Shown: positions 1-64,000 of the stretch, piece after piece | Numbering within the stretch: position 1 is the first letter of the stretch | Layout of the letters: each line of letters begins with the position of its first letter | DNA from: Adhaeribacter arboris | GTDB taxonomy: Bacteria; Bacteroidota; Bacteroidia; Cytophagales; Hymenobacteraceae | Reading direction: 5' to 3' | Length of the DNA stretch: 64,000 nucleotides | Assembly: GCF_003023845.1 (NCBI RefSeq) | Contig: NZ_PYFT01000001.1 | Location: forward strand, 5,084,001 to 5,148,000 | Program-made: the position numbers and the translations under genes | The notes under the pieces: model-generated | What the model was told of the DNA's origin: nothing | Database searches by the model: none | The model's input: the letters and a program-made list of their open reading frames with translations, nothing else

Positions 1-2
1 GC

Positions 3-497
3 GACCTGGACCTGGATCTTTCCACTGCCTGGCGGTTTCATATCGGGGAAAATTTTGCCTCTGTACCTTACCGTAGTGCGGCCATAGCCTTATTGGGCGC
101 ACCCGCTTCGTTGGTATTATTTTACGAAGTAATTTTTGAAGGTTGCACGGCTTTTCACCATTCTAACATCCGGCTGCCTTTTAAAGCAGAACAACGACTA
201 AATAGAGTATTAGTAACTCCCCGGATGCACGGCATTCATCACTCTATTGTGGCCAGAGAAGCCAATAGTAACTTTTCGGTTATTTTTTCGTGGTGGGATC
301 GCCTGCACCAATCGCTGCGTCTGAATGTACCCCAAGATGAAATAATTATTGGCGTTCCTGCTTATCGGGAGGCGGCCGAACAATCGCCTAAAAATCTTTT
401 TTTAATGCCCTTCGCCCCCCAACGAACCTGGCAACTACCCGATGGTACCGTGCCGGAGCGCGAAAAACGTTATCCGCCGGAACACTTATGCCCCTGA
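3..497 (+). CDS. Sterol desaturase / fatty acid hydroxylase family protein (3' part)
   Basis: The frame is open from the window edge, so the start lies upstream and only the last 164 codons are seen. The family consists of membrane di-iron enzymes that hydroxylate or desaturate lipids, using clusters of histidines. The C-terminal clusters are visible: an FHHSN motif near codon 52 and HGIHHS near codon 76, followed by a WWDRLHQS segment typical of the family's C-terminus. A hydrophobic stretch precedes the first cluster. Substrate cannot be deduced. An in-frame ATG is absent at the beginning of the visible part, which supports truncation by the window rather than a short gene. Confidence 0.85.
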   Translation, partial: DLDLDLSTAWRFHIGENFASVPYRSAAIALLGAPASLVLFYEVIFEGCTAFHHSNIRLPFKAEQRLNRVLVTPRMHGIHHSIVAREANSNFSVIFSWWDRLHQSLRLNVPQDEIIIGVPAYREAAEQSPKNLFLMPFAPQRTWQLPDGTVPEREKRYPPEHLCP

Positions 498-637
498 AGT
501 AATAAGATACCTGATCACTTGTAAATTAAAATTTTAGCTTAAAAGAAGAATCGGGCAGAAGTTCAAAAACCAGGAAGCGTAGGCTGGGAAGCCGCATTAT
601 TTTGATTATACTAGCGCCGCAAAATAATAAATGGTAC

Positions 638-1132
638 ATGAACCTGAACGAAGCTTTAACTATTCTTTCGGCTATGATAACGCCGGCTGTGTTGATAGTA
701 GCCAGCGGTTCTTTAATCCTGACTACTTCGCAGCGTTTGAGCCGATCTATGGAACGGGTAAGAAACTTATCGGATCAACTGCGCAAGCTTATTATGCACC
801 CGGAAGAAAGTAACTTGTTTGAAGATGAGCACGGTACTCTGATTGAATTAATCCAGTTCGCCATTAAAAGAAGCCGGCTATTACAACAAGCTCTTACAAC
901 CTTATATATTACCTTGGGCACCTTTGTCGCCATCAGCATTACCATTGGCATTCTGGAATTTTCGGGCTTGCAGCACACCTGGGTTCTTACCTTACTTACC
1001 ATTTTGGGCGCCGGGTTTCTGTTTTATGCCAGCCTTTTACTGATCATAGAATCCCAGATTGCCTTTAGAGCCGTTAATTACGAAATGAATACCGTATTGA
1101 ACCGGGTGAAAAGGTATAAGAAGCCTTTATAG
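638..1132 (+). CDS. DUF2721 family membrane protein
   Basis: A 164-residue protein with one N-terminal hydrophobic segment (about residues 5-30), a charged cytoplasmic stretch with SQRLSRSMERVRNL, and two C-terminal hydrophobic segments. This arrangement matches the DUF2721 family of small membrane proteins, whose function is unknown. The ATG at 638 is preferred over an in-frame TTG at 602 because the first 12 codons from the TTG are not family-like and the hydrophobic segment follows the ATG directly. It stands alone, with no operon partner nearby. Confidence 0.75.
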   Translation: MNLNEALTILSAMITPAVLIVASGSLILTTSQRLSRSMERVRNLSDQLRKLIMHPEESNLFEDEHGTLIELIQFAIKRSRLLQQALTTLYITLGTFVAISITIGILEFSGLQHTWVLTLLTILGAGFLFYASLLLIIESQIAFRAVNYEMNTVLNRVKRYKKPL

Positions 1133-1260
1133 TTTAAAAAAAGCGCTTTTTAAATACGTAATCTGGGACCTTAAATCTCTTGGAGATCATACTTTTATTT
1201 TAAGTAATTAAGGAATAATACTAGATTGAAATATAAAGGACTTATTACCTGTTTGTCTTA

Positions 1261-1466
1261 GGAGCCGGTTCCCGTTTCCATTCATTGGTGCTGATGCAGT
1301 TTGACAAGTCCCTGTTTGCCTCCTGCTCGGCGGGCCTCGTTTGGCTCTTCCGGACGGGTGGGAACGTGCGCAGTACGCCCCTACATGTCGGAATGCTCAA
1401 GCACCGGAACGCTAAAAGGGCCCTCTATCGCCAAACGGGTGTCTGTTTCTCTTTGCTCCTGCTTGA
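1261..1466 (-). repeat. Dispersed intergenic repeat, copy A (inverted)
   Basis: Read on the minus strand this segment shares blocks with 7996-8157 and 20739-20969: AGGAGGCAAAC after a GAGGCCCGCCG block, TTCCGGTG, and a closing GACGGGAA/CGGCTCC block. It shares with copy C the AAGCAGGAGC start. It is more GC-rich than its flanks and has no convincing coding frame; apparent open frames in it are by-products of base composition. Confidence 0.65.
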
Positions 1467-1621
1467 TTGGAAGAACAGTAGTAAAATAATGAGATATTGC
1501 TTATTAATTCCTATTTAGTATAAGCTGATGAAATCCTGAAGTTTAAAACAGATGCAGCAGCTAAAGAGGCCTTAGATAAAGTTGCCGCTTTATTAAATAA
1601 GCAAAGCTTTGCGGTATTAAA

Positions 1622-3010
1622 TTATTCCGTTTTATCTAAAGCCAGAAAAAGGTTATTCAGGGATTCGGCGTATAAAGGATGGGCAAACACCATTTCTTTC
1701 ATTTTTTTATAATCTATCTTGCCCACCATTGCCATCTGGAGCACCGACATGATTTCGCCGCCTTCCTGCCCCACTACAGCCACTCCTAAAATTTGGCCGC
1801 TTTCGGCATCTACTATTGCTTTGAGTAAGCCCCGGGTATCGCCGGTTTCTATGGCCCGGGCAACGCTTGTCATCGGCAATTTTGCCACTTTAATGTTCTG
1901 GCCCTGCTGCCGGGCTTCTTTCTCCGTTAAACCCACCCGACCTACCTGCGGATCGGTAAATAAGCAATAAGGTACCAGCCTATTTGCAGTGGTTTCATGC
2001 TTTTGCTCCAACAGGTTTCGGTACAGAATAACGTAATCGTTATAAGAAATATGGGTGAATTTTGGTCCACCGGTTATATCGCCCAGAGCGTAAATATCAG
2101 CGGCAGTTGTTTCCAGTTTTTCATTTACCACGATGTAGCCTTGTTTGTCGGTTTTTACTCCGGCAGCTTCTACATTTAACTTATTTGTATTAGGAATCCG
2201 GCCGGCTGCTACTAAAATATGCGAGCAAGCCATTGTACTTTCCTGGCCGGAAGTTTCAAGCGTTATAAGAAGTCCGTTTTGAGTTTTGGTAACTCGCGTA
2301 GCGCTTGCCTGGGTAAAAATTTGGATATCTTCGTCCCGGAGAAACTTTTGTACTTCGGCGGCTACATCTTCGTCTTCCCGTTTTAAGAATAATTTGTTAT
2401 GCTCTAAAATAGTAACCTTACTGCCAAACCGACGGTACATCTGCCCGAACTCCAGGCCAATGTAGTTGCCGCCTAAAATTACCAGGTGCTCCGGTATTTG
2501 ATTAAAATCCAGGAGAGTAGCAGAGGTAAAATAGCCGGCTTCTGCTAAGCCCGGAATATCCGGTACTCTGGGGCGAGTACCGGCATCAATAAATATTTTA
2601 TTCGCCGTTATAACTTTAGAACCACCCTTTGTTAAGGTTATTTGGATTTGTTTTTTACCGGTAAAAAATGCTTCTCCGAAAATTAAAGTAAGATTAGCGG
2701 TATTTTCTAATCCTAGCTGGGAGCCATTCCGGAATTGGTCTACTACCTGTGTTTTGCGGTGAAGAATAGCGGCCAGATTAACGCGAAAATCCGGAACTTC
2801 TACGCCCCATTTAGCGGCCCAGGCTACCGTATAAGCCGCTTTGGCCGAGGCAATCATGGTTTTAGTGGGAGTGCAGCCGTTATTAACACAAGTGCCGCCA
2901 ACTAATTCTTTCTCAATGAGCGCTGTTTTCCAACCCGCCTGGGCCAGTTTTTTGGCCAAAGGAGTACCTCCTTGCCCGGAACCGATAATAACGGCGTCAT
3001 AATGTTCCAT
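1622..3010 (-). CDS. Pyridine nucleotide-disulfide oxidoreductase (mercuric reductase-like)
   Basis: A 462-residue class I flavin disulfide reductase. The N-terminus has the FAD-binding GSGQGG motif (residues 10-15) and the redox-active pair C41/C46 in GGTCVNNGC; a second dinucleotide fold begins near LVILGGNYIGLEFG, and an ALGDITGG motif closes the FAD site. The C-terminal HPLYAE (H444, E449) corresponds to the conserved His-Glu pair. It lacks the heavy-metal domain and the C-terminal Cys pair of true MerA, so mercury reduction is unlikely; lipoamide, glutathione or an unknown disulfide are possible substrates. Monocistronic in appearance. Confidence 0.85.
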   Translation of the reverse strand: MEHYDAVIIGSGQGGTPLAKKLAQAGWKTALIEKELVGGTCVNNGCTPTKTMIASAKAAYTVAWAAKWGVEVPDFRVNLAAILHRKTQVVDQFRNGSQLGLENTANLTLIFGEAFFTGKKQIQITLTKGGSKVITANKIFIDAGTRPRVPDIPGLAEAGYFTSATLLDFNQIPEHLVILGGNYIGLEFGQMYRRFGSKVTILEHNKLFLKREDEDVAAEVQKFLRDEDIQIFTQASATRVTKTQNGLLITLETSGQESTMACSHILVAAGRIPNTNKLNVEAAGVKTDKQGYIVVNEKLETTAADIYALGDITGGPKFTHISYNDYVILYRNLLEQKHETTANRLVPYCLFTDPQVGRVGLTEKEARQQGQNIKVAKLPMTSVARAIETGDTRGLLKAIVDAESGQILGVAVVGQEGGEIMSVLQMAMVGKIDYKKMKEMVFAHPLYAESLNNLFLALDKTE

Positions 3011-3197
3011 TTGCTCTTGTTTATTTACTTATTTGGGTATTATTGGGAAAGTGAAATTTGGTTTATGTAGTATCACGCTAGTAGTTCAAAGTAAATCTTT
3101 TAATAAGAAGGTAGATTGTTTGAAATTTAGAAATTGAACAACTATCAACGAATAACAAATTATCGTCAAATGCTTATTCCGCGGATTAGTCGGTAAA

Positions 3198-4367
3198 TCA
3201 AACCCCTACTTTCTTATTTGTCCGGGCAGCTTCGTAAATAGCCAGTAAAATCCGGACATCGCGCAATCCCATTTCGCCGGGTACCGAGGTAGGCTTGTTG
3301 TTCCGAACGCAATTGGCAAAATCATCCATTTGGCGCGCCTGCTGGTTTACTTCCTCGAACTCCATTTTTCCCCGGCTCGTTTCGCCTTTTATGCCCGAAT
3401 AACTATAGGCCGGATCTAAACGCCACCAACCATCCTGGGCTTCGCCGTATAAAAGTCCGGCTTCGGCGTTGTAGCTGCTGGTGCAATCGGCAATCAGACC
3501 GCCTTCAAATTGCATTTGCCAGCTAATGGATTGCTCTACTGTTTTAAAATAATCGGGCCGGGTTTTGTCGCCGTATTTGGCAGTTATAGCAATGGGTGCT
3601 CTACCTAACGTGTACAAAACGCCTTGCACGCAATAAATGCCTACGTCCATTAGCGGACCACCGCCGGCCAGTTGCTGGTTTAAGCGCCAGTCGTCGGGTT
3701 TTACGTTGATTTTAAAGCCGTTGGTAGCTTTAATAGTTTTTACCGGGCCAAATACTTCTTTCTGCCCTAGTTCCATTACCCGCTGGTTATGCGGCTCGAA
3801 GTGCAGGCGGTAACCTACGGAAAGTTGTACGTTGTTTTGTTTACAAGCATCTATCATGGTCTGGCAATCTTCCACGGTGGTAGCCATCGGTTTTTCGCAG
3901 ATTACGTGTTTTTTGGCCCGGGCCGCCCGCACCACGTATTCTCGGTGCAAGGCATTAGGCGTTACTACGTACACAATATCAATATCCGGGTTATCTTTTA
4001 TCTGGTCGAAATTTTCGTAACTGTACACGTTTTTGTCCGGAATATCGTATTGGCGCTTCCATTTATCTACTTTATCCGGCGAACCCGTTACAATCCCGGC
4101 CAGGTAGCAATTTTCCGTTTCCTGCAAGGCGGGAGCTAATTGCCCTTCGCTGTATTTACCCAGCCCGAGCAAGGCAATGCCTAGTTTTTTGCCGCCCGTG
4201 TTTTTACCGGCAGCATTCCTGTTTTGTTCTTTCTCGCTGGATTTGTTCGAATTACAGGAATTCAAGGAGAGCAGCGAAATGCCCGCGGCGGTAAAACCCA
4301 GTGCCAGCGATAAATTTTTTAAAAATTCGCGCCGGTTAGCGGCCGAAGACAAATTAAACTTTTTCAT
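3198..4367 (-). CDS. Exported Gfo/Idh/MocA family oxidoreductase (copy 1)
   Basis: A 389-residue NAD(P)-dependent dehydrogenase of the glucose-fructose oxidoreductase type. The leader has a twin-arginine-like NRREFLKNL motif (R12, R13), a hydrophobic core and a possible lipobox ending at C38, so it probably acts in the periplasm. A GLGKYSEG nucleotide motif begins the Rossmann domain; CEKPMA carries the conserved lysine; GGGPLMDVGIY lies in the substrate domain. The typical sugar-acid substrate is unknown here. It is clearly related to the oppositely oriented gene at 5250, sharing the YSYENFDxIKxNPD segment, so the pair probably arose by duplication. Confidence 0.85.
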   Translation of the reverse strand: MKKFNLSSAANRREFLKNLSLALGFTAAGISLLSLNSCNSNKSSEKEQNRNAAGKNTGGKKLGIALLGLGKYSEGQLAPALQETENCYLAGIVTGSPDKVDKWKRQYDIPDKNVYSYENFDQIKDNPDIDIVYVVTPNALHREYVVRAARAKKHVICEKPMATTVEDCQTMIDACKQNNVQLSVGYRLHFEPHNQRVMELGQKEVFGPVKTIKATNGFKINVKPDDWRLNQQLAGGGPLMDVGIYCVQGVLYTLGRAPIAITAKYGDKTRPDYFKTVEQSISWQMQFEGGLIADCTSSYNAEAGLLYGEAQDGWWRLDPAYSYSGIKGETSRGKMEFEEVNQQARQMDDFANCVRNNKPTSVPGEMGLRDVRILLAIYEAARTNKKVGV

Positions 4368-4545
4368 AGAGCGGATACGGGATAGTATTTCTTTTAACGA
4401 ATGCCGGGTTTAATTAAAGGTACTAAATCAAATTTATTTTGCGGATGGGTCAGAAGTAAACGGATAGAGTCCAATAAGTTAAACTAAGTCTTTAACCTTT
4501 CCTGTATAAGGTGGTTACTAATTTACTAACAAACCTACTTGTAAA

Positions 4546-5070
4546 ATGGCCAAAAACAGGAACGAACAACAGTACACGAAACCCGAACTGCGGGAGAAAA
4601 TTAAAGAAGAATTAAAGCAGTCCGATAAAGGCGGCAAAAAAGGGCAATGGAGTGCGCGCAAAAGCCAATTGTTAGCGAAAGAATACGAGGAACAAGGCGG
4701 GGGTTACCAAGGCCCGAAGGATGAAAAAGCCAAAGAGCTGGACCAATGGACGAAAGAAGACTGGCAAACCCAGGAAGGAGAAGCAAACGCCCGGCAAAAG
4801 AATAAAACCAGCCGGTATTTACCCAAAGGAGTTTGGGATCAATTAAGCCCCGAGGAGAAAAAAGAAGCCGAACAAGCAAAGGTAAAAGGTTCGAAAAGAG
4901 GTAAACAGCAGGTTACTTACACGCCCGCGATTAAAAAAGCCCTGCAAAAAGTAAAGTCGGTGGGCACTAGTAAACAAGATTTGCTGGAAAAAGCGAAAAA
5001 GTTAAACATTAAAGGCCGCAGCAAAATGAAGAAAGAAGAACTGGAAAAAGCCATAAAGGCGCATCAATAA
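4546..5070 (+). CDS. Small basic protein with DUF5872-like and SAP/Rho-N-like segments
   Basis: A 174-residue, very Lys/Glu-rich hydrophilic protein. The N-terminal half has the WSARKSQLLAKEYEEQGGGY pattern and a TKEDWQT segment seen in DUF5872 proteins. The last 40 residues (SKQDLLEKAKKLNIKGRSKM) resemble a SAP or Rho N-terminal helix-extended-helix motif, suggesting nucleic acid binding. No signal peptide or membrane segment. Function unknown; stress- or DNA-associated roles are inference from composition only. Confidence 0.7.
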   Translation: MAKNRNEQQYTKPELREKIKEELKQSDKGGKKGQWSARKSQLLAKEYEEQGGGYQGPKDEKAKELDQWTKEDWQTQEGEANARQKNKTSRYLPKGVWDQLSPEEKKEAEQAKVKGSKRGKQQVTYTPAIKKALQKVKSVGTSKQDLLEKAKKLNIKGRSKMKKEELEKAIKAHQ

Positions 5071-5249
5071 GTTGTTTTTTAAAATATTGTTATTAGCTGC
5101 TTAAGTTCACTGTAATCTTATTTTATCGCACCTTAAGCTAAGTTTTTTATAAAAATCTGGTTTTAACCAAAAAAGTCCTAAACCTAGATAATTGCTTCGG
5201 AGTAGAAAGTAGGGCAAATAAATTGATAGTCCTATTTCTTATTTGAGTA

Positions 5250-6605
5250 ATGAAAGATCTAAACAGTGTTACGAATTCCCCAATGGAGGGAGAAGGGGAG
5301 TACACCCGACGCGATTTTCTCACCCATGCGGGTAAAGGTATTTTAGCGGCCACGGTTCTGAGTGGTATTGCTTCCTGTACCGCCGATGCCCAGCAAGGAG
5401 GAAGTAAAAGCCCCACGGATAAAGATATCCACGCGAATTCAGTTACCGAGCCCATCGAATTAAAGCCGCTGGAAGATAAAACGGAGAAACCCCAGGAGCC
5501 TTTACCCGCTCCCTTAGAGCCCGGTAAACGGGTGGGTTTTGCGCTGGTAGGTTTAGGAAATCTGACCTTGGCGGAACTGCTGCCGGCTTTTAGTAATTGC
5601 CAGTATGCCAAAGTAGCGGCCCTAGTAAGTGGCAATCCGGATAAGGCCAAAAAAGTAGCCCGGCAATACGGCGTCCCGGAAAAAAGCATTTACTCTTACC
5701 AGAACTTCGATACTATCAAGAATAATCCGGACGTACAGGTAGTGTATATTGTGCTGCCTAATTCCATGCACGAAGAGTATACTATTCGGTCGGCGAAAGC
5801 GGGCAAGCATGTGCTGTGCGAAAAACCCATGTCTACTAATTCGCAGTCGGCGCAGCGGATGATTGAGGCCTGCGAACAAGCCGGTAAAAAATTAATGATT
5901 GCCTATCGCATCCAGTACGAGCCGAATAATAAAAAGGCCAAAGAATGGACGCGTAACGAGAAAATGGGCAAAGTAAGAGTTATAGATGCTACCAACACCC
6001 AAAACCAGGGTGATCCCGGCCAATGGCGCTTAAAAAAAGCATTAGCGGGCGGCGGTTCCTTACCCGACATTGGTATTTATTGTTTGAATACGATCCGGTA
6101 TTTGCTCGGCGAAGAACCGATACAGGTGACGGGTACCGTGTTCAGCACGCCCAACGATCCGCGGTTTAAGGAAGTAGAAGAAACGGTATTATTTCAACTG
6201 CAATTTCCCAGCGGGGTACTAGCGCATTGCACTACCAGCTACGGCGTGCACAATTCAAAATGGTACCGGTGCTACGCCGACAAAGGCGGTTATTTTGGTT
6301 TAGATCCCGCTTTTGCTTACCATGGTTTACAAATGGATGGTTCGCAGGTACAAGACGAAATGGAAGTAAAACTAAAATCCAGTGTCGGAGAGAAAAATCA
6401 GTTTGCGCTGGAAATAGATCACATGGCGCAGTGCGTACTTCAAAATAAAAAACCTTTCACGCCCGGCGAAGAAGGCTTGCAAGATCATATTATTATGGAA
6501 GCCATTTATGAATCGGCCAAAACGGGTAAACCGGTTAAATTAAAGAAAATAGACAAACAGGATGCTTTCCGCGGCACCCCGCCGGAGGAAGTAAAATTAG
6601 CCTGA
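5250..6605 (+). CDS. Exported Gfo/Idh/MocA family oxidoreductase (copy 2)
   Basis: A 451-residue paralogue of the minus-strand gene at 3198. It begins with an RRDFLTHAGKG twin-arginine-like motif (R20, R21), a hydrophobic stretch and a cysteine in SGIASC, followed by a Pro/Lys-rich linker before the Rossmann fold. Conserved motifs are GLGNLTLAE, CEKPMS with the catalytic-site lysine, and GGGSLPDIGIY. The linker and a C-terminal extension make it about 60 residues longer than copy 1. It probably oxidises or reduces a sugar derivative in the periplasm; the substrate is not inferable. Confidence 0.85.
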   Translation: MKDLNSVTNSPMEGEGEYTRRDFLTHAGKGILAATVLSGIASCTADAQQGGSKSPTDKDIHANSVTEPIELKPLEDKTEKPQEPLPAPLEPGKRVGFALVGLGNLTLAELLPAFSNCQYAKVAALVSGNPDKAKKVARQYGVPEKSIYSYQNFDTIKNNPDVQVVYIVLPNSMHEEYTIRSAKAGKHVLCEKPMSTNSQSAQRMIEACEQAGKKLMIAYRIQYEPNNKKAKEWTRNEKMGKVRVIDATNTQNQGDPGQWRLKKALAGGGSLPDIGIYCLNTIRYLLGEEPIQVTGTVFSTPNDPRFKEVEETVLFQLQFPSGVLAHCTTSYGVHNSKWYRCYADKGGYFGLDPAFAYHGLQMDGSQVQDEMEVKLKSSVGEKNQFALEIDHMAQCVLQNKKPFTPGEEGLQDHIIMEAIYESAKTGKPVKLKKIDKQDAFRGTPPEEVKLA

Positions 6606-6628
6606 GTTACCGAATAACTACTTAAGCT

Positions 6629-6807
6629 TTAGAAATTCAGGTTAGGTAATAATTCTGAAATTTTTGTGTATACCTGTACGGCGGTTGCTACCCAGTCCGG
6701 GTTTACTTTGTTAGGGGAAGAAAATAACTACGCTATTCCTAACAAAGCGGCCATTCTTTACTAATCGACTCTAAAAACTGCTCCGGTTTTAACACTAACA
6801 CGGGCAT
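6629..6807 (-). pseudogene. Degraded small gene (frameshift plus stop)
   Basis: On the minus strand an ATG at 6807 after an A-rich leader opens MPVLVLKPEQFLESISKEW. The reading then continues in the next frame as AALLGIA, meets a TAG, and resumes in that frame as LFSSPNKVNPDW through to a TAA at 6629. The amino-acid-like composition on both sides of the lesions suggests a gene of about 60 codons broken by one frameshift and one stop. A 10-bp inverted repeat (6706-6715 and 6738-6747) sits at the damaged point. Family not recognised. Confidence 0.35.
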
Positions 6808-6845
6808 TTTTCTTAAATATAAGTATATACGGAACGGCTGATTTC

Positions 6846-7823
6846 ATGAAAAATAAAGTAAGTATTGGTTACCACATTTCGCACGAGCAATTTAAACCCA
6901 GTCAGCTATTAACCTTGGCGCAGCAAGCAGAGCGGGCGGGCTTTACGCATGCTTTATCTTCCGATCATTTTTACCCGTGGAGCGAGGCCCAAGGCGAAAG
7001 CGGTTTTGCCTGGAGTTGGTTGGGAGCCGCCCTGCAAGCCACTAACCTGGAGTTTGGGATTGTAAATGCTCCCGGGCAACGCTATCATCCCGCCATTATT
7101 GCGCAAGCGGTTGCTACTTTATGCGAAATGTTTCCGCAGCGTTTTTGGCTGGCGGCAGGTAGCGGTCAGTTACTGAACGAGCACATTACGGGTAACCAAT
7201 GGCTAGCCAAAGGAGCCCGCAACAAGCGACTGAAAGAATCTATAGATATTATGCGGGCATTGTGGGCGGGAAATATCGTCAATCACCAAGGCTATGTTAC
7301 CGTGCAGGAGGCTAAACTGTATACTTTGCCGGCTTACCTGCCGCCCGTTATGGGAGCGGCCATTACCCCTGCCACCGCGGAGTGGGTAGGTAGCTGGGCC
7401 GATGGGTTGCTTACTATTTCGAAACCACCCGAAGAATTGCAGGAAGTAGTAGAAGCCTTCCGGCGGGGAGGAGGAGCCGGAAAACCCTTGTACCTGAAAG
7501 TGCAGCTTTCTTACGATTCCACTCTGGAAAAAGCCCGGCAAGGAGCGCACGAACAATGGAAGAACAATATTTTCCCTTCGGTATTGCTGGCCGAGGTACC
7601 TACTCCCGCTGGTTTCGATGCGGCCGGTACCATGGTAAAACCCGAAGAAATGGAACCGCACGTCCGCATCTCCCCCAAATCGGAAGACCACTTGAAATGG
7701 CTGCAACAAGATATAGACCTAGGCTTTACGCGTTTGTACCTGCACAATGTAAACCGGGAACAGGAACAATTTATTCAAACTTTTGGTCAGTACGTTTTAC
7801 CTGAGTTAGTAAGTAAAGAATAA
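6846..7823 (+). CDS. LLM-class flavin-dependent oxidoreductase (non-F420 type)
   Basis: A 325-residue TIM-barrel protein of the luciferase-like monooxygenase superfamily. Family marks are IGYHISHEQF at the start, ALSSDHFYPW, the ERAGF segment and WADGLLTISKPPEEL. It resembles the TIGR03885 group annotated as probable non-F420 flavinoid oxidoreductases, which would use FMN and an NAD(P)H-derived reductant. Substrate unknown. It is a single gene between repeat-containing spacers, and cytoplasmic since no leader is present. Confidence 0.8.
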   Translation: MKNKVSIGYHISHEQFKPSQLLTLAQQAERAGFTHALSSDHFYPWSEAQGESGFAWSWLGAALQATNLEFGIVNAPGQRYHPAIIAQAVATLCEMFPQRFWLAAGSGQLLNEHITGNQWLAKGARNKRLKESIDIMRALWAGNIVNHQGYVTVQEAKLYTLPAYLPPVMGAAITPATAEWVGSWADGLLTISKPPEELQEVVEAFRRGGGAGKPLYLKVQLSYDSTLEKARQGAHEQWKNNIFPSVLLAEVPTPAGFDAAGTMVKPEEMEPHVRISPKSEDHLKWLQQDIDLGFTRLYLHNVNREQEQFIQTFGQYVLPELVSKE

Positions 7824-7995
7824 GTAAAGTAAGCTTTGCTATTGCATAAATCTCAAATTTCTGGTACTACTGCTTTGTAAGTTGCTTGATAGATATTGCT
7901 TGTTCACTTAATACCTATTTGAAATAAACAGAACGTATTTATTGGTTTGAATTAGAACCAGCTAGCCAAGAATAGCTGACAGCAGTTTGGCTAGG

Positions 7996-8157
7996 GAGGG
8001 CCTTCTAAGCTTCCGGTGCCGCAGGCATTCCGATGCAAGGAGGAAAGGAAGCTTAGATCCGCCCGAAAGAGCCAAACGGGGCCCGCCGGCCACGAGGCAA
8101 ACGGGTTGCGGTACAAATAAGATAGCACCGCCGCCTAGAGACGGGAACCGGCTCCAA
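7996..8157 (+). repeat. Dispersed intergenic repeat, copy B
   Basis: Shares ordered blocks with copies at 1261 (inverted) and 20739: GGCCTTCTAAG, TTCCGGTG, GGAAGCTTAGA, GGCCCGCCGGCCA, GAGGCAAAC, GATAGCACCG and GACGGGAACCGGCTCC. CTAAGCTTCC at 8014 and GGAAGCTTAG at 8046 can pair as a 10-bp stem. GC-rich compared with flanks. No coding frame is supported. Confidence 0.65.
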
Positions 8158-8199
8158 GTAAAAACAGGATGTGTTTAAATTAAGTAGAAAGTAACCGTA

Positions 8200-8391
8200 T
8201 TATTTAAACTTCTGAGAACAGGCAAGCCACTTTACTTCTGGTGAGGTTTCCGGCTTAGCTTCTACTTCCTTTTCTATTAAAAATCCGCAATTATTGTGAT
8301 TAAGGCTTTTGCCGCAAACCGGCTCTATCCGTTCTTCAGCCTGCTTGTTCAACGGGTAGGATATTAACTTTTTACGTTGCTGGCTAATCTT
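8200..8391 (-). pseudogene. Possible 3' gene remnant, no start codon
   Basis: The minus strand is open for 63 codons ending at TAA (8200-8202), with a protein-like composition (for example YPLNKQAEERIEP and EKEVEAKPETSPEV), but a TAA immediately precedes the frame and no ATG, GTG or TTG start fits. It lies in an otherwise empty 820-bp spacer that also holds repeat copy B, so it may be the tail of a deleted gene. Family not recognised. The remainder, 8392-8650, shows nothing. Confidence 0.3.
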
Positions 8392-8650
8392 TTATCAAAC
8401 TTCCTAAATAGATTAAGAATCAGTTGAACTATTTTGTTTGATATTGTCTTTGTTACAATATCTTATCTGCTAGTAAAGATTTGCTTAAAATAAATACTTT
8501 TTCCGATTACCTCCCAGCGCGTCTTTTAATAGACTCTTATTCTTTATTTATTATTCCCTGCAGCTTTTATTGCGTCTGTACTATTCATCAGCTTACAATT
8601 TCTATAACTCTTTCTACTGGTTGTTGCGGTAAATTTTATAAGTATTGGGT

Positions 8651-9058
8651 ATGATCGTGTTTGAAAAGAATAATATTGAATTAGAATTACATTTAGAGTT
8701 AAAAATTCTGGAGATACGATGGATAGGCGGAATGAATGAAGAGGATTTGAAAGTTTTATTTTATAAAACAGTAGAAACAGCGAACAAGTATGCGGTGGAA
8801 AGTATCTTGCTGGATGCCACGTACGTGGAAACGGGTAAAAGCGCCGCTGTATACGATACACGCTTACAGCCGCTTTTTCAACAGAAAATAATGTTGCCCA
8901 CCGTAAAGAGAATAGCCCGGGTTTCGTCCGGCAATTCTTCTTACGATGAAGCTTTCAACCAACATTATGCTACTTTAATGAAATCTAATCCCGCCGCCTT
9001 TGAGTTCCGCAATTTTAACCATCATTACGAAGCTATGGATTGGTTAACGGCGAAGTAA
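8651..9058 (+). CDS. Hypothetical protein, STAS/SpoIIAA-like
   Basis: A 135-residue cytoplasmic protein. Its alternating strands and helices (LELKILEIRWIGGMNEEDL, then ESILLDATYVE) and size resemble the SpoIIAA/STAS-like hypothetical proteins common in Bacteroidota, but no motif fixes a function. ATG at 8651 is chosen over a TTG two codons upstream. It has no operon partner; the next gene is convergent. Confidence 0.6.
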   Translation: MIVFEKNNIELELHLELKILEIRWIGGMNEEDLKVLFYKTVETANKYAVESILLDATYVETGKSAAVYDTRLQPLFQQKIMLPTVKRIARVSSGNSSYDEAFNQHYATLMKSNPAAFEFRNFNHHYEAMDWLTAK

Positions 9059-9105
9059 ATTTTTGCTTTTCTAATGGAAGGCTTTTTCAAGTATTAAACG
9101 GCGAA

Positions 9106-10002
9106 CTACTGGTAATTCTTTTTTAAAATGTAATCCCGGCTCATAGCCAGACTCTCAAAAGGCTCCCGACTTGTTTGGTCTTGTTCGACAAACCAATATT
9201 TTAGTCCGGCTACCTGACGCGCCGCAAATATCCGGTCGAAATTAATTACCCCGTGGCCCACTTCGGCAAATTGCTCCGAGCCTCTTTCCATATCTTTTAC
9301 GTGCCACAACGGAAAACGACCCGGGTGCTTCTGAAAATAAGCTACCGGATCTACGCCGGCTTTGGTTATCCAGAAAAGGTCGGCTTCCATTTTTACTAAT
9401 TCTTTATCTGTACGTTCCAGAATAAGGTCGTAAGGAACAATGCCGTCAATGGGCGGGAACTCAAAATTATGGCTATGGTAACCCAACTGAATTTTAGCCT
9501 GCCGGCAGGCCTCCCCCGCTTTATTTAATTTATCCGTTAGTTCTTTATACAAATCAAGGCTGGTGCGTTCTTCCTTAAACAACCAGGCACATACCATATA
9601 CGGAATGTTCATGAGAGCGGTATCTTCCACCGCTTTATCCCAACCGTACCACAAAGTGCCTTTGGCTTTATCAATCCGCCCGGTTTCAAAGTGAGCACTA
9701 ATAATAGTAAAGCCCAGATCCGAACAAATTTTACTGAATTCCTTTGGAGTTTTGCCCCAATAAGTGCCATCGTACCCGAACAGTTCTAATTGATTATAAC
9801 CTAGTTTTGCGAGTTTGGTTAAAGAACCCGTCAGGTCTTTTTTCAGGTATTCCCGGATGTTCCAGAGTTGCACTCCCAAGGGTTTTTGTGGAGCCGCTAC
9901 AAGGTCAGGTGTTACAGTAATAGCTGTTGCTCCTAGCACCAGCGATTTTACAAAAGTTCTTCGTTGCATTACCTGTTTTGTTAAATCCGGAAACAATTTC
10001 AA
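9106..10002 (-). CDS. Exported sugar phosphate isomerase/epimerase-like protein (xylose isomerase-like TIM barrel)
   Basis: A 298-residue protein with an MQRRTFVKSLVLGA leader (twin-arginine-like, cleavage plausible after VAAP) and a xylose isomerase-like TIM barrel. Metal- and substrate-site segments typical of the family are visible: ELFGYDG, SAHFE, GYHSHNFEF, KMEADLFWI and LWHVKDMERG. The start could be the ATG at 9969 (M12), directly before the RR motif. These secreted family members usually accompany sugar catabolism, and it sits just upstream of the arabinan locus on the opposite strand. Substrate unknown. Confidence 0.8.
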   Translation of the reverse strand: MKLFPDLTKQVMQRRTFVKSLVLGATAITVTPDLVAAPQKPLGVQLWNIREYLKKDLTGSLTKLAKLGYNQLELFGYDGTYWGKTPKEFSKICSDLGFTIISAHFETGRIDKAKGTLWYGWDKAVEDTALMNIPYMVCAWLFKEERTSLDLYKELTDKLNKAGEACRQAKIQLGYHSHNFEFPPIDGIVPYDLILERTDKELVKMEADLFWITKAGVDPVAYFQKHPGRFPLWHVKDMERGSEQFAEVGHGVINFDRIFAARQVAGLKYWFVEQDQTSREPFESLAMSRDYILKKNYQ

Positions 10003-10680
10003 GATACTAAAATTAACCTAGTATTGCCAGCGGATTTAAACCAGGAGAAATAGTAAAAAATAAAAGGAGCGCACAATTATAACAGCTTTGGGTAACAGAC
10101 TAATCTATTCTCCGGCTTGTTTCTGCTTTTTTAAAGTTTCAAGTCTCGGTGATTTCAAGTAAAAGCAAAGTTTTATCCCGTAAGTAGGCCAAAATTAAGT
10201 ACACTCAGAATATACTGGTAGCTAAGGTAAAGTTGTTAAAAGCCTTTTCTCGCGCTTAATAAATCTTCCTGTTTTCCCGGTCAAAAAGTGTTGTAAATAA
10301 ATTAGGTGTATAAACGACGTTTATTTAATGCTTGCTTTACGGCTCCAATTTCGTGAGCTATAATATTTCCCGGTTTTTGAACAATAATATAGGTTAAATT
10401 ACATGTATGAAGTTTGTAAATTTTTATTTCGTTTATTAAAATAATGGTAACATAAACTGCTATTTATTAATGGTCTAAATTATTTAATGTCTTGTTAGTA
10501 GATATTTCGTAAACCTGTCAGCTTCCTTAAAAAAACTTGTTGCAAACCTGTAAAACGAAATTTAAATTTGAATACTTTTATAAATGTAATTTTTACACTT
10601 AAACTTTATTTTTTGATCTAATGAAGCAAGATGAAAAGTAAAGGGAGGTGAGAAACTAAGTCACTTTAACAAAAAACGCA
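10003..10680. promoter_or_regulatory. Long upstream region of the susC gene, with a 15-bp palindrome
   Basis: No gene is visible in these 678 bases. A perfect odd palindrome (ATAAACG-A-CGTTTAT) lies at 10310-10324 and could be an operator, but no second copy was found by eye. A TTTG at 10567 followed 16 bases later by TAATTTTT loosely resembles a Bacteroidota sigma-ABfr promoter. An AGGGAGGTGAG stretch near 10642 is too far from the ATG to act as its ribosome site. Confidence 0.3.
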
Positions 10681-13600
10681 ATGAAAAGAAAATTACTTAG
10701 GACGGCGAAGGTCATTTGGATGCTTTCTCTTTTACTTATTTCCTTTACTCAAGCCTGGGCACAACAGCGTACGGTTACAGGTAAAGTTACGGGAGAAAAC
10801 AATGAGGGGTTGCCAGGAGTAACCATTGTTGTAAAAGGTACCAGCACGGGTACCACCACCGGGACATCTGGTGAATTCACGGTAGATGTTCCCAGTGGGA
10901 CAAGTACTTTAACGGCTTCTTTTATTGGTTACGCTACCCAGGATGTGCCGGTAAATAACCAAAGCGTCATTAATATCCGGTTAGCCCCAGATACCAAAGC
11001 ATTAGAAGAAGTGGTGGTGATCGGTTACCAAACAGTCCGGAAGCAAGATTTAACTGGAGCGGCTTCGGTTATAAACCCGGAAGCGGCTACCAAAGTAACG
11101 ACCAATACGGTGGCTGAAGCTATTCAGGGCTTAGCTCCGGGAGTTACGGTGCGCAATACGGGCCGGCCGGGAGCAGGTGCTTCCATTGACATTCGCGGGG
11201 TGGCTAGTTTTACCAACACCAGTCCATTGTACGTGATTGATGGTATGATTGCCGATGCTTCGCCTACCCTCAACACGGATGATATTGAATCCATCCAAAT
11301 TTTGAAAGATGCTTCTGCCGCAGCTATTTATGGCTCACGTGCCGGCAACGGGGTAGTAATTATAACCACGAAAAAAGGCAAAGAAGGCCCCGCTAAAATT
11401 GGCGTATCGGTAAAACATGGTTTGCAGCAATTACCCAAACTCTGGGATGTAATGAACGCCGAAGAATTTGCCGCTACCCAACGTTTACAATACGAAAATT
11501 CGGGCGCTACTCCTCCGGCCAGTGTGTCCTTAACGCCACCTACTGGTCCGGGCAGTATCCGGCACTATACCGTTACCAACACCGACTGGCAGAAAGAAGC
11601 TACTCAGTTAGGTTCGCTGGCCGATTACAACGTGACTTTATCGGGTGGTTCCCAGAACAGCAGTTATTTAATTTCTGGCTCGTATTTTACCAACGAAGGC
11701 GTCGTGATTGGCAACTCTTTCGACCGGGCCAGCTTACGGGTAAATACCCAAGGTTCTAAAGGCAGAATTACTTTCGGGGAAAATCTGGTGCTGACGCATT
11801 CCTGGGAAGAAAGACCTTTGCTGGTGAATCCGTTTTACGATATGCCGCAATTGCTGCCAGTGATTCCGGTACAAAGTCCCAGTTTAGTAGATGTGAACGC
11901 CAATAACCCCGGTGGCTGGGGGTTAGGCGACCCGGTTACTGCGCCAAGTTATGCCTGGAACTACATCGCCATGACTAAACTGTTTAATACCACGCATAAA
12001 TACTCCCGCCTGGTAGGTAATGCCTTCGTGGATGTAAAATTATTCGATTGGTTAAGTTATAAGTTTAACGCTGGTTTAGACGGAGGTTTTGATTTTAATC
12101 AGAATATCCGGACTCCGGGTAACTGGGTTTTAGGGCAGGCTTTTGAGGCGAGTCACGTTTACCAGAACCGGCAAAACTTTTACACGCTGCTTTTTGAGCA
12201 CACGCTTAACTTTAATAAAGTATTTAATCGCCATAACTTAAATGGGGTAGTAGGTTACACGCAGCAACGTACTAACCGGGATATAATTGAAGCCCGCCGC
12301 AATGATTTACAGAATTTTGGCGGTCAGGATTTAACTACTATTAGTTCCGCCATCGGCGATCAAACTTCTGAAGGAAGAGTTTTAGATGATTACCGCCTGA
12401 ACGGAGCTTTAGGTCGAATAAACTATACCTACGACGATAAGTATCTTTTAACCCTTACCGGTCGCTACGACGAAGACTCCCGGTTTGGAGCGGATTACCG
12501 CAGTAAGTTCTTCCCGTCCGTAGCTGTAGGCTGGAGAATCAGTCAGGAAGATTTTTTACGTCAAGATTGGTTATCTGATTTAAAACTTAGGGCATCATAT
12601 GGCCAGCTAGGAATTGCTACCGTAGGATCCTGGGATTACATCGGCGTAATTAATAATAACCCGCGGGTTGTTTTTGGAGCGGATAACCAAACGATTGCCG
12701 TAGGCGCTTACCAGGCACGGTTAACCAACCCGGACTTACGTTGGGAAACCAGAACATCTAAAAACGTAGGGTTTGATGCTGCTTTCTTAAATAATAAAAT
12801 TTTAGCCAGCGCCGAATATTATCATTCCTTATCCGAAGATGTTTTGGTACAGTTACCCGTAGCGTATTACCTGGGTAATCTGGGCGGGGATCCTTTCGTG
12901 AATGCGGCTTCCATCAGCAACCGGGGCGTGGAGTTCTCGGCCACTTACCGCAGTTCCGAAAATCCTTTTAAATGGGATATAACGGCTAATTTCACTACTA
13001 TTAAAAACCGGGTAGAAGATTTAGGTAACCAAGGCGAAGGTATTAACTACTTGCAGGTGGGTGCTACCCGCTCACAAATTGGCCGGGGGATTGGTGAATG
13101 GTTTGTGGTAGAAACGGATGGCCTTTTCCAGAGTGAGGAAGAAGTGCTGAATCATAAAAATTCGCAAGGCACCGTTATTCAACCATTTTCTAAGCCTGGC
13201 GACGTGCGGTTTAAAGATTTAAATGACGACGGTCAGATTAACGACGAAGACCGTACTTTTAAGGGCTCGCCCTGGCCTAAGCTGCAAACCGGCGCTCAAT
13301 TCAACGCTTCTTACGGCGGCTTTAATTTTAATCTGCAATTAATAGGAGTTTTTGGTCAAACCGTTTTCAACGATGTTAGAAGAATCCTGGATTCTTACGT
13401 AAACACCAACTTCCGGAGCGATATAAACCCCTGGACACCTACCAATACAAACACTTCTGACCCCCGGTTAGCCCGTAATACCGAGCTCGGAGTGGAATTT
13501 AACAATCGGTACGCGAGTGACCGTTGGCTCGAAAAAGCAGGTTATGTGCGGGTGCGCAACGTAGAAATTGGTTATAATCTGCCCAAAACATTTTTAAGCC

Positions 13601-13776
13601 GGATGCATATCAACAACGCCCGAATTTATATCAGTGGACAAAACTTACTGACTATTACCAAATATAAAGGCCTAGACCCAGATGTAACCGGAGTAGGTAT
13701 TCTGGAAAGAGGCGTAGATGCCGGAAACTGGCCAGCGAGCCGGGTATATTCAGTGGGTTTAAATTTTGAGTTTTAA
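10681..13776 (+). CDS. SusC/RagA-type TonB-linked outer membrane transporter
   Basis: A 1031-residue protein with a signal peptide ending at QAWAQ, a carboxypeptidase-regulatory-like domain (about residues 30-115, GLPGVTIVVKGT), then a TonB plug with IDIRGVAS, PLYVIDGMI and the SusC hallmark LKDASAAAIYGSRAGNGVVIITTKKG, and a large beta-barrel ending in an aromatic NFEF terminus. These proteins import oligosaccharide across the outer membrane with a SusD lid, driven by TonB. The adjacent SusD and downstream arabinan enzymes point to arabino-oligosaccharides. It probably starts the transcription unit. Confidence in family is high; in substrate moderate. Confidence 0.95.
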   Translation: MKRKLLRTAKVIWMLSLLLISFTQAWAQQRTVTGKVTGENNEGLPGVTIVVKGTSTGTTTGTSGEFTVDVPSGTSTLTASFIGYATQDVPVNNQSVINIRLAPDTKALEEVVVIGYQTVRKQDLTGAASVINPEAATKVTTNTVAEAIQGLAPGVTVRNTGRPGAGASIDIRGVASFTNTSPLYVIDGMIADASPTLNTDDIESIQILKDASAAAIYGSRAGNGVVIITTKKGKEGPAKIGVSVKHGLQQLPKLWDVMNAEEFAATQRLQYENSGATPPASVSLTPPTGPGSIRHYTVTNTDWQKEATQLGSLADYNVTLSGGSQNSSYLISGSYFTNEGVVIGNSFDRASLRVNTQGSKGRITFGENLVLTHSWEERPLLVNPFYDMPQLLPVIPVQSPSLVDVNANNPGGWGLGDPVTAPSYAWNYIAMTKLFNTTHKYSRLVGNAFVDVKLFDWLSYKFNAGLDGGFDFNQNIRTPGNWVLGQAFEASHVYQNRQNFYTLLFEHTLNFNKVFNRHNLNGVVGYTQQRTNRDIIEARRNDLQNFGGQDLTTISSAIGDQTSEGRVLDDYRLNGALGRINYTYDDKYLLTLTGRYDEDSRFGADYRSKFFPSVAVGWRISQEDFLRQDWLSDLKLRASYGQLGIATVGSWDYIGVINNNPRVVFGADNQTIAVGAYQARLTNPDLRWETRTSKNVGFDAAFLNNKILASAEYYHSLSEDVLVQLPVAYYLGNLGGDPFVNAASISNRGVEFSATYRSSENPFKWDITANFTTIKNRVEDLGNQGEGINYLQVGATRSQIGRGIGEWFVVETDGLFQSEEEVLNHKNSQGTVIQPFSKPGDVRFKDLNDDGQINDEDRTFKGSPWPKLQTGAQFNASYGGFNFNLQLIGVFGQTVFNDVRRILDSYVNTNFRSDINPWTPTNTNTSDPRLARNTELGVEFNNRYASDRWLEKAGYVRVRNVEIGYNLPKTFLSRMHINNARIYISGQNLLTITKYKGLDPDVTGVGILERGVDAGNWPASRVYSVGLNFEF

Positions 13777-13795
13777 TTTGCAAGCAGCTATTTAT

Positions 13796-15349
13796 ATGAA
13801 AAAGATATTGTGTTTATGGATGACTGTCGGTCTTTTAGTAACCGGTTGTCAGCAAGACTTAGATGTAGTTAATCCGAATGCTCCTACCACCGACCTTTTC
13901 TGGAAGAATGCTACTGATGCGCAGCAAGGGGTAAATGCCATTTATAGTACTTTACACCGGGGGCCTATTGTTCTTTGGCAATGGTTTTACTACACGGTGC
14001 GCTCGGATGAGGCTTTTAGCCAAAGTCCCCGGACCGATATACCCAACAACATGGATAAGTTCCTGATTACCAATTATAATTTCGGAGAAACCAACTGGAT
14101 TTACGGCGATAATTATATTGGCATTTTCCGGGCAAACCAGGTGCTGGATAACGTGCCGAACATACAAATGGATGAGGCTTTAAAATCTCGTTTAATGGGC
14201 GAAGCTAAATTTTTCAGGGGATTTTTCTATTACAACTTAGCCAGTTTATACGGTAACGTGCCTCTTATTCTGGCTACTTCTAAACCTACTGATTTACCAG
14301 CGAATGCCACCCGGCAGGAAGTTTGGGCCCAGGTAGTAAAAGATTTAACCGAAGCTTCCGGTGTTTTACCAACTAAATACTCTGGTACAGATGTGGGCCG
14401 CATTACCAAAGGAGCCGCATATGCATTGTTAGCCAAAGCTTACCTGCAGCAAAGGCAATACGACCAGGCTCTTACTCCTTTGCAATGGCTCGTGGAAGGC
14501 GAAGGGAAAGATATTTATAGCTTAATGCCTAATTATCGAGATAACTTTTTGAGTACCACCGAAAATAATGCCGAGTCGGTATTTGAATGGCAATTTGCTA
14601 CTAACCCATCCGAATTTACGGATAATGATGTGCAAACGCCTAACCAAAACTACGGCTCGCCACTCGCTCAATTTGTGGCTCCGTTAAATGTAGGATTCTC
14701 TGATGCCGAAATGCAACGTTGGGTAGTAAATGAGTTTCATCAAGACAAAACTACGGCCGGTGAAAGAGATCCTCGTTTAGCGGCTTCTTTACTTTACGAT
14801 TCAACGGATGTACGCGGGCCGGAATTTACGCAGATATATGGTCAGACTTTTGCGCAGCGCTACGGTACTACCGGTAATAACCGCGGAAGAGTTTGGTTAC
14901 GCAAATTCCAGAACGATGCAGAGCCCGGCCGGGCTAACGAAGGATTCCGTTCGGCTAATAACTACCGCTTTATCCGCTACTCGGATGTGTTGTTACTATA
15001 CGCCGAAACTTTAAATGAATTAAACCGCACTGCCGAAGCCTACCCATACGTAGACCGGGTACGGCAAAGAGCGGGGTTACCAGCCTTAACGCAAGCTAAA
15101 CCAGGCTTGGACCAGACGCAATTCCGGGCGCAAATCATGCACGAACGTGTAACCGAACTTGCCGGCGAAGGACATCGCTGGAACGATTTAGACCGTTGGG
15201 GTTACTTTGAATCGCAGGAAAAAATAAATGAACTAGCGCAACGTGACCCTGCTTTTACTACTTTTATTGTGGGCCGGCATCGCTTGTTGCCCTTACCGCA
15301 ACGTGACGTGGATATTAATCCTAATTTGCAACAGAATCCTAATTATTAA
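13796..15349 (+). CDS. SusD/RagB-type surface glycan-binding lipoprotein
   Basis: A 517-residue lipoprotein with lipobox LLVTGC and the SusD N-terminal pattern NPNAPTTDLFWKNATDAQQGVNA, an AKFFRGFFYYNLASLYG segment in the TPR-like core, and the C-terminal RHRLLPLPQRDVDINPNLQQNPNY signature. The start at 13796 gives the lipoprotein signal directly; an earlier in-frame start would overlap susC. It forms the hinged lid of the SusC channel and binds the polysaccharide outside the cell. The gap to susC is 19 bases, so the two are surely co-transcribed. Confidence 0.95.
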   Translation: MKKILCLWMTVGLLVTGCQQDLDVVNPNAPTTDLFWKNATDAQQGVNAIYSTLHRGPIVLWQWFYYTVRSDEAFSQSPRTDIPNNMDKFLITNYNFGETNWIYGDNYIGIFRANQVLDNVPNIQMDEALKSRLMGEAKFFRGFFYYNLASLYGNVPLILATSKPTDLPANATRQEVWAQVVKDLTEASGVLPTKYSGTDVGRITKGAAYALLAKAYLQQRQYDQALTPLQWLVEGEGKDIYSLMPNYRDNFLSTTENNAESVFEWQFATNPSEFTDNDVQTPNQNYGSPLAQFVAPLNVGFSDAEMQRWVVNEFHQDKTTAGERDPRLAASLLYDSTDVRGPEFTQIYGQTFAQRYGTTGNNRGRVWLRKFQNDAEPGRANEGFRSANNYRFIRYSDVLLLYAETLNELNRTAEAYPYVDRVRQRAGLPALTQAKPGLDQTQFRAQIMHERVTELAGEGHRWNDLDRWGYFESQEKINELAQRDPAFTTFIVGRHRLLPLPQRDVDINPNLQQNPNY

Positions 15350-15361
15350 TTCTTGTTCCGT

Positions 15362-15399
15362 AACTGCCTTCTGTACTTTTAGGCAAGCGGAAGGCAGTT
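15362..15399 (+). terminator. Stem-loop after the SusD gene
   Basis: AACTGCCTTC (15362-15371) and GAAGGCAGTT (15390-15399) form a perfect 10-bp stem with an 18-base loop, 12 bases after the stop codon. The tail is only moderately T-rich, so it may be a partial terminator or an mRNA-stabilising hairpin that sets susCD expression above the enzymes downstream. Confidence 0.5.
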
Positions 15400-15621
15400 A
15401 TTAAATTAATGCCGCCGCGCTCCTTTTTGCGAATGCTTCTGAATTTACGAATTGTCTAGTAAGAAATTTCAGTGGAAGTTAAAGCAGTTAAATACTGATA
15501 AAATTTAAGAATTAGTAATTTTTAAAGTTTAGGCACAAGCAATCAAATTTTACAATCGGCATTTTCGATTGTGTGTGTAGTCAGGAAATTAAAAACAGTT
15601 AAAATTTATAACCCTATCCGA

Positions 15622-17166
15622 ATGAATAAAATAAGACTAAGCTTACTAATGCTGCTGAGTTACTTTTCAGCTAATGCCCAAAATACTGTTAAAATCAATG
15701 CAGCAGGCACAGGCAATTCTGAAGTAAAAATTAGCAAACACATTTACGGCCACTTTGCCGAGCATTTGGGTGCTTGTATTTACGGCGGTTTTTACGTGGG
15801 CGAAGATTCTAAAATACCCAATACCAATGGGGTCCGGAACGACGTGGTGGCGGCACTGAAAACATTAAAAGTGCCTAATTTGCGTTGGCCGGGTGGTTGT
15901 TTTGCCGATACTTACCACTGGAAAGATGGTATTGGGCCGAAAGACAAACGTCCGTCCATGGTGAATACCTGGTGGGGCGGGGTTACGGAAAATAACAGCT
16001 TTGGTACCCATGATTTTTTAAATATGTGCGAACTTATTGGCACCGAACCTTATTTGGCCGGTAACATTGGCAGTGGCAGTGTACAGGAACTCGCCGATTG
16101 GGTGCAGTACGTAAATTTCGACGGCGAAAGCCCTATGTCGAAGCTGCGTCGCCAGAACGGGCGCGACAAACCCTGGAAAGTTAAATTCTGGGGCATTGGT
16201 AACGAAGCCTGGGGCTGCGGTGGTAACATGACGGCTGATTATTATGCCAACGAATATCGTAAATACGCCACTTTCGTCTCTGACTGGACCAATACGGGAG
16301 CCTTGTTCCGGATTGCTTCCGGCGCCAACTCCGCCGATTATAACTGGACCGAAACCTTAATGAAAAATATTCCGGGCAATATGCTGAGTGGCGTAGCGCT
16401 GCACCATTATTCGGTAATCGACTGGAATAAAAAAGGCCCTTCTACCGATTTTAACGAGCAGCAGTATTTCACCACCATGCAGCGGGCATTACAAATGGAA
16501 GAATTGGTAACCAAACATTCCGCTATCATGGATAAATACGACCCCCAGAAGAAAATAGCCTTGGTAGTAGATGAGTGGGGCGGCTGGTACGAAGTAGAAC
16601 CCGGCACCAATCCTGGCTTTTTATATCAGCAAAATACCATGCGCGACGCGATGATTGCAGGCGTAACTTTAAATATATTTAATAATCACAGCGACCGTGT
16701 CCGGATGGCGAATTTGGCTCAGGCTATAAATGTGTTGCAGGCCGTTATCTTAACCAAAGACGAAAAAATGGTGTTGACACCCACCTACCACGTAATGGAA
16801 ATGTACAACGTACATCAGGATGCTACTTTATTGCCGGTAGAAGTGAAGAGCAAAGATTATGTAGTGAATAATCAGAAATTACCGGCAGTTTCGGCTTCTG
16901 CTTCCCGCGATGCCAAAGGATTAACGCATATATCGCTGGTAAATATTGATAGTAAAAATGCCCAGGAAATTAGTCTTGATTTGCCGGGTACAAAAAGTGG
17001 AGGCGTAACGGGCCGGATTTTAGCTTCCTCGAAATTGCAGGATTTTAATTCCTTTGAGAATCCTAAAAAAATTCAGCCGGCTGCTTTTAAAGACGCGAAG
17101 TTAAATGCGGGCAAATTAACCGTGAAAGTGCCGCCTTTTTCGGTGGTAGTGTTGGAAGTGAAGTAG
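15622..17166 (+). CDS. Alpha-L-arabinofuranosidase, GH51 (short form)
   Basis: A 514-residue secreted GH51 enzyme that removes alpha-L-arabinofuranosyl side chains from arabinan or arabinoxylan. Signal peptide ends at FSANAQ. The fold shows [24 protein letters not shown], the acid/base glutamate E195 in GIGNEAWG and the nucleophile E318 in [10 protein letters not shown]. The ATG at 15622 begins the signal peptide; an in-frame start 51 bases upstream would add a non-signal extension. It is followed after 15 bases by a GH43 gene, so they share an operon. Confidence 0.93.
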
Positions 17167-17181
17167 GCCGTAATTGAAATC

Positions 17182-18663
17182 ATGCAAAAGTATTTATCAA
17201 AAGGTATTTCGGGAGTCGTCTTATTTCTGTTGGGAGCAAGTTTGGTAGCTTGCTCTCCAAACGAGGAAGTAGCGCCTAATCCGCTGGTAGTGAACCCGCC
17301 GGTAGAAGTACCTTTTGATATTAACACCCTTAGCGACACCTACGCAGCCATTGCTCCATATGAATTCCGGTTTAAATGGGGACCATATAACACCCACGAC
17401 CCTTCCATTATAAAAGAAGGCAGTTATTTCTACTGCTATAGCACCGATGCCGGCTTTGGGACCACTGTTCCGGCAGGTATTCAGGTTCGAAAGTCAAAGG
17501 ATTTAATTAATTGGGAATACGTGGGTACGGCTTTCAATGACTTGCCTCAACAAGGCGCTGATTTTATTAAACAAAACGGCGGTACTCCGTTTAATTCTTT
17601 GTGGGCGCCTTATATTCTAAAAGTTAATAATGAGTTTCGCCTGTATTATTCTTTGTCGTCACCTACGCCCCGGCTAAGTGTTATTGGTTTAGCTACTGCC
17701 GCTTCCCCGGAAGGCCCGTGGACCGAAAAAGGTTTGGTAGTTACCTCGTTAAATAATTCTATCATCCAAACGAATGCTATTGACCCAACGGTAGTGGTGG
17801 ATAATTCTGGTAATCATACTTTTTATTATGGCTCCGCCTGGGATGGTATCTATACTTTAAAACTCAATCCGGCTACTGGTTTAGCGGCTTTGCACAATGA
17901 TAAAGGCACCCGGGTAGCGCAACGTGGTTTTACGGGTAATAAAATAAATGGGAATATCGAAGGCCCGGAAATTATCTATCAGCCGGAATTAAAAAAATAC
18001 TACTTGTTTATTTCCTACGATTGGCTGGAGACCAAATACAACGTGCGGGTAGGCCGCTCCGACTTCCCCGAAGGACCATTTTACGATTTTAATGGCAAAG
18101 ACATCAACTCCACTGAGGACCACGGGCCGATGATTCTGGCGCCCTACCAATTTGCCGGACACAGTGGCTGGCAAGGAGTAGCGCATCCTGCGGTTTTTGC
18201 CGATAATGGTCAGTATTATATGGCGCACCAGGGGCGGCCCGGTGAGAATAAATTCTTTATGGTATTGCACGTCCGGAAAATATACTGGACCAAAGATGGC
18301 TGGCCAATTGTGTCGCCGGAGCGTTTTTCGGGTACGGAACAAACCACTATTCCTGACTCCGAATTAGTCGGTATTTGGGAACAAATTACTTTAAGCTACC
18401 AAGTAGTACCAGGCTACGCCGAAGAGCAGGTATCGCCGGATTTCCAAACTTCGATTCCTTTGGAGCTAAAAGCCGATGGCACTCTTAATAATGATGCTGC
18501 CAGTAAATGGACGTACAAGGCTCCCTGGCTGGAATTGAATTGGAGCAATGGGAAAACCGATAACGTGTACGTAGAACGGGGGAGAGATTGGGAAAATAAA
18601 AAGCCTTGTTTAGTGTTTACCGGGCTAAATACGGCCGGCACAGCCATCTGGGGTAGGAAATAA
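17182..18663 (+). CDS. Arabinan endo-1,5-alpha-L-arabinosidase-like GH43 lipoprotein
   Basis: A 493-residue lipoprotein (lipobox SLVAC, C24) with a five-bladed GH43 catalytic domain. The acidic triad is visible: D73 in THDPSII, D201 in AIDPTVV and E260 in NIEGPEII. It has a C-terminal beta-domain (about residues 390-493, GTWKY-like SKWTYKAPWLELNW and a WENKKPCLVF end) seen in arabinan endo-arabinosidases of Bacteroidota. It probably sits on the cell surface and shortens arabinan chains for SusCD. Located between two GH51 genes in the same operon. Confidence 0.88.
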   Translation: MQKYLSKGISGVVLFLLGASLVACSPNEEVAPNPLVVNPPVEVPFDINTLSDTYAAIAPYEFRFKWGPYNTHDPSIIKEGSYFYCYSTDAGFGTTVPAGIQVRKSKDLINWEYVGTAFNDLPQQGADFIKQNGGTPFNSLWAPYILKVNNEFRLYYSLSSPTPRLSVIGLATAASPEGPWTEKGLVVTSLNNSIIQTNAIDPTVVVDNSGNHTFYYGSAWDGIYTLKLNPATGLAALHNDKGTRVAQRGFTGNKINGNIEGPEIIYQPELKKYYLFISYDWLETKYNVRVGRSDFPEGPFYDFNGKDINSTEDHGPMILAPYQFAGHSGWQGVAHPAVFADNGQYYMAHQGRPGENKFFMVLHVRKIYWTKDGWPIVSPERFSGTEQTTIPDSELVGIWEQITLSYQVVPGYAEEQVSPDFQTSIPLELKADGTLNNDAASKWTYKAPWLELNWSNGKTDNVYVERGRDWENKKPCLVFTGLNTAGTAIWGRK

Positions 18664-18700
18664 TTGAAAATTTGAATAATTCAACAAATTGAAAAGATTA

Positions 18701-20683
18701 ATGATGCGAAAAAATGTATTTCTAGCTTGCGTAATTGCCGCCGGATTTTTTGCTGGATTGCCAGAAAGTAACGCCCAAACTAAAACATTTACAGTTAAAG
18801 CAAATGAGGTAAAAGCTTCCGTTTCGCCTACCTTATGGGGCGTTTTTTTTGAAGATATTAACTTGGGTGCCGACGGCGGTATTTACGCCGAATTAGTAAA
18901 GAATCGTTCTTTTGAGTTTGATACGCCTTTAATGGGCTGGAAATTACTACAGCAAGGAGAAGAACAGGGTAGTTTGCTGGTAAATAACCGTGGCGAACTA
19001 AATGGCGCTAACTCCCGGTTTATTCGGGTTACTTCTAAAACTCCTACTGGTAATTTCGGCTTTTCGAACGAAGGTTTCCGGGGTATGGGCATTAAAAAAG
19101 GCAACCAGTACGATTTCTCTGTTTTAGCTAGTCAGCAAGAAGGTACTGTTTCTTTGGTAGTAGAATTAACCAACAGTAAGGGAGAAAAATTAGGGTCCAC
19201 TACCATTACTCCTACCGGAAAACCCTGGAAGAAATACAACGCCAGCTTCACCGCCACCGCTACCGAGCCAAAAGCCATGTTAAACATTTACATGAAAGGC
19301 CAGGGAATAGTGGATCTGGACATGATTTCTTTGTTCCCGAAAGATACTTGGAAAAACCGACCAAACGGGATGCGCGCCGACTTAGTACAACTGCTAGCCG
19401 ATATGAAACCAGGTTTTATCCGTTTTCCGGGTGGCTGCATTGTAGAAGGCCGGACTTTAGATGAACGTTTTCAGTGGAAAAAAACCATTGGGCCCGTGGA
19501 AGACCGGGGTTATTTAATTAACCGCTGGAACACAGAATTTAAACACCGGCTTACCACCGATTATTACCAGTCGTTTGGTTTAGGTTTTTACGAGTATTTT
19601 CAATTAGCCGAAGACATTGGGGCCGAGCCGTTGCCCATTTTAAATTGCGGCATGGCCTGCCAGTTTAATACCGCCGAAGTAGTGCCGCTGGAAAGTTTAG
19701 ACCCTTACGTACAGGATGCCTTGGATTTAATTGAATTTGCGAACGGCTCCGCTGATACAAAATGGGGTAAAATGCGGGCTGACATGGGCCATCCAGCACC
19801 CTTTAATTTAAAAATGATGGGCGTTGGTAACGAAAACTGGGGGCCGCAATACATCGACCGGTTAAAGATTTTTACTCAAGCAATTAAAGCCAAATACCCC
19901 AATATTCAACTGGTGAACAGCTCCGGTACCGACCCGAGCGGCGAACGTTTTGATTATTTAAACGGTGAACTACGGAAGATGAATGCCGATATAATCGACG
20001 AGCATTATTACCGGGCGCCCCAATGGTTTTTAGATAATGCCAAACGTTACGATAACTACGACCGCAAAGGGCCCAAAGTATTTGCCGGCGAATACGCCGC
20101 GCAAAGTGTAGCCATTGCCAGCCCCGATAATAAAAACAATTGGCAATGTGCCCTATCCGAAGCGGCTTTTATGACGGGTTTGGAGCGCAACGCCGATGTG
20201 GTTGCCATGGCTTCGTACGCTCCTTTGTTTGCGCACGCCGAAGGCTGGCAATGGACGCCCGATATGATTTGGGTAGATAATTTAAAATCTTATGGTACGC
20301 CTAATTACCACGTTCAGAAATTGTTTTCGACTAACAAAGGAACCAATGTAGTGCCCTTACTGCTGAACAACGAGGTGGCAACTGGTCAGGATGGTTATTA
20401 TGCTTCAGCCGTACTGGATAAAAATAAAAAGGAGTTAATCCTAAAAGTAGTAAATGCTTCAAATAAAACCCAGGAAACAGATTTTGTAATTGATGGCTTA
20501 AGTAAAATTGCCGCCAAAGGTACATTAACCGTACTTCGCAGCGACAAACTGGACCAGGTAAATTCTTTTGAAAATCCAACGGCTATTAGCCCGGCAGTGA
20601 AAGATATAACGGTAAAAGATAAAAAAGTGAAATTACCGTTGCAACCTTATTCGGTAAATGTGATTAAGCTAAAGTTTTCATGA
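18701..20683 (+). CDS. Alpha-L-arabinofuranosidase, GH51 (long form with N-terminal CBM-like domain)
   Basis: A 660-residue secreted enzyme. After a signal peptide ending at SNAQ there is SPTLWGVFFEDINLGADGG, then an inserted beta-rich carbohydrate-binding-like domain (about residues 75-215), then the GH51 barrel with GFIRFPGGCIVEG. The acid/base E lies in GVGNENWGP (about residue 378) and the nucleophile in FAGEYAAQ (about 464). ATG 18701 is preferred to a TTG at 18689. Length and architecture differ from the first GH51, suggesting distinct linkage preference rather than redundancy. Confidence 0.92.
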   Translation: MMRKNVFLACVIAAGFFAGLPESNAQTKTFTVKANEVKASVSPTLWGVFFEDINLGADGGIYAELVKNRSFEFDTPLMGWKLLQQGEEQGSLLVNNRGELNGANSRFIRVTSKTPTGNFGFSNEGFRGMGIKKGNQYDFSVLASQQEGTVSLVVELTNSKGEKLGSTTITPTGKPWKKYNASFTATATEPKAMLNIYMKGQGIVDLDMISLFPKDTWKNRPNGMRADLVQLLADMKPGFIRFPGGCIVEGRTLDERFQWKKTIGPVEDRGYLINRWNTEFKHRLTTDYYQSFGLGFYEYFQLAEDIGAEPLPILNCGMACQFNTAEVVPLESLDPYVQDALDLIEFANGSADTKWGKMRADMGHPAPFNLKMMGVGNENWGPQYIDRLKIFTQAIKAKYPNIQLVNSSGTDPSGERFDYLNGELRKMNADIIDEHYYRAPQWFLDNAKRYDNYDRKGPKVFAGEYAAQSVAIASPDNKNNWQCALSEAAFMTGLERNADVVAMASYAPLFAHAEGWQWTPDMIWVDNLKSYGTPNYHVQKLFSTNKGTNVVPLLLNNEVATGQDGYYASAVLDKNKKELILKVVNASNKTQETDFVIDGLSKIAAKGTLTVLRSDKLDQVNSFENPTAISPAVKDITVKDKKVKLPLQPYSVNVIKLKFS

Positions 20684-20738
20684 TAAAACTTTTAAGTTTC
20701 ATTTTCAACTGGAGCTACCATTAGCACCTAAGAAAATA

Positions 20739-20969
20739 GATAAACCAGAAGGAGAAGCCAGAAAAGCAGGAGCGAAGAGGAAAAGACAGCAGTCGGGGCA
20801 ACGAGGGCCTTCTAAGGTTCCGGTGTCGACGCAGGAGACATTCCACAGACGGAGTCGAGGAAAGGAAGCTTAGACCACCCGTGTGTCCCGACGAGGCCCG
20901 CCGGCCAGGAGGCAAACACGGACTTGTCAAACTAGATAGCACCGTAGCTTGGAGACGGGAATCGGCTCC
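20739..20969 (+). repeat. Dispersed intergenic repeat, copy C
   Basis: The longest copy of the family also seen at 1261 (inverted) and 7996. It includes the AAGCAGGAGCGAAGAG start shared with copy A and all later blocks through GACGGGAATCGGCTCC. The CTAAGGTTCC/GGAAGCTTAG arms pair with one mismatch. It lies between two genes of the arabinan operon, so it is transcribed as a spacer between the GH51 and GH127 genes. Confidence 0.65.
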
Positions 20970-21045
20970 AAAGATAAACAGTTGATTTTAGCAATACCTC
21001 TTCTAGGATGCATGGAGAGAAGCCGATTAAAGTGTCAAAACGAAA

Positions 21046-23013
21046 ATGAAATCATTATTTAAATTTTTGCCTTTTGTGGTGGTGTTATCTGGACCAAGCT
21101 TGGCTCAAAATTCCGCTTACAAAGATTACCCGATTTCGGCAGTCGAAATAAACAAAGTAGAGTTAACCGACAATTTCTGGCTACCCAAAATCAAAACGGT
21201 ACAAAATACTACCATCCAGTTTGGTTTTAAGAAATGTGAGGAAGAAGGCCGGTTAGAGAACTTCCTGATTGCGGGTGGTAAAATGACCGGTAAAACCCGG
21301 GGTAAAATGCCTTTTGATGATACCGATGTTTATAAATTAATTGAAGGTGCTTCCAATTCTTTAATCAGTGCTCCAAATAAAAAACTGGATGCCTACCTGG
21401 ATTCAGTTATTGCCATTATAAAAGTAGGCCAGCAACCCGATGGTTACCTTACCACCTGGCATACTATTGACCAGAATCATCCGCCGGCTCCTTGGGTAAA
21501 ACCAGGTCCACGGTGGAAAAGCGAGGCCATGAGCCATGAGTTGTATAATGCCGGTCATTTGTACGAGGCCGCGGCTACGCATTATATCGCCACGGGTAAG
21601 CGCAACTTTTTAGAAATAGCCCTCCGAAATGCCGATTTACTCGTTAAAACTTTCGGTCCGGAACCAGATAAATTACAAATCCCGCCGGGGCACCAGATTG
21701 TCGAAACGGGTTTAGTTAAATTGTACCGGATAACCGGAAAAGAAGATTATTTAAAACTTGCTAAATTTTTCCTGGACCAGCGGGGCGTAAAATCTAACGG
21801 ACGGGAACTCTACGGACCTTACAGCCAAGACCATTTACCAGTAACTCAACAAACCGAAGCGGTGGGCCATGCGGTTCGGGCGGTGTACCTATTCGCCGGT
21901 ATGACCGATGTAGCCGCTATCTACGATAATAAAGCTTATTTAAACGCAGTGCAAACCATTTGGGAAAACATGGTGAGCAAGAAAATGTATCTTACCGGAG
22001 GAATAGGAGCATTGCACGAAGGAGAGGCTTTCGGGAAAAATTACGAATTACCTAACAAAACCGCTTACGGGGAAACCTGTGCCGCAATCGGTGATGTGTA
22101 TTTTAACCACCGTTTGTTTTTACTAACTGGTGATAGCAAATACTACGATATAATCGAACGTACGCTTTACAACGGCTTAATATCCGGCATTTCTTTATCC
22201 GGCGACAAGTTCTTTTACCCAAATCCGCTGGAATCGGATGGCAAATACGCGTTTAATTTTGGTTCCTGTACCCGCCAGCCTTGGTTTGAGAGTTCTTGCT
22301 GCCCCACTAATCTGGTCCGGTTCGTGCCGGCTATGCCCAGCTTAATCTACGCTACCCAAGCCGATAATTTGTTTATTAATTTATTTGCCGCAAATAAAGC
22401 CCAAGTTAAAGTCAACAATACCAATGTTGCCGTAGCTCAGCAAACGGAATATCCTTGGCAAGGTAAAATTACCGTAGCAGTTAACCCGGAAAAAGCAATT
22501 AATTTTAATTTAAAAATCAGAATTCCGGGTTGGGCCCGCAACGAAGTTGCGCCGGGTAATTTGTACGCGTATGCCGATAAAAAGCAAGGCGAAGTTACCG
22601 TAAAAGTAAATGGGCAAAAGGTAAATATTTCTCCCGACCAAGGCTACGCCGTAATTGCCCGCCAATGGCAGAAAGGCGATAAAGTGGAGGTAATGCTTCC
22701 CATGAACATCCGTCAGGTAATTACCAGCAATCAGGTAAAAGAAAATCAAAACCACGTTGCTTTAGAATATGGACCCTTGGTTTATTGTGCCGAAGCAATA
22801 GATAACAACGGTAGCTTGACAGGAATCAAAGTACCCAATATTGCACCTTTAAAAGTAGAGAGAAGGCCTGATTTGCTGCAAGGAGTGAGTGTTATCTCGG
22901 GGCAGTTAGCTGGTAAAAAGTTTGTGGCTATTCCTTATTATGCTTGGTCGAACCGGGGAGTGAATGAGATGAAAGTATGGTTGCCCAAGGCTGATCCGGA
23001 TAGTAAAAATTAA
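21046..23013 (+). CDS. Beta-L-arabinofuranosidase, GH127
   Basis: A 655-residue secreted protein (signal ending SLAQ) of the GH127 (formerly DUF1680) family, which releases beta-linked L-arabinofuranose and uses a zinc-bound cysteine nucleophile. The metal-site residues are visible: E343 and C345 in YGETCA, C418 and C419 in SSCCP. The alpha/alpha barrel motifs DGYLTTW and SHELYNAGHLYEAA are present, followed by C-terminal beta domains. It extends the operon's reach to beta-arabinofuranosides of plant glycoproteins such as extensin. Confidence 0.92.
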   Translation: MKSLFKFLPFVVVLSGPSLAQNSAYKDYPISAVEINKVELTDNFWLPKIKTVQNTTIQFGFKKCEEEGRLENFLIAGGKMTGKTRGKMPFDDTDVYKLIEGASNSLISAPNKKLDAYLDSVIAIIKVGQQPDGYLTTWHTIDQNHPPAPWVKPGPRWKSEAMSHELYNAGHLYEAAATHYIATGKRNFLEIALRNADLLVKTFGPEPDKLQIPPGHQIVETGLVKLYRITGKEDYLKLAKFFLDQRGVKSNGRELYGPYSQDHLPVTQQTEAVGHAVRAVYLFAGMTDVAAIYDNKAYLNAVQTIWENMVSKKMYLTGGIGALHEGEAFGKNYELPNKTAYGETCAAIGDVYFNHRLFLLTGDSKYYDIIERTLYNGLISGISLSGDKFFYPNPLESDGKYAFNFGSCTRQPWFESSCCPTNLVRFVPAMPSLIYATQADNLFINLFAANKAQVKVNNTNVAVAQQTEYPWQGKITVAVNPEKAINFNLKIRIPGWARNEVAPGNLYAYADKKQGEVTVKVNGQKVNISPDQGYAVIARQWQKGDKVEVMLPMNIRQVITSNQVKENQNHVALEYGPLVYCAEAIDNNGSLTGIKVPNIAPLKVERRPDLLQGVSVISGQLAGKKFVAIPYYAWSNRGVNEMKVWLPKADPDSKN

Positions 23014-23097
23014 ATAGCTGAAACTTCATTAATAGGTTTTATCCTAAAGTTATTCTATCCTTATTTGGAAATGTAGAGTTGTTGAATTTTTATCTGT

Positions 23098-23236
23098 CGC
23101 GAGCGTCTTCGCTCGTGATGTTTATCGTCCGGCCTCTGGCCGGTAGGGATTTAGCTTAGTTGCTTTAATGGAACGTCTAGCACTATGCCCGGCCAGAGGC
23201 CTATCAGATGGTTAGACACGAGCGAGGACGCTCGCG
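23098..23236. repeat. 139-bp foldback (palindromic) intergenic element
   Basis: The outer 20-bp arms (23098-23117 and 23217-23236) are inverted copies with one mismatch around a GCGAGCGTC core. An inner pair (CCGGCCTCTGGCCGG at 23129 and CCGGCCAGAGGCC at 23189) is also inverted, and the first of these is itself a small hairpin. The structure fits a REP/MITE-like nested palindrome. The rest of the 374-base spacer shows no gene. Confidence 0.75.
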
Positions 23237-23387
23237 CCAATTTTAATAATAAGTAACTTAAAAGCCTTTCCTCTCAAGGAAAAACTGCTCCATGTTCAGC
23301 GTAACAGTAATTAAAAATTAAATATTAGCTTTAAAGATTTTCCATTTGCCAAAGATTAAATCAAATAAAGCATTAGTAAATATAAGG

Positions 23388-24461
23388 ATGCGTTTTATAG
23401 CCTTGGTATTAAGTTTTTTTCTGTGTTTCCTAAACTTAGGGCTTTTGCAAGCCCAGGTTACGGCTCCACAGTCAGAAGCGAATCAAAGCCAGGAGTTGCA
23501 GAAAAATATTCCGGTACACGACCCGGTAATGATGAGGCAAGGTGATACGTATTACTTGTTTGCTACTGGCCGGGGAATAGCCGTTTGGTCATCGAAAGAT
23601 AGGCAGCAATGGAAGCGCGAAGAACTTGTGTTTTCAACGGCTCCGGAATGGGCAGTACAAGCTATCCCAACTTTTAAAAACCATATCTGGGCACCCGATA
23701 TCAGCTACCACAAAGGCACCTATTACCTGTATTATTCCGTTTCAGCTTTCGGCAAAAACACTTCCGCTATCGGGCTTGCTACAAATACTACTCTAAACCC
23801 GATGGATAAAAATTTTAAATGGGTAGATCACGGTAAAGTAATTCAATCCGAACCTGGAAAAACTAACTGGAATGCCATTGACCCTAATTTAATTACCGAT
23901 AAAGCAGGTAATCCTTACTTGGCATTTGGTTCTTTCTGGGAAGGTTTGAAACTGGTGAAATTGAATAAAGACCGTAAAAGTTTAGCTCAAAGCATTCAAA
24001 GTTTGCCTACTATTGCCAGCCGCAAAACGGAGGTAGCCGCTTCCAGCAATTTGCCAGCTACCACCAACAGCCCGGCAGATGCGGGAGATAATGCCATTGA
24101 AGCGCCCTTTATATTTAAAAAGCACGGATATTATTATCTTTTCGCTTCTATTGATTATTGTTGTAAAGGAGTAAACAGCACCTATAAAATTATTGTAGGC
24201 CGCGCTAAAGACGTGCAAGGTCCTTACCTGGATAAAGCGGGTAAATCAATGGTTCAGGGAGGCGGCACTTTGGTGCTGGCGGGCAATAACAACTGGTACG
24301 GCGTTGGACACAGCGCTACTTACACTTTTGATAATCAGGATTACTTGATTTTTCACGGGTATGATGCCGCTGATAAAGGTAAATCTAAATTGCGGATAGA
24401 GCTTTTAACCTGGGATGAACAAGAGTGGCCAATAGTATCTGGTAACGCTGGCGGTAAATAG
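23388..24461 (+). CDS. Secreted GH43 glycosidase (arabinanase-like)
   Basis: A 357-residue secreted GH43 enzyme, single catalytic domain. The signal peptide ends at LLQAQ. Triad: D45 in PVHDPVMM, D165 in AIDPNLI and E238 in AIEAPFIF; YYYLFASIDYCC and GHSATYTFDNQDYLIFHGYD are typical of the arabinan endo-1,5-arabinosidase branch. ATG at 23388 starts the signal peptide; the in-frame TTG 42 bases earlier is rejected. It lacks the C-terminal domain of the other GH43 gene, so the two probably act on different chain lengths. Confidence 0.87.
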   Translation: MRFIALVLSFFLCFLNLGLLQAQVTAPQSEANQSQELQKNIPVHDPVMMRQGDTYYLFATGRGIAVWSSKDRQQWKREELVFSTAPEWAVQAIPTFKNHIWAPDISYHKGTYYLYYSVSAFGKNTSAIGLATNTTLNPMDKNFKWVDHGKVIQSEPGKTNWNAIDPNLITDKAGNPYLAFGSFWEGLKLVKLNKDRKSLAQSIQSLPTIASRKTEVAASSNLPATTNSPADAGDNAIEAPFIFKKHGYYYLFASIDYCCKGVNSTYKIIVGRAKDVQGPYLDKAGKSMVQGGGTLVLAGNNNWYGVGHSATYTFDNQDYLIFHGYDAADKGKSKLRIELLTWDEQEWPIVSGNAGGK

Positions 24462-24549
24462 GCCGAAATAGTTGATGAAAACGATAAGTAAATTAGTAAA
24501 TAATAAACCTAAACTTTAAATCTTTCACCTTCATACGCAAAACGATAAA

Positions 24550-25755
24550 ATGAACTTTCAACTAAGATTGCCTCTCTCTATTCTGGGAATTTTTTTACTA
24601 GCCTTGGGTGGCTGTAACAGTGGTAGTAAAAACCAATCCGCCGAAACAACTAACAGCCAGGCGACTGATTCTACAGCTACTGCTTCGCAGGAAGTAAGTT
24701 TGCCTGCTAAAGCTGATTTTCAGAACACCATTTCCGGAAAGAAAACCGATTTATATGTGCTGAAGAACAAAAATAACGTACAGGCTGCCATCACGAATTA
24801 CGGAGGACGTTTAGTAAGCTTGCTGGTGCCGGATAAAGCTGGTAAAATGACCGACGTAATTGTGGGTTTCGATAAATTACAGCCTTTTACTGAAGGTGCA
24901 GACACGTATTTCGGGGCGTTAATTGGTCGGTACGGCAACCGGATTGCCAAAGGCAAATTTACCCTCGACGGTAAAACGTATACGCTGGCAACGAACAATG
25001 GACCAAACCATTTACACGGCGGCAAAGTAGGCTTTTCCCGGGTAATATGGGATGCTAACCAAACCAACGACAGCACCCTGGTTTTAACCTATGTATCTAA
25101 AGATGGGGAAGAAGGCTATCCGGGCACTTTAACTTCTAAAGTTACTTATACCCTGAGCAGCGCGAACGAGTTGAAAATTGCTTACGAAGCTACTACGGAT
25201 AAAAAGACAGTGTTAAACCTGACTAATCATTCTTACTTTAACTTAAACGGAGCAGGAAGTGGTACCATCCTTGACCACCAATTACAAATTAATGCCGACC
25301 GGTACACGCCCGTTGATTCTACTTTAATTCCTACAGGTAAAATAGAAGCTCTAGCCGGCACACCGCTTAACTTTAAAAAAGCTACTATTATTGGTGACCG
25401 TATTAACGACACGCATCAGCAAATAAAATTTGGTAAAGGGTACGACCATAATTACGTATTGGCTACACAAAGAAGCGCTACGTTAAAACCTGCCGCCGCC
25501 GTACTGGGTGATAAAAGCGGTATATACATGGAAGTATCCACCCAAGAGCCAGGTATCCAGTTTTACAGCGGTAACTTTATGACCGGTAGTAATCAAATTA
25601 AAGGTGGCAAAAAAGACGAATACCGCTCGGCCTTTTGCCTCGAGACCCAGCACTTCCCCGATTCACCTAACCAGCGTAATTTCCCTTCTACAGTGTTAGC
25701 ACCCGGCCAAACGTATAAAACTTCTTCGGTTTATAAGTTTTCGGTGAAGCAGTAG
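24550..25755 (+). CDS. Aldose 1-epimerase (mutarotase), lipoprotein
   Basis: A 401-residue lipoprotein with lipobox LALGGC followed by a Ser/Thr-rich linker and a GalM-type beta-sandwich. Family motifs: YGGRLVSLLVPD, YFGALIGRYGNRIAKG, the active-site histidines in GPNHLHGG and NLTNHSYFNL, and the base glutamate in CLETQHFPDSPNQ. It interconverts anomers of released sugars, here presumably L-arabinose, in the periplasm before uptake. Last gene of the susCD-enzyme run before the AraR gene. Confidence 0.9.
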   Translation: MNFQLRLPLSILGIFLLALGGCNSGSKNQSAETTNSQATDSTATASQEVSLPAKADFQNTISGKKTDLYVLKNKNNVQAAITNYGGRLVSLLVPDKAGKMTDVIVGFDKLQPFTEGADTYFGALIGRYGNRIAKGKFTLDGKTYTLATNNGPNHLHGGKVGFSRVIWDANQTNDSTLVLTYVSKDGEEGYPGTLTSKVTYTLSSANELKIAYEATTDKKTVLNLTNHSYFNLNGAGSGTILDHQLQINADRYTPVDSTLIPTGKIEALAGTPLNFKKATIIGDRINDTHQQIKFGKGYDHNYVLATQRSATLKPAAAVLGDKSGIYMEVSTQEPGIQFYSGNFMTGSNQIKGGKKDEYRSAFCLETQHFPDSPNQRNFPSTVLAPGQTYKTSSVYKFSVKQ

Positions 25756-25794
25756 TAAGAAAATTAAGTGCTATACCTAAAAACGTAGCGCATA

Positions 25795-25852
25795 GGAATT
25801 AGCACCTGCTTAGGAACCTGCCGCAGCATGTTCCTAAGCAGGTGCTAATTCC
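25795..25852. terminator. Perfect 23-bp hairpin between galM-like and araR-like genes
   Basis: Arms 25795-25817 and 25830-25852 are exact reverse complements around a 12-base loop. No T-run follows, so factor-independent termination is uncertain. Directly after it a 10-base CCGAACAGAA motif occurs twice, the first copy overlapping the hairpin end. It separates the polysaccharide operon from the regulator gene. Confidence 0.6.
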
Positions 25853-25936
25853 GAACAGAAATAATCCGAACAGAAGTAAAAAATTTGATTTTCTACGGAG
25901 GATAATTTATTCATCCTCCCATATAGTTTAAGCTGC

Positions 25937-26644
25937 ATGATTAAGTACATAGGTCAGACCCGGATATTAGTCGCGGTAGATTGTATAATATTCGGTTTTG
26001 ATGGTTCAGATTTTAAATTATTACTGATTCAGCGGGGCTTTGCGCCGGAGAAAAAAAGATGGAGCTTAATGGGCGGATTTATTCAGCCGGAAGAAACCTT
26101 AGAAGTAGCCGCAAATCGCGTACTGAAGCAATTAACCGGCTTAGAAGATGTTTACCTGGAACAATTACAAGCTTTCAGCGGACCGGACCGCGACCCCGTA
26201 GAAAGAACAATTGCTGTCGCTTACTTTGCTTTAATTGATATTCACAAATACGAAAAGCAAATCAGCCACGAGTACCACGCCGAATGGTTTTTATTAAAAG
26301 ATATGCCGCAATTAATTTTCGACCATGGACAAATGGTGGAGTTGGCTAAAAAAAGACTACGGTACAAAGCCGCATTACACCCTGTTTTATTTGAGTTATT
26401 ACCCGAAAGATTTACCATTCCACAGTTACAGGCTCTGTACGAAGGTCTATACGAAACCGAATTTGATAAACGAAATTTTAGCCGGAAAATTCTTTCTACC
26501 GGTTTGCTGGTAAAGCAAAACGAAAAAGACAAAGAAAACTCCCGCAAAGGTGCTTTTTATTATAAACTGGATAAAAGAAAGTACTCGGAGAACTTTCAAG
26601 CCTTCCTGAAGTTTATTCCCAATCCGGATAAATTTCTGGTATAA
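25937..26644 (+). CDS. araR: AraR-type Nudix-family transcriptional regulator
   Basis: A 235-residue regulator: an N-terminal Nudix fold (about residues 8-140) and a C-terminal winged helix (FTIPQLQALYEGLYETEFDKRNFSRKIL). The Nudix box is degenerate: GGFIQPEETLEVAANRVL lacks the REUxEE acidic cluster, so it likely binds a sugar ligand instead of hydrolysing a nucleotide. Nudix-winged-helix AraR proteins are known to repress arabinose genes in Bacteroides and to respond to L-arabinose. Its position among araBDA and arabinan enzymes supports the same role here. Confidence 0.85.
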   Translation: MIKYIGQTRILVAVDCIIFGFDGSDFKLLLIQRGFAPEKKRWSLMGGFIQPEETLEVAANRVLKQLTGLEDVYLEQLQAFSGPDRDPVERTIAVAYFALIDIHKYEKQISHEYHAEWFLLKDMPQLIFDHGQMVELAKKRLRYKAALHPVLFELLPERFTIPQLQALYEGLYETEFDKRNFSRKILSTGLLVKQNEKDKENSRKGAFYYKLDKRKYSENFQAFLKFIPNPDKFLV

Positions 26645-26877
26645 GAAATAAATTTTAAAAATAATTTTTTGTTTAAGTGTTGTTTAGACAATTAAATCAG
26701 TAAATTTAAAACATCATTAATTTATAATTCCGATTTTCTTTCTCTTCAGCAAAGAATTAAGCCTAGTAACAGCAAAGCATTGCCATAAATTTTGCGAATA
26801 GTAATAAACAGGTTTAGGAAAGAACCGTAAGTTTTTACAAGGTCAATAACATTTTACATTCACTATTTCGGTAAGCT

Positions 26878-27102
26878 ATGAAGAAATTACTCTTGATATT
26901 TGGATTAATAGGAAGTACCTGGTTATCTGCTTGTTCCAACGAAAAGTCTGGGGCAAATAATGCTGCTGCTGAATCTGGAACTACGGCTGAAAATGACTCG
27001 AGTACTACTAACCCAATAAATTCTGAATACGGAACTCCAAATGCTTCCGAAAACCCGGTAGATTCTGCCCAAAGCGCCAAGCAGGATAGTACCCGTAAAT
27101 AA
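26878..27102 (+). CDS. Small Ser/Thr/Asn-rich lipoprotein
   Basis: A 74-residue protein with a clear lipoprotein signal (WLSACS, C19) and a low-complexity mature part rich in S, T, N and E, ending in QDSTRK. No recognisable domain. It lies alone between the regulator and araB with 233 and 98 bases of spacing. Such short lipoproteins are frequent in Bacteroidota and have no assigned function. Confidence 0.6.
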   Translation: MKKLLLIFGLIGSTWLSACSNEKSGANNAAAESGTTAENDSSTTNPINSEYGTPNASENPVDSAQSAKQDSTRK

Positions 27103-27200
27103 TCTGTTTTCTTTAAAAATAATCCGTCGAAATAAGTCGAAAAGAACCGGAATATTCTTTTCTAAAAGTAAGAAGCGTTAATTTGACATTTTAATTTATT

Positions 27201-28994
27201 ATGGAAAAAGAGGTATATGTAATTGGAGTAGATTATGGAACAGATTCGGTACGCTCTGTAATTGTGAACGCGCTTAACGGTCAGGAAGTAGCAGCTGCTG
27301 TGTACCCGTATCCGCGGTGGCAACAAGGCTTGTATTGTATTCCCGCCGAAAACCAGTTTCGGCAGCATCCATTGGATTATATCGAAGGTTTGGAGTATAC
27401 CATTAAAGCGTGTCTGGAGCAAGCCGGTCCCGAAGTGGCAGCCGCGGTAAAGGGTATTGCGGTAGATACGACGGGTTCCACGCCGGTAGCCGTTGATAAA
27501 TCGGGGACTCCGCTGGCCTTATTGCCGGGTTTTGAGGAAAATCCGCATGCCATGTTTGTGCTCTGGAAAGACCATACTTCCGTAAACGAAGCTGCCGAAA
27601 TAAACGAACATGCTAAAAAGTTCGAAACCAACTACCTGCAATACGTAGGCGGAATTTACTCCTCGGAGTGGTTCTGGGCCAAATTGCTTCGGACATTACG
27701 CACCGATGAACAAGTACGGGCCGCTACCTATTCCTGGGTTGAGCATTGCGACTGGGTGCCTTTTCTCCTAACGGGAGGTACCGAAGTGCAACAGATGAAA
27801 CGCAGTGTGTGCGCGGCCGGACATAAATCGTTATGGGCAGTTGAATTTAATGGTTTGCCACCCGAAGAGTTCTTCTCCTCCTTAGACCCCTTGCTGGCAA
27901 ATTTCCGTTCCCGATTATTTACGGATGCCTATTCTTCGGATAAGCCTGCCGGCAACCTTAGCCCGGAATGGGCCGAACGTTTAGGACTTTCTACGGATGT
28001 AGTGGTAGGAGTAGGAGCTTTTGATGCACACATGGGCGCGGTGGGTGGCCAGGTAGAGCCTTACCACCTGAGCAAAGTAATGGGTACTTCTACCTGCGAT
28101 ATGCTGGTAGCACCCTTAGATGAGGTAAAAGACACACTCGTGAACGGTATTTGCGGTCAGGTTCCGGGTTCCGTTATTCCAGGAATGATGGGTATGGAGG
28201 CCGGTCAGTCGGCTTTTGGGGATACGTATGCCTGGTTTAAAAAAGTTTTACTCTGGCCGTTGCAGCATTTGCTTTCTCAATCGCAGATAATTGATGCCGA
28301 AACTGCCAAAGCCTTATTAGAAGAAATATCCGCTAGAATAATTCCGGAACTTAGCCTGGAAGCAAATAAATTACCGGTATCTGAGAACCTGGAATACGCT
28401 ATTGACTGGTTGAATGGCCGGCGCACTCCGGATGCGAACCAGCTTTTAAAAGGCGCCATATCTGGCTTAGGATTAGGCAGCGATGCTCCCCGCATATTCC
28501 GGGCCTTGGTAGAGGCAACTTGTTTTGGTGCTAAAAAAATTGTAGACCGCTTTAATGAACAAGGCGTACCCGTGAAAGGTTTAATTGGCTTGGGTGGGGT
28601 AGCGAAGAAGTCTCCTTTTATTATGCAAATGATGGCCGATGTCATGAATATGCCCATCCGGATTCATAAATCGGAACAAACCTGCGCAATTGGCGCCGCC
28701 ATGTTTGCCGCTACCGCTGCCGGTATTTACTCCCGCGTAGAAGATGCCATGGCGGCTATGGGCCAAGGTTTTGACGCTGAGTATTTCCCTGATGCGGAGC
28801 GAGCCAAAGTATATGCCAAACGTTACGTAAAATACACCGAACTAGGAGGTTTCATTGAAGGCCAACTGAGTACTGTAAAATCACCTTTAATATCGGACTT
28901 ACCCGAAACGGGCACCAAGGCGCAGGAACCACACACCGACGAGGAAAAGCAAAAAGAAGATGCTCTGGAAACGGCCTCAACCAATAATAATTAA
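27201..28994 (+). CDS. araB: Ribulokinase
   Basis: A 597-residue FGGY-family kinase that phosphorylates L-ribulose with ATP to L-ribulose 5-phosphate. The N-terminal IGVDYGTDSVRSVIVN phosphate loop, WKDHT, the catalytic-region GVGAFDAHMGAVGGQ, KVMGTSTCDM and the C-terminal GLIGLGGVAKKSPFIMQMMADV are all conserved with AraB. It carries a Lys/Glu/Thr-rich tail of about 35 residues beyond the usual end. First of the araB-araD-araA series, the second step of arabinose catabolism. Confidence 0.95.
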   Translation: MEKEVYVIGVDYGTDSVRSVIVNALNGQEVAAAVYPYPRWQQGLYCIPAENQFRQHPLDYIEGLEYTIKACLEQAGPEVAAAVKGIAVDTTGSTPVAVDKSGTPLALLPGFEENPHAMFVLWKDHTSVNEAAEINEHAKKFETNYLQYVGGIYSSEWFWAKLLRTLRTDEQVRAATYSWVEHCDWVPFLLTGGTEVQQMKRSVCAAGHKSLWAVEFNGLPPEEFFSSLDPLLANFRSRLFTDAYSSDKPAGNLSPEWAERLGLSTDVVVGVGAFDAHMGAVGGQVEPYHLSKVMGTSTCDMLVAPLDEVKDTLVNGICGQVPGSVIPGMMGMEAGQSAFGDTYAWFKKVLLWPLQHLLSQSQIIDAETAKALLEEISARIIPELSLEANKLPVSENLEYAIDWLNGRRTPDANQLLKGAISGLGLGSDAPRIFRALVEATCFGAKKIVDRFNEQGVPVKGLIGLGGVAKKSPFIMQMMADVMNMPIRIHKSEQTCAIGAAMFAATAAGIYSRVEDAMAAMGQGFDAEYFPDAERAKVYAKRYVKYTELGGFIEGQLSTVKSPLISDLPETGTKAQEPHTDEEKQKEDALETASTNNN

Positions 28995-29102
28995 TACTAA
29001 GTACTTCGACGAAATTAGTTTAAAGGATATTTTTATAATGATTAGCTGATCGTTAATCTTATTAGTCGAACAACGAACAACTAATAACCAACAACTACTT
29101 AC

Positions 29103-29801
29103 ATGAGTACCTACGCCCACATTCAGGAAGAGGCCTATCGGGCCAATATGCAATTACCTAAATTAGGATTAGTATTATTCACTTTTGGCAACGTAAGTGC
29201 CGCCGACCGCGAGCAGGGTGTTTTTGCCATTAAACCCAGCGGTGTTCCCTATGAAGACCTGACTCCTGAAAAAATGGTAATCGTAGATTTTGACGGTAAT
29301 ACTGTAAAAGGAAAATTGCGACCTTCTTCTGATACCAAAACCCACGCGGTGTTGTACAAACATTGGGAAAAAATCGGCGGCATTGTACACACGCATTCTA
29401 CCTACGCTACAGCTTGGGCCCAGGCACAGCGCGATATTCCCATTTATGGCACCACCCATGCCGACCATAATACGGTAGATATTCCGTGTGCCCCACCCAT
29501 GAGCGATGAAATGATTCAGGGGGATTATGAGTATCAGACTGGTTTCCAGATAATGAATTACCTGCAGGAGAAAAACATGAGCTACGAAGAAGTAGAAATG
29601 GTACTGGTGGGCAATCACGCTCCCTTTACCTGGGGCAAAACCGCCGATAAAGCCGTTTACAACAGTGCCGTTGTCGAAGAAATAGCCCGTATGGCTTACT
29701 TAACCGAGCAAATCCGAACCGACGTCCCCCGCTTGCAAAATTCATTGATCAAAAAGCATTTCGAGCGCAAACACGGCCCAAATTCTTATTACGGGCAGTA
29801 A
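29103..29801 (+). CDS. araD: L-ribulose-5-phosphate 4-epimerase
   Basis: A 232-residue class II aldolase-fold enzyme converting L-ribulose 5-phosphate to D-xylulose 5-phosphate. The zinc ligands H96, H98 (GGIVHTHST) and H172 (VGNHAPFTWG) are present, as is the phosphate-binding KPSGVPYEDL loop and the catalytic-region GTTHADHN. Normal length for the family. It lies 108 bases after araB in the same direction and ahead of araA, so it completes the pathway into the pentose phosphate route. Confidence 0.95.
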   Translation: MSTYAHIQEEAYRANMQLPKLGLVLFTFGNVSAADREQGVFAIKPSGVPYEDLTPEKMVIVDFDGNTVKGKLRPSSDTKTHAVLYKHWEKIGGIVHTHSTYATAWAQAQRDIPIYGTTHADHNTVDIPCAPPMSDEMIQGDYEYQTGFQIMNYLQEKNMSYEEVEMVLVGNHAPFTWGKTADKAVYNSAVVEEIARMAYLTEQIRTDVPRLQNSLIKKHFERKHGPNSYYGQ

Positions 29802-29803
29802 TT

Positions 29804-29942
29804 TAGACCATAGTCCATGGTCGATAGACCACAGACAAAGGCATTTGGAAGCTAATTTTGAAAACGGTTTATTTTAGATAGCTCAAGAACGAACTTGACA
29901 AGAATTTTTAAATTTTTAATCTCATCCATGGACTATGGTCTA
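29804..29942. repeat. Inverted repeat flanking the araD-araA spacer
   Basis: A perfect 17-bp inverted pair (29804-29820 and 29926-29942) begins three bases after the araD stop and ends just before araA. Each arm is extended by related GGTC/GACC words, giving a larger imperfect foldback. It probably is a mobile intergenic repeat; as RNA it could fold within the operon message. Confidence 0.65.
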
Positions 29943-29962
29943 TGGTCCATCGACTAAAATAC

Positions 29963-31468
29963 ATGATAAACTTAAAAGAATTGGAGGTCTGGTTTATTAC
30001 CGGCAGTCAGCATTTATACGGCGAAGAAACTTTAAATCAGGTAGCGGAACATTCGCAGCAAATAGCCAAAGCCTTAGACCAGGCAGAGCAGGTTCCGGTT
30101 AGAGTTGTTTTTAAACCTACTGTTAAAACTACCGAAGAAATATTCCGCATTTGCCAGGAAGCGAACGTAGCTGAAAAATGCATTGGCGTTATTACCTGGA
30201 TGCATACTTTTTCGCCGGCTAAAATGTGGATTACCGGCTTAAAGATATTACAAAAACCTTTGCTGCATCTGCACACGCAGTTTAATCGTGATATTCCGTG
30301 GAATTCTATTGATATGAATTTCATGAACCTGAACCAAAGCGCCCACGGCGACCGGGAGTTTGGTTTTATGGTATCGCGCATGCGCATTAACCGCAAGGTG
30401 GTAGTAGGTCACTGGCAAGACCCGGAAGTTTTAGACCAGATAAGTGGCTGGAGCCGGGCAGCGGCTGGTTGGTATGATTGGCAAGGCGCTAAATTCGTGC
30501 GTTTCGGTGATAATATGCGCTATGTAGCCGTTACCGAAGGCGACAAAGTTGAAGCAGAAATGCAGTTTGGTTTTTCGGTAAATACCCACGGCATCGGCGA
30601 TTTGGTAAAAGTAATTAACGAGGTTAGCGATTCGGCTATCGAACAGCTTATTCAGGAATACGAAGAAAGTTACACCCTAACCGAAGCTTTACGAAAAGGA
30701 GGAACCCAATATACTTCGTTATGGGAAGCGGCCAAAATTGAAATAGGGTTACGTACTTTTTTAGAGGAAGGTAATTACAAAGGCTTTTCCGATACTTTCG
30801 AAGATTTACACGGCATGGTGCAGTTGCCGGGCATTGCGGCCCAGCGTTTAATGGCTGAAGGTTACGGTTTTGCCGGCGAAGGCGATTGGAAAACGGCCGC
30901 TTTGGTTCGGGCCATGAAAGTAATGGGCAGCGGCCTACCAGGAGGTAATGCCTTTATGGAAGATTATACTTATCATTTCGATCCGAATAATGCTTTGGTT
31001 TTAGGTTCGCACATGCTGGAGGTAGATGAGTCCATTGCCACGGGCAAACCTTCCTGCGAAGTGCACCCCTTAGGTATTGGAGGCAAAGCCGACCCGGTAC
31101 GATTAGTATTTAACGTAGCCGGCGGCCCTGCTTTAAATGCCTCCGTTATTGATATGGGGAACCGTTTCCGGTTAATTGTAAACGAAGTAGAAGCCATCGC
31201 GCCGCAGTACGATTTACCAAAACTACCAGTGGCCCGGGTTCTTTGGAAACCTTATCCGGATATGAAAACCGGTTGTGCCGCCTGGATTTTGGCCGGTGGA
31301 GCGCACCATACCTGCTATAGTCAAAATTTAAGCTCTGAAATACTGCAAGACTTTGCCGAAATGGCCGGTATTGAATGCGTACTGATTGATAAAGATACCA
31401 AATTGAATCAATTACGAAACGAGCTGCGCTGGAGCGAAGTGTACTACCAGGTAAATAAGAAATTTTAA
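29963..31468 (+). CDS. araA: L-arabinose isomerase
   Basis: A 501-residue enzyme that converts L-arabinose to L-ribulose. The start [20 protein letters not shown] matches the conserved N-terminus; an in-frame ATG at 29942 is rejected because its codons lie inside the inverted repeat. Conserved segments include [29 protein letters not shown]-like [10 protein letters not shown], the metal/catalytic MLEVDESIA and [16 protein letters not shown], and [10 protein letters not shown]-like [13 protein letters not shown]. Last catabolic enzyme of the araBDA set. Confidence 0.95.
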
Positions 31469-31474
31469 TTTTTT

Positions 31475-31510
31475 AATGCGGGCGGTTGCTCCTTATCAAC
31501 TGCCTGCATT
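31475..31510 (+). terminator. Hairpin after araA
   Basis: A 14-bp stem (31475-31488 with 31497-31510) pairs fully as RNA if two G-U pairs are allowed, with an 8-base loop, six bases after the araA stop. The following bases are only weakly T-rich (ATTTAAAAAC), so termination may be incomplete. The rest of the spacer to 31774 shows no gene. Confidence 0.5.
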
Positions 31511-31774
31511 ATTTAAAAACACCCTCAAAATTTTATTTTCTTAAGCTTTTAAATACTCCGACAGATTTTGTTTTATATTTAAGATGATGAAATAGAGCCG
31601 AATAGTTTAGGCTCAAGGCATAAATGAAAGCATTTGGGTGGAAACGGTAGCCATTCATAACAAGCCTTTTCCAGTTTAATTAAAAAAGCAAATTCATTCA
31701 TCTTACATAAACGATTAAGCAATAAGCTAATAGAAAGAAATTTTATTTTGTCTTACCATTCTAAATAATCCGGC

Positions 31775-33472
31775 ATGAGCAAATTCGCTACTATTGATTA
31801 CGTTATTTTTATTGTTTACTTTATTGTGGTATCCAGCTACGGCTACTGGGTTTACCGGCGCGACCGCAACGTAAACGCCGACAGTAAAGATTACTTTCTG
31901 GCCGAAGGAACCCTGACCTGGTGGGCCATTGGCGCTTCTTTAATTGCTTCTAACATTTCGGCGGAGCAATTTATTGGCATGAGTGGTAACGGTTTTGTGG
32001 TGGGCGTGGCAGTAGCTGCTTACGAATGGATTGCGGCCATTGCGCTTATTATTGTAGCCGTTTGGTTTATTCCGGTTTACCTTAAGAACCGGATTTTTAC
32101 CATGCCTCAGTTCTTGCAAACCCGCTACAACACTACGGTAGCCTTAATTATGGCTATTTTCTGGCTTTTTCTGTACGTATTCGTAAACCTAACCTCTATT
32201 TTATACCTGGGGGCTCTAGCCATTAATAACCTGGCGGGAGGAGCAAATTTCCACTTGATTGTGATTGCTTTAGCGATTTTTGCTATTATTATTACTCTGG
32301 GCGGAATGAATGTGATTGGCTACACCGATGTCATTCAGGTAACGGTATTAATCTTGGGCGGTTTGGCAACTACTTACACCGCTTTAACCCTGGTGAGCGA
32401 AAAGTTTGGTTTAGGGAGCGATGTTATTGCTGGTTTTAACGCCCTCCTCCGAGATTCGCCGGATCATTTTCGAATGATTATTGACCGACCCGGACCGAAT
32501 GCGCCGCAAGCCGAAATTAACAAATACTTGATGTTACCCGGTATTGCGATGTATTTCGCCGGTATCTGGATTGTAAACCTAAACTACTGGGGCTGCAACC
32601 AATACATAACCCAACGTGCTTTGGGCGCAAACCTGGAAACAGCCCGTACCGGTATTTTATTTGCCGGTTTAATGAAATTAATGATGCCCGTAATTGTAAT
32701 GCTGCCAGGTATTGCGGCTTACGTGCTGTATAAAAATGGTTCTTTGCAGGAAGAAATGGCTCCCGGAGGTGTTTTTAACGCGGATAATGCTTACTCCGCT
32801 ATTCTGGGTTTTTTACCTACCGGTATGAAAGGCTTGTCTTTAGCTGCTCTTACAGCGGCCATTGTGGCTTCGTTGGCGGGTAAGGCCAATAGTATCTCCA
32901 CCATTTTTACCCTGGATATTTACAAAAAGTATATCAACCCAAATTCCGACGAAAAAAACTTAATCCGGATAGGTAAAATCACCATTATAGGGGCTATGCT
33001 ATTTTCTATCTTCTTAACCTGGAACGATTTATTAGGTATTGGCGGAGAAGGTGGCTTTACTTTTATTCAGAAATATACCGGTTTTATTAGTCCAGGGGTA
33101 TTTGCCATGTTTTTACTGGGTATGTTCTGGAAACGTACCACTGGCACAGCGGCCGTAGCTGGTTTATTAACCGGTTTTATTCTGTCGGTAATCTTTAATA
33201 ATTATGCTCCGGCCTGGTTTGGTAACGAAACTTTCCTGTATACGGCTTACCCCAATGGCAAAGGCGGCTACGAAATTCCTTTCCAAATTTGTATGGGCAT
33301 TGCTTTTCTATTTACTATGATTGTCATGATTGCTCTTAGTCTGGCTGGCCCTAAAATAAATCCGAAAGCTTTTGTACTGGATAAAACCATGTTCCGGGTT
33401 TCTAATGCAACTTTGGCTTTAATTGTTATTACCATGTTGCTCATTACCGCTCTGTACGTGCGTTTCTGGTAA
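31775..33472 (+). CDS. Sodium:solute symporter (SSS/SGLT family), probable arabinose importer
   Basis: A 565-residue integral membrane protein with about 14 hydrophobic segments. SSS-family marks: DYFLAEGTLTWWAIGASLIASNISAEQFIGMSG near the N-terminus, GGMNVIGYTDVIQV, and NYWGCNQYITQRALGA, with a conserved AAIVASLAGKANSISTIFTLDIYKKYI segment in the second repeat. This SGLT-like branch in Bacteroidota loci commonly carries monosaccharides. Its place after araBDA implies L-arabinose uptake across the inner membrane (inference). A strong terminator follows. Confidence 0.9.
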   Translation: MSKFATIDYVIFIVYFIVVSSYGYWVYRRDRNVNADSKDYFLAEGTLTWWAIGASLIASNISAEQFIGMSGNGFVVGVAVAAYEWIAAIALIIVAVWFIPVYLKNRIFTMPQFLQTRYNTTVALIMAIFWLFLYVFVNLTSILYLGALAINNLAGGANFHLIVIALAIFAIIITLGGMNVIGYTDVIQVTVLILGGLATTYTALTLVSEKFGLGSDVIAGFNALLRDSPDHFRMIIDRPGPNAPQAEINKYLMLPGIAMYFAGIWIVNLNYWGCNQYITQRALGANLETARTGILFAGLMKLMMPVIVMLPGIAAYVLYKNGSLQEEMAPGGVFNADNAYSAILGFLPTGMKGLSLAALTAAIVASLAGKANSISTIFTLDIYKKYINPNSDEKNLIRIGKITIIGAMLFSIFLTWNDLLGIGGEGGFTFIQKYTGFISPGVFAMFLLGMFWKRTTGTAAVAGLLTGFILSVIFNNYAPAWFGNETFLYTAYPNGKGGYEIPFQICMGIAFLFTMIVMIALSLAGPKINPKAFVLDKTMFRVSNATLALIVITMLLITALYVRFW

Positions 33473-33492
33473 GAAATAAAGTGAAATTTTAG

Positions 33493-33524
33493 AAAAAAGC
33501 GGGCTAACGGGCTCGCTTTTTTTA
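33493..33524 (+). terminator. Rho-independent terminator after the symporter
   Basis: AAAAAGCG and CGCTTTTTTT bracket a GGCTAACGGGCT loop region, giving a stem with a T-run. It closes the arabinose locus and marks the border to mobile DNA. Confidence 0.8.
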
Positions 33525-33572
33525 ATTAAAGTGTCCCGTCCTAGAATAAGTTGATACCCCAGTTGACTTATT

Positions 33573-33866
33573 ATGAAAAAAGATAAAAAGAAATTTATTC
33601 GGCGCAGTCAGCGCGATTACAGCCTTGCCTTTAAGTTGCAGGTAGTGCCGCAGGTAGAAAAAGGCGAACTGACTTATAAAAAGGCTCAAAAAAAAGGCTC
33701 AAAAGTATTATGGCATTCAAGATAATTAACCAATCTTCGTTATAAGAAAGTTTTCGCCAATAAAAAGGACAGCTACAACATTTTATCGCAACTGCCTGAT
33801 ATCAAAAAGGACAATATTGGAATCAGTCTAGCTACACATGGATATTCAGTTTTAAGCGGAAATTGA
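33573..33866 (+). pseudogene. Remnant of an IS3-like transposase orfA
   Basis: The ATG at 33573 opens KKFIRRSQRDYSLAFKLQVV and VEKGELTYKKAQKK, the helix-turn-helix start of IS3-family OrfA proteins. A small duplication of the AAGGCTCAAAA word then throws the frame to a stop, while another frame continues with KYYGIQDN as expected for OrfA. Later codons (about 33733-33866) remain open but unrecognised. A GTCCTAG word occurs near both ends (33538 and, inverted, 33880). The rest of the element is deleted. Confidence 0.6.
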
Positions 33867-33940
33867 TTGTTCTACTCGCTAGGACAGCTTTCAATAATTG
33901 TGCGATCAATGTGCGACCATAAAAATTTCTTAAAAATAAA

Positions 33941-33960
33941 AAGCCCCTTAAAAGGGGCTT
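33941..33960. terminator. Bidirectional hairpin beside the left attachment fragment
   Basis: AAGCCCCTT and AAGGGGCTT form a perfect stem; on the minus strand it is followed by TTTATTTTT. It lies directly downstream (minus-strand sense) of the 17-bp tRNA-Leu 3' fragment, as expected for the original terminator of a tRNA gene. Confidence 0.65.
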
Positions 33961-33966
33961 CTCAGT

Positions 33967-33983
33967 GTACCAGGGGCGGGACT
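33967..33983 (-). other. Attachment-site fragment identical to the tRNA-Leu 3' end
   Basis: Seventeen bases (GTACCAGGGGCGGGACT) are identical to 41513-41529, the 3' end of the tRNA-Leu fragment, in the same orientation. Both copies are preceded by a hairpin terminator. The pair bounds a 7.5-kb AT-rich segment that carries an integrase next to the left copy, as in tRNA-targeted islands. Confidence 0.7.
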
Positions 33984-34093
33984 GCCATACTTCTTTAATC
34001 TATTTGAATCCTTTTAAATTTCATGCATTTAAGCCATATTTGAGGGGTTCTTAAGCTCACTTCAGTGAGCTTAAGTCATTTTTAATAATAAAA

Positions 34094-34116
34094 ATGACAC
34101 CAAATCTGCCACCTAT
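34094..34116. repeat. Left copy of a 23-bp element-end repeat (integrase arm-site candidate)
   Basis: Matches 41446-41468 at 22 of 23 positions, same orientation. Inside it GACACC and GCCACC start 12 bases apart; the right copy has GACACC twice. It lies about 95 bases upstream of the first integrase. Confidence 0.65.
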
Positions 34117-34210
34117 TTTGATTTTTTAAAACCAATTACACAATACTTACCTTTCATCAAAATAGTGCAGGTGGTCTTTTTTTTAACCTTTAATAACCTC
34201 TTCCCCAACT

Positions 34211-35446
34211 ATGGCAAGTATTAACTTTACCCTTAACCACCAGAAGAAAGACTCTAAAGGTCTTATCCCGGTTTGGATGGTTTTAAATTTTAATGGCATT
34301 CGGATACGGAAAGCAACGAAGGCGAAGCTTAAGGAAAAATACTGGGCAGAAAAGACCCAAAGGATAAAACCACCATTAAAAGGTGAATCTTATAATAATC
34401 ACGCTGAATTTAATACTATCCTAGATAGTACGGAGAAGAAGGTACAAGACATCTTTAATCATGCTTTACTAAATGGCATACCATTAACCAAAGAATATGT
34501 AGAAAGCCAGCTAAACAACAAGTTTAGCGCACAACCAAAGGCTAAGGATTTTTTTACTTGTTTTGAGGAGTTCATTGAGGCGAACAAGCCCCTTAAAGCC
34601 AAAAGAACTATAATGGGCTATGTTACTACCGTTAACTTTCTGAAGGGCTTTCAGAATGATTCAAACCTTCCAATCCGGTTCGATACTATATCCCTTGACT
34701 GGTTCGATAAATTACGGGCGTATGCCTTTAAGGAAAAGCAAGTAAAGGATAACTACTTTTCTACCTTAATTAATAGGTTAAAAGCATTTTTAGGATGGGC
34801 TGCTGATAGAGGGTATAACGAAAACCAAGCTTATAAGAAATTTTCAACTATTGAACGTGAAGGAGATATTATTTGCCTTTACGAAAAAGAACTATTTCAG
34901 CTTTATGAGTCCGAATTTAATAGTAAAAGACTTGACCAGGTTAGAGACGTTTATTGCTTTGGTTGCTTTACCGGTTTAAGGTTCTCCGATTTATTCGATT
35001 TAGGAAGAGAACATATTAAAAATGGAGAAATCCAGAAAACTATAGTTAAAACAAGGCAATTTCAAAAAATACCTTTAAATGATTTTGCTTTAGCGATCCT
35101 GAACAAATAGCAGGATTACCCTAATCCACTCCCTTTAATATCCGCTCAGAAATTTAACTCTTATATAAAAGAAGCTTGTCAACTTGCTGGAATAAATGAA
35201 TTAATAACAGTTACTTCCTACTCTGGAGGAAAATCAATTGAGAAAACCGTTCCTAAATACGAGCTTATTACCTCTCATACTGCAAGAAAAACGTTTACTA
35301 CTAATTCTCTTATTTTTGGATTGAATGAATCTATAGTAAAAAAAATTACTGGACATAAAAAAGATAAAAATTTCCAGAGGTATGTAAAATTGGCAGATGA
35401 GTACTTAAAGGAAGAATCTAATAGTGCATGGAATAAACGCAAATAA
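34211..35446 (+). pseudogene. Tyrosine recombinase/integrase with an in-frame amber stop
   Basis: Codons 1-299 encode a phage-integrase SAM-like domain and the first catalytic segment (CFTGLRFSD); a TAG at 35108-35110 interrupts, and the same frame then continues for 111 codons through HTARKTFTTN (His/Arg box) and GHKKDKNFQRYV (tyrosine nucleophile) to TAA at 35444. Total 411 codons, normal for the Bacteroidota family. Without readthrough the product lacks the nucleophile, so the element is probably immobile by itself. Confidence 0.85.
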
Positions 35447-35453
35447 TAAACTT

Positions 35454-35744
35454 TTAATAGTTTGAAACCCGATGTTGGTGTTCTTCTGTTAAGAATAATA
35501 TTTCTTTAATTGCTTCATCAGTACTCATATCGTCTTTCTTCTCAATTACTCCTTTCTTAATTAAGCGATACTTTAATTGAGCTGACATAATTTTAGCCCC
35601 ATTTGCATTGGAGGCTGCCCTATTAGCTTCCTTCAAACTCATGAAGCTAATGAAGCACGTTACAATTAATACGAATAAATTAGCTGCTAATAGTCTTACA
35701 ACTGTTTTTCTGAAAGCTAATTGACTGGGATTTTCTAGATTCAT
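35454..35744 (-). CDS. Small single-pass membrane protein
   Basis: A 96-residue protein, MNLENPSQLAFRKTVV followed by one hydrophobic helix (about residues 17-36, LLAANLFVLIVTCFISFM) and a charged helical tail ending EEHQHRVSNY. The internal ATG at 35744 is chosen since the residues encoded upstream are not plausible. It is convergent with the broken integrase (7 bases between stop codons) and divergent from the FRG gene. No family recognised. Confidence 0.5.
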   Translation of the reverse strand: MNLENPSQLAFRKTVVRLLAANLFVLIVTCFISFMSLKEANRAASNANGAKIMSAQLKYRLIKKGVIEKKDDMSTDEAIKEILFLTEEHQHRVSNY

Positions 35745-35830
35745 TATAAAAATTGGTTTATCAGTTTTTATATTAAGAATTGCAAATATATTGCCTAAAA
35801 TCAAAATACTTTCTATTCATAATAGCTTGC

Positions 35831-36601
35831 ATGGAAGAGATTGAAACGAAATTCGGTATTGAAACAGAAGTAATGGAATCTTGGTCAGAATTCATAACCT
35901 TCATTGATGTTAATTCCCAGTACCGCCAATTTATCTGGAGAGGCCAAGCTGATTCATCTTGGCTGTTGGAACCTACAATAAGTAGGGTATTAAAGAAATA
36001 TGGAAAGGTGGATAATGAAAAAACTATTAATACGCATTTGCAAAGATTTAAATATGCTACCAGAGGTAGAAGAGGCCCAACCCCGTCGATATTAGAAAAA
36101 GATGATTATTGGTGGGCATTAGGTCAACACCAAGGGTTAAATACTCCTCTTTTAGATTGGTCCAAATCACCTTTTGTAGCAGCGTTTTTTGCATACGAAC
36201 GCTACGAAGTGAGTTCTACTACACAAAGAACTGTTTATGGAATATCACAAACAGCTATTGCTAGAATGTCCGACATTATAAAAAAACAACATTTAGAAAC
36301 AACTAGACCTTCAATAATTGAGTTTATTGAACCTTTTTCTGATGATAACGCAAGACTTGTAAACCAGAATGGATTATTTACGAGGAGCCCTTCAGGAATT
36401 GATATTGAATCTTGGATAAAATCCAGATATAAAGAGGATGAGGAAAATGTTGTAATGTGGAAGATTTTACTTCCAGATACTGAAAGAGAAAACGCTTTAA
36501 GGTCACTTAATAGAATGAATATAAATCATTTAACCTTGTTTCCTGATTTATATGGAGCTTCCAAATTTGCAAACATGAATATTGAAATAAAATCCTACTA
36601 G
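35831..36601 (+). CDS. FRG domain-containing protein
   Basis: A 256-residue cytoplasmic protein. The FRG domain (named for a conserved F/Y-R-G motif) is visible as QFIWRGQADSSWLLEPTI near residue 33, with the later conserved ALGQHQGLNTPLLDWSKSPFVAAFFA block. The domain's biochemistry is not established; it is frequent in mobile elements and next to defence genes. ATG 35831 is taken since upstream codons lack an ATG. It is followed after 35 bases by the frameshifted gene at 36637. Confidence 0.8.
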   Translation: MEEIETKFGIETEVMESWSEFITFIDVNSQYRQFIWRGQADSSWLLEPTISRVLKKYGKVDNEKTINTHLQRFKYATRGRRGPTPSILEKDDYWWALGQHQGLNTPLLDWSKSPFVAAFFAYERYEVSSTTQRTVYGISQTAIARMSDIIKKQHLETTRPSIIEFIEPFSDDNARLVNQNGLFTRSPSGIDIESWIKSRYKEDEENVVMWKILLPDTERENALRSLNRMNINHLTLFPDLYGASKFANMNIEIKSY

Positions 36602-36636
36602 GATTGTCAATTATTTAATACTAATTAAACCTTTCT

Positions 36637-37477
36637 ATGATCAAACGTGCAAAAATAATTGAAGACTTTCTTCATAGTACAAGATCATTCTTTAATTTAG
36701 AAGCACTTAAAGGAAAATCTAAAGAAGTACAAGAAACAATAGTTTGGCATTGGGTGAGATATATTGAACATACTTTTTTCTCTAGATATATAGATTACTT
36801 CAATAGCTCATTTTATAACATATTAGGAAAAAATCAAAAGAGTCCAGACGAAGTAATTCAGGCTGAGATCTTCTATTTAAAAGAAGCAAATGATTTCCTT
36901 ACTAAATTAATAAACTTTTCACCTTTTGGGAAGCAAGAAAACGTAAAGCAAAGATGGTTTAACTTGTTAATGCTTAGTTTTTCTAGAAAAGGTACTAGAT
37001 AGAAGCCATGCCTTTTTTATTGATAACCATTTTAAAAATAATCCCTCGTATGAAGAAAAATATATATCAAGGGATTATCTTTTTGAATACAATCCTAGAA
37101 AAAAGCTACTATACTCTGCTGATCCTAAATACTTAATAAATGGTTTCAACCTATTAAAATCAAAAGGGAAAATTGAAATAGGTAGTATTGCAAATTTCGT
37201 TTACTCAAATTTTGATTTCTATTCTAATAAAGGATATTCTATACCTCCTTACAAAGATGATTATAGTTTAAAGTGGTTAGGCGTAAAAGGAAGCTTTCCC
37301 CAATTATTAGGTCAATTAAAAGAAACTAAGAATATTATAGCTACTCATGAAGAAATAGTTGATTTTGTACTTCAATATATTGTAATGCATAGAAGTAGTG
37401 CATTACAATATGCCTCCTTAAAAGAAAAACTTAGCAAAAAAAATATCATTGATATTCAATGGTTTAAGCGGTTATAA
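36637..37477 (+). pseudogene. Unknown gene disrupted by a single frameshift
   Basis: The first frame encodes 121 residues (MIKRAKIIEDFLHSTRSFF to a TAG at 37002). Near 36970-37000 a second frame takes over (LEKVLDRSHAFFIDNHF) and stays open for 160 codons to TAA at 37475, with clear coding character. The whole is 841 bases, one more than a multiple of three, so one inserted base in or near the run of five T at 36979 restores a roughly 280-residue protein. Family unrecognised; possibly the partner of the FRG gene. A sequencing error is an alternative. Confidence 0.6.
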
Positions 37478-37556
37478 CACTTACCATTTTTCTTACCCCT
37501 CTACTGTTAATCTTTAACTTACTTGACCTTTCGGCTATAATCAAAATTTATAGCTA

Positions 37557-37859
37557 ATGGAACAACTTATTTTAATCCCTTTAAGGCTAAAGGACTTCAA
37601 GCAAATAATCAAGGATTGTATTGCTGAAACTAGCTTAAACTTACCTCAGGGTGAGAAAGAAATCACTAATGACAAGCTTACCCAAAAAGAAGCAGCTTCT
37701 CTCCTTGGTATAAGTGAGGCTACTTTGATTGATTGGAAAAAGAAAGGTTTGTTACCTTATCACCAATTACCCAACACCAGAAGAGTTTTTTTTCTTAAAT
37801 CAGAACTTAAACTGGTTACCTCCCAAAATCCCCAACTTCTAAAAGCTGCAAGGAGGTAA
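37557..37859 (+). CDS. MerR/excisionase-like helix-turn-helix protein
   Basis: A 100-residue protein whose C-terminal half is a winged HTH of the MerR/excisionase type: LTQKEAASLLGISEATLIDWKKKGLLPYHQLPN followed by an FFLKSEL wing. Such proteins in integrative elements control excision or replication. It is separated by only four bases from the rolling-circle replication gene, suggesting co-transcription and a regulatory role for Rep or the integrase. Confidence 0.75.
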   Translation: MEQLILIPLRLKDFKQIIKDCIAETSLNLPQGEKEITNDKLTQKEAASLLGISEATLIDWKKKGLLPYHQLPNTRRVFFLKSELKLVTSQNPQLLKAARR

Positions 37860-37863
37860 CGAA

Positions 37864-39096
37864 ATGGAAAGCAATAAAAATGCATCTAAAAAGCCTTGTG
37901 CTTCCTCTAAACCTGCTCCGAATGTGATTCCAACTCCAGTAAGCAGAACTGGGTCTAGGGCAGCTTTAAAATCTAATAATCAGGAAAAATGTAAAAGCGC
38001 TCCTTCTCCTGATTGTTCCCCTAAAAAGGTTTCTCTTGATAAATTAGAAATAACTTCGGAATTGGGTTCCGAAGTTATTGAGTTTGATAGAAGCTGCGAG
38101 TACAATCGTGAGAAACTAACTAAGAGAGCTAGGGCAAAATTTTTTAACAATAATATAGCTATTGCCTTAGCTAACTTAAAAACCTCTTTAAAGGATAAAT
38201 ATTGGGATACCTTTCATTGCTCTCATAGGATTATTGTTAGTGGCACAGAGGCAAAATCCAAATTTTGTAAAAATAGATGGTGCTTAATCTGTAACAGAAT
38301 CCGAACTGCTCAACTTATCCAGAAATACGGCCTCACCTTAGATTCTTGGAAGGAAAAAGTATTTCTTACGCTTACCGTTAAAAACTGCACTGCCGAAAGG
38401 CTGAAAGATACTTTAGATAGAATGCATAAGTACTTTACTGAAATAAAAGATTCAGAAAGAAAAGCAGGCAGAAACTTGATAGGAATTAGAAAGCTGGAGA
38501 TAACCTATAACAGAGCAGAAAACACCTATCATCCTCATTTTCATTTTGTTCTTGAAAGTGGCTTATCTGCTCAAAGCATAATTGAAAAATGAATTTATAA
38601 ATTCAATGAAGGAGTTTGTAAGCAAACCTTAAACAGACTGATTACTTCTATCGAGAATAAAGTAAATGGTGGCAGTTCTAAAAGTAAGTATATCCAGTTA
38701 GAGGAATTTAAGGAATTTAGAAAGCAATTAAAAGCCGACCCGCAATTTCAGGATTTTAAGAAGGCTGACGAGAAATCGGTAAAAGAGCTTTTTAAGTACT
38801 TCACTAAACTTACCTCTAACTCTTCGAAAGATAAATTTATTACTCCTGTAGCTTTAGATACTATTTTTCAAAATCTCACCAATAGAAGAGCGTTTCAGCC
38901 GTTTGGGTTTGTTGCTCACCAAGAAATGGAAGCATCTGAAATCAAGAATAATGATAAAACAGAAGCTTGGCTTAATGAAATGGAATACGAATGGATGGAA
39001 GAATATTCTAATTGGGTGAATACTCAAACAGGAGACATCCTTTCGGACTTTCAACCTAGTGAAGATGATTTAAAACGGAAAGGAGCCATAAAATAA
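37864..39096 (+). pseudogene. Rolling-circle replication initiator (Rep) with an in-frame UGA
   Basis: The first 242 codons contain Rep_1-type motifs: CHRIIVSG followed by CKNRWCLICNRIRTAQLIQKY (zinc-like), KVFLTLTVKN, and the metal-binding HPHFHFVLE. A TGA at 38590-38592 interrupts, then the same frame continues for 167 codons (IYKFNEGVCKQTL onward) to TAA at 39094. The position in related Reps is usually Trp, so TGG to TGA is the simplest explanation. The stop overlaps the next ATG (TAATG), showing the original gene order was translationally coupled. Confidence 0.75.
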
Positions 39097-39428
39097 TGGA
39101 TTCAATATTTGTCTATAAAAACCAGTTAGTATATAACCCTTCTAATCTATTATTTACTATTGTTCAGGATTCTATACGATTTGAGCGATTTAAGCTCCTA
39201 GCTATTTACATGGAAGGTGATTACCTTGGAACTTATAGGATTATTGAGAAGAACGTTTTTCCAGTGTATAAGCTTTCCAAAATGCTTTCATTGTTAATAT
39301 TTGGTTCTATGCTGACTTTAGGAACAAAAGCCTTAAGAACCATGAGGATTAAAGGAAGGATGTCAGATAATACAAAAATGGCATTAATCTGCCTTCAATT
39401 CATTGAGTATCAAGAAAAATACACCTAA
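39096..39428 (+). CDS. Hypothetical protein coupled to Rep
   Basis: A 110-residue protein, MDSIFVYKNQLVYNPSN with moderately hydrophobic segments and a basic middle (RTMRIKGRMSDNTK). Its ATG shares the last base of the Rep stop codon, so it depended on translation of Rep; the UGA in Rep may now reduce its expression. No domain recognised. Confidence 0.5.
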   Translation: MDSIFVYKNQLVYNPSNLLFTIVQDSIRFERFKLLAIYMEGDYLGTYRIIEKNVFPVYKLSKMLSLLIFGSMLTLGTKALRTMRIKGRMSDNTKMALICLQFIEYQEKYT

Positions 39429-39496
39429 TTAAGCATATCTATTAAAGAAATTAAAATAGGGTAAACTTAAAATTTTACCCTATTTTCTCTTCCTCT

Positions 39497-40135
39497 TTAC
39501 ATGAAAGCCTTATATAATGATTGAGCACACATTGTATATGGCTTATCTTCAGCAATTTCAATTTCAATTTGATCTTTAAGGACCTTTTGTAAAAGAGGAT
39601 TAGTAGTTGCATGGTATCTGTCGATTAATCTTTTAATAGAATCTAATCTTTCAGACCGTTTCTCCAATAATTCTGGCCTATTTAATTGTATGATAGTTTG
39701 AGTTAATTCACCTCTCGTATTATTTGGCCTATGGTGAATAATATGTCCTAAAGCAACTAAAAAATTAGCTGGGTCATCTAGATATGGGTTAATGAAAGGG
39801 TAAGTATTATCATACTCATTGCCTTTATTCATATTGCAAACCTGGCAAGCCAATCCTAAATTATCCCATTCAGAAGTTAAATCAGGAAATATAGATTTTG
39901 GTTTTATATGCTCAATATGTTCATGAGAAACATGTGCTATAGTGCTTTCACAATACATACATTTAAATCTGGATTCTTTCCTTAAAGCATCTTTTACATC
40001 AACATGATTGTAATTGTTTTTCAGATTATTTGGAATCTTTTCTCCTCTACTTAAATAACCAAGTAGGTCATTTGTCCATCTTGATTTATTTAATGTTAAT
40101 GCTTGTGGTTCAATCCCTTTAACTATTCGAATCAT
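39497..40135 (-). CDS. HNH endonuclease, Septu PtuB-like
   Basis: A 212-residue protein with an HNH nuclease core: FKCMYCESTIAHVSHEHIEHIKPK, then LGLACQVCNMNKGNEY, giving two CxxC zinc pairs around the catalytic histidine. It is encoded directly after an AAA ATPase with a 17-base overlap, which is the gene order of the Septu anti-phage system (PtuA ATPase, PtuB HNH), where PtuB is the DNA-cutting effector. Size and architecture agree with PtuB (TIGR02646-like). Confidence 0.8.
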   Translation of the reverse strand: MIRIVKGIEPQALTLNKSRWTNDLLGYLSRGEKIPNNLKNNYNHVDVKDALRKESRFKCMYCESTIAHVSHEHIEHIKPKSIFPDLTSEWDNLGLACQVCNMNKGNEYDNTYPFINPYLDDPANFLVALGHIIHHRPNNTRGELTQTIIQLNRPELLEKRSERLDSIKRLIDRYHATTNPLLQKVLKDQIEIEIAEDKPYTMCAQSLYKAFM

Positions 40136-41372
40136 TTCTTTTTTGAATCGTTTTATCTAAAGCTAACGGCATTAAGTTTTCTAAACCTAATTCTTTCATA
40201 TCTTCCCTCATTTCATTAAAGATATTTTGGTTTAACTCTAACTCAGCATATTTATTAATTATGCTGTTCAATGAATTCTCAACCCAAATTGGCATAGTAA
40301 ATGGTACTCCTAGAACTTCATTTAGTATTTCTGTTGCGGATTTAGCTTTGTTTTCTAAATCCAGCTTTTCATTATATATTTTTTTAGAATCATCATATCT
40401 AAAAGCATGCACGAATGAATCCTTAACAGACCCAATAATCAAAGGACTGTGAGTGGAAACTATAAACTGAATATTTGGAAATGCATCAATTAGATTTGGT
40501 AATATTTCACGCTGCATTGTTGCGTGCAAATGATTCTCTACTTCATCTATTAAAACACTCACCTTCTCAGTTGAATCTTTAGAGAAATTATAAATTTGCC
40601 ATCCTAAATCAATAATAGCACTTAGCCCTCCCGAAACGGCATCCAACATAAAGTCACCAGTTTCAGTTTCTAAAATAATTTCATAATTTCTTATGGCTAT
40701 AGATTGGAAACCTAATGTTTTAGGAAGAAGAACCTTTAAGATTCTTTGGAAACCTAAATAATAATCCCTGATTTCATTATCAGGTTGAATAAATTCATTA
40801 CCAGCTCCACCTATTGCCCAACTGAGTAAAGTTTCCTTAATGTAAAAATTAGCTGATTTAGATTGTCCATATTGTGCCTGGAATTTACTTACTGAATTTT
40901 GAAAAGTTAATTGGTAAGCATGCTCCTTAGTTCTTTTTTGAGTGGATATATTCACTACTGGTTCATAGAAGAATACTGGTCTATGTGAGGGAATATTTAA
41001 ACCTCTTACCTGTTGTTGATTTACGATTTGTACATAATATTGGGCCGCAGGCTGATCTAACGCTATCAACTGCGTTTCTGTATCACTTGAATAAGTAAGA
41101 CTTCCTATTATATAACCTTGAGAATTGTAGGCAGGAACAAAGGTTAATTTTTTTAATAAGGAAAAGCTAAATGTAAAAGCTCCTGTTGATTTGTTAAGAA
41201 CTGGTGTAGATAACTCATTTAAATTCCAGCCAAAATGTTTTGCTAAGATATTTAAAATCGTTGTTTTACCTGAACCATTTGCTCCAGTTAAAACAGTTAA
41301 CTGGGGGTGGAAATCAATGTTGAGATTATTAAATTGTTTCCAATCAAAAATCTTAAGATTTTTAAATATCAT
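40119..41372 (-). CDS. AAA ATPase, Septu PtuA-like
   Basis: A 417-residue SMC/OLD-like ATPase: Walker A GANGSGKTTI (about residues 34-43), an ABC-like signature region DAVSGGLSAIIDLG, Walker B VSVLIDEVENHLH and a switch STHSPLIIGS. It precedes and overlaps the HNH gene, as in Septu, in which the ATPase holds the nuclease and triggers it upon phage infection. Alternative: another OLD-like ATPase/HNH pair. Both genes are intact although other genes of the same element are broken. Confidence 0.8.
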   Translation of the reverse strand: MIFKNLKIFDWKQFNNLNIDFHPQLTVLTGANGSGKTTILNILAKHFGWNLNELSTPVLNKSTGAFTFSFSLLKKLTFVPAYNSQGYIIGSLTYSSDTETQLIALDQPAAQYYVQIVNQQQVRGLNIPSHRPVFFYEPVVNISTQKRTKEHAYQLTFQNSVSKFQAQYGQSKSANFYIKETLLSWAIGGAGNEFIQPDNEIRDYYLGFQRILKVLLPKTLGFQSIAIRNYEIILETETGDFMLDAVSGGLSAIIDLGWQIYNFSKDSTEKVSVLIDEVENHLHATMQREILPNLIDAFPNIQFIVSTHSPLIIGSVKDSFVHAFRYDDSKKIYNEKLDLENKAKSATEILNEVLGVPFTMPIWVENSLNSIINKYAELELNQNIFNEMREDMKELGLENLMPLALDKTIQKRNDSNS

Positions 41373-41445
41373 CTATATAGATTTTAATATAAAAAATTAC
41401 AAGGCTAAAATTAACTAAAATTATATAATATATAATTCATTATTT

Positions 41446-41468
41446 ATGACACCAAATCTGACACCTAT
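41446..41468. repeat. Right copy of the 23-bp element-end repeat
   Basis: Matches 34094-34116 with one difference; contains GACACC twice at 12-base spacing. It lies 45 bases before the tRNA-Leu fragment, closing the first element. Confidence 0.65.
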
Positions 41469-41476
41469 AAAAGCAA

Positions 41477-41509
41477 AAACCCTTGTAAATCAAAGACTTA
41501 CAAGGGTTT
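41477..41509. terminator. Hairpin at the tRNA-Leu 3' fragment
   Basis: A 12-bp perfect stem (41477-41488 with 41498-41509). On the minus strand it ends in TTTTTGCTTTT directly after the tRNA 3' end, in the same position as the left hairpin at 33941. Confidence 0.7.
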
Positions 41510-41512
41510 AAA

Positions 41513-41572
41513 GTACCAGGGGCGGGACTTGAACCCGCACGAACTAATGTTCACAAGATTTTAAGTCTTGTG
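41513..41572 (-). tRNA. tRNA-Leu(UAA) 3' half (truncated, attachment site)
   Basis: On the minus strand the anticodon stem-loop (CAAGA-CTTAAAA-TCTTG, anticodon UAA), a long variable arm, the T-arm GCGGG-TTCAAGT-CCCGC and a 3' acceptor strand CCTGGTAC are visible. The 5' acceptor strand and D-arm are missing: the bases before the anticodon stem have no AGC/GGTAGAC-like D-arm and do not pair with the acceptor. The fragment thus begins at the anticodon arm, the usual recombination point of tRNA-targeting integrases. Not a functional tRNA. Confidence 0.75.
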
Positions 41573-41669
41573 ATATTGAATCCTTATGGTTCCATATGTG
41601 CCTTAAACACATGAAAAAGTGCATCTTATTGGCATATTGATTTACTAGATTTCATAAAAAAACGTGCTT

Positions 41670-41688
41670 TGTTGTCCAAATGTTGTCC
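41670..41688. repeat. Paired direct repeat upstream of the second integrase
   Basis: TGTTGTCC occurs at 41670 and 41681, 11 bases apart, between the tRNA-Leu fragment and the integrase start. This is the expected layout of an arm-type integrase binding site. Confidence 0.5.
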
Positions 41689-41727
41689 TTTTTTTTGTAT
41701 CTTTATAAAAGATAACACGCTGACTTT

Positions 41728-42936
41728 ATGGCATCTATTAAAGCTGTCTTGCGGAAAAATAAAAACAAGGACAACACGTATCCGCTCGTAATCCGCATTA
41801 CGAAAGACCGCAAAACAAATTTCATTTCCATCGGTCACAGCGTTTTGCTGGACGACTGGAACGCAGCAATCGGTAAGGTAAAAAAATCACATCCGAATTC
41901 CGCAAGATTAAACAACCTAATTGCCAAGAAGCTGGCAGAAGCCAACGACAAGCTATTGGAACTGGAAACTACGGCGAAAGATACATCCGTTCGCGTTATC
42001 AGTAAAGCGGTCAAAGGTGCGAAAGAAGGTACGTTTTTAAAACAGGGACAGGTCTATGTCGATAACCTCACTAAAGAAGGCAAGTTTAACCGAGTATCCG
42101 CCGATAGTCCCATCATCAACCGCATGAAAGAATTTGCGGGCGGTGACGTGCATTTCAGTGAAATCGATTCGGCTTATTTGCGACGCTTTAAAGCTTGGCT
42201 AATAGGCACGCGCAAGGTGAGTGAGCGCACCGCTGTGAATCATTTCGTAGTGATCCGTTCCATTTTCAACCAAGCCATTGCCTCCAACTTGGTAGACCGA
42301 AAGCACTACCCTTTCGGTAAGGGCAAAATCTCGATCAAGTTTCCCGATAGCAAAAAGTTTAGTCTCACTGAAGAAGAAATTGAGAAGCTGGAAAAAATCG
42401 AATTAAATGTGCTGGAGAATCATTCCCGCCAGATTTTTCTATTGTCCTTTTACTTTGCTGGTATGCGAATTAGCGACGTGTTGCGATTGCGGTGGTCAGA
42501 TTTTGACAAAGGACGGCTTTATTACCAAATGGGCAAAAACGCTAAGATTGGTTCGCTAAAAATTCCCGAGAAAGCGTCTGAGCTACTAGAAACCTTACGT
42601 CGGCCTGATGCGAGATTGGTTTTTTCAGACTTGGAAAGTGTTGATCTGAATGATCGTTATGGCGTGGAATTTCGTATTAAATCGCGCCTTCATGAAATAA
42701 ACAAGCATCTTGGAAAGGCGGCAGCCAAGGCGGGTATTAGTAAAAAAACGACAATGCATATTTCCCGGCATACCTTCGGGGATTTAGCGGGAGAAGATGT
42801 TGATCCGCATATTTTACAAAAGCTATACCGGCACACGTCTTTAGTGACGACACTGGGCTACCAAAAAAACTTTATTCATCGGCAGACGGATGAAGCTTTA
42901 GACGCCGTTATTGGGAAAAAGAAGCGCCAGAAATGA
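41728..42936 (+). CDS. Tyrosine recombinase/integrase
   Basis: A 402-residue site-specific recombinase: an Arm-binding N-terminus (MASIKAVLRKNKNKDNTYPLVIRIT), a SAM-like core-binding domain, and a catalytic domain with AGMRISDVLRLRW (Arg), ISRHTFGDLAG (His-x-x-Arg region) and TTLGYQKNF (Tyr nucleophile). Intact, unlike the integrase at 34211. It lies 156 bases from the tRNA-Leu 3' half and points away from it, so it probably made that insertion and belongs to the element on its right. Confidence 0.9.
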   Translation: MASIKAVLRKNKNKDNTYPLVIRITKDRKTNFISIGHSVLLDDWNAAIGKVKKSHPNSARLNNLIAKKLAEANDKLLELETTAKDTSVRVISKAVKGAKEGTFLKQGQVYVDNLTKEGKFNRVSADSPIINRMKEFAGGDVHFSEIDSAYLRRFKAWLIGTRKVSERTAVNHFVVIRSIFNQAIASNLVDRKHYPFGKGKISIKFPDSKKFSLTEEEIEKLEKIELNVLENHSRQIFLLSFYFAGMRISDVLRLRWSDFDKGRLYYQMGKNAKIGSLKIPEKASELLETLRRPDARLVFSDLESVDLNDRYGVEFRIKSRLHEINKHLGKAAAKAGISKKTTMHISRHTFGDLAGEDVDPHILQKLYRHTSLVTTLGYQKNFIHRQTDEALDAVIGKKKRQK

Positions 42937-42990
42937 ACGCCTTGATGCAAGATCATTTTTTCTTTTCGTGGCAATTTTATATACTATGGG

Positions 42991-43185
42991 ATGCGCCGGA
43001 TTATTCAATTTTTTAGACACCTATTTAAAGGCAAGCCAAAGGAAACTGATGAAGAATCTCTTTTGTACTTTATGGCGTTAATAAAAGGATACGAACTTCG
43101 TAAAAAGCCGAGACCATTACCACCCAGTTTAACCGCTTTGGCAAAAAAGCACATTAACGAACTTAGTTACCTTAAAAATAAGTAA
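42991..43185 (+). CDS. Small basic hypothetical protein
   Basis: A 64-residue protein, MRRIIQFFRHLFKGKP at the start and a basic Pro-rich middle (RKKPRPLPPSL). No recognised domain. It lies 54 bases after the integrase in the same direction. The coding character is modest; the spacer to 43393 shows nothing else. Confidence 0.4.
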   Translation: MRRIIQFFRHLFKGKPKETDEESLLYFMALIKGYELRKKPRPLPPSLTALAKKHINELSYLKNK

Positions 43186-43393
43186 TGATATACAAATTGA
43201 CGACAAAAAAAATTGTATACTATTTTTCTTTGAAAAATAAATATTTATTCACACTCTAAAATGCAACCAATTAATAATAAATTGCAAATAAATACAAAAA
43301 GTGCGACAAAATTTTCGTCTATTTACGAGTTGTGTGTAATGCAATCGGAGGTTCAGACAATCTTCCTATAGTACTCGACAAAACAGATTCGAT

Positions 43394-44287
43394 ATGACAA
43401 ACAATATAAATGAAAAAACCATTATTGTTCCAACAGAGCTAATAACAAATAAGACACTTTATACTCTTACCGGTGCATCCGCCTCAGTTTGGATTGTTTG
43501 CCTTGTTATTCATTCAATATTACATAGGTCTTTAAATAATCCTGATGTGTATAAGATTATTGCACTTAGCCTATCTCTACTTGTTTCAACAAGTGTAGTC
43601 TTCAAAAAAAGGAAAAAGACATATGAAGACTGGTTGCTTTCTGTAATCAATGGGTTTCTGATTTTTATATATGCTACAGGCTTTAATTCGATATCAACAA
43701 ATATTTTTTTGGTTGACGAAACAAAAGCAGTAAGCGTGAAGTCGGATACAAATGGAAAGGCATATTTTAATGCAAAATCAACCACACAATTAGCAGGTTT
43801 CTTAGATTTATTTGATATTGATTGGTTTCCAAATAAAAAATTAATTAGAGAAAATGAGAACCTACTCTACAATATTGATAGCCTAAAGAAAACTTTGAGC
43901 AATTATGAAGTTAGGTTTAAGACAAAAAATATAGGAAATGAAAATCACGACTCTTCATTAGAAATAGAAAATTCAGAACTAAAAAACAAAATCTTAGAGC
44001 TTGAAAAAAAATTACCTGTTGCGAGTACAGGTATTAATTCTTCACTGACCGATAAGGAAAAAATTATAGTACAGATGGCAAATGAAATAGAAGAATTAAA
44101 GAAGAATAAAACCAATTTTAAATCTAAAATAAATCATTATTCAAACGAAAAAAGCCTTGATTCATTAAAACAGACTATATACATATTGCTTGACCAGCAA
44201 AAGCAAAATAGCTTACACAATTCAAAAGAAATAGAGAAGTGGCGGAAGAAATATTTGGAATGTATGGACAATAAAGAAGTTCACTAG
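43394..44287 (+). CDS. Membrane-anchored coiled-coil protein
   Basis: A 297-residue protein with hydrophobic segments at about residues 22-42, 53-70 and 82-104, followed by a cytoplasmic-like part with long Lys/Glu/Asn/Leu heptad-like helices (about 150-297, for example ENSELKNKILELEKKL). No catalytic motif. Very AT-rich like the next gene. Function unknown; a membrane-linked scaffold or effector in a defence-rich neighbourhood is speculation. Confidence 0.6.
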   Translation: MTNNINEKTIIVPTELITNKTLYTLTGASASVWIVCLVIHSILHRSLNNPDVYKIIALSLSLLVSTSVVFKKRKKTYEDWLLSVINGFLIFIYATGFNSISTNIFLVDETKAVSVKSDTNGKAYFNAKSTTQLAGFLDLFDIDWFPNKKLIRENENLLYNIDSLKKTLSNYEVRFKTKNIGNENHDSSLEIENSELKNKILELEKKLPVASTGINSSLTDKEKIIVQMANEIEELKKNKTNFKSKINHYSNEKSLDSLKQTIYILLDQQKQNSLHNSKEIEKWRKKYLECMDNKEVH

Positions 44288-44312
44288 CTTGAAAAGCACT
44301 ACACAAAACAAA

Positions 44313-44486
44313 AGTATTGCTGCAAGTAGGGCTTGACGTTGGTATCTTCGGCTATAGTTCGCTATCAGCAACAGTTCCAGCCGACGAATAAAGCCCAGCA
44401 AAAGTTCTTATCTTCATCTGTTAAACCACTGTTAAGCTATAGTTCCGGGCGGGATGTTCAATGAATGCCCCACCTGCAGCAATACT
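44313..44486. repeat. Large hyphenated hairpin upstream of the DUF3883 gene
   Basis: Arms 44313-44332 and 44467-44486 are inverted with 18 of 20 matches (core GTATTGCTGCA / TGCAGCAATAC). The interior is GC-richer than the flanking genes and contains smaller inverted words. A related hairpin starting GTATTGCCGCAA lies after the gene at 47033. Confidence 0.65.
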
Positions 44487-44522
44487 CAACGTTAGCGGCA
44501 ATGGTAAACGACACTTCACTGA

Positions 44523-47012
44523 ATGAACATACAGAAAAAACTTAAAGACCTAAAAGACCAAAAGAGTTATAGTAATCCAGCCAAAAGGGTAATGGAGCAT
44601 TTAAAACCTATCCTTAGTAAGTCAAACGACTTGCGACAAAGATGGGTGTGGGAATTGCTTCAAAATGCAAGTGACTTGGGTGATAATGTTAAGGCAAGGT
44701 TTGAAATAACTGCTGACAGATTAAAATTCAGCCATAATGGAAAAGCTTTTTCATTGGACGAAGCATATAATCTAATTATGCCCGACTCTTCTAAAGATGA
44801 CGCAATAACACATAAGAAAAGTGTTATCGGACAGTTTGGAACAGGCTTTATTTCGACACATATACTTTCCAAGATTATACAAATAGAAGGAATCATTGAA
44901 GATGACGAGCAATTTTACACCTTTAACTTTCACCTTGACAGAAGCGAAAGAAACAACAAGGATTTTTTAATTCAATCAATTAAAGACGCAGAAGCAGAAT
45001 ATCGGGAAAATCTTGAAGAGATAGAAGAACTTCCAGAAAATGAATTTCAAACTTCATTTACTTATCACATTAATAATACATACTCTTCTTTGAAAGGACA
45101 AGAAATTGTTGAAGATGGAATTAAAAATTTCAAAGAATTAATTCCATACGTTTTGACTTTTAGACCTCAATTAGCAGAAGTTGAAGTTATTGACCGCAGG
45201 ACAACGACAACCAAATGGACATTCAAACGTGATGAAGTTGAAACTGATATTGATGACCTCGTAATTATTAAAACGATTTGCTATAAAAATAGCAAACATA
45301 TTGAAGACAGATTAATAGGTAATATTATTCAAAAAGGCACTGAAATTGCCTTCCCAATCGAAGAAATCGAAGATGGAAAATTTCAGTTACTTCCTTTTCC
45401 TAATAATTGCCCATTACTGTTTTGTGCATTTCCTATGATTGGAACTAGTCATTTTGATTTTCCTGTAGTTATTCACAGTGAAAAATTCGATCCCAATGAA
45501 GCAAGAGATGGAATTGAAATCTCTCAACATGATCTAGAAAACAGAAATAGGCTCATAGAAGCTAAAGATGCTTTCTTGAGATTATTAAAAATAATTGAAG
45601 GTTATGAATGGACTAATACATTTAATATTTCTTTGCTTTTCAGTCCTGATTTTAATGATTACTCTGTAAAAACTTGGTTTACCAATTTAATTTTTAAACC
45701 AATTAAAGAAGGTTTACACAAAACTAAAATGATTGAATTGGATGAGTCCTTAATTAAGAATAAACGACTTTCATTAAGTCAAGTTTATATTCCGTATACA
45801 GATAGGAGATTAAAAAATTACACAGAACAGGTAACAGATATTTATAATTTTGCTTTCAAGACAATACCAACTTTGTTACCCAAAAAAGACCATTTTTTAA
45901 GTTGGTATGAAGTTTTGGATTTTGAAATTTTTACAGATGAAAAACTTGACTTAGAAGAGCTAACAAAAAAGATTTCCGAAGAAGTTGATTCGCTTGACAA
46001 GTTTTGTTCTGAATATTCAATGGATGAAACAGCAGCGATTGAATTTTTGATTGATTTTATAAGATTCATTTTAGCGCAAGAAAAAGATGAACTTTTTGAT
46101 AAATATAAATTGATACTGAATCAAAGTAATCAGCTTTGTTATTTGAAAGGAATGAAATTAGATCTAATTGATTGTAAAGGACTGAAAGATGGTTATGATG
46201 AGAAACTAAAAGACATTTACTATTCCATATCAGACACTGAGTGCCGTGATATTTTACTTCATAAGGACTTTGAGCAAATTGATGGACTCATTGAGGAAAA
46301 TGATAAATATGAATTTGAGAAATTAGCAAAAGATACTGACGAAGAACTTCGGAACTATGAAGGGAATTTTCAAGATGAAAATTTTTTGCTTATCCTAAAA
46401 AACCTTTTCAATTGGTATACAACTTGTGGACTTTCGGAAGAAACCTTAACAAACTTGTTTCGATTCTTTTCCTCTAATAAATCTCAATTGTATCTTAATA
46501 CAAAGACGTCAGAAGAATTGGAATATGCTTTTGATATTGAGATTAGTGGTAAAAGTGAAGTATTAGCAAAACTTGCTAACAGTTCGCTTTTGGAGAACGA
46601 ATTAGAAACTATTGCGGATAATCCAGTATTGATTTCAAATTTTATTGAGTGGCTAAATAATAAGCAAGAAGATCATCCTGAAGAAGAATTGGGAAATATC
46701 GGAGAAGAGTTTTTATATCATCGACTTTGCCAAATATTTGGAGAAAATAGAGTGCTTTGGGAAGACAAATCTGAATATGATTTCCGAGTTCTTGAAATGG
46801 ACTTGACAACAACAAAATACTTCATAGACGCGAAGACAACAGGTAAGGGTATTGCAAACAGTGACAATGTTCCCTTTTTTATGCGGACTGCACAATGGTC
46901 TTTCCTTGACAAACAACAAGCAAGGAACAAGTATATAATAGCAAGGATTTTCAAAACCGGTAGGACAATTGACATTAAGTATTTAAGGTTAAACAAACAA
47001 TCACTACAATAA
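44523..47012 (+). CDS. GHKL (Hsp90/sacsin-like) ATPase with C-terminal DUF3883 domain
   Basis: An 829-residue protein. The N-terminus is a GHKL ATP-binding fold: WVWELLQNASDL (N box), a KFSHNGKAF strand and IGQFGTGFIST (G-rich lid). A long middle domain follows. The C-terminal about 110 residues form a DUF3883/PD-(D/E)XK-like domain: GNIGEEFLYHRL, then SEYDFRV and YFIDAKTTGKG (D-x-K type). This NOV-like architecture occurs in prokaryotic defence islands; a nuclease role is inferred from the DAK motif. It stands alone between two related hairpins. Confidence 0.75.
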   Translation: MNIQKKLKDLKDQKSYSNPAKRVMEHLKPILSKSNDLRQRWVWELLQNASDLGDNVKARFEITADRLKFSHNGKAFSLDEAYNLIMPDSSKDDAITHKKSVIGQFGTGFISTHILSKIIQIEGIIEDDEQFYTFNFHLDRSERNNKDFLIQSIKDAEAEYRENLEEIEELPENEFQTSFTYHINNTYSSLKGQEIVEDGIKNFKELIPYVLTFRPQLAEVEVIDRRTTTTKWTFKRDEVETDIDDLVIIKTICYKNSKHIEDRLIGNIIQKGTEIAFPIEEIEDGKFQLLPFPNNCPLLFCAFPMIGTSHFDFPVVIHSEKFDPNEARDGIEISQHDLENRNRLIEAKDAFLRLLKIIEGYEWTNTFNISLLFSPDFNDYSVKTWFTNLIFKPIKEGLHKTKMIELDESLIKNKRLSLSQVYIPYTDRRLKNYTEQVTDIYNFAFKTIPTLLPKKDHFLSWYEVLDFEIFTDEKLDLEELTKKISEEVDSLDKFCSEYSMDETAAIEFLIDFIRFILAQEKDELFDKYKLILNQSNQLCYLKGMKLDLIDCKGLKDGYDEKLKDIYYSISDTECRDILLHKDFEQIDGLIEENDKYEFEKLAKDTDEELRNYEGNFQDENFLLILKNLFNWYTTCGLSEETLTNLFRFFSSNKSQLYLNTKTSEELEYAFDIEISGKSEVLAKLANSSLLENELETIADNPVLISNFIEWLNNKQEDHPEEELGNIGEEFLYHRLCQIFGENRVLWEDKSEYDFRVLEMDLTTTKYFIDAKTTGKGIANSDNVPFFMRTAQWSFLDKQQARNKYIIARIFKTGRTIDIKYLRLNKQSLQ

Positions 47013-47032
47013 GTACCAATACCTATAACAGA

Positions 47033-47153
47033 GTATTGCCGCAATAGGAGCTGACGGGCGTAATTCAACAGTTGTAATTCAACAGTTGTGCTACAATGAA
47101 ACTTTTGTGCTAAATTCAACTGACGGTTTCCAAAATCCCTATTGCGGCAATAC
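47033..47153. repeat. Large hyphenated hairpin downstream of the DUF3883 gene
   Basis: Perfect 16-bp inverted arms at 47033-47048 and 47138-47153 (GTATTGCCGCAATAGG). The loop contains a 14-base unit, TAATTCAACAGTTG, twice in tandem from 47060. The first arm resembles that of the hairpin at 44313, including a following CTGACG/CTTGACG word. Confidence 0.7.
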
Positions 47154-47201
47154 CGATGCATTGGTAGCAACGCCTTGCAAATTTATTTAGTGTAAATTTG
47201 T

Positions 47202-47414
47202 ATGTCATTGCCAAAAATAATTAAACATGTAGTGGATTCTGATATCAATACGATAGCAACAGAGATTTTAGGGCTAACAAAAATGAATTGGAATTCATTT
47301 GATTTATATAAAAAACTTCCGGCAACTATAAATTCATCAAATCAGATCGCCAGAATAGGCAAACTACTTTCCCATTTTGAAGGCAGAACTTACGATTACC
47401 GCTTATTTATTTAA
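47202..47414 (+). pseudogene. C-terminal remnant of an Argonaute PIWI domain
   Basis: Seventy residues only: after LPKIIKHVVDSDINTIATEIL come LTKMNWNSFDLYKKLP and ATINSSNQIARIGKLLSHF, ending in a hydrophobic RLFI terminus. The ALTKMNWN-type segment and a short hydrophobic C-terminus are characteristic of the end of PIWI domains in prokaryotic Argonautes. An in-frame TAA lies eight bases before the ATG, and no upstream MID or catalytic PIWI part is present, so it is the tail of a deleted gene, cut at the hairpin repeat. Confidence 0.6.
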
Positions 47415-47490
47415 ATAACAGTCCTGTGTAATATAAAATTCTAAATATAAAATATCCATTTTGGTGAAATGGATCGGTTTCTTCCAATGG

Positions 47491-47916
47491 TTACATCCCT
47501 AATTCATCCGCGAAAGAGTAGTAGCCTTCTTTGGTGACGATAATATGATCGAGAACCGGCAATTCTAAAAAATTGCCCACTTCTTTAAGCCTCTTTGTCA
47601 TGGTTATATCGGTAGCACTAGGGTTTACATTGCAAGAGGGATGGTTATGCGCTAGGATAATAGCCGAAGCATTAGCTTTAAGCGCCGCCATAAAAACCAG
47701 TTTCGGATCAATGACCGTTCCGGCAACGCCGCCAGTAAATAAATCGCAAATCCCTAATACCCGGTTGGCTCGGTTCAAGAGCAATACTTTTGCTTGTTCG
47801 ACAAATTCCAGCTTGTTTTCATCCCAGGATTGCAGCAACACGTCGTAAGAATCTTTTGAACTGGTTATCTTCGGTCGTAAGGAAGACTTTACATGGGTTT
47901 TGTAAGTAAGCTCCAC
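47491..47916 (-). CDS. radC: RadC-like JAB/MPN domain protein
   Basis: A 141-residue RadC-family protein without the N-terminal HhH domain. The metal-site signature is intact: ILAHNHPSCNVNPSATDITMT (HxH...D) preceded by a VFMAALKANASA helix. Short RadC proteins are frequent on mobile elements of Bacteroidota; despite the name a DNA-repair role is not established. It is convergent with the PIWI remnant. Confidence 0.85.
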   Translation of the reverse strand: MELTYKTHVKSSLRPKITSSKDSYDVLLQSWDENKLEFVEQAKVLLLNRANRVLGICDLFTGGVAGTVIDPKLVFMAALKANASAIILAHNHPSCNVNPSATDITMTKRLKEVGNFLELPVLDHIIVTKEGYYSFADELGM

Positions 47917-48060
47917 TTCGGCTATCTGAATAGAGTTCTGACAACATTTCTTATGCCTTTCTGATTAGTACTGCGGTTAAGGAATGTATACCTATCGTAG
48001 GAATAAAAGCTTGTCAAGGACTACTTAAACTATTTCAAAGGCAAATTTTATTAATAAAAT

Positions 48061-48221
48061 TTGTTCAGGAGTAAACCATCCTCAACTCATAAACAAAAAT
48101 CCCCTTTTTTTAAAAGAACCGTTACGGGCAACCCTTTCTTTTTCAGACACTTTTGACTTGAACCGAAGCCAGTTTTCAGGTCATTCTGTTCAAATATAAA
48201 GGATGGTTTACTCCTGAACAA
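48061..48221. repeat. Perfect 22-bp inverted repeat upstream of the serine recombinase
   Basis: Arms at 48061-48082 and 48200-48221 are exact reverse complements, 117 bases apart; the right arm ends 14 bases before the recombinase ATG. No gene lies in this 319-base spacer. The position suggests a recombination or res-type site for the adjacent recombinase, or the ends of a small inserted element. Confidence 0.6.
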
Positions 48222-48235
48222 TGCCGGGACGCCAC

Positions 48236-48874
48236 ATGAAAAGAGCAATTGCCTACTATCGGGTTTCTACGACCCGGCAAGGCCGGAGTGGTTTGGGATT
48301 GGAAGCCCAACAAAATGCCGTGGAACAATACTGTAAACGGAATGATTACGCTTTGCTTAGCGAGGTAGTGGAGGTGCAATCCACTCGCAAGTACCGCCCG
48401 GGTTTATTTCAGACCCTGGACTTGTGCCGCCAGCACCAAGCGACCTTGATGGTAGCCCGGTTAGACCGGCTCGGCCGGGATGTCGAACAAATCGCCGGGA
48501 TCGTCAAGTCGAAGGTGGAAATTATTGTCGCGGATAATCCCCACGCAAACCGGTTTACCATCCATATTCTGGCGGCGGTGGCCGAGGAGCAAAGGCAGCG
48601 CATCAGCGAAACCACCAAAGAGGCATTAAGGGCGGCAAAAAAGAGAGGTGTGGCGCTGGGAAAGAATGGCAAAGCCCTCTCCGTGGCGAATAGGAAAGCC
48701 GCTCAAGAATTTGCGCATCAACTCTCTCCCATCATCAGGCGCTTACGAAACCGGGGCATTATCTCGGTGCGGGCTGTGTCCGAGGAATTAAATAAGAGAG
48801 GAATACCGACCTTTCGGGTAGGCGGAAAATGGCATCCGAGTACGGTTTATACCTTGATGAACCGGCTGAAATGA
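48236..48874 (+). CDS. Serine recombinase (resolvase/invertase family)
   Basis: A 212-residue small serine recombinase. AIAYYRVSTTRQGRSGLGLEAQ carries the nucleophile serine (S11); VARLDRLGRDV and the later EEQRQRISETTKEAL are the conserved catalytic-domain helices. A C-terminal HTH (IISVRAVSEELNKRGIPT followed by WHPSTVYTLMNRL) binds DNA. ATG 48236 gives the canonical start; an in-frame ATG at 48221 overlaps the inverted repeat. It lies just upstream of the peptide/radical SAM locus. Confidence 0.88.
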   Translation: MKRAIAYYRVSTTRQGRSGLGLEAQQNAVEQYCKRNDYALLSEVVEVQSTRKYRPGLFQTLDLCRQHQATLMVARLDRLGRDVEQIAGIVKSKVEIIVADNPHANRFTIHILAAVAEEQRQRISETTKEALRAAKKRGVALGKNGKALSVANRKAAQEFAHQLSPIIRRLRNRGIISVRAVSEELNKRGIPTFRVGGKWHPSTVYTLMNRLK

Positions 48875-48921
48875 ACCAAATAGAATTAACGAGTGATCAA
48901 ATTTAACTTAACTCTAGCATT

Positions 48922-49101
48922 ATGATTTTTGAATTCGAAAATGACCTCCTATTTGATGATAGGGCGCTACTTGAAAATAAGCTCGGTGCAGGCTGTTTAA
49001 GCAATACCGATGTAAATACTGACTGCGATTGTTCCGGTTATACCGCTATTCCAGACGATGAAGGAACTGATCCCGCAAAAAGCTCCGGAACTGCTGCTTA
49101 G
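48922..49101 (+). CDS. Putative RiPP precursor peptide
   Basis: A 59-residue open frame: an acidic leader-like part (MIFEFENDLLFDDRALLENKL) followed by GAGCLSNTDVNTDCDCSGYT and an Ala/Gly/Ser-rich tail. Three cysteines cluster in 14 residues after a Gly-Ala-Gly, and the frame overlaps the start of the radical SAM/SPASM gene by 44 bases, consistent with translational coupling. Small size, leader-core layout and its partner suggest a ribosomally made, post-translationally modified peptide. No known precursor family is recognised. Confidence 0.6.
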   Translation: MIFEFENDLLFDDRALLENKLGAGCLSNTDVNTDCDCSGYTAIPDDEGTDPAKSSGTAA

Positions 49102-50392
49102 CCTAGTGAATCCGGAATACGGGTACGCGGTCAATTGTGCTTACCCTAATTCCTTTCGACTATTGAACCGCGGCCAGTATGAAATCGTGCAGTCCATCAA
49201 TAATCGGGATGACATTCAAACCCTGGCTATTCAGTTAAGGATGCCATCCGAAAGGCTGCACCAGTTCCTGTTACTCTTGAGTAAAACGGAAATTGTCCGG
49301 TTCGATAATAGCTTTAGCCTACCGAAGAAGTCAGCGAAACCAAAATCCTTGAATTTTTGGATTCATACCACCAATGCGTGCAATCTGGGTTGCAGTTACT
49401 GCTATATTTCGACTTTAAATACCGGCAAGGGGATGAATGATACCGTCAGGCAGCAGTTAATGTATAAGCTGCTGGAAGTGGTAAAGGTAAGAGGCATCAA
49501 GCAGATCAAACTGCGGCTGGCCGGCGGGGAACCGATGGGGCAATTCAATGCCTGGAAAGCCTTCATTCCCGCAGCAGCAACTATTTTAGCTGAGGCTGGC
49601 TGTAAGCTGGACGTCGCCTTTATTACTAATCTGACCCTCTTGAATGAGGATATTCTTGAATTTTCTAAAAAGCACCGGGTAAGTTACGGCGTTTCGTTGG
49701 ATGGCGTGGCAGAGATTCATGATGCCACCCGAAGGTTTCGGTCTGGTTCCGGCTCCTTCCAGTTGGTCGATACCAACTTGCGCAGGCTAGTGGCGGAAAA
49801 GATACCGGTGTCGGTGAATACCGTTGTGAGTAATGTTAATATCATCGGATTACCCGATCTCACCCGCTATCTTATTTCCTTAGATATTCCTTTTCGGTAT
49901 TCGATTGTGAAAGGCGCGGCGATTGATGCCGCGTTGCTGGATAACTATCTGGCCGCCTCCCACGCCATTATGGGAGAAGCGATAGAGACGGGCTGGCAAT
50001 TCTCCCAGCGATACCAGTTTTGTGATTTGAAGCCAAACGAGTTAGGGTTCCAAACCTGTGCTTCCGGCTTTTCTGGGGGAGCCATCTACGTCGATGGTTC
50101 TTTTAAGTATTGCCACGTGCACTTTGGCAAAGAATCTGATTCGTCTCGTTCTATCTTTAATGAGGAATTAGACTTGGTGGCAATGATAGAGAGCGGGCAG
50201 CATGACGAAGAGATAAGATCGGCAGATTGCCGAAAATGCCGCTACCGCTCGGTTTGTACGAGTGGCTGCCCGGTTTACCGGGTGGAGGGTAAAGACCCGC
50301 AATGCAGTCTTTACCATCGGTTCATTCCCCAATATTATGAACTTCAGGCCAAAGAGCGATTGCGTTTATTGCGTCAATATGAGATGATCTAG
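49058..50392 (+). CDS. Radical SAM/SPASM peptide-modifying enzyme
   Basis: A 444-residue enzyme. Residues 1-90 look like a winged-helix leader-recognition (PqqD/RRE-like) domain. The radical SAM cluster is C108-x3-C112-x2-C115 in NACNLGCSYCY, followed by LRLAGGEPMG and the GVSLDGVAEIHDATR segment. The C-terminal SPASM domain has CHVHF and ADCRKCRYRSVCTSGCP with a final QCSLYH, supplying ligands for auxiliary iron-sulfur clusters. Such enzymes form thioether or other crosslinks in peptides. Overlap with the Cys-containing peptide gene implies that it is the substrate. Confidence 0.85.
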   Translation: MKELIPQKAPELLLSLVNPEYGYAVNCAYPNSFRLLNRGQYEIVQSINNRDDIQTLAIQLRMPSERLHQFLLLLSKTEIVRFDNSFSLPKKSAKPKSLNFWIHTTNACNLGCSYCYISTLNTGKGMNDTVRQQLMYKLLEVVKVRGIKQIKLRLAGGEPMGQFNAWKAFIPAAATILAEAGCKLDVAFITNLTLLNEDILEFSKKHRVSYGVSLDGVAEIHDATRRFRSGSGSFQLVDTNLRRLVAEKIPVSVNTVVSNVNIIGLPDLTRYLISLDIPFRYSIVKGAAIDAALLDNYLAASHAIMGEAIETGWQFSQRYQFCDLKPNELGFQTCASGFSGGAIYVDGSFKYCHVHFGKESDSSRSIFNEELDLVAMIESGQHDEEIRSADCRKCRYRSVCTSGCPVYRVEGKDPQCSLYHRFIPQYYELQAKERLRLLRQYEMI

Positions 50393-50431
50393 CCAATACA
50401 ATTATGCCCCGTTCCTTAGGATGCTGCGTCA

Positions 50432-50905
50432 TTGGCGATTACCATTTCCCTTTTAGCCTTGCTAGCTACCTTTTATCAACTGTACTTGCAACGAGTTCAT
50501 AATGAAAAATCGCTCAAGACGCTGGTTCAAATTGATTTGCTGGATCGGGATAAGCTGATTTTTGTGCATATTCAGAATAATGGCGTCGGACCGTTAATAA
50601 TAGATAAGCTTACCTTTTTCAAAAATAACCAGCGTTATTCGAGCATCGAAGATTGTTTAGACCTCAATCCTAAATTATACCAGCATATAGCGATCACCGA
50701 AGCGGTGAAGAAGGTTATTCTGCCCGGAAATTATCTGGAGGTCTTTTCAACTCGATTAGCAGAGAAGGCTGATGATAAGGAAGTGGAAGATGTTCGGGAG
50801 CAGCTTTCTGTTCTTAGATTAAAGGTAGAGGGACGAGATATTTACAATAATAAAGTTACTGCCGAACGAGACCTGCACTGGTTTTTAAGACACCATGTTT
50901 CCTAA
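50432..50905 (+). CDS. Membrane-anchored hypothetical protein, copy 1
   Basis: A 157-residue protein with one N-terminal hydrophobic segment (ITISLLALLATFYQLYL) and a soluble domain beginning LVQIDLLDRDKLIFVHIQNNGVGP. A TTG at 50432 is the only reasonable start (a TAG precedes it) and is conserved in the second copy at 52321. It lies 39 bases after the radical SAM gene. The first about 65 residues are almost identical in the two copies whereas the rest diverge. Immunity, export or regulatory roles are possible but unproven. Confidence 0.65.
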   Translation: MAITISLLALLATFYQLYLQRVHNEKSLKTLVQIDLLDRDKLIFVHIQNNGVGPLIIDKLTFFKNNQRYSSIEDCLDLNPKLYQHIAITEAVKKVILPGNYLEVFSTRLAEKADDKEVEDVREQLSVLRLKVEGRDIYNNKVTAERDLHWFLRHHVS

Positions 50906-50963
50906 AAGCAAATTCAGCCGGTTGAGTGTAATTGCCAAATCACCCGATTATTATTACATTTGG

Positions 50964-50975
50964 GGATTGCAATCC
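50964..50975. promoter_or_regulatory. GGATTGCAATCC palindrome upstream of the DUF4143 ATPase
   Basis: A perfect 12-bp palindrome flanked by TTTG/TAAAA lies 36 bases before the ATPase start. It may be an operator or lie in the promoter. A partial echo (TTTTGGGATT) occurs at 50991. Confidence 0.4.
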
Positions 50976-50978
50976 TAA

Positions 50979-52133
<1,155 letters not shown>

Positions 52134-52205
52134 GTTTTCAATGAAAATTATTATCGGCATAGTGAATAAGACAACTGTATAGAGCCGCTGAAAAGTTACA
52201 TTCAT

Positions 52206-52277
52206 CGGGTGGTGGGAAAAGACCCGCAATCCAGCCTTTATCTATTGCGTTTATTGCGTCAATATGAAATGATCTAG
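52206..52277 (+). pseudogene. C-terminal remnant of a second radical SAM/SPASM gene
   Basis: The frame reads RVVGKDPQSSLY joined to LLRLLRQYEMI and a TAG, matching the last residues of the enzyme ending at 50392 (VEGKDPQCSLYH ... RLLRQYEMI) with about 14 residues deleted and the SPASM cysteine replaced by serine. It shows that the duplicated block included the 3' end of the radical SAM gene. Confidence 0.7.
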
Positions 52278-52320
52278 CTAATTTTAATCCCGAATACCTA
52301 TTCTTTAGGATGCTGCGTCA

Positions 52321-52794
52321 TTGGCGATTACCATTTCCCTTTTAGCCTTGCTAGCTACCTTTTATCAACTGTACTTGCAACGAGTTCATAATGAAAAATC
52401 GCTCAAGCCCCTAGTTCAAATTGATTTGCTGGATCGGGATAAGCTGATTTTTGTGCATATTCAGAATAATGGCGTCGGACCGTTAATAATAGATAAGCTT
52501 ACCTTTTTCATAAATGACAAGAGCTATGGTAACATCGAAGACTGTTTAGCACTCGACCCCAAGTCTTATCAGCATCTGTCAATTACGGAAGCGGTAAAGA
52601 AAGTTATCTTGCCCGGAACCTACTTGGAGGTTTTCTCAATTCGGTTTGCAGAGCAGGATACCTGTGAAGAAATAGACAATGTCCGGCAACAGCTATCCGT
52701 GCTTAAATTGAAGTTGGAAGGTCGGGATATTTACAATAATAGGATTATCGCCAAAAGATACCTGCACTGGTTTATAAGACACCACATTTGCTAA
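52321..52794 (+). CDS. Membrane-anchored hypothetical protein, copy 2
   Basis: A 157-residue paralogue of the gene at 50432. From about 15 bases upstream to codon 64 the DNA is nearly identical (codon 30 differs, Pro for Thr), including the TTG start; after that it diverges sharply while keeping length and the common skeleton (AVKKVILPG.YLEVFS, RDIYNN, LHWF.RHH). The abrupt boundary suggests gene conversion or selection for diversity in the soluble domain. Confidence 0.65.
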   Translation: MAITISLLALLATFYQLYLQRVHNEKSLKPLVQIDLLDRDKLIFVHIQNNGVGPLIIDKLTFFINDKSYGNIEDCLALDPKSYQHLSITEAVKKVILPGTYLEVFSIRFAEQDTCEEIDNVRQQLSVLKLKLEGRDIYNNRIIAKRYLHWFIRHHIC

Positions 52795-52905
52795 GTGCCG
52801 AAACCTTATCTACTCTCTATTTCATGTTAGAGTGAACCGGGAAATTGTTCCTCTTATAACTGTATCCAAAAACTATTAAAGCTATTGATTCACTTTAATC
52901 TAAAA

Positions 52906-53169
<264 letters not shown>

Positions 53170-53193
53170 AAATACCAGCACAAGGAGCATTAA

Positions 53194-54483
53194 ATGCCAG
53201 CCAAAGTAATCAACTTTACTAAAGCATGTTTGACTAATTTGCCCTTGCCAGAGGCGGGAAAGCGGAAATACTATAAGGATACCCAATTAAAGGGACTGAT
53301 CCTGGATGTGCGTTCCAACGGCTCCAAGTCGTTTTACATTTATAAAAAGATAAGTGGTAAACCAGAACGGCTGTTCTTAGGTATCTTTCCCGAAATTACC
53401 ATTGAGAATGCCAGAAAAAAAGCCAAAATAAAAATTGGCGAAATCGCTCAAGGAAAAAATCCGCAAGAAGAAGCTCGCCAGGTTCGCAATGAAATGTCGT
53501 TTGAGCAGCTTTTCGACCAGTATATGAAGCGATATAGCAAAGTGCACAAGAAGTCATGGCGCTACGATGAACGGGAAGTGAACCGGTTTTTAGCTCATTG
53601 GTTCAAACGCCGTCTTTCAGACATCAAGCGGGTCGAGGTACAGCGCTTGCACGAAAAAATCTACGCAGAAAGTGGCCTCTACCAAGCCAATCGCCTTTTA
53701 GAACGGATACGGGCGATTTTTAATAAGGCACTCGAATGGGGATGGGAAGGTACCAATCCCGCTATTGGCATTAAGAAATACAAGGAAAAGAGCCGGGATC
53801 GGTTCATTCAGCCAGTAGAAATGCCTTTTATCATCCGCTCTCTCAATGAAGAAACGAACGAGACGGTAAAAGATTATCTCTGGATATTGCTTCTAACGGG
53901 TGCTCGCAAAACGAATACCCTCATGATGCGATGGGAGCAGATCAATTGGGAGCGGAATGAATGGCGAATTCCGGATACTAAAAATGGAGAGCCGGTTACC
54001 GTTCCTCTGATCGAACGCGCACTGGAAATATTAAAGCGCCGTGAAATGACCTCACAGAGCCCGTGGGTTTTCCCGCAAGAAGCGGATAATGAAAAGCACT
54101 TCGTTAACACTAAACGTGCCTGGCGGCGCACTTTGGAGCGAGCCACGCTTTACCTATGGCAACAAAACGAAAGGATTGCTCCATTATTGGAAAAATTGGA
54201 ATGTAATGTGCCTGTTTTTCTCCTAAGTGAGATATTATTTAAAGCTGTGATCAAACGGGCAGAAAAAGAAAAAATCCCGCTTCCCGCAAGCCTGCTGGAT
54301 ATTCGCTTGCATGACATTCGTCGTACTTTCGGCAGTTACCAAGCGCTTACCGGTGCCAGCTTGCAAGTCATTGGCAAGAGCTTAGGTCACAAATCTACCC
54401 AAGCTACACAAATATACGCGCGACTCAATCTCGATGCAGTTCGTGCCTCCATCGAAAAGGCTACTGGCGCTATGTTTGATTAA
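53194..54483 (+). CDS. P4-type tyrosine integrase
   Basis: A 429-residue integrase with an N-terminal DUF4102 arm-binding domain (TQLKGLILDVRSNGSKSFYIYKK, FLGIFPEITIENARKKA), a core-binding domain, and a catalytic domain with LLTGARKTNTLMMRWEQI (Arg), LHDIRRTFGSY (His/Arg box), GHKSTQATQIYARL (Tyr). It lies 174 bases from the tRNA-fMet half and points away from it, thus heading the element that fills the rest of the window. Confidence 0.92.
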   Translation: MPAKVINFTKACLTNLPLPEAGKRKYYKDTQLKGLILDVRSNGSKSFYIYKKISGKPERLFLGIFPEITIENARKKAKIKIGEIAQGKNPQEEARQVRNEMSFEQLFDQYMKRYSKVHKKSWRYDEREVNRFLAHWFKRRLSDIKRVEVQRLHEKIYAESGLYQANRLLERIRAIFNKALEWGWEGTNPAIGIKKYKEKSRDRFIQPVEMPFIIRSLNEETNETVKDYLWILLLTGARKTNTLMMRWEQINWERNEWRIPDTKNGEPVTVPLIERALEILKRREMTSQSPWVFPQEADNEKHFVNTKRAWRRTLERATLYLWQQNERIAPLLEKLECNVPVFLLSEILFKAVIKRAEKEKIPLPASLLDIRLHDIRRTFGSYQALTGASLQVIGKSLGHKSTQATQIYARLNLDAVRASIEKATGAMFD

Positions 54484-54691
54484 TTTCCGATTCAGTAAAA
54501 AATGACTTTCGAGCAGGATTCCATTTTACTACCTTAAGTATTGAAATTTCCTTAGCTTTTCAAGCTTTATGTTATAGTGGGTACCCCATACCCCCATTAA
54601 ATAATAGCGGGGATTAGATTAATATATGTTGCCAAAGAAAGAATTGCTACTGATTTTTGTTGTAGAGCTTCGATATTGAGCTGACACTAGC

Positions 54692-56017
54692 ATGGAAATA
54701 AATAATAGGGAACTTGCGGGACTTATTTGGATCGGGATATTTATAGCTTGGGTTATGATGCGTCCGGAAACACGAAAAAATGTCCCTGGACTGTTTAAAG
54801 CGGCTTTCCAGTCTAAGCTTAGTATTATCTATGGAATTATGGCAGCGTACACCGCTATTGTTGTCTTTCTTTTATACCGCATAGAGTTGTGGAATAGCAG
54901 CCAAATTAAGAACACTATTTTGTGGTTTCTTACTGTTGGTTTGGTTTCGCTCAATGATATAACAAAACATAACCAAGTCAATTTTTTTAAGAAAACAGCA
55001 TCAGATGTCCTTAGTCTAACCGCGATCCTTCAGTTCATAACCGGAGTTTATACTTTTAGCTTTATTACTGAATTTACTTTAATACCGTTCGCGGTATTGA
55101 TTGGATGCATGATTGCAATGGCAGAGAGAAAGCCAGAACACGTTTCAGTAAGAAAGTTATTAAAGGGGATGCTTGCATTAGCTGGATTATATACGATTAG
55201 TTTCACTATCTATAAGATCGCAACGGATTTCCAAACTTTTGCTAATAGAGGAACACTGAACGATTTCCTGATACCTGGCGCTCTGTCTTTTCTGTTTCTT
55301 CCTTTGATGTATTTGTTATCTCTTTATGCAGCGCGTGAAAATACGTTTATTGGTCTCGGTAACGTTTTAAGTCCAAGCTTATTACGATTAGCAAAATGGT
55401 ACACACTGCGCTATTTTGTTTTTAATAAAGACGATTTGCAGCGCTGGCAAAGGTACATCTTTGTAAAAAAAATTGAAAGTAAAACAGACTTACGTTGTTC
55501 AATTAAATTTATCAAACAACTAAAGAAAATTGAGAAAAACCCGCCTTCCGTTCCTATAGAAATGGGTTGGTCTCTATATATAGCAAAAGAGGCGCTTACA
55601 ACAGAAGGGATCAAAACCGGCCAATACCTACCGAACTTTAATGAGGAATGGTCAGCTAGCTCTACTTATCTTAAAATTGACGATGATCTACTAGCGAATA
55701 ACATTGCTTACTATATAGAAGGTAATTCGCGTGTTGCCGTACGACTTAAACTCGTCTTAAATGTAAATGACCCAGCTAAGGCTAATAACGCACATACCAA
55801 AATGGTTGGTTGTGCTAAGCTACTTTATCGATTTGCCATGAACCAAGACATACCGAAAACTATATTAGATGCCCTTTCTACAGGTAAAAGAAAAGAACTA
55901 CAGATCGGTGATAAGTGCATTTTAGTCTATAAAAATAATTGGTCGGAGCATAAAATGCAGGGTTACAGTTTAAAATTTACCATTGGCGTTGGAAACACAT
56001 CAGTAGTGGAATTCTAA
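54692..56017 (+). CDS. Multi-pass membrane protein with C-terminal soluble domain
   Basis: A 441-residue protein with about six to seven hydrophobic helices in the first 225 residues and a soluble C-terminal half (from about residue 245, WQRYIFVKKIESKTDLRCSI) that is mixed alpha/beta. No family recognised. First cargo gene behind the integrase. Its last codon overlaps the convergent Fic pseudogene by four bases. Confidence 0.65.
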   Translation: MEINNRELAGLIWIGIFIAWVMMRPETRKNVPGLFKAAFQSKLSIIYGIMAAYTAIVVFLLYRIELWNSSQIKNTILWFLTVGLVSLNDITKHNQVNFFKKTASDVLSLTAILQFITGVYTFSFITEFTLIPFAVLIGCMIAMAERKPEHVSVRKLLKGMLALAGLYTISFTIYKIATDFQTFANRGTLNDFLIPGALSFLFLPLMYLLSLYAARENTFIGLGNVLSPSLLRLAKWYTLRYFVFNKDDLQRWQRYIFVKKIESKTDLRCSIKFIKQLKKIEKNPPSVPIEMGWSLYIAKEALTTEGIKTGQYLPNFNEEWSASSTYLKIDDDLLANNIAYYIEGNSRVAVRLKLVLNVNDPAKANNAHTKMVGCAKLLYRFAMNQDIPKTILDALSTGKRKELQIGDKCILVYKNNWSEHKMQGYSLKFTIGVGNTSVVEF

Positions 56018-57103
56018 ATATTTAAAATATAATGGGTGCTACGGCCTCCACCTTCAGTTATCAGCACTTCTACCTCTAAAAGGTGTTGTAAATCCCTTAT
56101 GACAGTTGCTTTGGAAACTTTTGTTATGGACATATATTTTTTGGCACTCATACCTCCTGCAAAACCTTCCACTCCGGCATCCAACATTTGTTTTACAACC
56201 TTAATCTGCCGTTCATTCAAAGCATCTTTAAACCGGTCAAAGAACTTTGATTTTTTCAAAACGAAGTCGACCAAGCTAATTGCCTGTTCCTGAGACTTCA
56301 GAATAACGTCGATAAAGTATTTAACCCAAAGCGTAATCTCATTGCTTTTTTGTGCCTGTTCCAAAGCATTATAATAAGACTTCTTATCGGACTCTATGAC
56401 TCTTGAAAGACTAAGCAATACGGGACGACCAATAGTTTGCGACAAAGCTTTTTCGGCAATGGCACGTCCAATCCTGCCATTGCCATCTTCAAAGGGGTGA
56501 ATTGTTTCAAAATATAAATGCGCAATCGCTGACCTAACAGGAGCTTTCTTTATTTCTTTGATGCTTCCCGGAGTTGTGTCATTGAACCATTAAATGAATT
56601 TTGTCATTTCGTCTGGTATACGAGAAGAGGGCGGAGCTTCAAAATGGATTTTTTCTCTGCCAAGTGCACCTGAAACAACCTGCATGGGGTCTTCATGGTT
56701 GCGCCATCTGCCAAGATTGATTCTTATATTTCCTTTTAAAAGCATTTTATGCCATTAGAAGAGTCTTTTCTTCTGTCATGGCTTCAGCGTAAGTTCTTTG
56801 GACATCTACCATCAATTCGCTAGCCCCTTGTGCTCTCCTATCTTTGACAGGGTCATGGGTCTGATTAAGTCCAAGATTATTGCGAATAAATGAAACAACA
56901 TCTTGGCGACTTAGATACTCACTCTCAATTTCTGAAGTTCTAATCGCTTCGGCAACCATTATATCGATAACAGCTTCCATTCGGATATCATCCGGTATTA
57001 CCTTTAAAATGCCACTAACATGGCCTATTTGCTCAGCGAAATGGAATAAGGCGTCTTCCGTATTCCGCAAATCATATTTAAAATTAGGCCAGTCAGGTTG
57101 TTG
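56014..57103 (-). pseudogene. Fic family AMP transferase, multiply disrupted
   Basis: Conceptual translation gives the Fic N-terminal domain (DWPNFKYDL, then VIPDDIRMEAVIDIMVAEAI), a WHKMLLKGN...GRWRNHEDPMQVVSG middle, the catalytic HPFEDGNGRIGRA motif and a C-terminal winged helix. Lesions: a TGA at 57104-57106 just before the first homologous codons with no start, a frameshift near 56750, and an in-frame TAA at 56590-56592. The active-site motif is intact, but no full protein can be made. Confidence 0.85.
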
Positions 57104-57197
57104 TCAGTTTATATCATGAGCCGAATATATTGTTTATTCGGCTCAAAGATGATAGAAAAATGTGCCAAATAGCGTGGTAAATAAAATCAAGTTCATT

Positions 57198-58424
57198 TCA
57201 TATACCACTCTTAATTAATTTTCGTCTAAATTCATCACTGTTCGAAAAGTGAATCTCTATACTATTAGCATTATTAAAACGTTGAAAATCAGCTAACGTA
57301 CGAGAGATATCTTTTATTAAACTTTCTGAAATTTTAATACCTTTTTCTAGAAAAATGGATTTCAAAATAAGCTTCTTACTCTGTCTGTCAACTTTGGGAT
57401 CAATTCGACCTATAAAATTTCCTCTATAAAGAATAGGCATGTTATAATAACCCCACTTACGACTTTTTTCTGGTTTATAAGCTTCAAATACATTTTCAAA
57501 ATCAAATATTACTCTATTACGCTTTTTATTCCAAAAAATACAATCGAAAGGCGATAAAAAGGTTGTCCATGTGGAATCTATATTTGCTTCAGTAAAGTTG
57601 CTTAAGTCACTAATTTTCTCCTTGTGAATATACATTGGTTCACGAAATTCGGCTACTTCAATCGGTATAATTTCTCCTTTTTTTATTATAGATGCTAATA
57701 CACCTTCAATTGAAGATTTTCTTATATTAGCATAATTCATTAGTTCTTGTAAAAAGAAAACGCCTAGACATTTGGCAGAAAGAGTTAATTTAAATGCTAT
57801 TGCTTCTTGAAAAGAGATTTGACTTTTATCTACCCAATTAGGAAGAACGCGTTCCTTAATATCATAAATTCGACAAAAATTTACTCTATCAGTAACCATA
57901 AGATCTCCTCTGTTATAAAGTTGCTCAAGTGCATTTTTAGTTGGCTTTCTGTTCCACCAGCCACCAATAGGTTTTTCTTCATCAAAATCAGCAGAGCGAA
58001 CATTACCGTGACTTTTTACGTGTTCATACACTTGTTTCATTAAAATTAAATTTTCGGGCTGGCTAAGCCATTCTTTACTCCATTTATCATTATTGTTCTT
58101 GTAAGTATCCATTTTGTCCGCTAAATATTTATATATATTTAGTGGTATTAATGATGCACAATGAAACCAATATTCAAACAACTGTTTTTGTTCGCCATAA
58201 ATGAGACTATCTAAATCAGATTTATTGTAGAAACCTAATCTACTCCATAATGTAAGATAATGGCTTCTTTCAACAACATTTATTGAATCTATTTGAATTA
58301 CACCCATCCGGCATATACAATCCATTAAATCCTTTAATGAATAATACATTTTTCTTTCACTATGTGAAAAAAGATTTTGATTATAAAGTATATAACTTTT
58401 TATGTTCTCTTTGGTATATTTCAT
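57198..58424 (-). CDS. Winged-helix DNA glycosylase, AlkZ/YcaQ-like (HTH_42)
   Basis: A 408-residue protein of the family that unhooks interstrand crosslinks and removes bulky alkylated bases. The start MGVIQIDSINVVERSHYLTLWSR contains the QxD motif (Q-I-D) central to AlkZ/YcaQ activity; later EYWFHCASLIP, GGWWNRKPTKNALEQLYNRGDL (winged helix) and LSPFDCIFWNKKR are conserved. Normal length. In a mobile element it may confer resistance to a crosslinking natural product. A short hydrolytic or DNA-binding alternative is less likely. Confidence 0.8.
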   Translation of the reverse strand: MKYTKENIKSYILYNQNLFSHSERKMYYSLKDLMDCICRMGVIQIDSINVVERSHYLTLWSRLGFYNKSDLDSLIYGEQKQLFEYWFHCASLIPLNIYKYLADKMDTYKNNNDKWSKEWLSQPENLILMKQVYEHVKSHGNVRSADFDEEKPIGGWWNRKPTKNALEQLYNRGDLMVTDRVNFCRIYDIKERVLPNWVDKSQISFQEAIAFKLTLSAKCLGVFFLQELMNYANIRKSSIEGVLASIIKKGEIIPIEVAEFREPMYIHKEKISDLSNFTEANIDSTWTTFLSPFDCIFWNKKRNRVIFDFENVFEAYKPEKSRKWGYYNMPILYRGNFIGRIDPKVDRQSKKLILKSIFLEKGIKISESLIKDISRTLADFQRFNNANSIEIHFSNSDEFRRKLIKSGI

Positions 58425-58464
58425 ACAGATAAGTAAAGCCTAAGATTAAATCTTAGGCTTTATA

Positions 58465-59556
58465 TTACAACACTTCATAGTGAAATTTAAGAGGTAAAAT
58501 TTGCGGTTGGAAAAATAATGCTGCCAAATTTGCTATCGTTACATTTGCGTTCTTTGAATCAATTATAGGCTGAGTACCATTTTCTAATCGGCTGCCAGGA
58601 GCGACTTTCATTGGTACACCTCCATAATCACTGTGTACTTTATCTAAACCCAATTTATAGATACCAATATCTAAGAAATAGGCATTTAAGAAGGGTGTAT
58701 ATACACCAGGCTTAGGATCGCGTTTTAATGGAAAATCAGCATTCACCAATGTATCACCCGCAGATAAGTACATATCTTCATCAAAAACAGCACCTAAAAA
58801 TGTTAAAGAACTTCTATACGCCCTAATTAATAAATATTCTGAAGCAAGTTTGGGATTTGTTCCGGTTAGATTTGTGCCGTCATGAACACATTTATCTCTG
58901 AAATCGCCAAATCTTTGGTAAACTTTTATGTTTTGAGTCCAACTATAAAAATTTTGCACGAACTTCCTAACTTTTTCCATTTTAGTATGTACTTCATTAG
59001 GTTCATCAAACAAGCTAAGATTTATGGTATCAGAAAAAATGATTAAATCTTGTTGATTCATTATGAAACTAATATCTTTTAAGTTAGTAATTTCATTTAT
59101 AGAAGTTGTTAGTGGGGAGGTTACCATTAAAGGAAAACATTTGTTTCTTAGCACTTTGTAACTTAAGTAATAACCAGTTTCGCTTGAAGGAAAGACTAAT
59201 ATTTGCATAGTTGTCCCAAAGCTTTCACTTTCATAATCTAAGTCCCGAGCCAATATTGACCATTTACCTTCTTCGTTGAAAGTTTCTCTTATTTCCAAAG
59301 TAACTTTCATTCTATTATTTTGTTCAACGGAGAAAATATGTCTGAAAATACTTCCACTATTTGGAGTAAGATGATCTACACCACTTAATGCCTTAGCTGA
59401 AGTACCAGCTTTAGTCTTACCATATTGGTTAATAGGTTGACTGCATCGAAAAGTTTCAATCCTCATTGTTGGGCCATTAAACCCAATGTCTTTTAAATCT
59501 AACTGGCAGAAATTTCCATCATTTTGGAAAGATTCTGCAATTTGCTTTAGTGCCAT
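58465..59556 (-). CDS. Hypothetical protein
   Basis: A 363-residue soluble protein without signal or membrane segments. The N-terminal half is beta-rich (MRIETFRCSQPINQYGK, IFRHIFSVEQNNRM), the C-terminal part contains RFGDFRDKCVHDGTNLTG and YTPFLNAYFLDIGIYKLGLDK. No motif identifies the function. It precedes the AlkZ-like gene in the same direction by 40 bases and may form an operon with it. Confidence 0.6.
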   Translation of the reverse strand: MALKQIAESFQNDGNFCQLDLKDIGFNGPTMRIETFRCSQPINQYGKTKAGTSAKALSGVDHLTPNSGSIFRHIFSVEQNNRMKVTLEIRETFNEEGKWSILARDLDYESESFGTTMQILVFPSSETGYYLSYKVLRNKCFPLMVTSPLTTSINEITNLKDISFIMNQQDLIIFSDTINLSLFDEPNEVHTKMEKVRKFVQNFYSWTQNIKVYQRFGDFRDKCVHDGTNLTGTNPKLASEYLLIRAYRSSLTFLGAVFDEDMYLSAGDTLVNADFPLKRDPKPGVYTPFLNAYFLDIGIYKLGLDKVHSDYGGVPMKVAPGSRLENGTQPIIDSKNANVTIANLAALFFQPQILPLKFHYEVL

Positions 59557-59588
59557 AATTGTATGTGTTATAATTATGACCTAAATTC

Positions 59589-59627
59589 ATACCTCCTTTT
59601 GTCCAAGCAAAGGACAAAAGGAGGTAT
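59589..59627. promoter_or_regulatory. 16-bp perfect hairpin containing a Shine-Dalgarno sequence
   Basis: Arms 59589-59604 and 59612-59627 are exact complements with a 7-base loop. On the minus strand AAAGGAGGT lies in the 3' arm and is followed at once by ATG (59588) opening a 23-codon frame that overlaps the start of the gene at 59556. It could be a translational attenuator, or a terminator-like hairpin. The rest of 59557-59915 shows no gene. Confidence 0.4.
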
Positions 59628-59915
59628 TTAAGAAAAAACTAAATATTAATTTAACATTAGCTTATGCCGTATTTCTGAAAGATTAAAGCTATGGGTGCTA
59701 CTATTCGCAAGTCACTACGCATAGTAAAGAGTAAACTTGAACACTATCCTAATCACTAATTGAACAAACCATATATAATCCTTAGATAATATAGAAATAA
59801 GTTATATAGTTAATTTACAGAATATATCGACTACGGATGATAAATTTGTGCTATATGCACTTAATTTCTTATATTTAATTGATTAATAAAAAATAGCGAT
59901 TGATTTATTTCTTTT

Positions 59916-60977
59916 ATGGCTGCTGATACAATTCTTGCTAATCCATTTCTAATCAGACTTTGGAAAAACCTGTGGTTATTATCACAATATGGAGATTTGA
60001 ATCGTTCTTTTACTAGTCAGGATTACGACATTATAGCAAGATACAATCAAGTTGATGATCATTCTAGTGCAAATGGTGAAGAATTTTTAAAAAAAATCCT
60101 TCGAGCTGATACTCAAATTAAATTTTTTAAAAGAAGAACTCTTGACAAGTTATGTAAAACTCTAAGCCTGAAGGTTAGTTATTATAATTTACCAAATAGT
60201 TGGAAATCATTTGAAGAGTCCCAGGTTGGTCATAAAACCTTTAGAGACTGTCAATTGCTTGTCGCAAGAAGGAAGAGCATCCAAAAATTGGATAAGGCTC
60301 TGATTTTTCGAATTAATAAGCATGCCAAGAAAAAAGCGGAGTATATGCTACATTTTGATGCATCCGAATTCAATGTACCAACTACAAACTTTGAAGATTT
60401 GAAAAGAGAAATTCAGATAGCAACTGAAGAAGATATAGAAAAAATCTATGATTTTGCTCGAAATGGCAGGTATAAAAATTGTCCTGTGAATGGACCTGTT
60501 ATTAAGGTTCCATGGTGGCGGCAAAATCCATTTATTTTTTATGTTATTAAAGACAACCAAGATAAAGTAATTGCAAATATAAATATTTTACCCTTAACTG
60601 AAGAATCCTACTTCAAAATAAGAAATGGTGTTATTGATGAAAGAGGAATAAAACATACAGATTTACACCAGCCAAATGATAAATACAATGTTTCCTATTT
60701 ATACATTGAAGGGTTTAATTGTATGACAACCGCGTTAATGTCTAAGTTTATCTTCTCCTTTTTACAATTAATTGACAGAATAGCTGATATTTCAAATCCC
60801 AACCTAGTAATAGGTGCAATAGGAGGAACAGATGAAGGTGAAGAGTTAATGACTAAACTAGGATTTGAAATTGTGAGTTTTGCTGAGGTCAGGCAAGATT
60901 CATTAGACTTCTACGAATTGCCTCTAAATAAGGCAATATGGTTGCGTAATTCTTCTATTAAATTCTTTAATACTTAG
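59916..60977 (+). CDS. Hypothetical protein with C-terminal GNAT-like domain
   Basis: A 353-residue protein. Residues from about 168 (IQIATEEDIEKIYDFARNG) through VIANINILPL and NVSYLYIEGF to GGTDEGEELMTKLGFEIVS have the order and spacing of a GNAT acetyltransferase fold, with the final piece resembling the alpha4-beta5 end. The N-terminal 150 residues are helical and unrecognised. Acceptor unknown; the GNAT assignment is by fold pattern only. Confidence 0.5.
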   Translation: MAADTILANPFLIRLWKNLWLLSQYGDLNRSFTSQDYDIIARYNQVDDHSSANGEEFLKKILRADTQIKFFKRRTLDKLCKTLSLKVSYYNLPNSWKSFEESQVGHKTFRDCQLLVARRKSIQKLDKALIFRINKHAKKKAEYMLHFDASEFNVPTTNFEDLKREIQIATEEDIEKIYDFARNGRYKNCPVNGPVIKVPWWRQNPFIFYVIKDNQDKVIANINILPLTEESYFKIRNGVIDERGIKHTDLHQPNDKYNVSYLYIEGFNCMTTALMSKFIFSFLQLIDRIADISNPNLVIGAIGGTDEGEELMTKLGFEIVSFAEVRQDSLDFYELPLNKAIWLRNSSIKFFNT

Positions 60978-61265
60978 CAAAAATATGTAAAGTATATCGG
61001 TTTTAATCTATTTCTATTTTACATTCTATAATTTTAATCAAATTAGAAATTATTTTAAATATTCTTCTACAAGACATATTGCATTCGATTTATTCGTATG
61101 AACTATAAGATAGAGGAATTAACAAATTAAGCGGTAATTATATACATTATTTGTTGTTAATAGGATCAAGTTCCCATTGACAGGATTGCGGAGCCTATAA
61201 TAGGATTTAAAACCTAAATAGCAAGTCTTGCAAAAGGCTTTAGTCGATTCCGCCACACACCCTTC

Positions 61266-61469
61266 ATGGAGACAATAGTGAAAGAGACTATACCCGAACC
61301 GCTGCTTGATCGCAAATCGGCAGCTAAATACTTGAGCGTTTCTCCCGGCACACTGGCAGTTTGGGATTGCACCAAACGCTACGATCTAAAACCCATCAAA
61401 GTAGGCAGAGCGGTTCGTTATCGCCGTACCGACCTGGACGACTTTTTAAATTCTCAACTTAAGCGCTAA
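61266..61469 (+). CDS. Excisionase-like helix-turn-helix protein
   Basis: A 67-residue HTH_17 protein: LDRKSAAKYLSVSPGTLAVWDCTKRYDLKPIKVGRAVRYRRTDLDDFL, the standard recognition helix plus wing of excisionase/DNA-binding proteins of integrative elements. It lies eight bases before the primase gene, which has a good AAGGAG site, so they form an operon. A role in excision control is inferred. Confidence 0.85.
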   Translation: METIVKETIPEPLLDRKSAAKYLSVSPGTLAVWDCTKRYDLKPIKVGRAVRYRRTDLDDFLNSQLKR

Positions 61470-61477
61470 GGAGAATC

Positions 61478-62389
61478 ATGGTGAATATTGAACAGGCTAA
61501 AACGATACCGATTCCGCTTATCATGGAGAGAATTGGCGTTGCTCCATTCCGGCAAAATGAGCGCGAGATTCGGTATCTTTCGCCTCTACGGCAGGAGCGC
61601 ACCGCCAGTTTGCATGTCCATAAGGTCAGAAATGTCTGGTATGATTTCGGGGAAGGTAAAGGCGGTAATGGCATTGATCTGGTTTGTGCGTATTTGCAAG
61701 TGTGCGGAGAAGATGCAACCGTAGCGGATGCACTGCGTTGGCTTCGTAGCACTGCCGGCAATTTTACCCCAATTGCCTTGAGCCAAAAAGCTTGTACTGC
61801 TGACGAGGATAAAGGCTGGCAACTGAAATCGGTCAAACCTATTCAGCACCTTGCTCTTGTCCGATATTTGGACAAACGTGGCATACCATTGCCGTTAGCC
61901 AAAAGGCACTTAAAAGAAGTCCATGTACAAAGTTTGGAAAATGGCAAAGAAATGTTTGCTCTTGGTTTTCCGAATGAGGACGGCGGCTATGAGTTGCGTA
62001 ACCCGTTTTTCAAAAGCTGTGTTGCGCCGAAGACGATAACCTTCATTAGGGGTGCAATCCCGAAACCTGTTGAAATTCACTTATTCGAAGGCTTCATGGA
62101 TTACCTTTCGGCTGTAGCTTCTTGCAAACAAGAGCAGTTGAACGGCGATAGCATTGTTCTGAATTCTCTTTCCTGTTTGCCGGAAGCATTTCCTTATATC
62201 AAAGGCTACGGTTACCGTATACTCTTTAGCTGGATGGATAATGACGCACCCGGAAAAAAAGCGACAAAAGCATTAGCCGAATTTGTGCGCACGGAAGAAA
62301 ATCTCCAGCACAAGCCCGTGAACGCCACATTTACACCGCACAAAGATGTGAATGCCTGGCACATGCATGCCCTCGGACTTTCAACATAG
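61478..62389 (+). CDS. Toprim-domain DNA primase of mobile-element type
   Basis: A 303-residue protein. The N-terminus aligns with the CHC2 zinc-finger region (YLSPLRQERTASLHVHKVRNVWYDFGEGKGGNGIDLV) but the zinc cysteines are absent, as in other Bacteroidota element primases. A Toprim domain follows with the glutamate in HLFEGFMDYLSAV and the acidic pair in ILFSWMDNDAPGKKA. It probably primes replication during transfer. SD AAGGAG precedes ATG 61478. Confidence 0.85.
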   Translation: MVNIEQAKTIPIPLIMERIGVAPFRQNEREIRYLSPLRQERTASLHVHKVRNVWYDFGEGKGGNGIDLVCAYLQVCGEDATVADALRWLRSTAGNFTPIALSQKACTADEDKGWQLKSVKPIQHLALVRYLDKRGIPLPLAKRHLKEVHVQSLENGKEMFALGFPNEDGGYELRNPFFKSCVAPKTITFIRGAIPKPVEIHLFEGFMDYLSAVASCKQEQLNGDSIVLNSLSCLPEAFPYIKGYGYRILFSWMDNDAPGKKATKALAEFVRTEENLQHKPVNATFTPHKDVNAWHMHALGLST

Positions 62390-62766
62390 ATGATAAATCG
62401 CCCCGATAGGTAAGTGCAATTAAAAAATAAGCTCATTTTCTTGATCTCGCTTGTCTTGAGCTAATGCTTCGGCACAAGCAACCAACCTTTGATCTTTAAA
62501 TATCAAACCACCTTAGTATATCCGCTTAGGAAGGCATTTGCCTAAGAGGGCTAGCTGAGATGATCCAGTTGATCCTTGTCCTGTCTAGATTGGACTTCTG
62601 GTTTCAAGGACAGGTGATTAACCGAAGTCGCTCCCGCCACCAACAATAATTTTCTCCAGCCCTAACGGGCTTTCCTCGCCCCTCCAAAATTACAGCCGGT
62701 TTGGTCGCTCAAACTTCGGTTGCTTCATCCCCTGTAACCATCACCCAAACAGGAAAGGAACCTGCC
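62390..62766 (+). promoter_or_regulatory. Non-coding leader before ardC-like gene
   Basis: No gene is seen in these 377 bases. AGCCC-TAAC-GGGCT followed by TT (62658-62673) is a small terminator-like hairpin. The frame of the downstream gene is open back beyond 62701 (TTG), but the ATG at 62767 after AGGAAAGGAACC is preferred. Confidence 0.35.
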
Positions 62767-63684
62767 ATGTCCCACACAACAAACGCCTCAGCAAGAGGAC
62801 AAACATCTCAACGCCGGGATATCCATCAAGAAGTAACGGATACTATTATCAAGCAATTGGAAAAGGGCACCGTGCCGTGGCACAAACCCTGGCAAGGAGA
62901 AGAAACGAAAGCCTTCGGTCTTCCTTACAACAGCATTACCCAAAACCATTATCGCGGTATCAACATCGTCCTGCTTTGGAGTTCTGCTATCGAGAAACAA
63001 TTTGCTTCTGCCGAATGGGGAACATTCAAACAATGGGCGGACAAAAAGGAAATGATCCGTAAAGGCGAAAAGGGGGCAATGGTCGTTTACTATGACGTCT
63101 TGGAAAAGGAAGAAGATGACGAAATTCGCAAAATACCTTTCCTGAAAACTTCCTATGTCTTCAACAGATGCCAATTAAGCAGCTATCAGCCAACCAATAC
63201 GGATGATACCCAACAACCTAAGCAGTCCCTAGTTGAGAGAATCCAGACAATGGATTGTTTTATAAACAATACGCAGGCGATTATCGAACACAGTCAACGA
63301 GGAGCCTGTTACAGCCCTAAAGAAGATAAAATCTATATGCCTTTTACCGAAGCTTTCATTGATACGGAAGCTTGTACCGCCACAGAAGGTTATTATTCCA
63401 CATTATTACACGAACTGGTGCATTGGTCTGGAGCACCTAATCGGATCGACCGCGCTAAGTGCAAAAAGTTTGGCGATCAGAATTATGCTACCGAGGAATT
63501 AGTAGCCGAGCTTGGGGCGGCCTTCCTTTGTGCGGAATACGATATAACCTCAGCCGAAAAAGGCGATCACGCCAACTACATCGCTAGCTGGTTGAAAGCG
63601 CTTAAAGATAACAAGCATTGTATTATCACCGCAGCTAGTAAAGCATCCAAAGCCGTGCATTATCTAAGAGGATTGCAGCCTTAG
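62767..63684 (+). CDS. ardC: ArdC-family antirestriction protein
   Basis: A 305-residue protein: an N-terminal ssDNA-binding ArdC domain (DIHQEVTDTIIKQLEKGTVPWHKPW, PYNSITQNHYRGINIVLLW, WKQWADKK-like FKQWADKKEMIRKGEKGAMVVYY) and a C-terminal zinc metalloprotease-like domain with LLHELVHWSGAPNRID and EELVAELGAAFLCAE. In plasmids ArdC protects incoming single-stranded DNA from host restriction. Its presence with a primase suggests this element transfers by conjugation or mobilisation. Confidence 0.9.
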   Translation: MSHTTNASARGQTSQRRDIHQEVTDTIIKQLEKGTVPWHKPWQGEETKAFGLPYNSITQNHYRGINIVLLWSSAIEKQFASAEWGTFKQWADKKEMIRKGEKGAMVVYYDVLEKEEDDEIRKIPFLKTSYVFNRCQLSSYQPTNTDDTQQPKQSLVERIQTMDCFINNTQAIIEHSQRGACYSPKEDKIYMPFTEAFIDTEACTATEGYYSTLLHELVHWSGAPNRIDRAKCKKFGDQNYATEELVAELGAAFLCAEYDITSAEKGDHANYIASWLKALKDNKHCIITAASKASKAVHYLRGLQP

Positions 63685-63710
63685 TAAGGGCTAATGAAAT
63701 AAAACTAAAT

Positions 63711-63736
63711 GCCCCAACAAATATTGGGGCATTTTT
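63711..63736 (+). terminator. Rho-independent terminator after ardC
   Basis: GCCCCAA and TTGGGGC pair around a 6-base loop and are followed by ATTTTT, 26 bases after the stop codon. Confidence 0.8.
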
Positions 63737-64000
63737 CGTGACAATCTCCCGGTTTAAATGCTTGGCTTTAGCTAATTTCTTGGTTACCTCTTATCTCCAA
63801 CTTAAACAAGAAATGGCTTTAATTAGCTAAACCTTCTTATTAGCATTCAAAGAATAAATTTAATGTAGAAGTAAAAGAAATATCTTCAAAAGACATCTAA
63901 TCGTTGGATATACAGTAAATTACAGTTATTCTTCATAGGCTAAATATAAACTATTCTATGTTTAATTTTTTAACAACGTTACCAGCAATCCTAGGAATTA
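63737..64000. other. Non-coding end of window
   Basis: AT-rich sequence without a supported gene or structured element. The mobile element presumably continues beyond the window, as no right-hand tRNA half is seen. Confidence 0.5.

What the first reader, a model, noticed from the sequence alone, without database searches (positions are those of the whole stretch)
48922..50905. Compact putative RiPP locus: Cys-rich 59-residue peptide overlapping a radical SAM/SPASM enzyme
The peptide frame (48922-49101) has an acidic leader, a GAG-C...C-x-C core and overlaps the enzyme gene by 44 bases in another frame. The enzyme shows an N-terminal recognition-like domain, CxxxCxxC and a full SPASM cysteine set. 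The peptide matches no precursor class known to me. A small membrane-anchored protein follows immediately. Together they could be an undescribed peptide-maturation system on a mobile element.
Basis: partly seen in the sequence, partly recalled or inferred. Interest (0 to 1): 0.85.

Follow-up and report, generated by a model that had tools for sequence, protein, structure and literature searches.

The report
Resolvase-linked Asp-Cys peptide maturation module
A short peptide gene and the radical enzyme that most likely modifies it form a real, conserved, mobile four-gene unit in Bacteroidota; the family had been predicted from sequence in 2022, but its chemistry and purpose are unknown and its constant membrane partner and DNA-recombinase control region look new.

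Summary
The 59-codon frame (48922-49101) is a conserved gene: a precursor with an xLFD[D/E] leader lies just upstream of the enzyme in 33 of 33 distinct loci, under purifying selection, and 34 of 34 precursors carry Asp-Cys.

The enzyme has the radical-SAM triad, seven invariant SPASM cysteines and a predicted N-terminal recognition-like domain.

It is not wholly undescribed: PMC9062424 (passages read) predicted 'Cluster 59', a recombinase, rSAM enzyme and peptide with repeated Asp-Cys, modification unknown. Very probably the same family.

Beyond those passages: (i) a membrane-anchored protein in 32 of 32 intact loci; (ii) a two-site, res-like region before the recombinase, absent from 9 of 9 recombinase-less loci, 8 of which have a divergent XRE-type gene; (iii) an open frame fusing recombinase to precursor in 4 loci; (iv) second copies of the membrane-protein gene bracketing AbiE or DUF4143-ATPase cargo.

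Best reading: an element-borne RiPP operon under control of its own resolvase or an XRE repressor.

The parts
48060..48097 (.). site I: imperfectly palindromic recombinase-type site, distal to the recombinase gene
   Evidence: same place in all 24 aligned recombinase loci; absent from 9 of 9 recombinase-less loci
48186..48221 (.). recombinase-proximal palindromic site; with site I it forms a 22/22 inverted repeat (48061-48082 / 48200-48221)
   Evidence: six of ten examined 50-53% recombinase relatives have a palindrome of at least 82% identity at a similar place
48221..48874 (+). small serine recombinase (resolvase/invertase type); by the alignment homologues start at the place of the ATG at 48236
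   Evidence: Pfam Resolvase 4.6e-25; PHROG DNA invertase; two catalytic-region motifs in 23 of 23
48922..49101 (+). precursor peptide: leader ENDLLFDD, core TDCDCSGY
49058..50392 (+). radical SAM/SPASM peptide maturase with predicted N-terminal recognition-like domain (about residues 1-75)
50432..50905 (+). membrane-anchored small protein, copy 1 (N-terminal helix and beta-sandwich domain)
50985..52133 (+). cargo: AAA_14/DUF4143 ATPase (PADLOC candidate PDC-S01)
52201..52282 (+). remnant of a duplicated 3' end of the maturase gene
52321..52794 (+). membrane-anchored small protein, copy 2 (78% identical to copy 1)

Best explanation
The unit res-like sites - resolvase - precursor - radical SAM maturase - membrane protein makes a ribosomal peptide that is modified after translation. 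Shown: conserved linkage, conserved leader, purifying selection, invariant Asp-Cys and complete cluster-binding cysteines. Inferred, likely: the xLFDD leader binds the enzyme's N-terminal domain, and the 5'-deoxyadenosyl radical made at C108/C112/C115 attacks residues of the Asp/Asn-Cys core. Inferred, weaker (about 0.55): the product is a Cys thioether to a neighbouring residue, most simply the preceding Asp/Asn. Inferred: the promoter of the operon lies in the region holding the two resolvase sites, so that the resolvase controls it as resolvases control their own genes (recalled analogy); in lineages without the resolvase an XRE repressor does so. Inferred, weak (about 0.25): the peptide acts together with the membrane protein to keep or protect the mobile element, as the AbiE/DUF4143 cargo beside it suggests.
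For: Precursor in 33 of 33 distinct loci; LFD invariant in 34 of 34 precursors, next residue D in 33; 77 of 87 core Cys directly follow D or N. pS 0.56 against pN 0.19 over 13 pairs. Core units multiply: 5 Asp-Cys in L106 and in L107, and two precursors in L028. Seven invariant SPASM Cys in 23 of 23. Best Foldseek hits TigE, SkfB, CteB and ChlB, all RiPP maturases. N-terminal beta3-alpha3 element order. Membrane protein in 32 of 32 intact loci; in the order draw its strong matches fall in exactly the 12 of 390 genomes that have the enzyme. Enzyme and recombinase distances correlate (r 0.65, 23 loci, 0 of 2000 permutations as high; enzyme-membrane protein r 0.67, 32 loci, likewise). In the order draw recombinases of 68% identity or more lie only in enzyme genomes; the next are at 53%. 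Two sites in every recombinase locus, none in 9 recombinase-less ones. XRE-type gene divergent in 8 of 9 recombinase-less loci.
Against: No chemistry was observed. The only gene clusters present in more than half of the 35 neighbourhoods are membrane protein, enzyme and recombinase: no constant protease or exporter, unlike many secreted RiPPs. No PqqD-type Pfam match. The catalytic core and SPASM loops of the model have low confidence (segments below pLDDT 50). Single sites are only partly palindromic (best identity 0.41-1.0; random mean 0.42, 99.9th percentile 0.75), and the palindromic consensus was forced by using both strands. The correlation of distances also reflects common descent. 9 of 32 intact loci have no recombinase at all.
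Confidence: 0.75

Rival explanations
1. The recombinase and its sites serve only DNA recombination (multimer or cointegrate resolution, or excision) and ride along with the peptide operon without regulating it.
For: Relatives at 50-53% identity (10 of the 14 places at 47-53% were examined): 6 of 10 hold a ParA-like motif and 6 of 10 have a palindrome of at least 82% identity just upstream, as expected of plasmid resolvases. The interval between the sites is never inverted in the 24 aligned loci (read by eye).
Against: In the order draw the clade at 68% identity or more is found only in genomes with this module. A divergent XRE-type gene stands in its place in 8 of 9 recombinase-less loci. In four loci the frame runs from recombinase into precursor. 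Sites do not flank the unit.
Confidence: 0.4
2. The modified peptide is a bacteriocin and the membrane protein is its immunity protein.
For: Constant co-occurrence of the membrane protein; multiplied, variable core repeats.
Against: No exporter or leader protease among the genes common to most loci. Second copies of the membrane protein are sometimes broken, and its helix is followed by R/H/K, which suggests a cytoplasmic domain (inference).
Confidence: 0.22
3. The peptide stays inside the cell as a metal- or redox-binding maturation product or a partner subunit (like SCIFF, QhpC or cofactor peptides).
For: No constant exporter; Cys-rich core and acidic tail; QhpD-type and SCIFF-type maturases are among the 25 best profile matches shown.
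Against: Patchy distribution (12 of 390 genomes of the order, none in the 2 other same-genus genomes listed) on mobile DNA does not suit a housekeeping cofactor.
Confidence: 0.2
4. The short frame is a regulatory upstream frame that only couples translation to the enzyme and is not a substrate.
For: 24 of 32 scored precursor frames overlap the enzyme start.
Against: Eight of 32 do not overlap yet keep leader and core; core repeats and tandem precursors; purifying selection outside the overlap.
Confidence: 0.04

Closest known systems
Cluster 59 of PMC9062424 (predicted recombinase + rSAM + Asp-Cys peptide; uncharacterised there)
   Same: Recombinase, rSAM enzyme and peptide as a small cluster; conserved Asp-Cys motif in repeats (up to six there; up to five Asp-Cys here)
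   Different: The passages read name no membrane protein, recombinase sites, XRE variant, fused frames or cargo; they name no organisms for this cluster, so membership could not be checked by sequence
PapB ranthipeptide maturase (NF047865)
   Same: Best NCBIfam profile match (107.5 bits); radical SAM plus SPASM; Cys-containing substrate
   Different: Far below the cut-off of 340; the Cys-x3-Asp substrate motif (recalled) is in 0 of 34 precursors, Cys-x3-Asp/Glu in 1 of 34
TigE, SkfB, CteB and ChlB (solved RiPP maturases)
   Same: First four different proteins by Foldseek E-value, TM-score 0.41-0.62 of the query
   Different: 13-18% identity; their substrates and products differ (recalled)
Plasmid-type small serine resolvases of the same order
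   Same: 50-53% identity; strong palindrome just upstream in 6 of 10; ParA-like motif in 6 of 10
   Different: One strong palindrome rather than two sites about 125 bp apart; none of the 10 loci has a maturase or membrane-protein hit

Membership tests
radical SAM/SPASM RiPP maturation system | CxxxCxxC radical SAM core | tested here: met
   Pfam Radical_SAM 1.1e-14; C108, C112, C115 invariant in 23 of 23
radical SAM/SPASM RiPP maturation system | seven-cysteine SPASM domain | tested here: met
   C334, C352, C391, C394, C400, C404, C416 invariant in 23 of 23; spacing rule recalled
radical SAM/SPASM RiPP maturation system | conserved adjacent precursor with leader and core | tested here: met
   33 of 33 distinct loci; selection
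radical SAM/SPASM RiPP maturation system | leader-recognition (RRE/PqqD-like) domain | tested here: inconclusive
   predicted beta3-alpha3 order at residues 12-75, block pLDDT 84 or more up to residue 80; no PqqD-type Pfam match in 23 members
radical SAM/SPASM RiPP maturation system | modified product | not testable with these tools
   needs mass spectrometry
PapB ranthipeptide maturases | NCBIfam NF047865 cut-off | tested here: not met
   107.5 of 340 bits
PapB ranthipeptide maturases | Cys-x3-Asp core motif | tested here: not met
   0 of 34 precursors
Cluster 59 (PMC9062424) | recombinase beside rSAM and peptide | tested here: met
   23 of 32 intact loci, the window among them
Cluster 59 (PMC9062424) | repeated Asp-Cys motif | tested here: met
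   Asp-Cys in 34 of 34 precursors; two or more in 19 of 34, the window (two) among them (counted from the list)
Cluster 59 (PMC9062424) | membership in the published sequence-similarity cluster | not testable with these tools
small serine recombinases | catalytic Ser motif and LDRLGRD-type motif | tested here: met
   23 of 23 for both; a third motif by regex in 21 of 23; motif meanings recalled
invertible promoter switch | both orientations of the interval found among relatives | tested here: not met
   same orientation in 24 of 24 aligned loci (read by eye)

The most novel reading that the evidence does not exclude
A mobile element carries a radical-modified peptide whose synthesis is read from its own resolution site. 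Resolvase sitting on two sites within the promoter region represses the peptide operon, so expression follows the presence, copy number or multimer state of the element, and the peptide, working through the membrane protein, penalises loss of the element or protects it. In Spirosoma-type copies the resolvase itself may be made as a fusion with the precursor and be modified. The core chemistry at Asp-Cys would be a linkage without characterised precedent.
Probability: 0.12. Interest if true: 0.85.

Novelty: new variant of a known kind. Interest (0 to 1): 0.55.

Why it matters
It gives a testable substrate/enzyme pair with an invariant Asp-Cys core for which PMC9062424 (passages read) knew no published parallel. 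It also adds a genetic control arrangement (resolvase sites or XRE-type regulator, and a constant membrane partner) that suggests a role in the life of mobile elements rather than ordinary secondary metabolism.

Tried and rejected
Phage origin: no confirmed relative in viral contigs; in plasmid and phage records 472 and 34 records match, every one at under 60% identity. Phase-variable inversion of the roughly 125-bp interval: rejected, same orientation in 24 of 24. Cassette bounded by recombination sites: rejected; apart from the two upstream sites only single weak scores appear, in L008 (18.4) and the window (15.1). rSAM remnant at every second membrane-protein copy: not so; of 11 loci tested only the window has one. 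Second membrane-protein copies as a separate cargo-borne lineage: not supported; in the tree first and second copy of L104, L028, L105 and the window pair with each other, though other second copies do not. Identity of the membrane protein: no Pfam family in more than 1 of 27 members, no PDB sequence match, weak fold matches to archaellum/pilin-like and immunoglobulin-like proteins. PADLOC: the enzyme matches only two viperin models, by its radical SAM core; not read as viperin.

Rows dropped before counts: L103 and L113 as duplicates of L026 and L022 (L113, the longer copy, shows a further membrane-protein match at +7284 that is not in the count of second copies); L027 (enzyme split in two segments) left out of tree and enzyme alignment but counted for the precursor; L006 and L007 not studied. 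The shorter loci L001, L003-L005 and L031-L043 are other versions of places already represented. The 13 pairs were chosen by hand; one pair was identical and four were saturated at silent sites. Of the six membrane-protein second copies not paired with their own first copy, no explanation was sought.

Full report
What is in the sequence. Upstream lies a serine recombinase (48221-48874; Pfam Resolvase) preceded by two related sites (48060-48097 and 48186-48221) that hold a 22/22 inverted repeat; at up to 3 mismatches it has no further copy in the window and one 3-mismatch match elsewhere in the genome. Downstream come a small membrane-anchored protein, a DUF4143 ATPase, a remnant of the enzyme's 3' end and a second copy of the membrane protein.

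Relatives. A phylum draw found close relatives of the enzyme in 4 of 395 genomes including its own, plus two weak matches not studied further. An order draw found it in 12 of 390 genomes, and not in the two other same-genus genomes listed. A pattern scan of the genome-contig collection found 23 loci in Mucilaginibacter, Spirosoma, Runella, Dyadobacter, Emticicia, Siphonobacter, Arcicella, Algoriphagus, Flavobacterium and Fibrisoma, and one contig labelled Phycisphaerales. IMG/VR gave none. After removing duplicates, 32 intact enzymes and one decayed copy (L027) were used.

The precursor is real. All 33 loci have a short frame upstream with LFD[D/E] in its leader; the pattern search found 32, and L104 has LFDE. 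Shuffled regions gave 0 of 6600 (mononucleotide shuffles). Among 34 precursors LFD is invariant, Asp-Cys is present in 34, Asp/Asn-Cys-Asp-Cys in 26, and 77 of 87 core cysteines follow Asp or Asn. Two or more Asp-Cys occur in 19 of 34, with five in L106 and in L107, and L028 has two precursors in tandem. Over 13 hand-chosen pairs, counting only codons outside the enzyme overlap, pS is 0.56 and pN 0.19; in the eight pairs where it could be computed dN/dS was 0.08-0.32. One pair was identical and four had saturated pS.

The enzyme. None of the 25 best NCBIfam matches shown (of 77) reaches its cut-off; the best is the PapB family, 107.5 of 340 bits. The cluster-binding cysteines are complete and invariant in 23 of 23. 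The model (mean pLDDT 78, weak in the radical and SPASM loops) has a confident N-terminal domain with beta3-alpha3 order. Foldseek ranks TigE, SkfB, CteB and ChlB first, at TM-scores of 0.41-0.62. Pfam shows no PqqD-type domain in any of 23 members, only weak winged-helix matches in a few. The Cys-x3-Asp motif of PapB substrates (recalled; the abstract start of PMC9413430 in the listing names Cys/Asp links) is in 0 of 34 precursors.

The membrane protein belongs to the unit. It is present in 32 of 32 intact loci. In the order draw its strong matches lie in exactly the 12 genomes with the enzyme; two further genomes have weak matches (3e-10, 4e-9). In L009, L010, L011, L014, L015, L018 and L027 it lies upstream, divergent from the recombinase, with the two sites between them; elsewhere it follows the enzyme. 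Its model (pLDDT 91) is an N-terminal helix and a beta-sandwich.

The control region. In 24 aligned recombinase loci both sites lie at the same places and the interval between them has one orientation. A matrix trained on these sites, and so circular for the positives, finds both upstream in every recombinase locus, 114-127 bp apart, and none in the 9 recombinase-less loci; two loci have one extra weak score each. Single sites are imperfect palindromes. In 8 of the 9 recombinase-less loci a divergent XRE-type gene stands upstream (seven read, of which two, L017 and L020, were confirmed as HTH_3 by Pfam; L106 by a 74% tblastn match); L012 has an XRE-type gene on the other strand, further away. 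On the enzyme tree presence and absence of the recombinase need three changes. In L019, L108, L109 and L112 the recombinase frame runs without a stop into the precursor (4 of 23). Ten of the 14 recombinase places at 47-53% identity were examined: ParA-like motif in 6, upstream palindrome of at least 82% identity in 6. I therefore read the recombinase as a captured plasmid-type resolvase and the sites as res-like, with repression of the operon as the likeliest added role, by analogy with transposon resolvases (recalled). This is not shown.

Cargo. Of 26 intact loci with the membrane protein downstream, 12 have a second copy or fragment in the same direction (one of them, L023, only 114 nt). Between the copies lie the DUF6088/AbiEii pair in nine and the DUF4143 ATPase in three, L108 having both; L023 has neither. 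The families were tested on L021, L016 and window proteins; in the other loci the names rest on clustering with these. In L104, L028, L105 and the window both copies are each other's nearest relatives in the tree, which points to repeated duplication or gene conversion; in the other loci they are not.

What is known. PMC9062424 (passages read; not the whole text) describes Cluster 59: a recombinase, an rSAM enzyme and a peptide with an Asp-Cys motif repeated up to six times, modification unknown. This fits so well that I take it as the same family. Searches for further work (open-access library only; listings and abstract starts) showed me no characterisation; subscription papers are mostly not covered.

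Verdict. A real, conserved, mobile RiPP-type module; predicted before, with chemistry for which I found no report, and with a control region and partner protein that the passages I read do not mention.

Noticed in passing
window 52975-53021 and 53194-54483: A 47-nt stretch resembling the 3' end of a tRNA gene (by eye, minus strand) lies about 170 nt before a tyrosine integrase (PHROG integrase); it is the only copy in the genome at up to 3 mismatches and ARAGORN calls no tRNA in the window. Possibly an attachment-site remnant.
   Followed up: partly
window 44523-47012: 829-aa protein matching the first half of PADLOC's TmtA model (5.7e-119), a candidate anti-phage defence gene near the module.
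   Followed up: no
L008 (contig labelled Phycisphaerales MAG): The module sits among Bacteroidota sequences in the enzyme tree, nearest the window; either a misbinned contig or transfer between phyla.
   Followed up: no
L012, L013, L014 (Mucilaginibacter pedocola); L108, L109, L110 (genome G667): Single genomes carry three copies of the module, with recombinase-type and XRE-type upstream regions in one genome.
   Followed up: partly
L027 4207-5518: Decayed maturase (two tblastn segments) with precursor, recombinase, sites and membrane protein still present.
   Followed up: no
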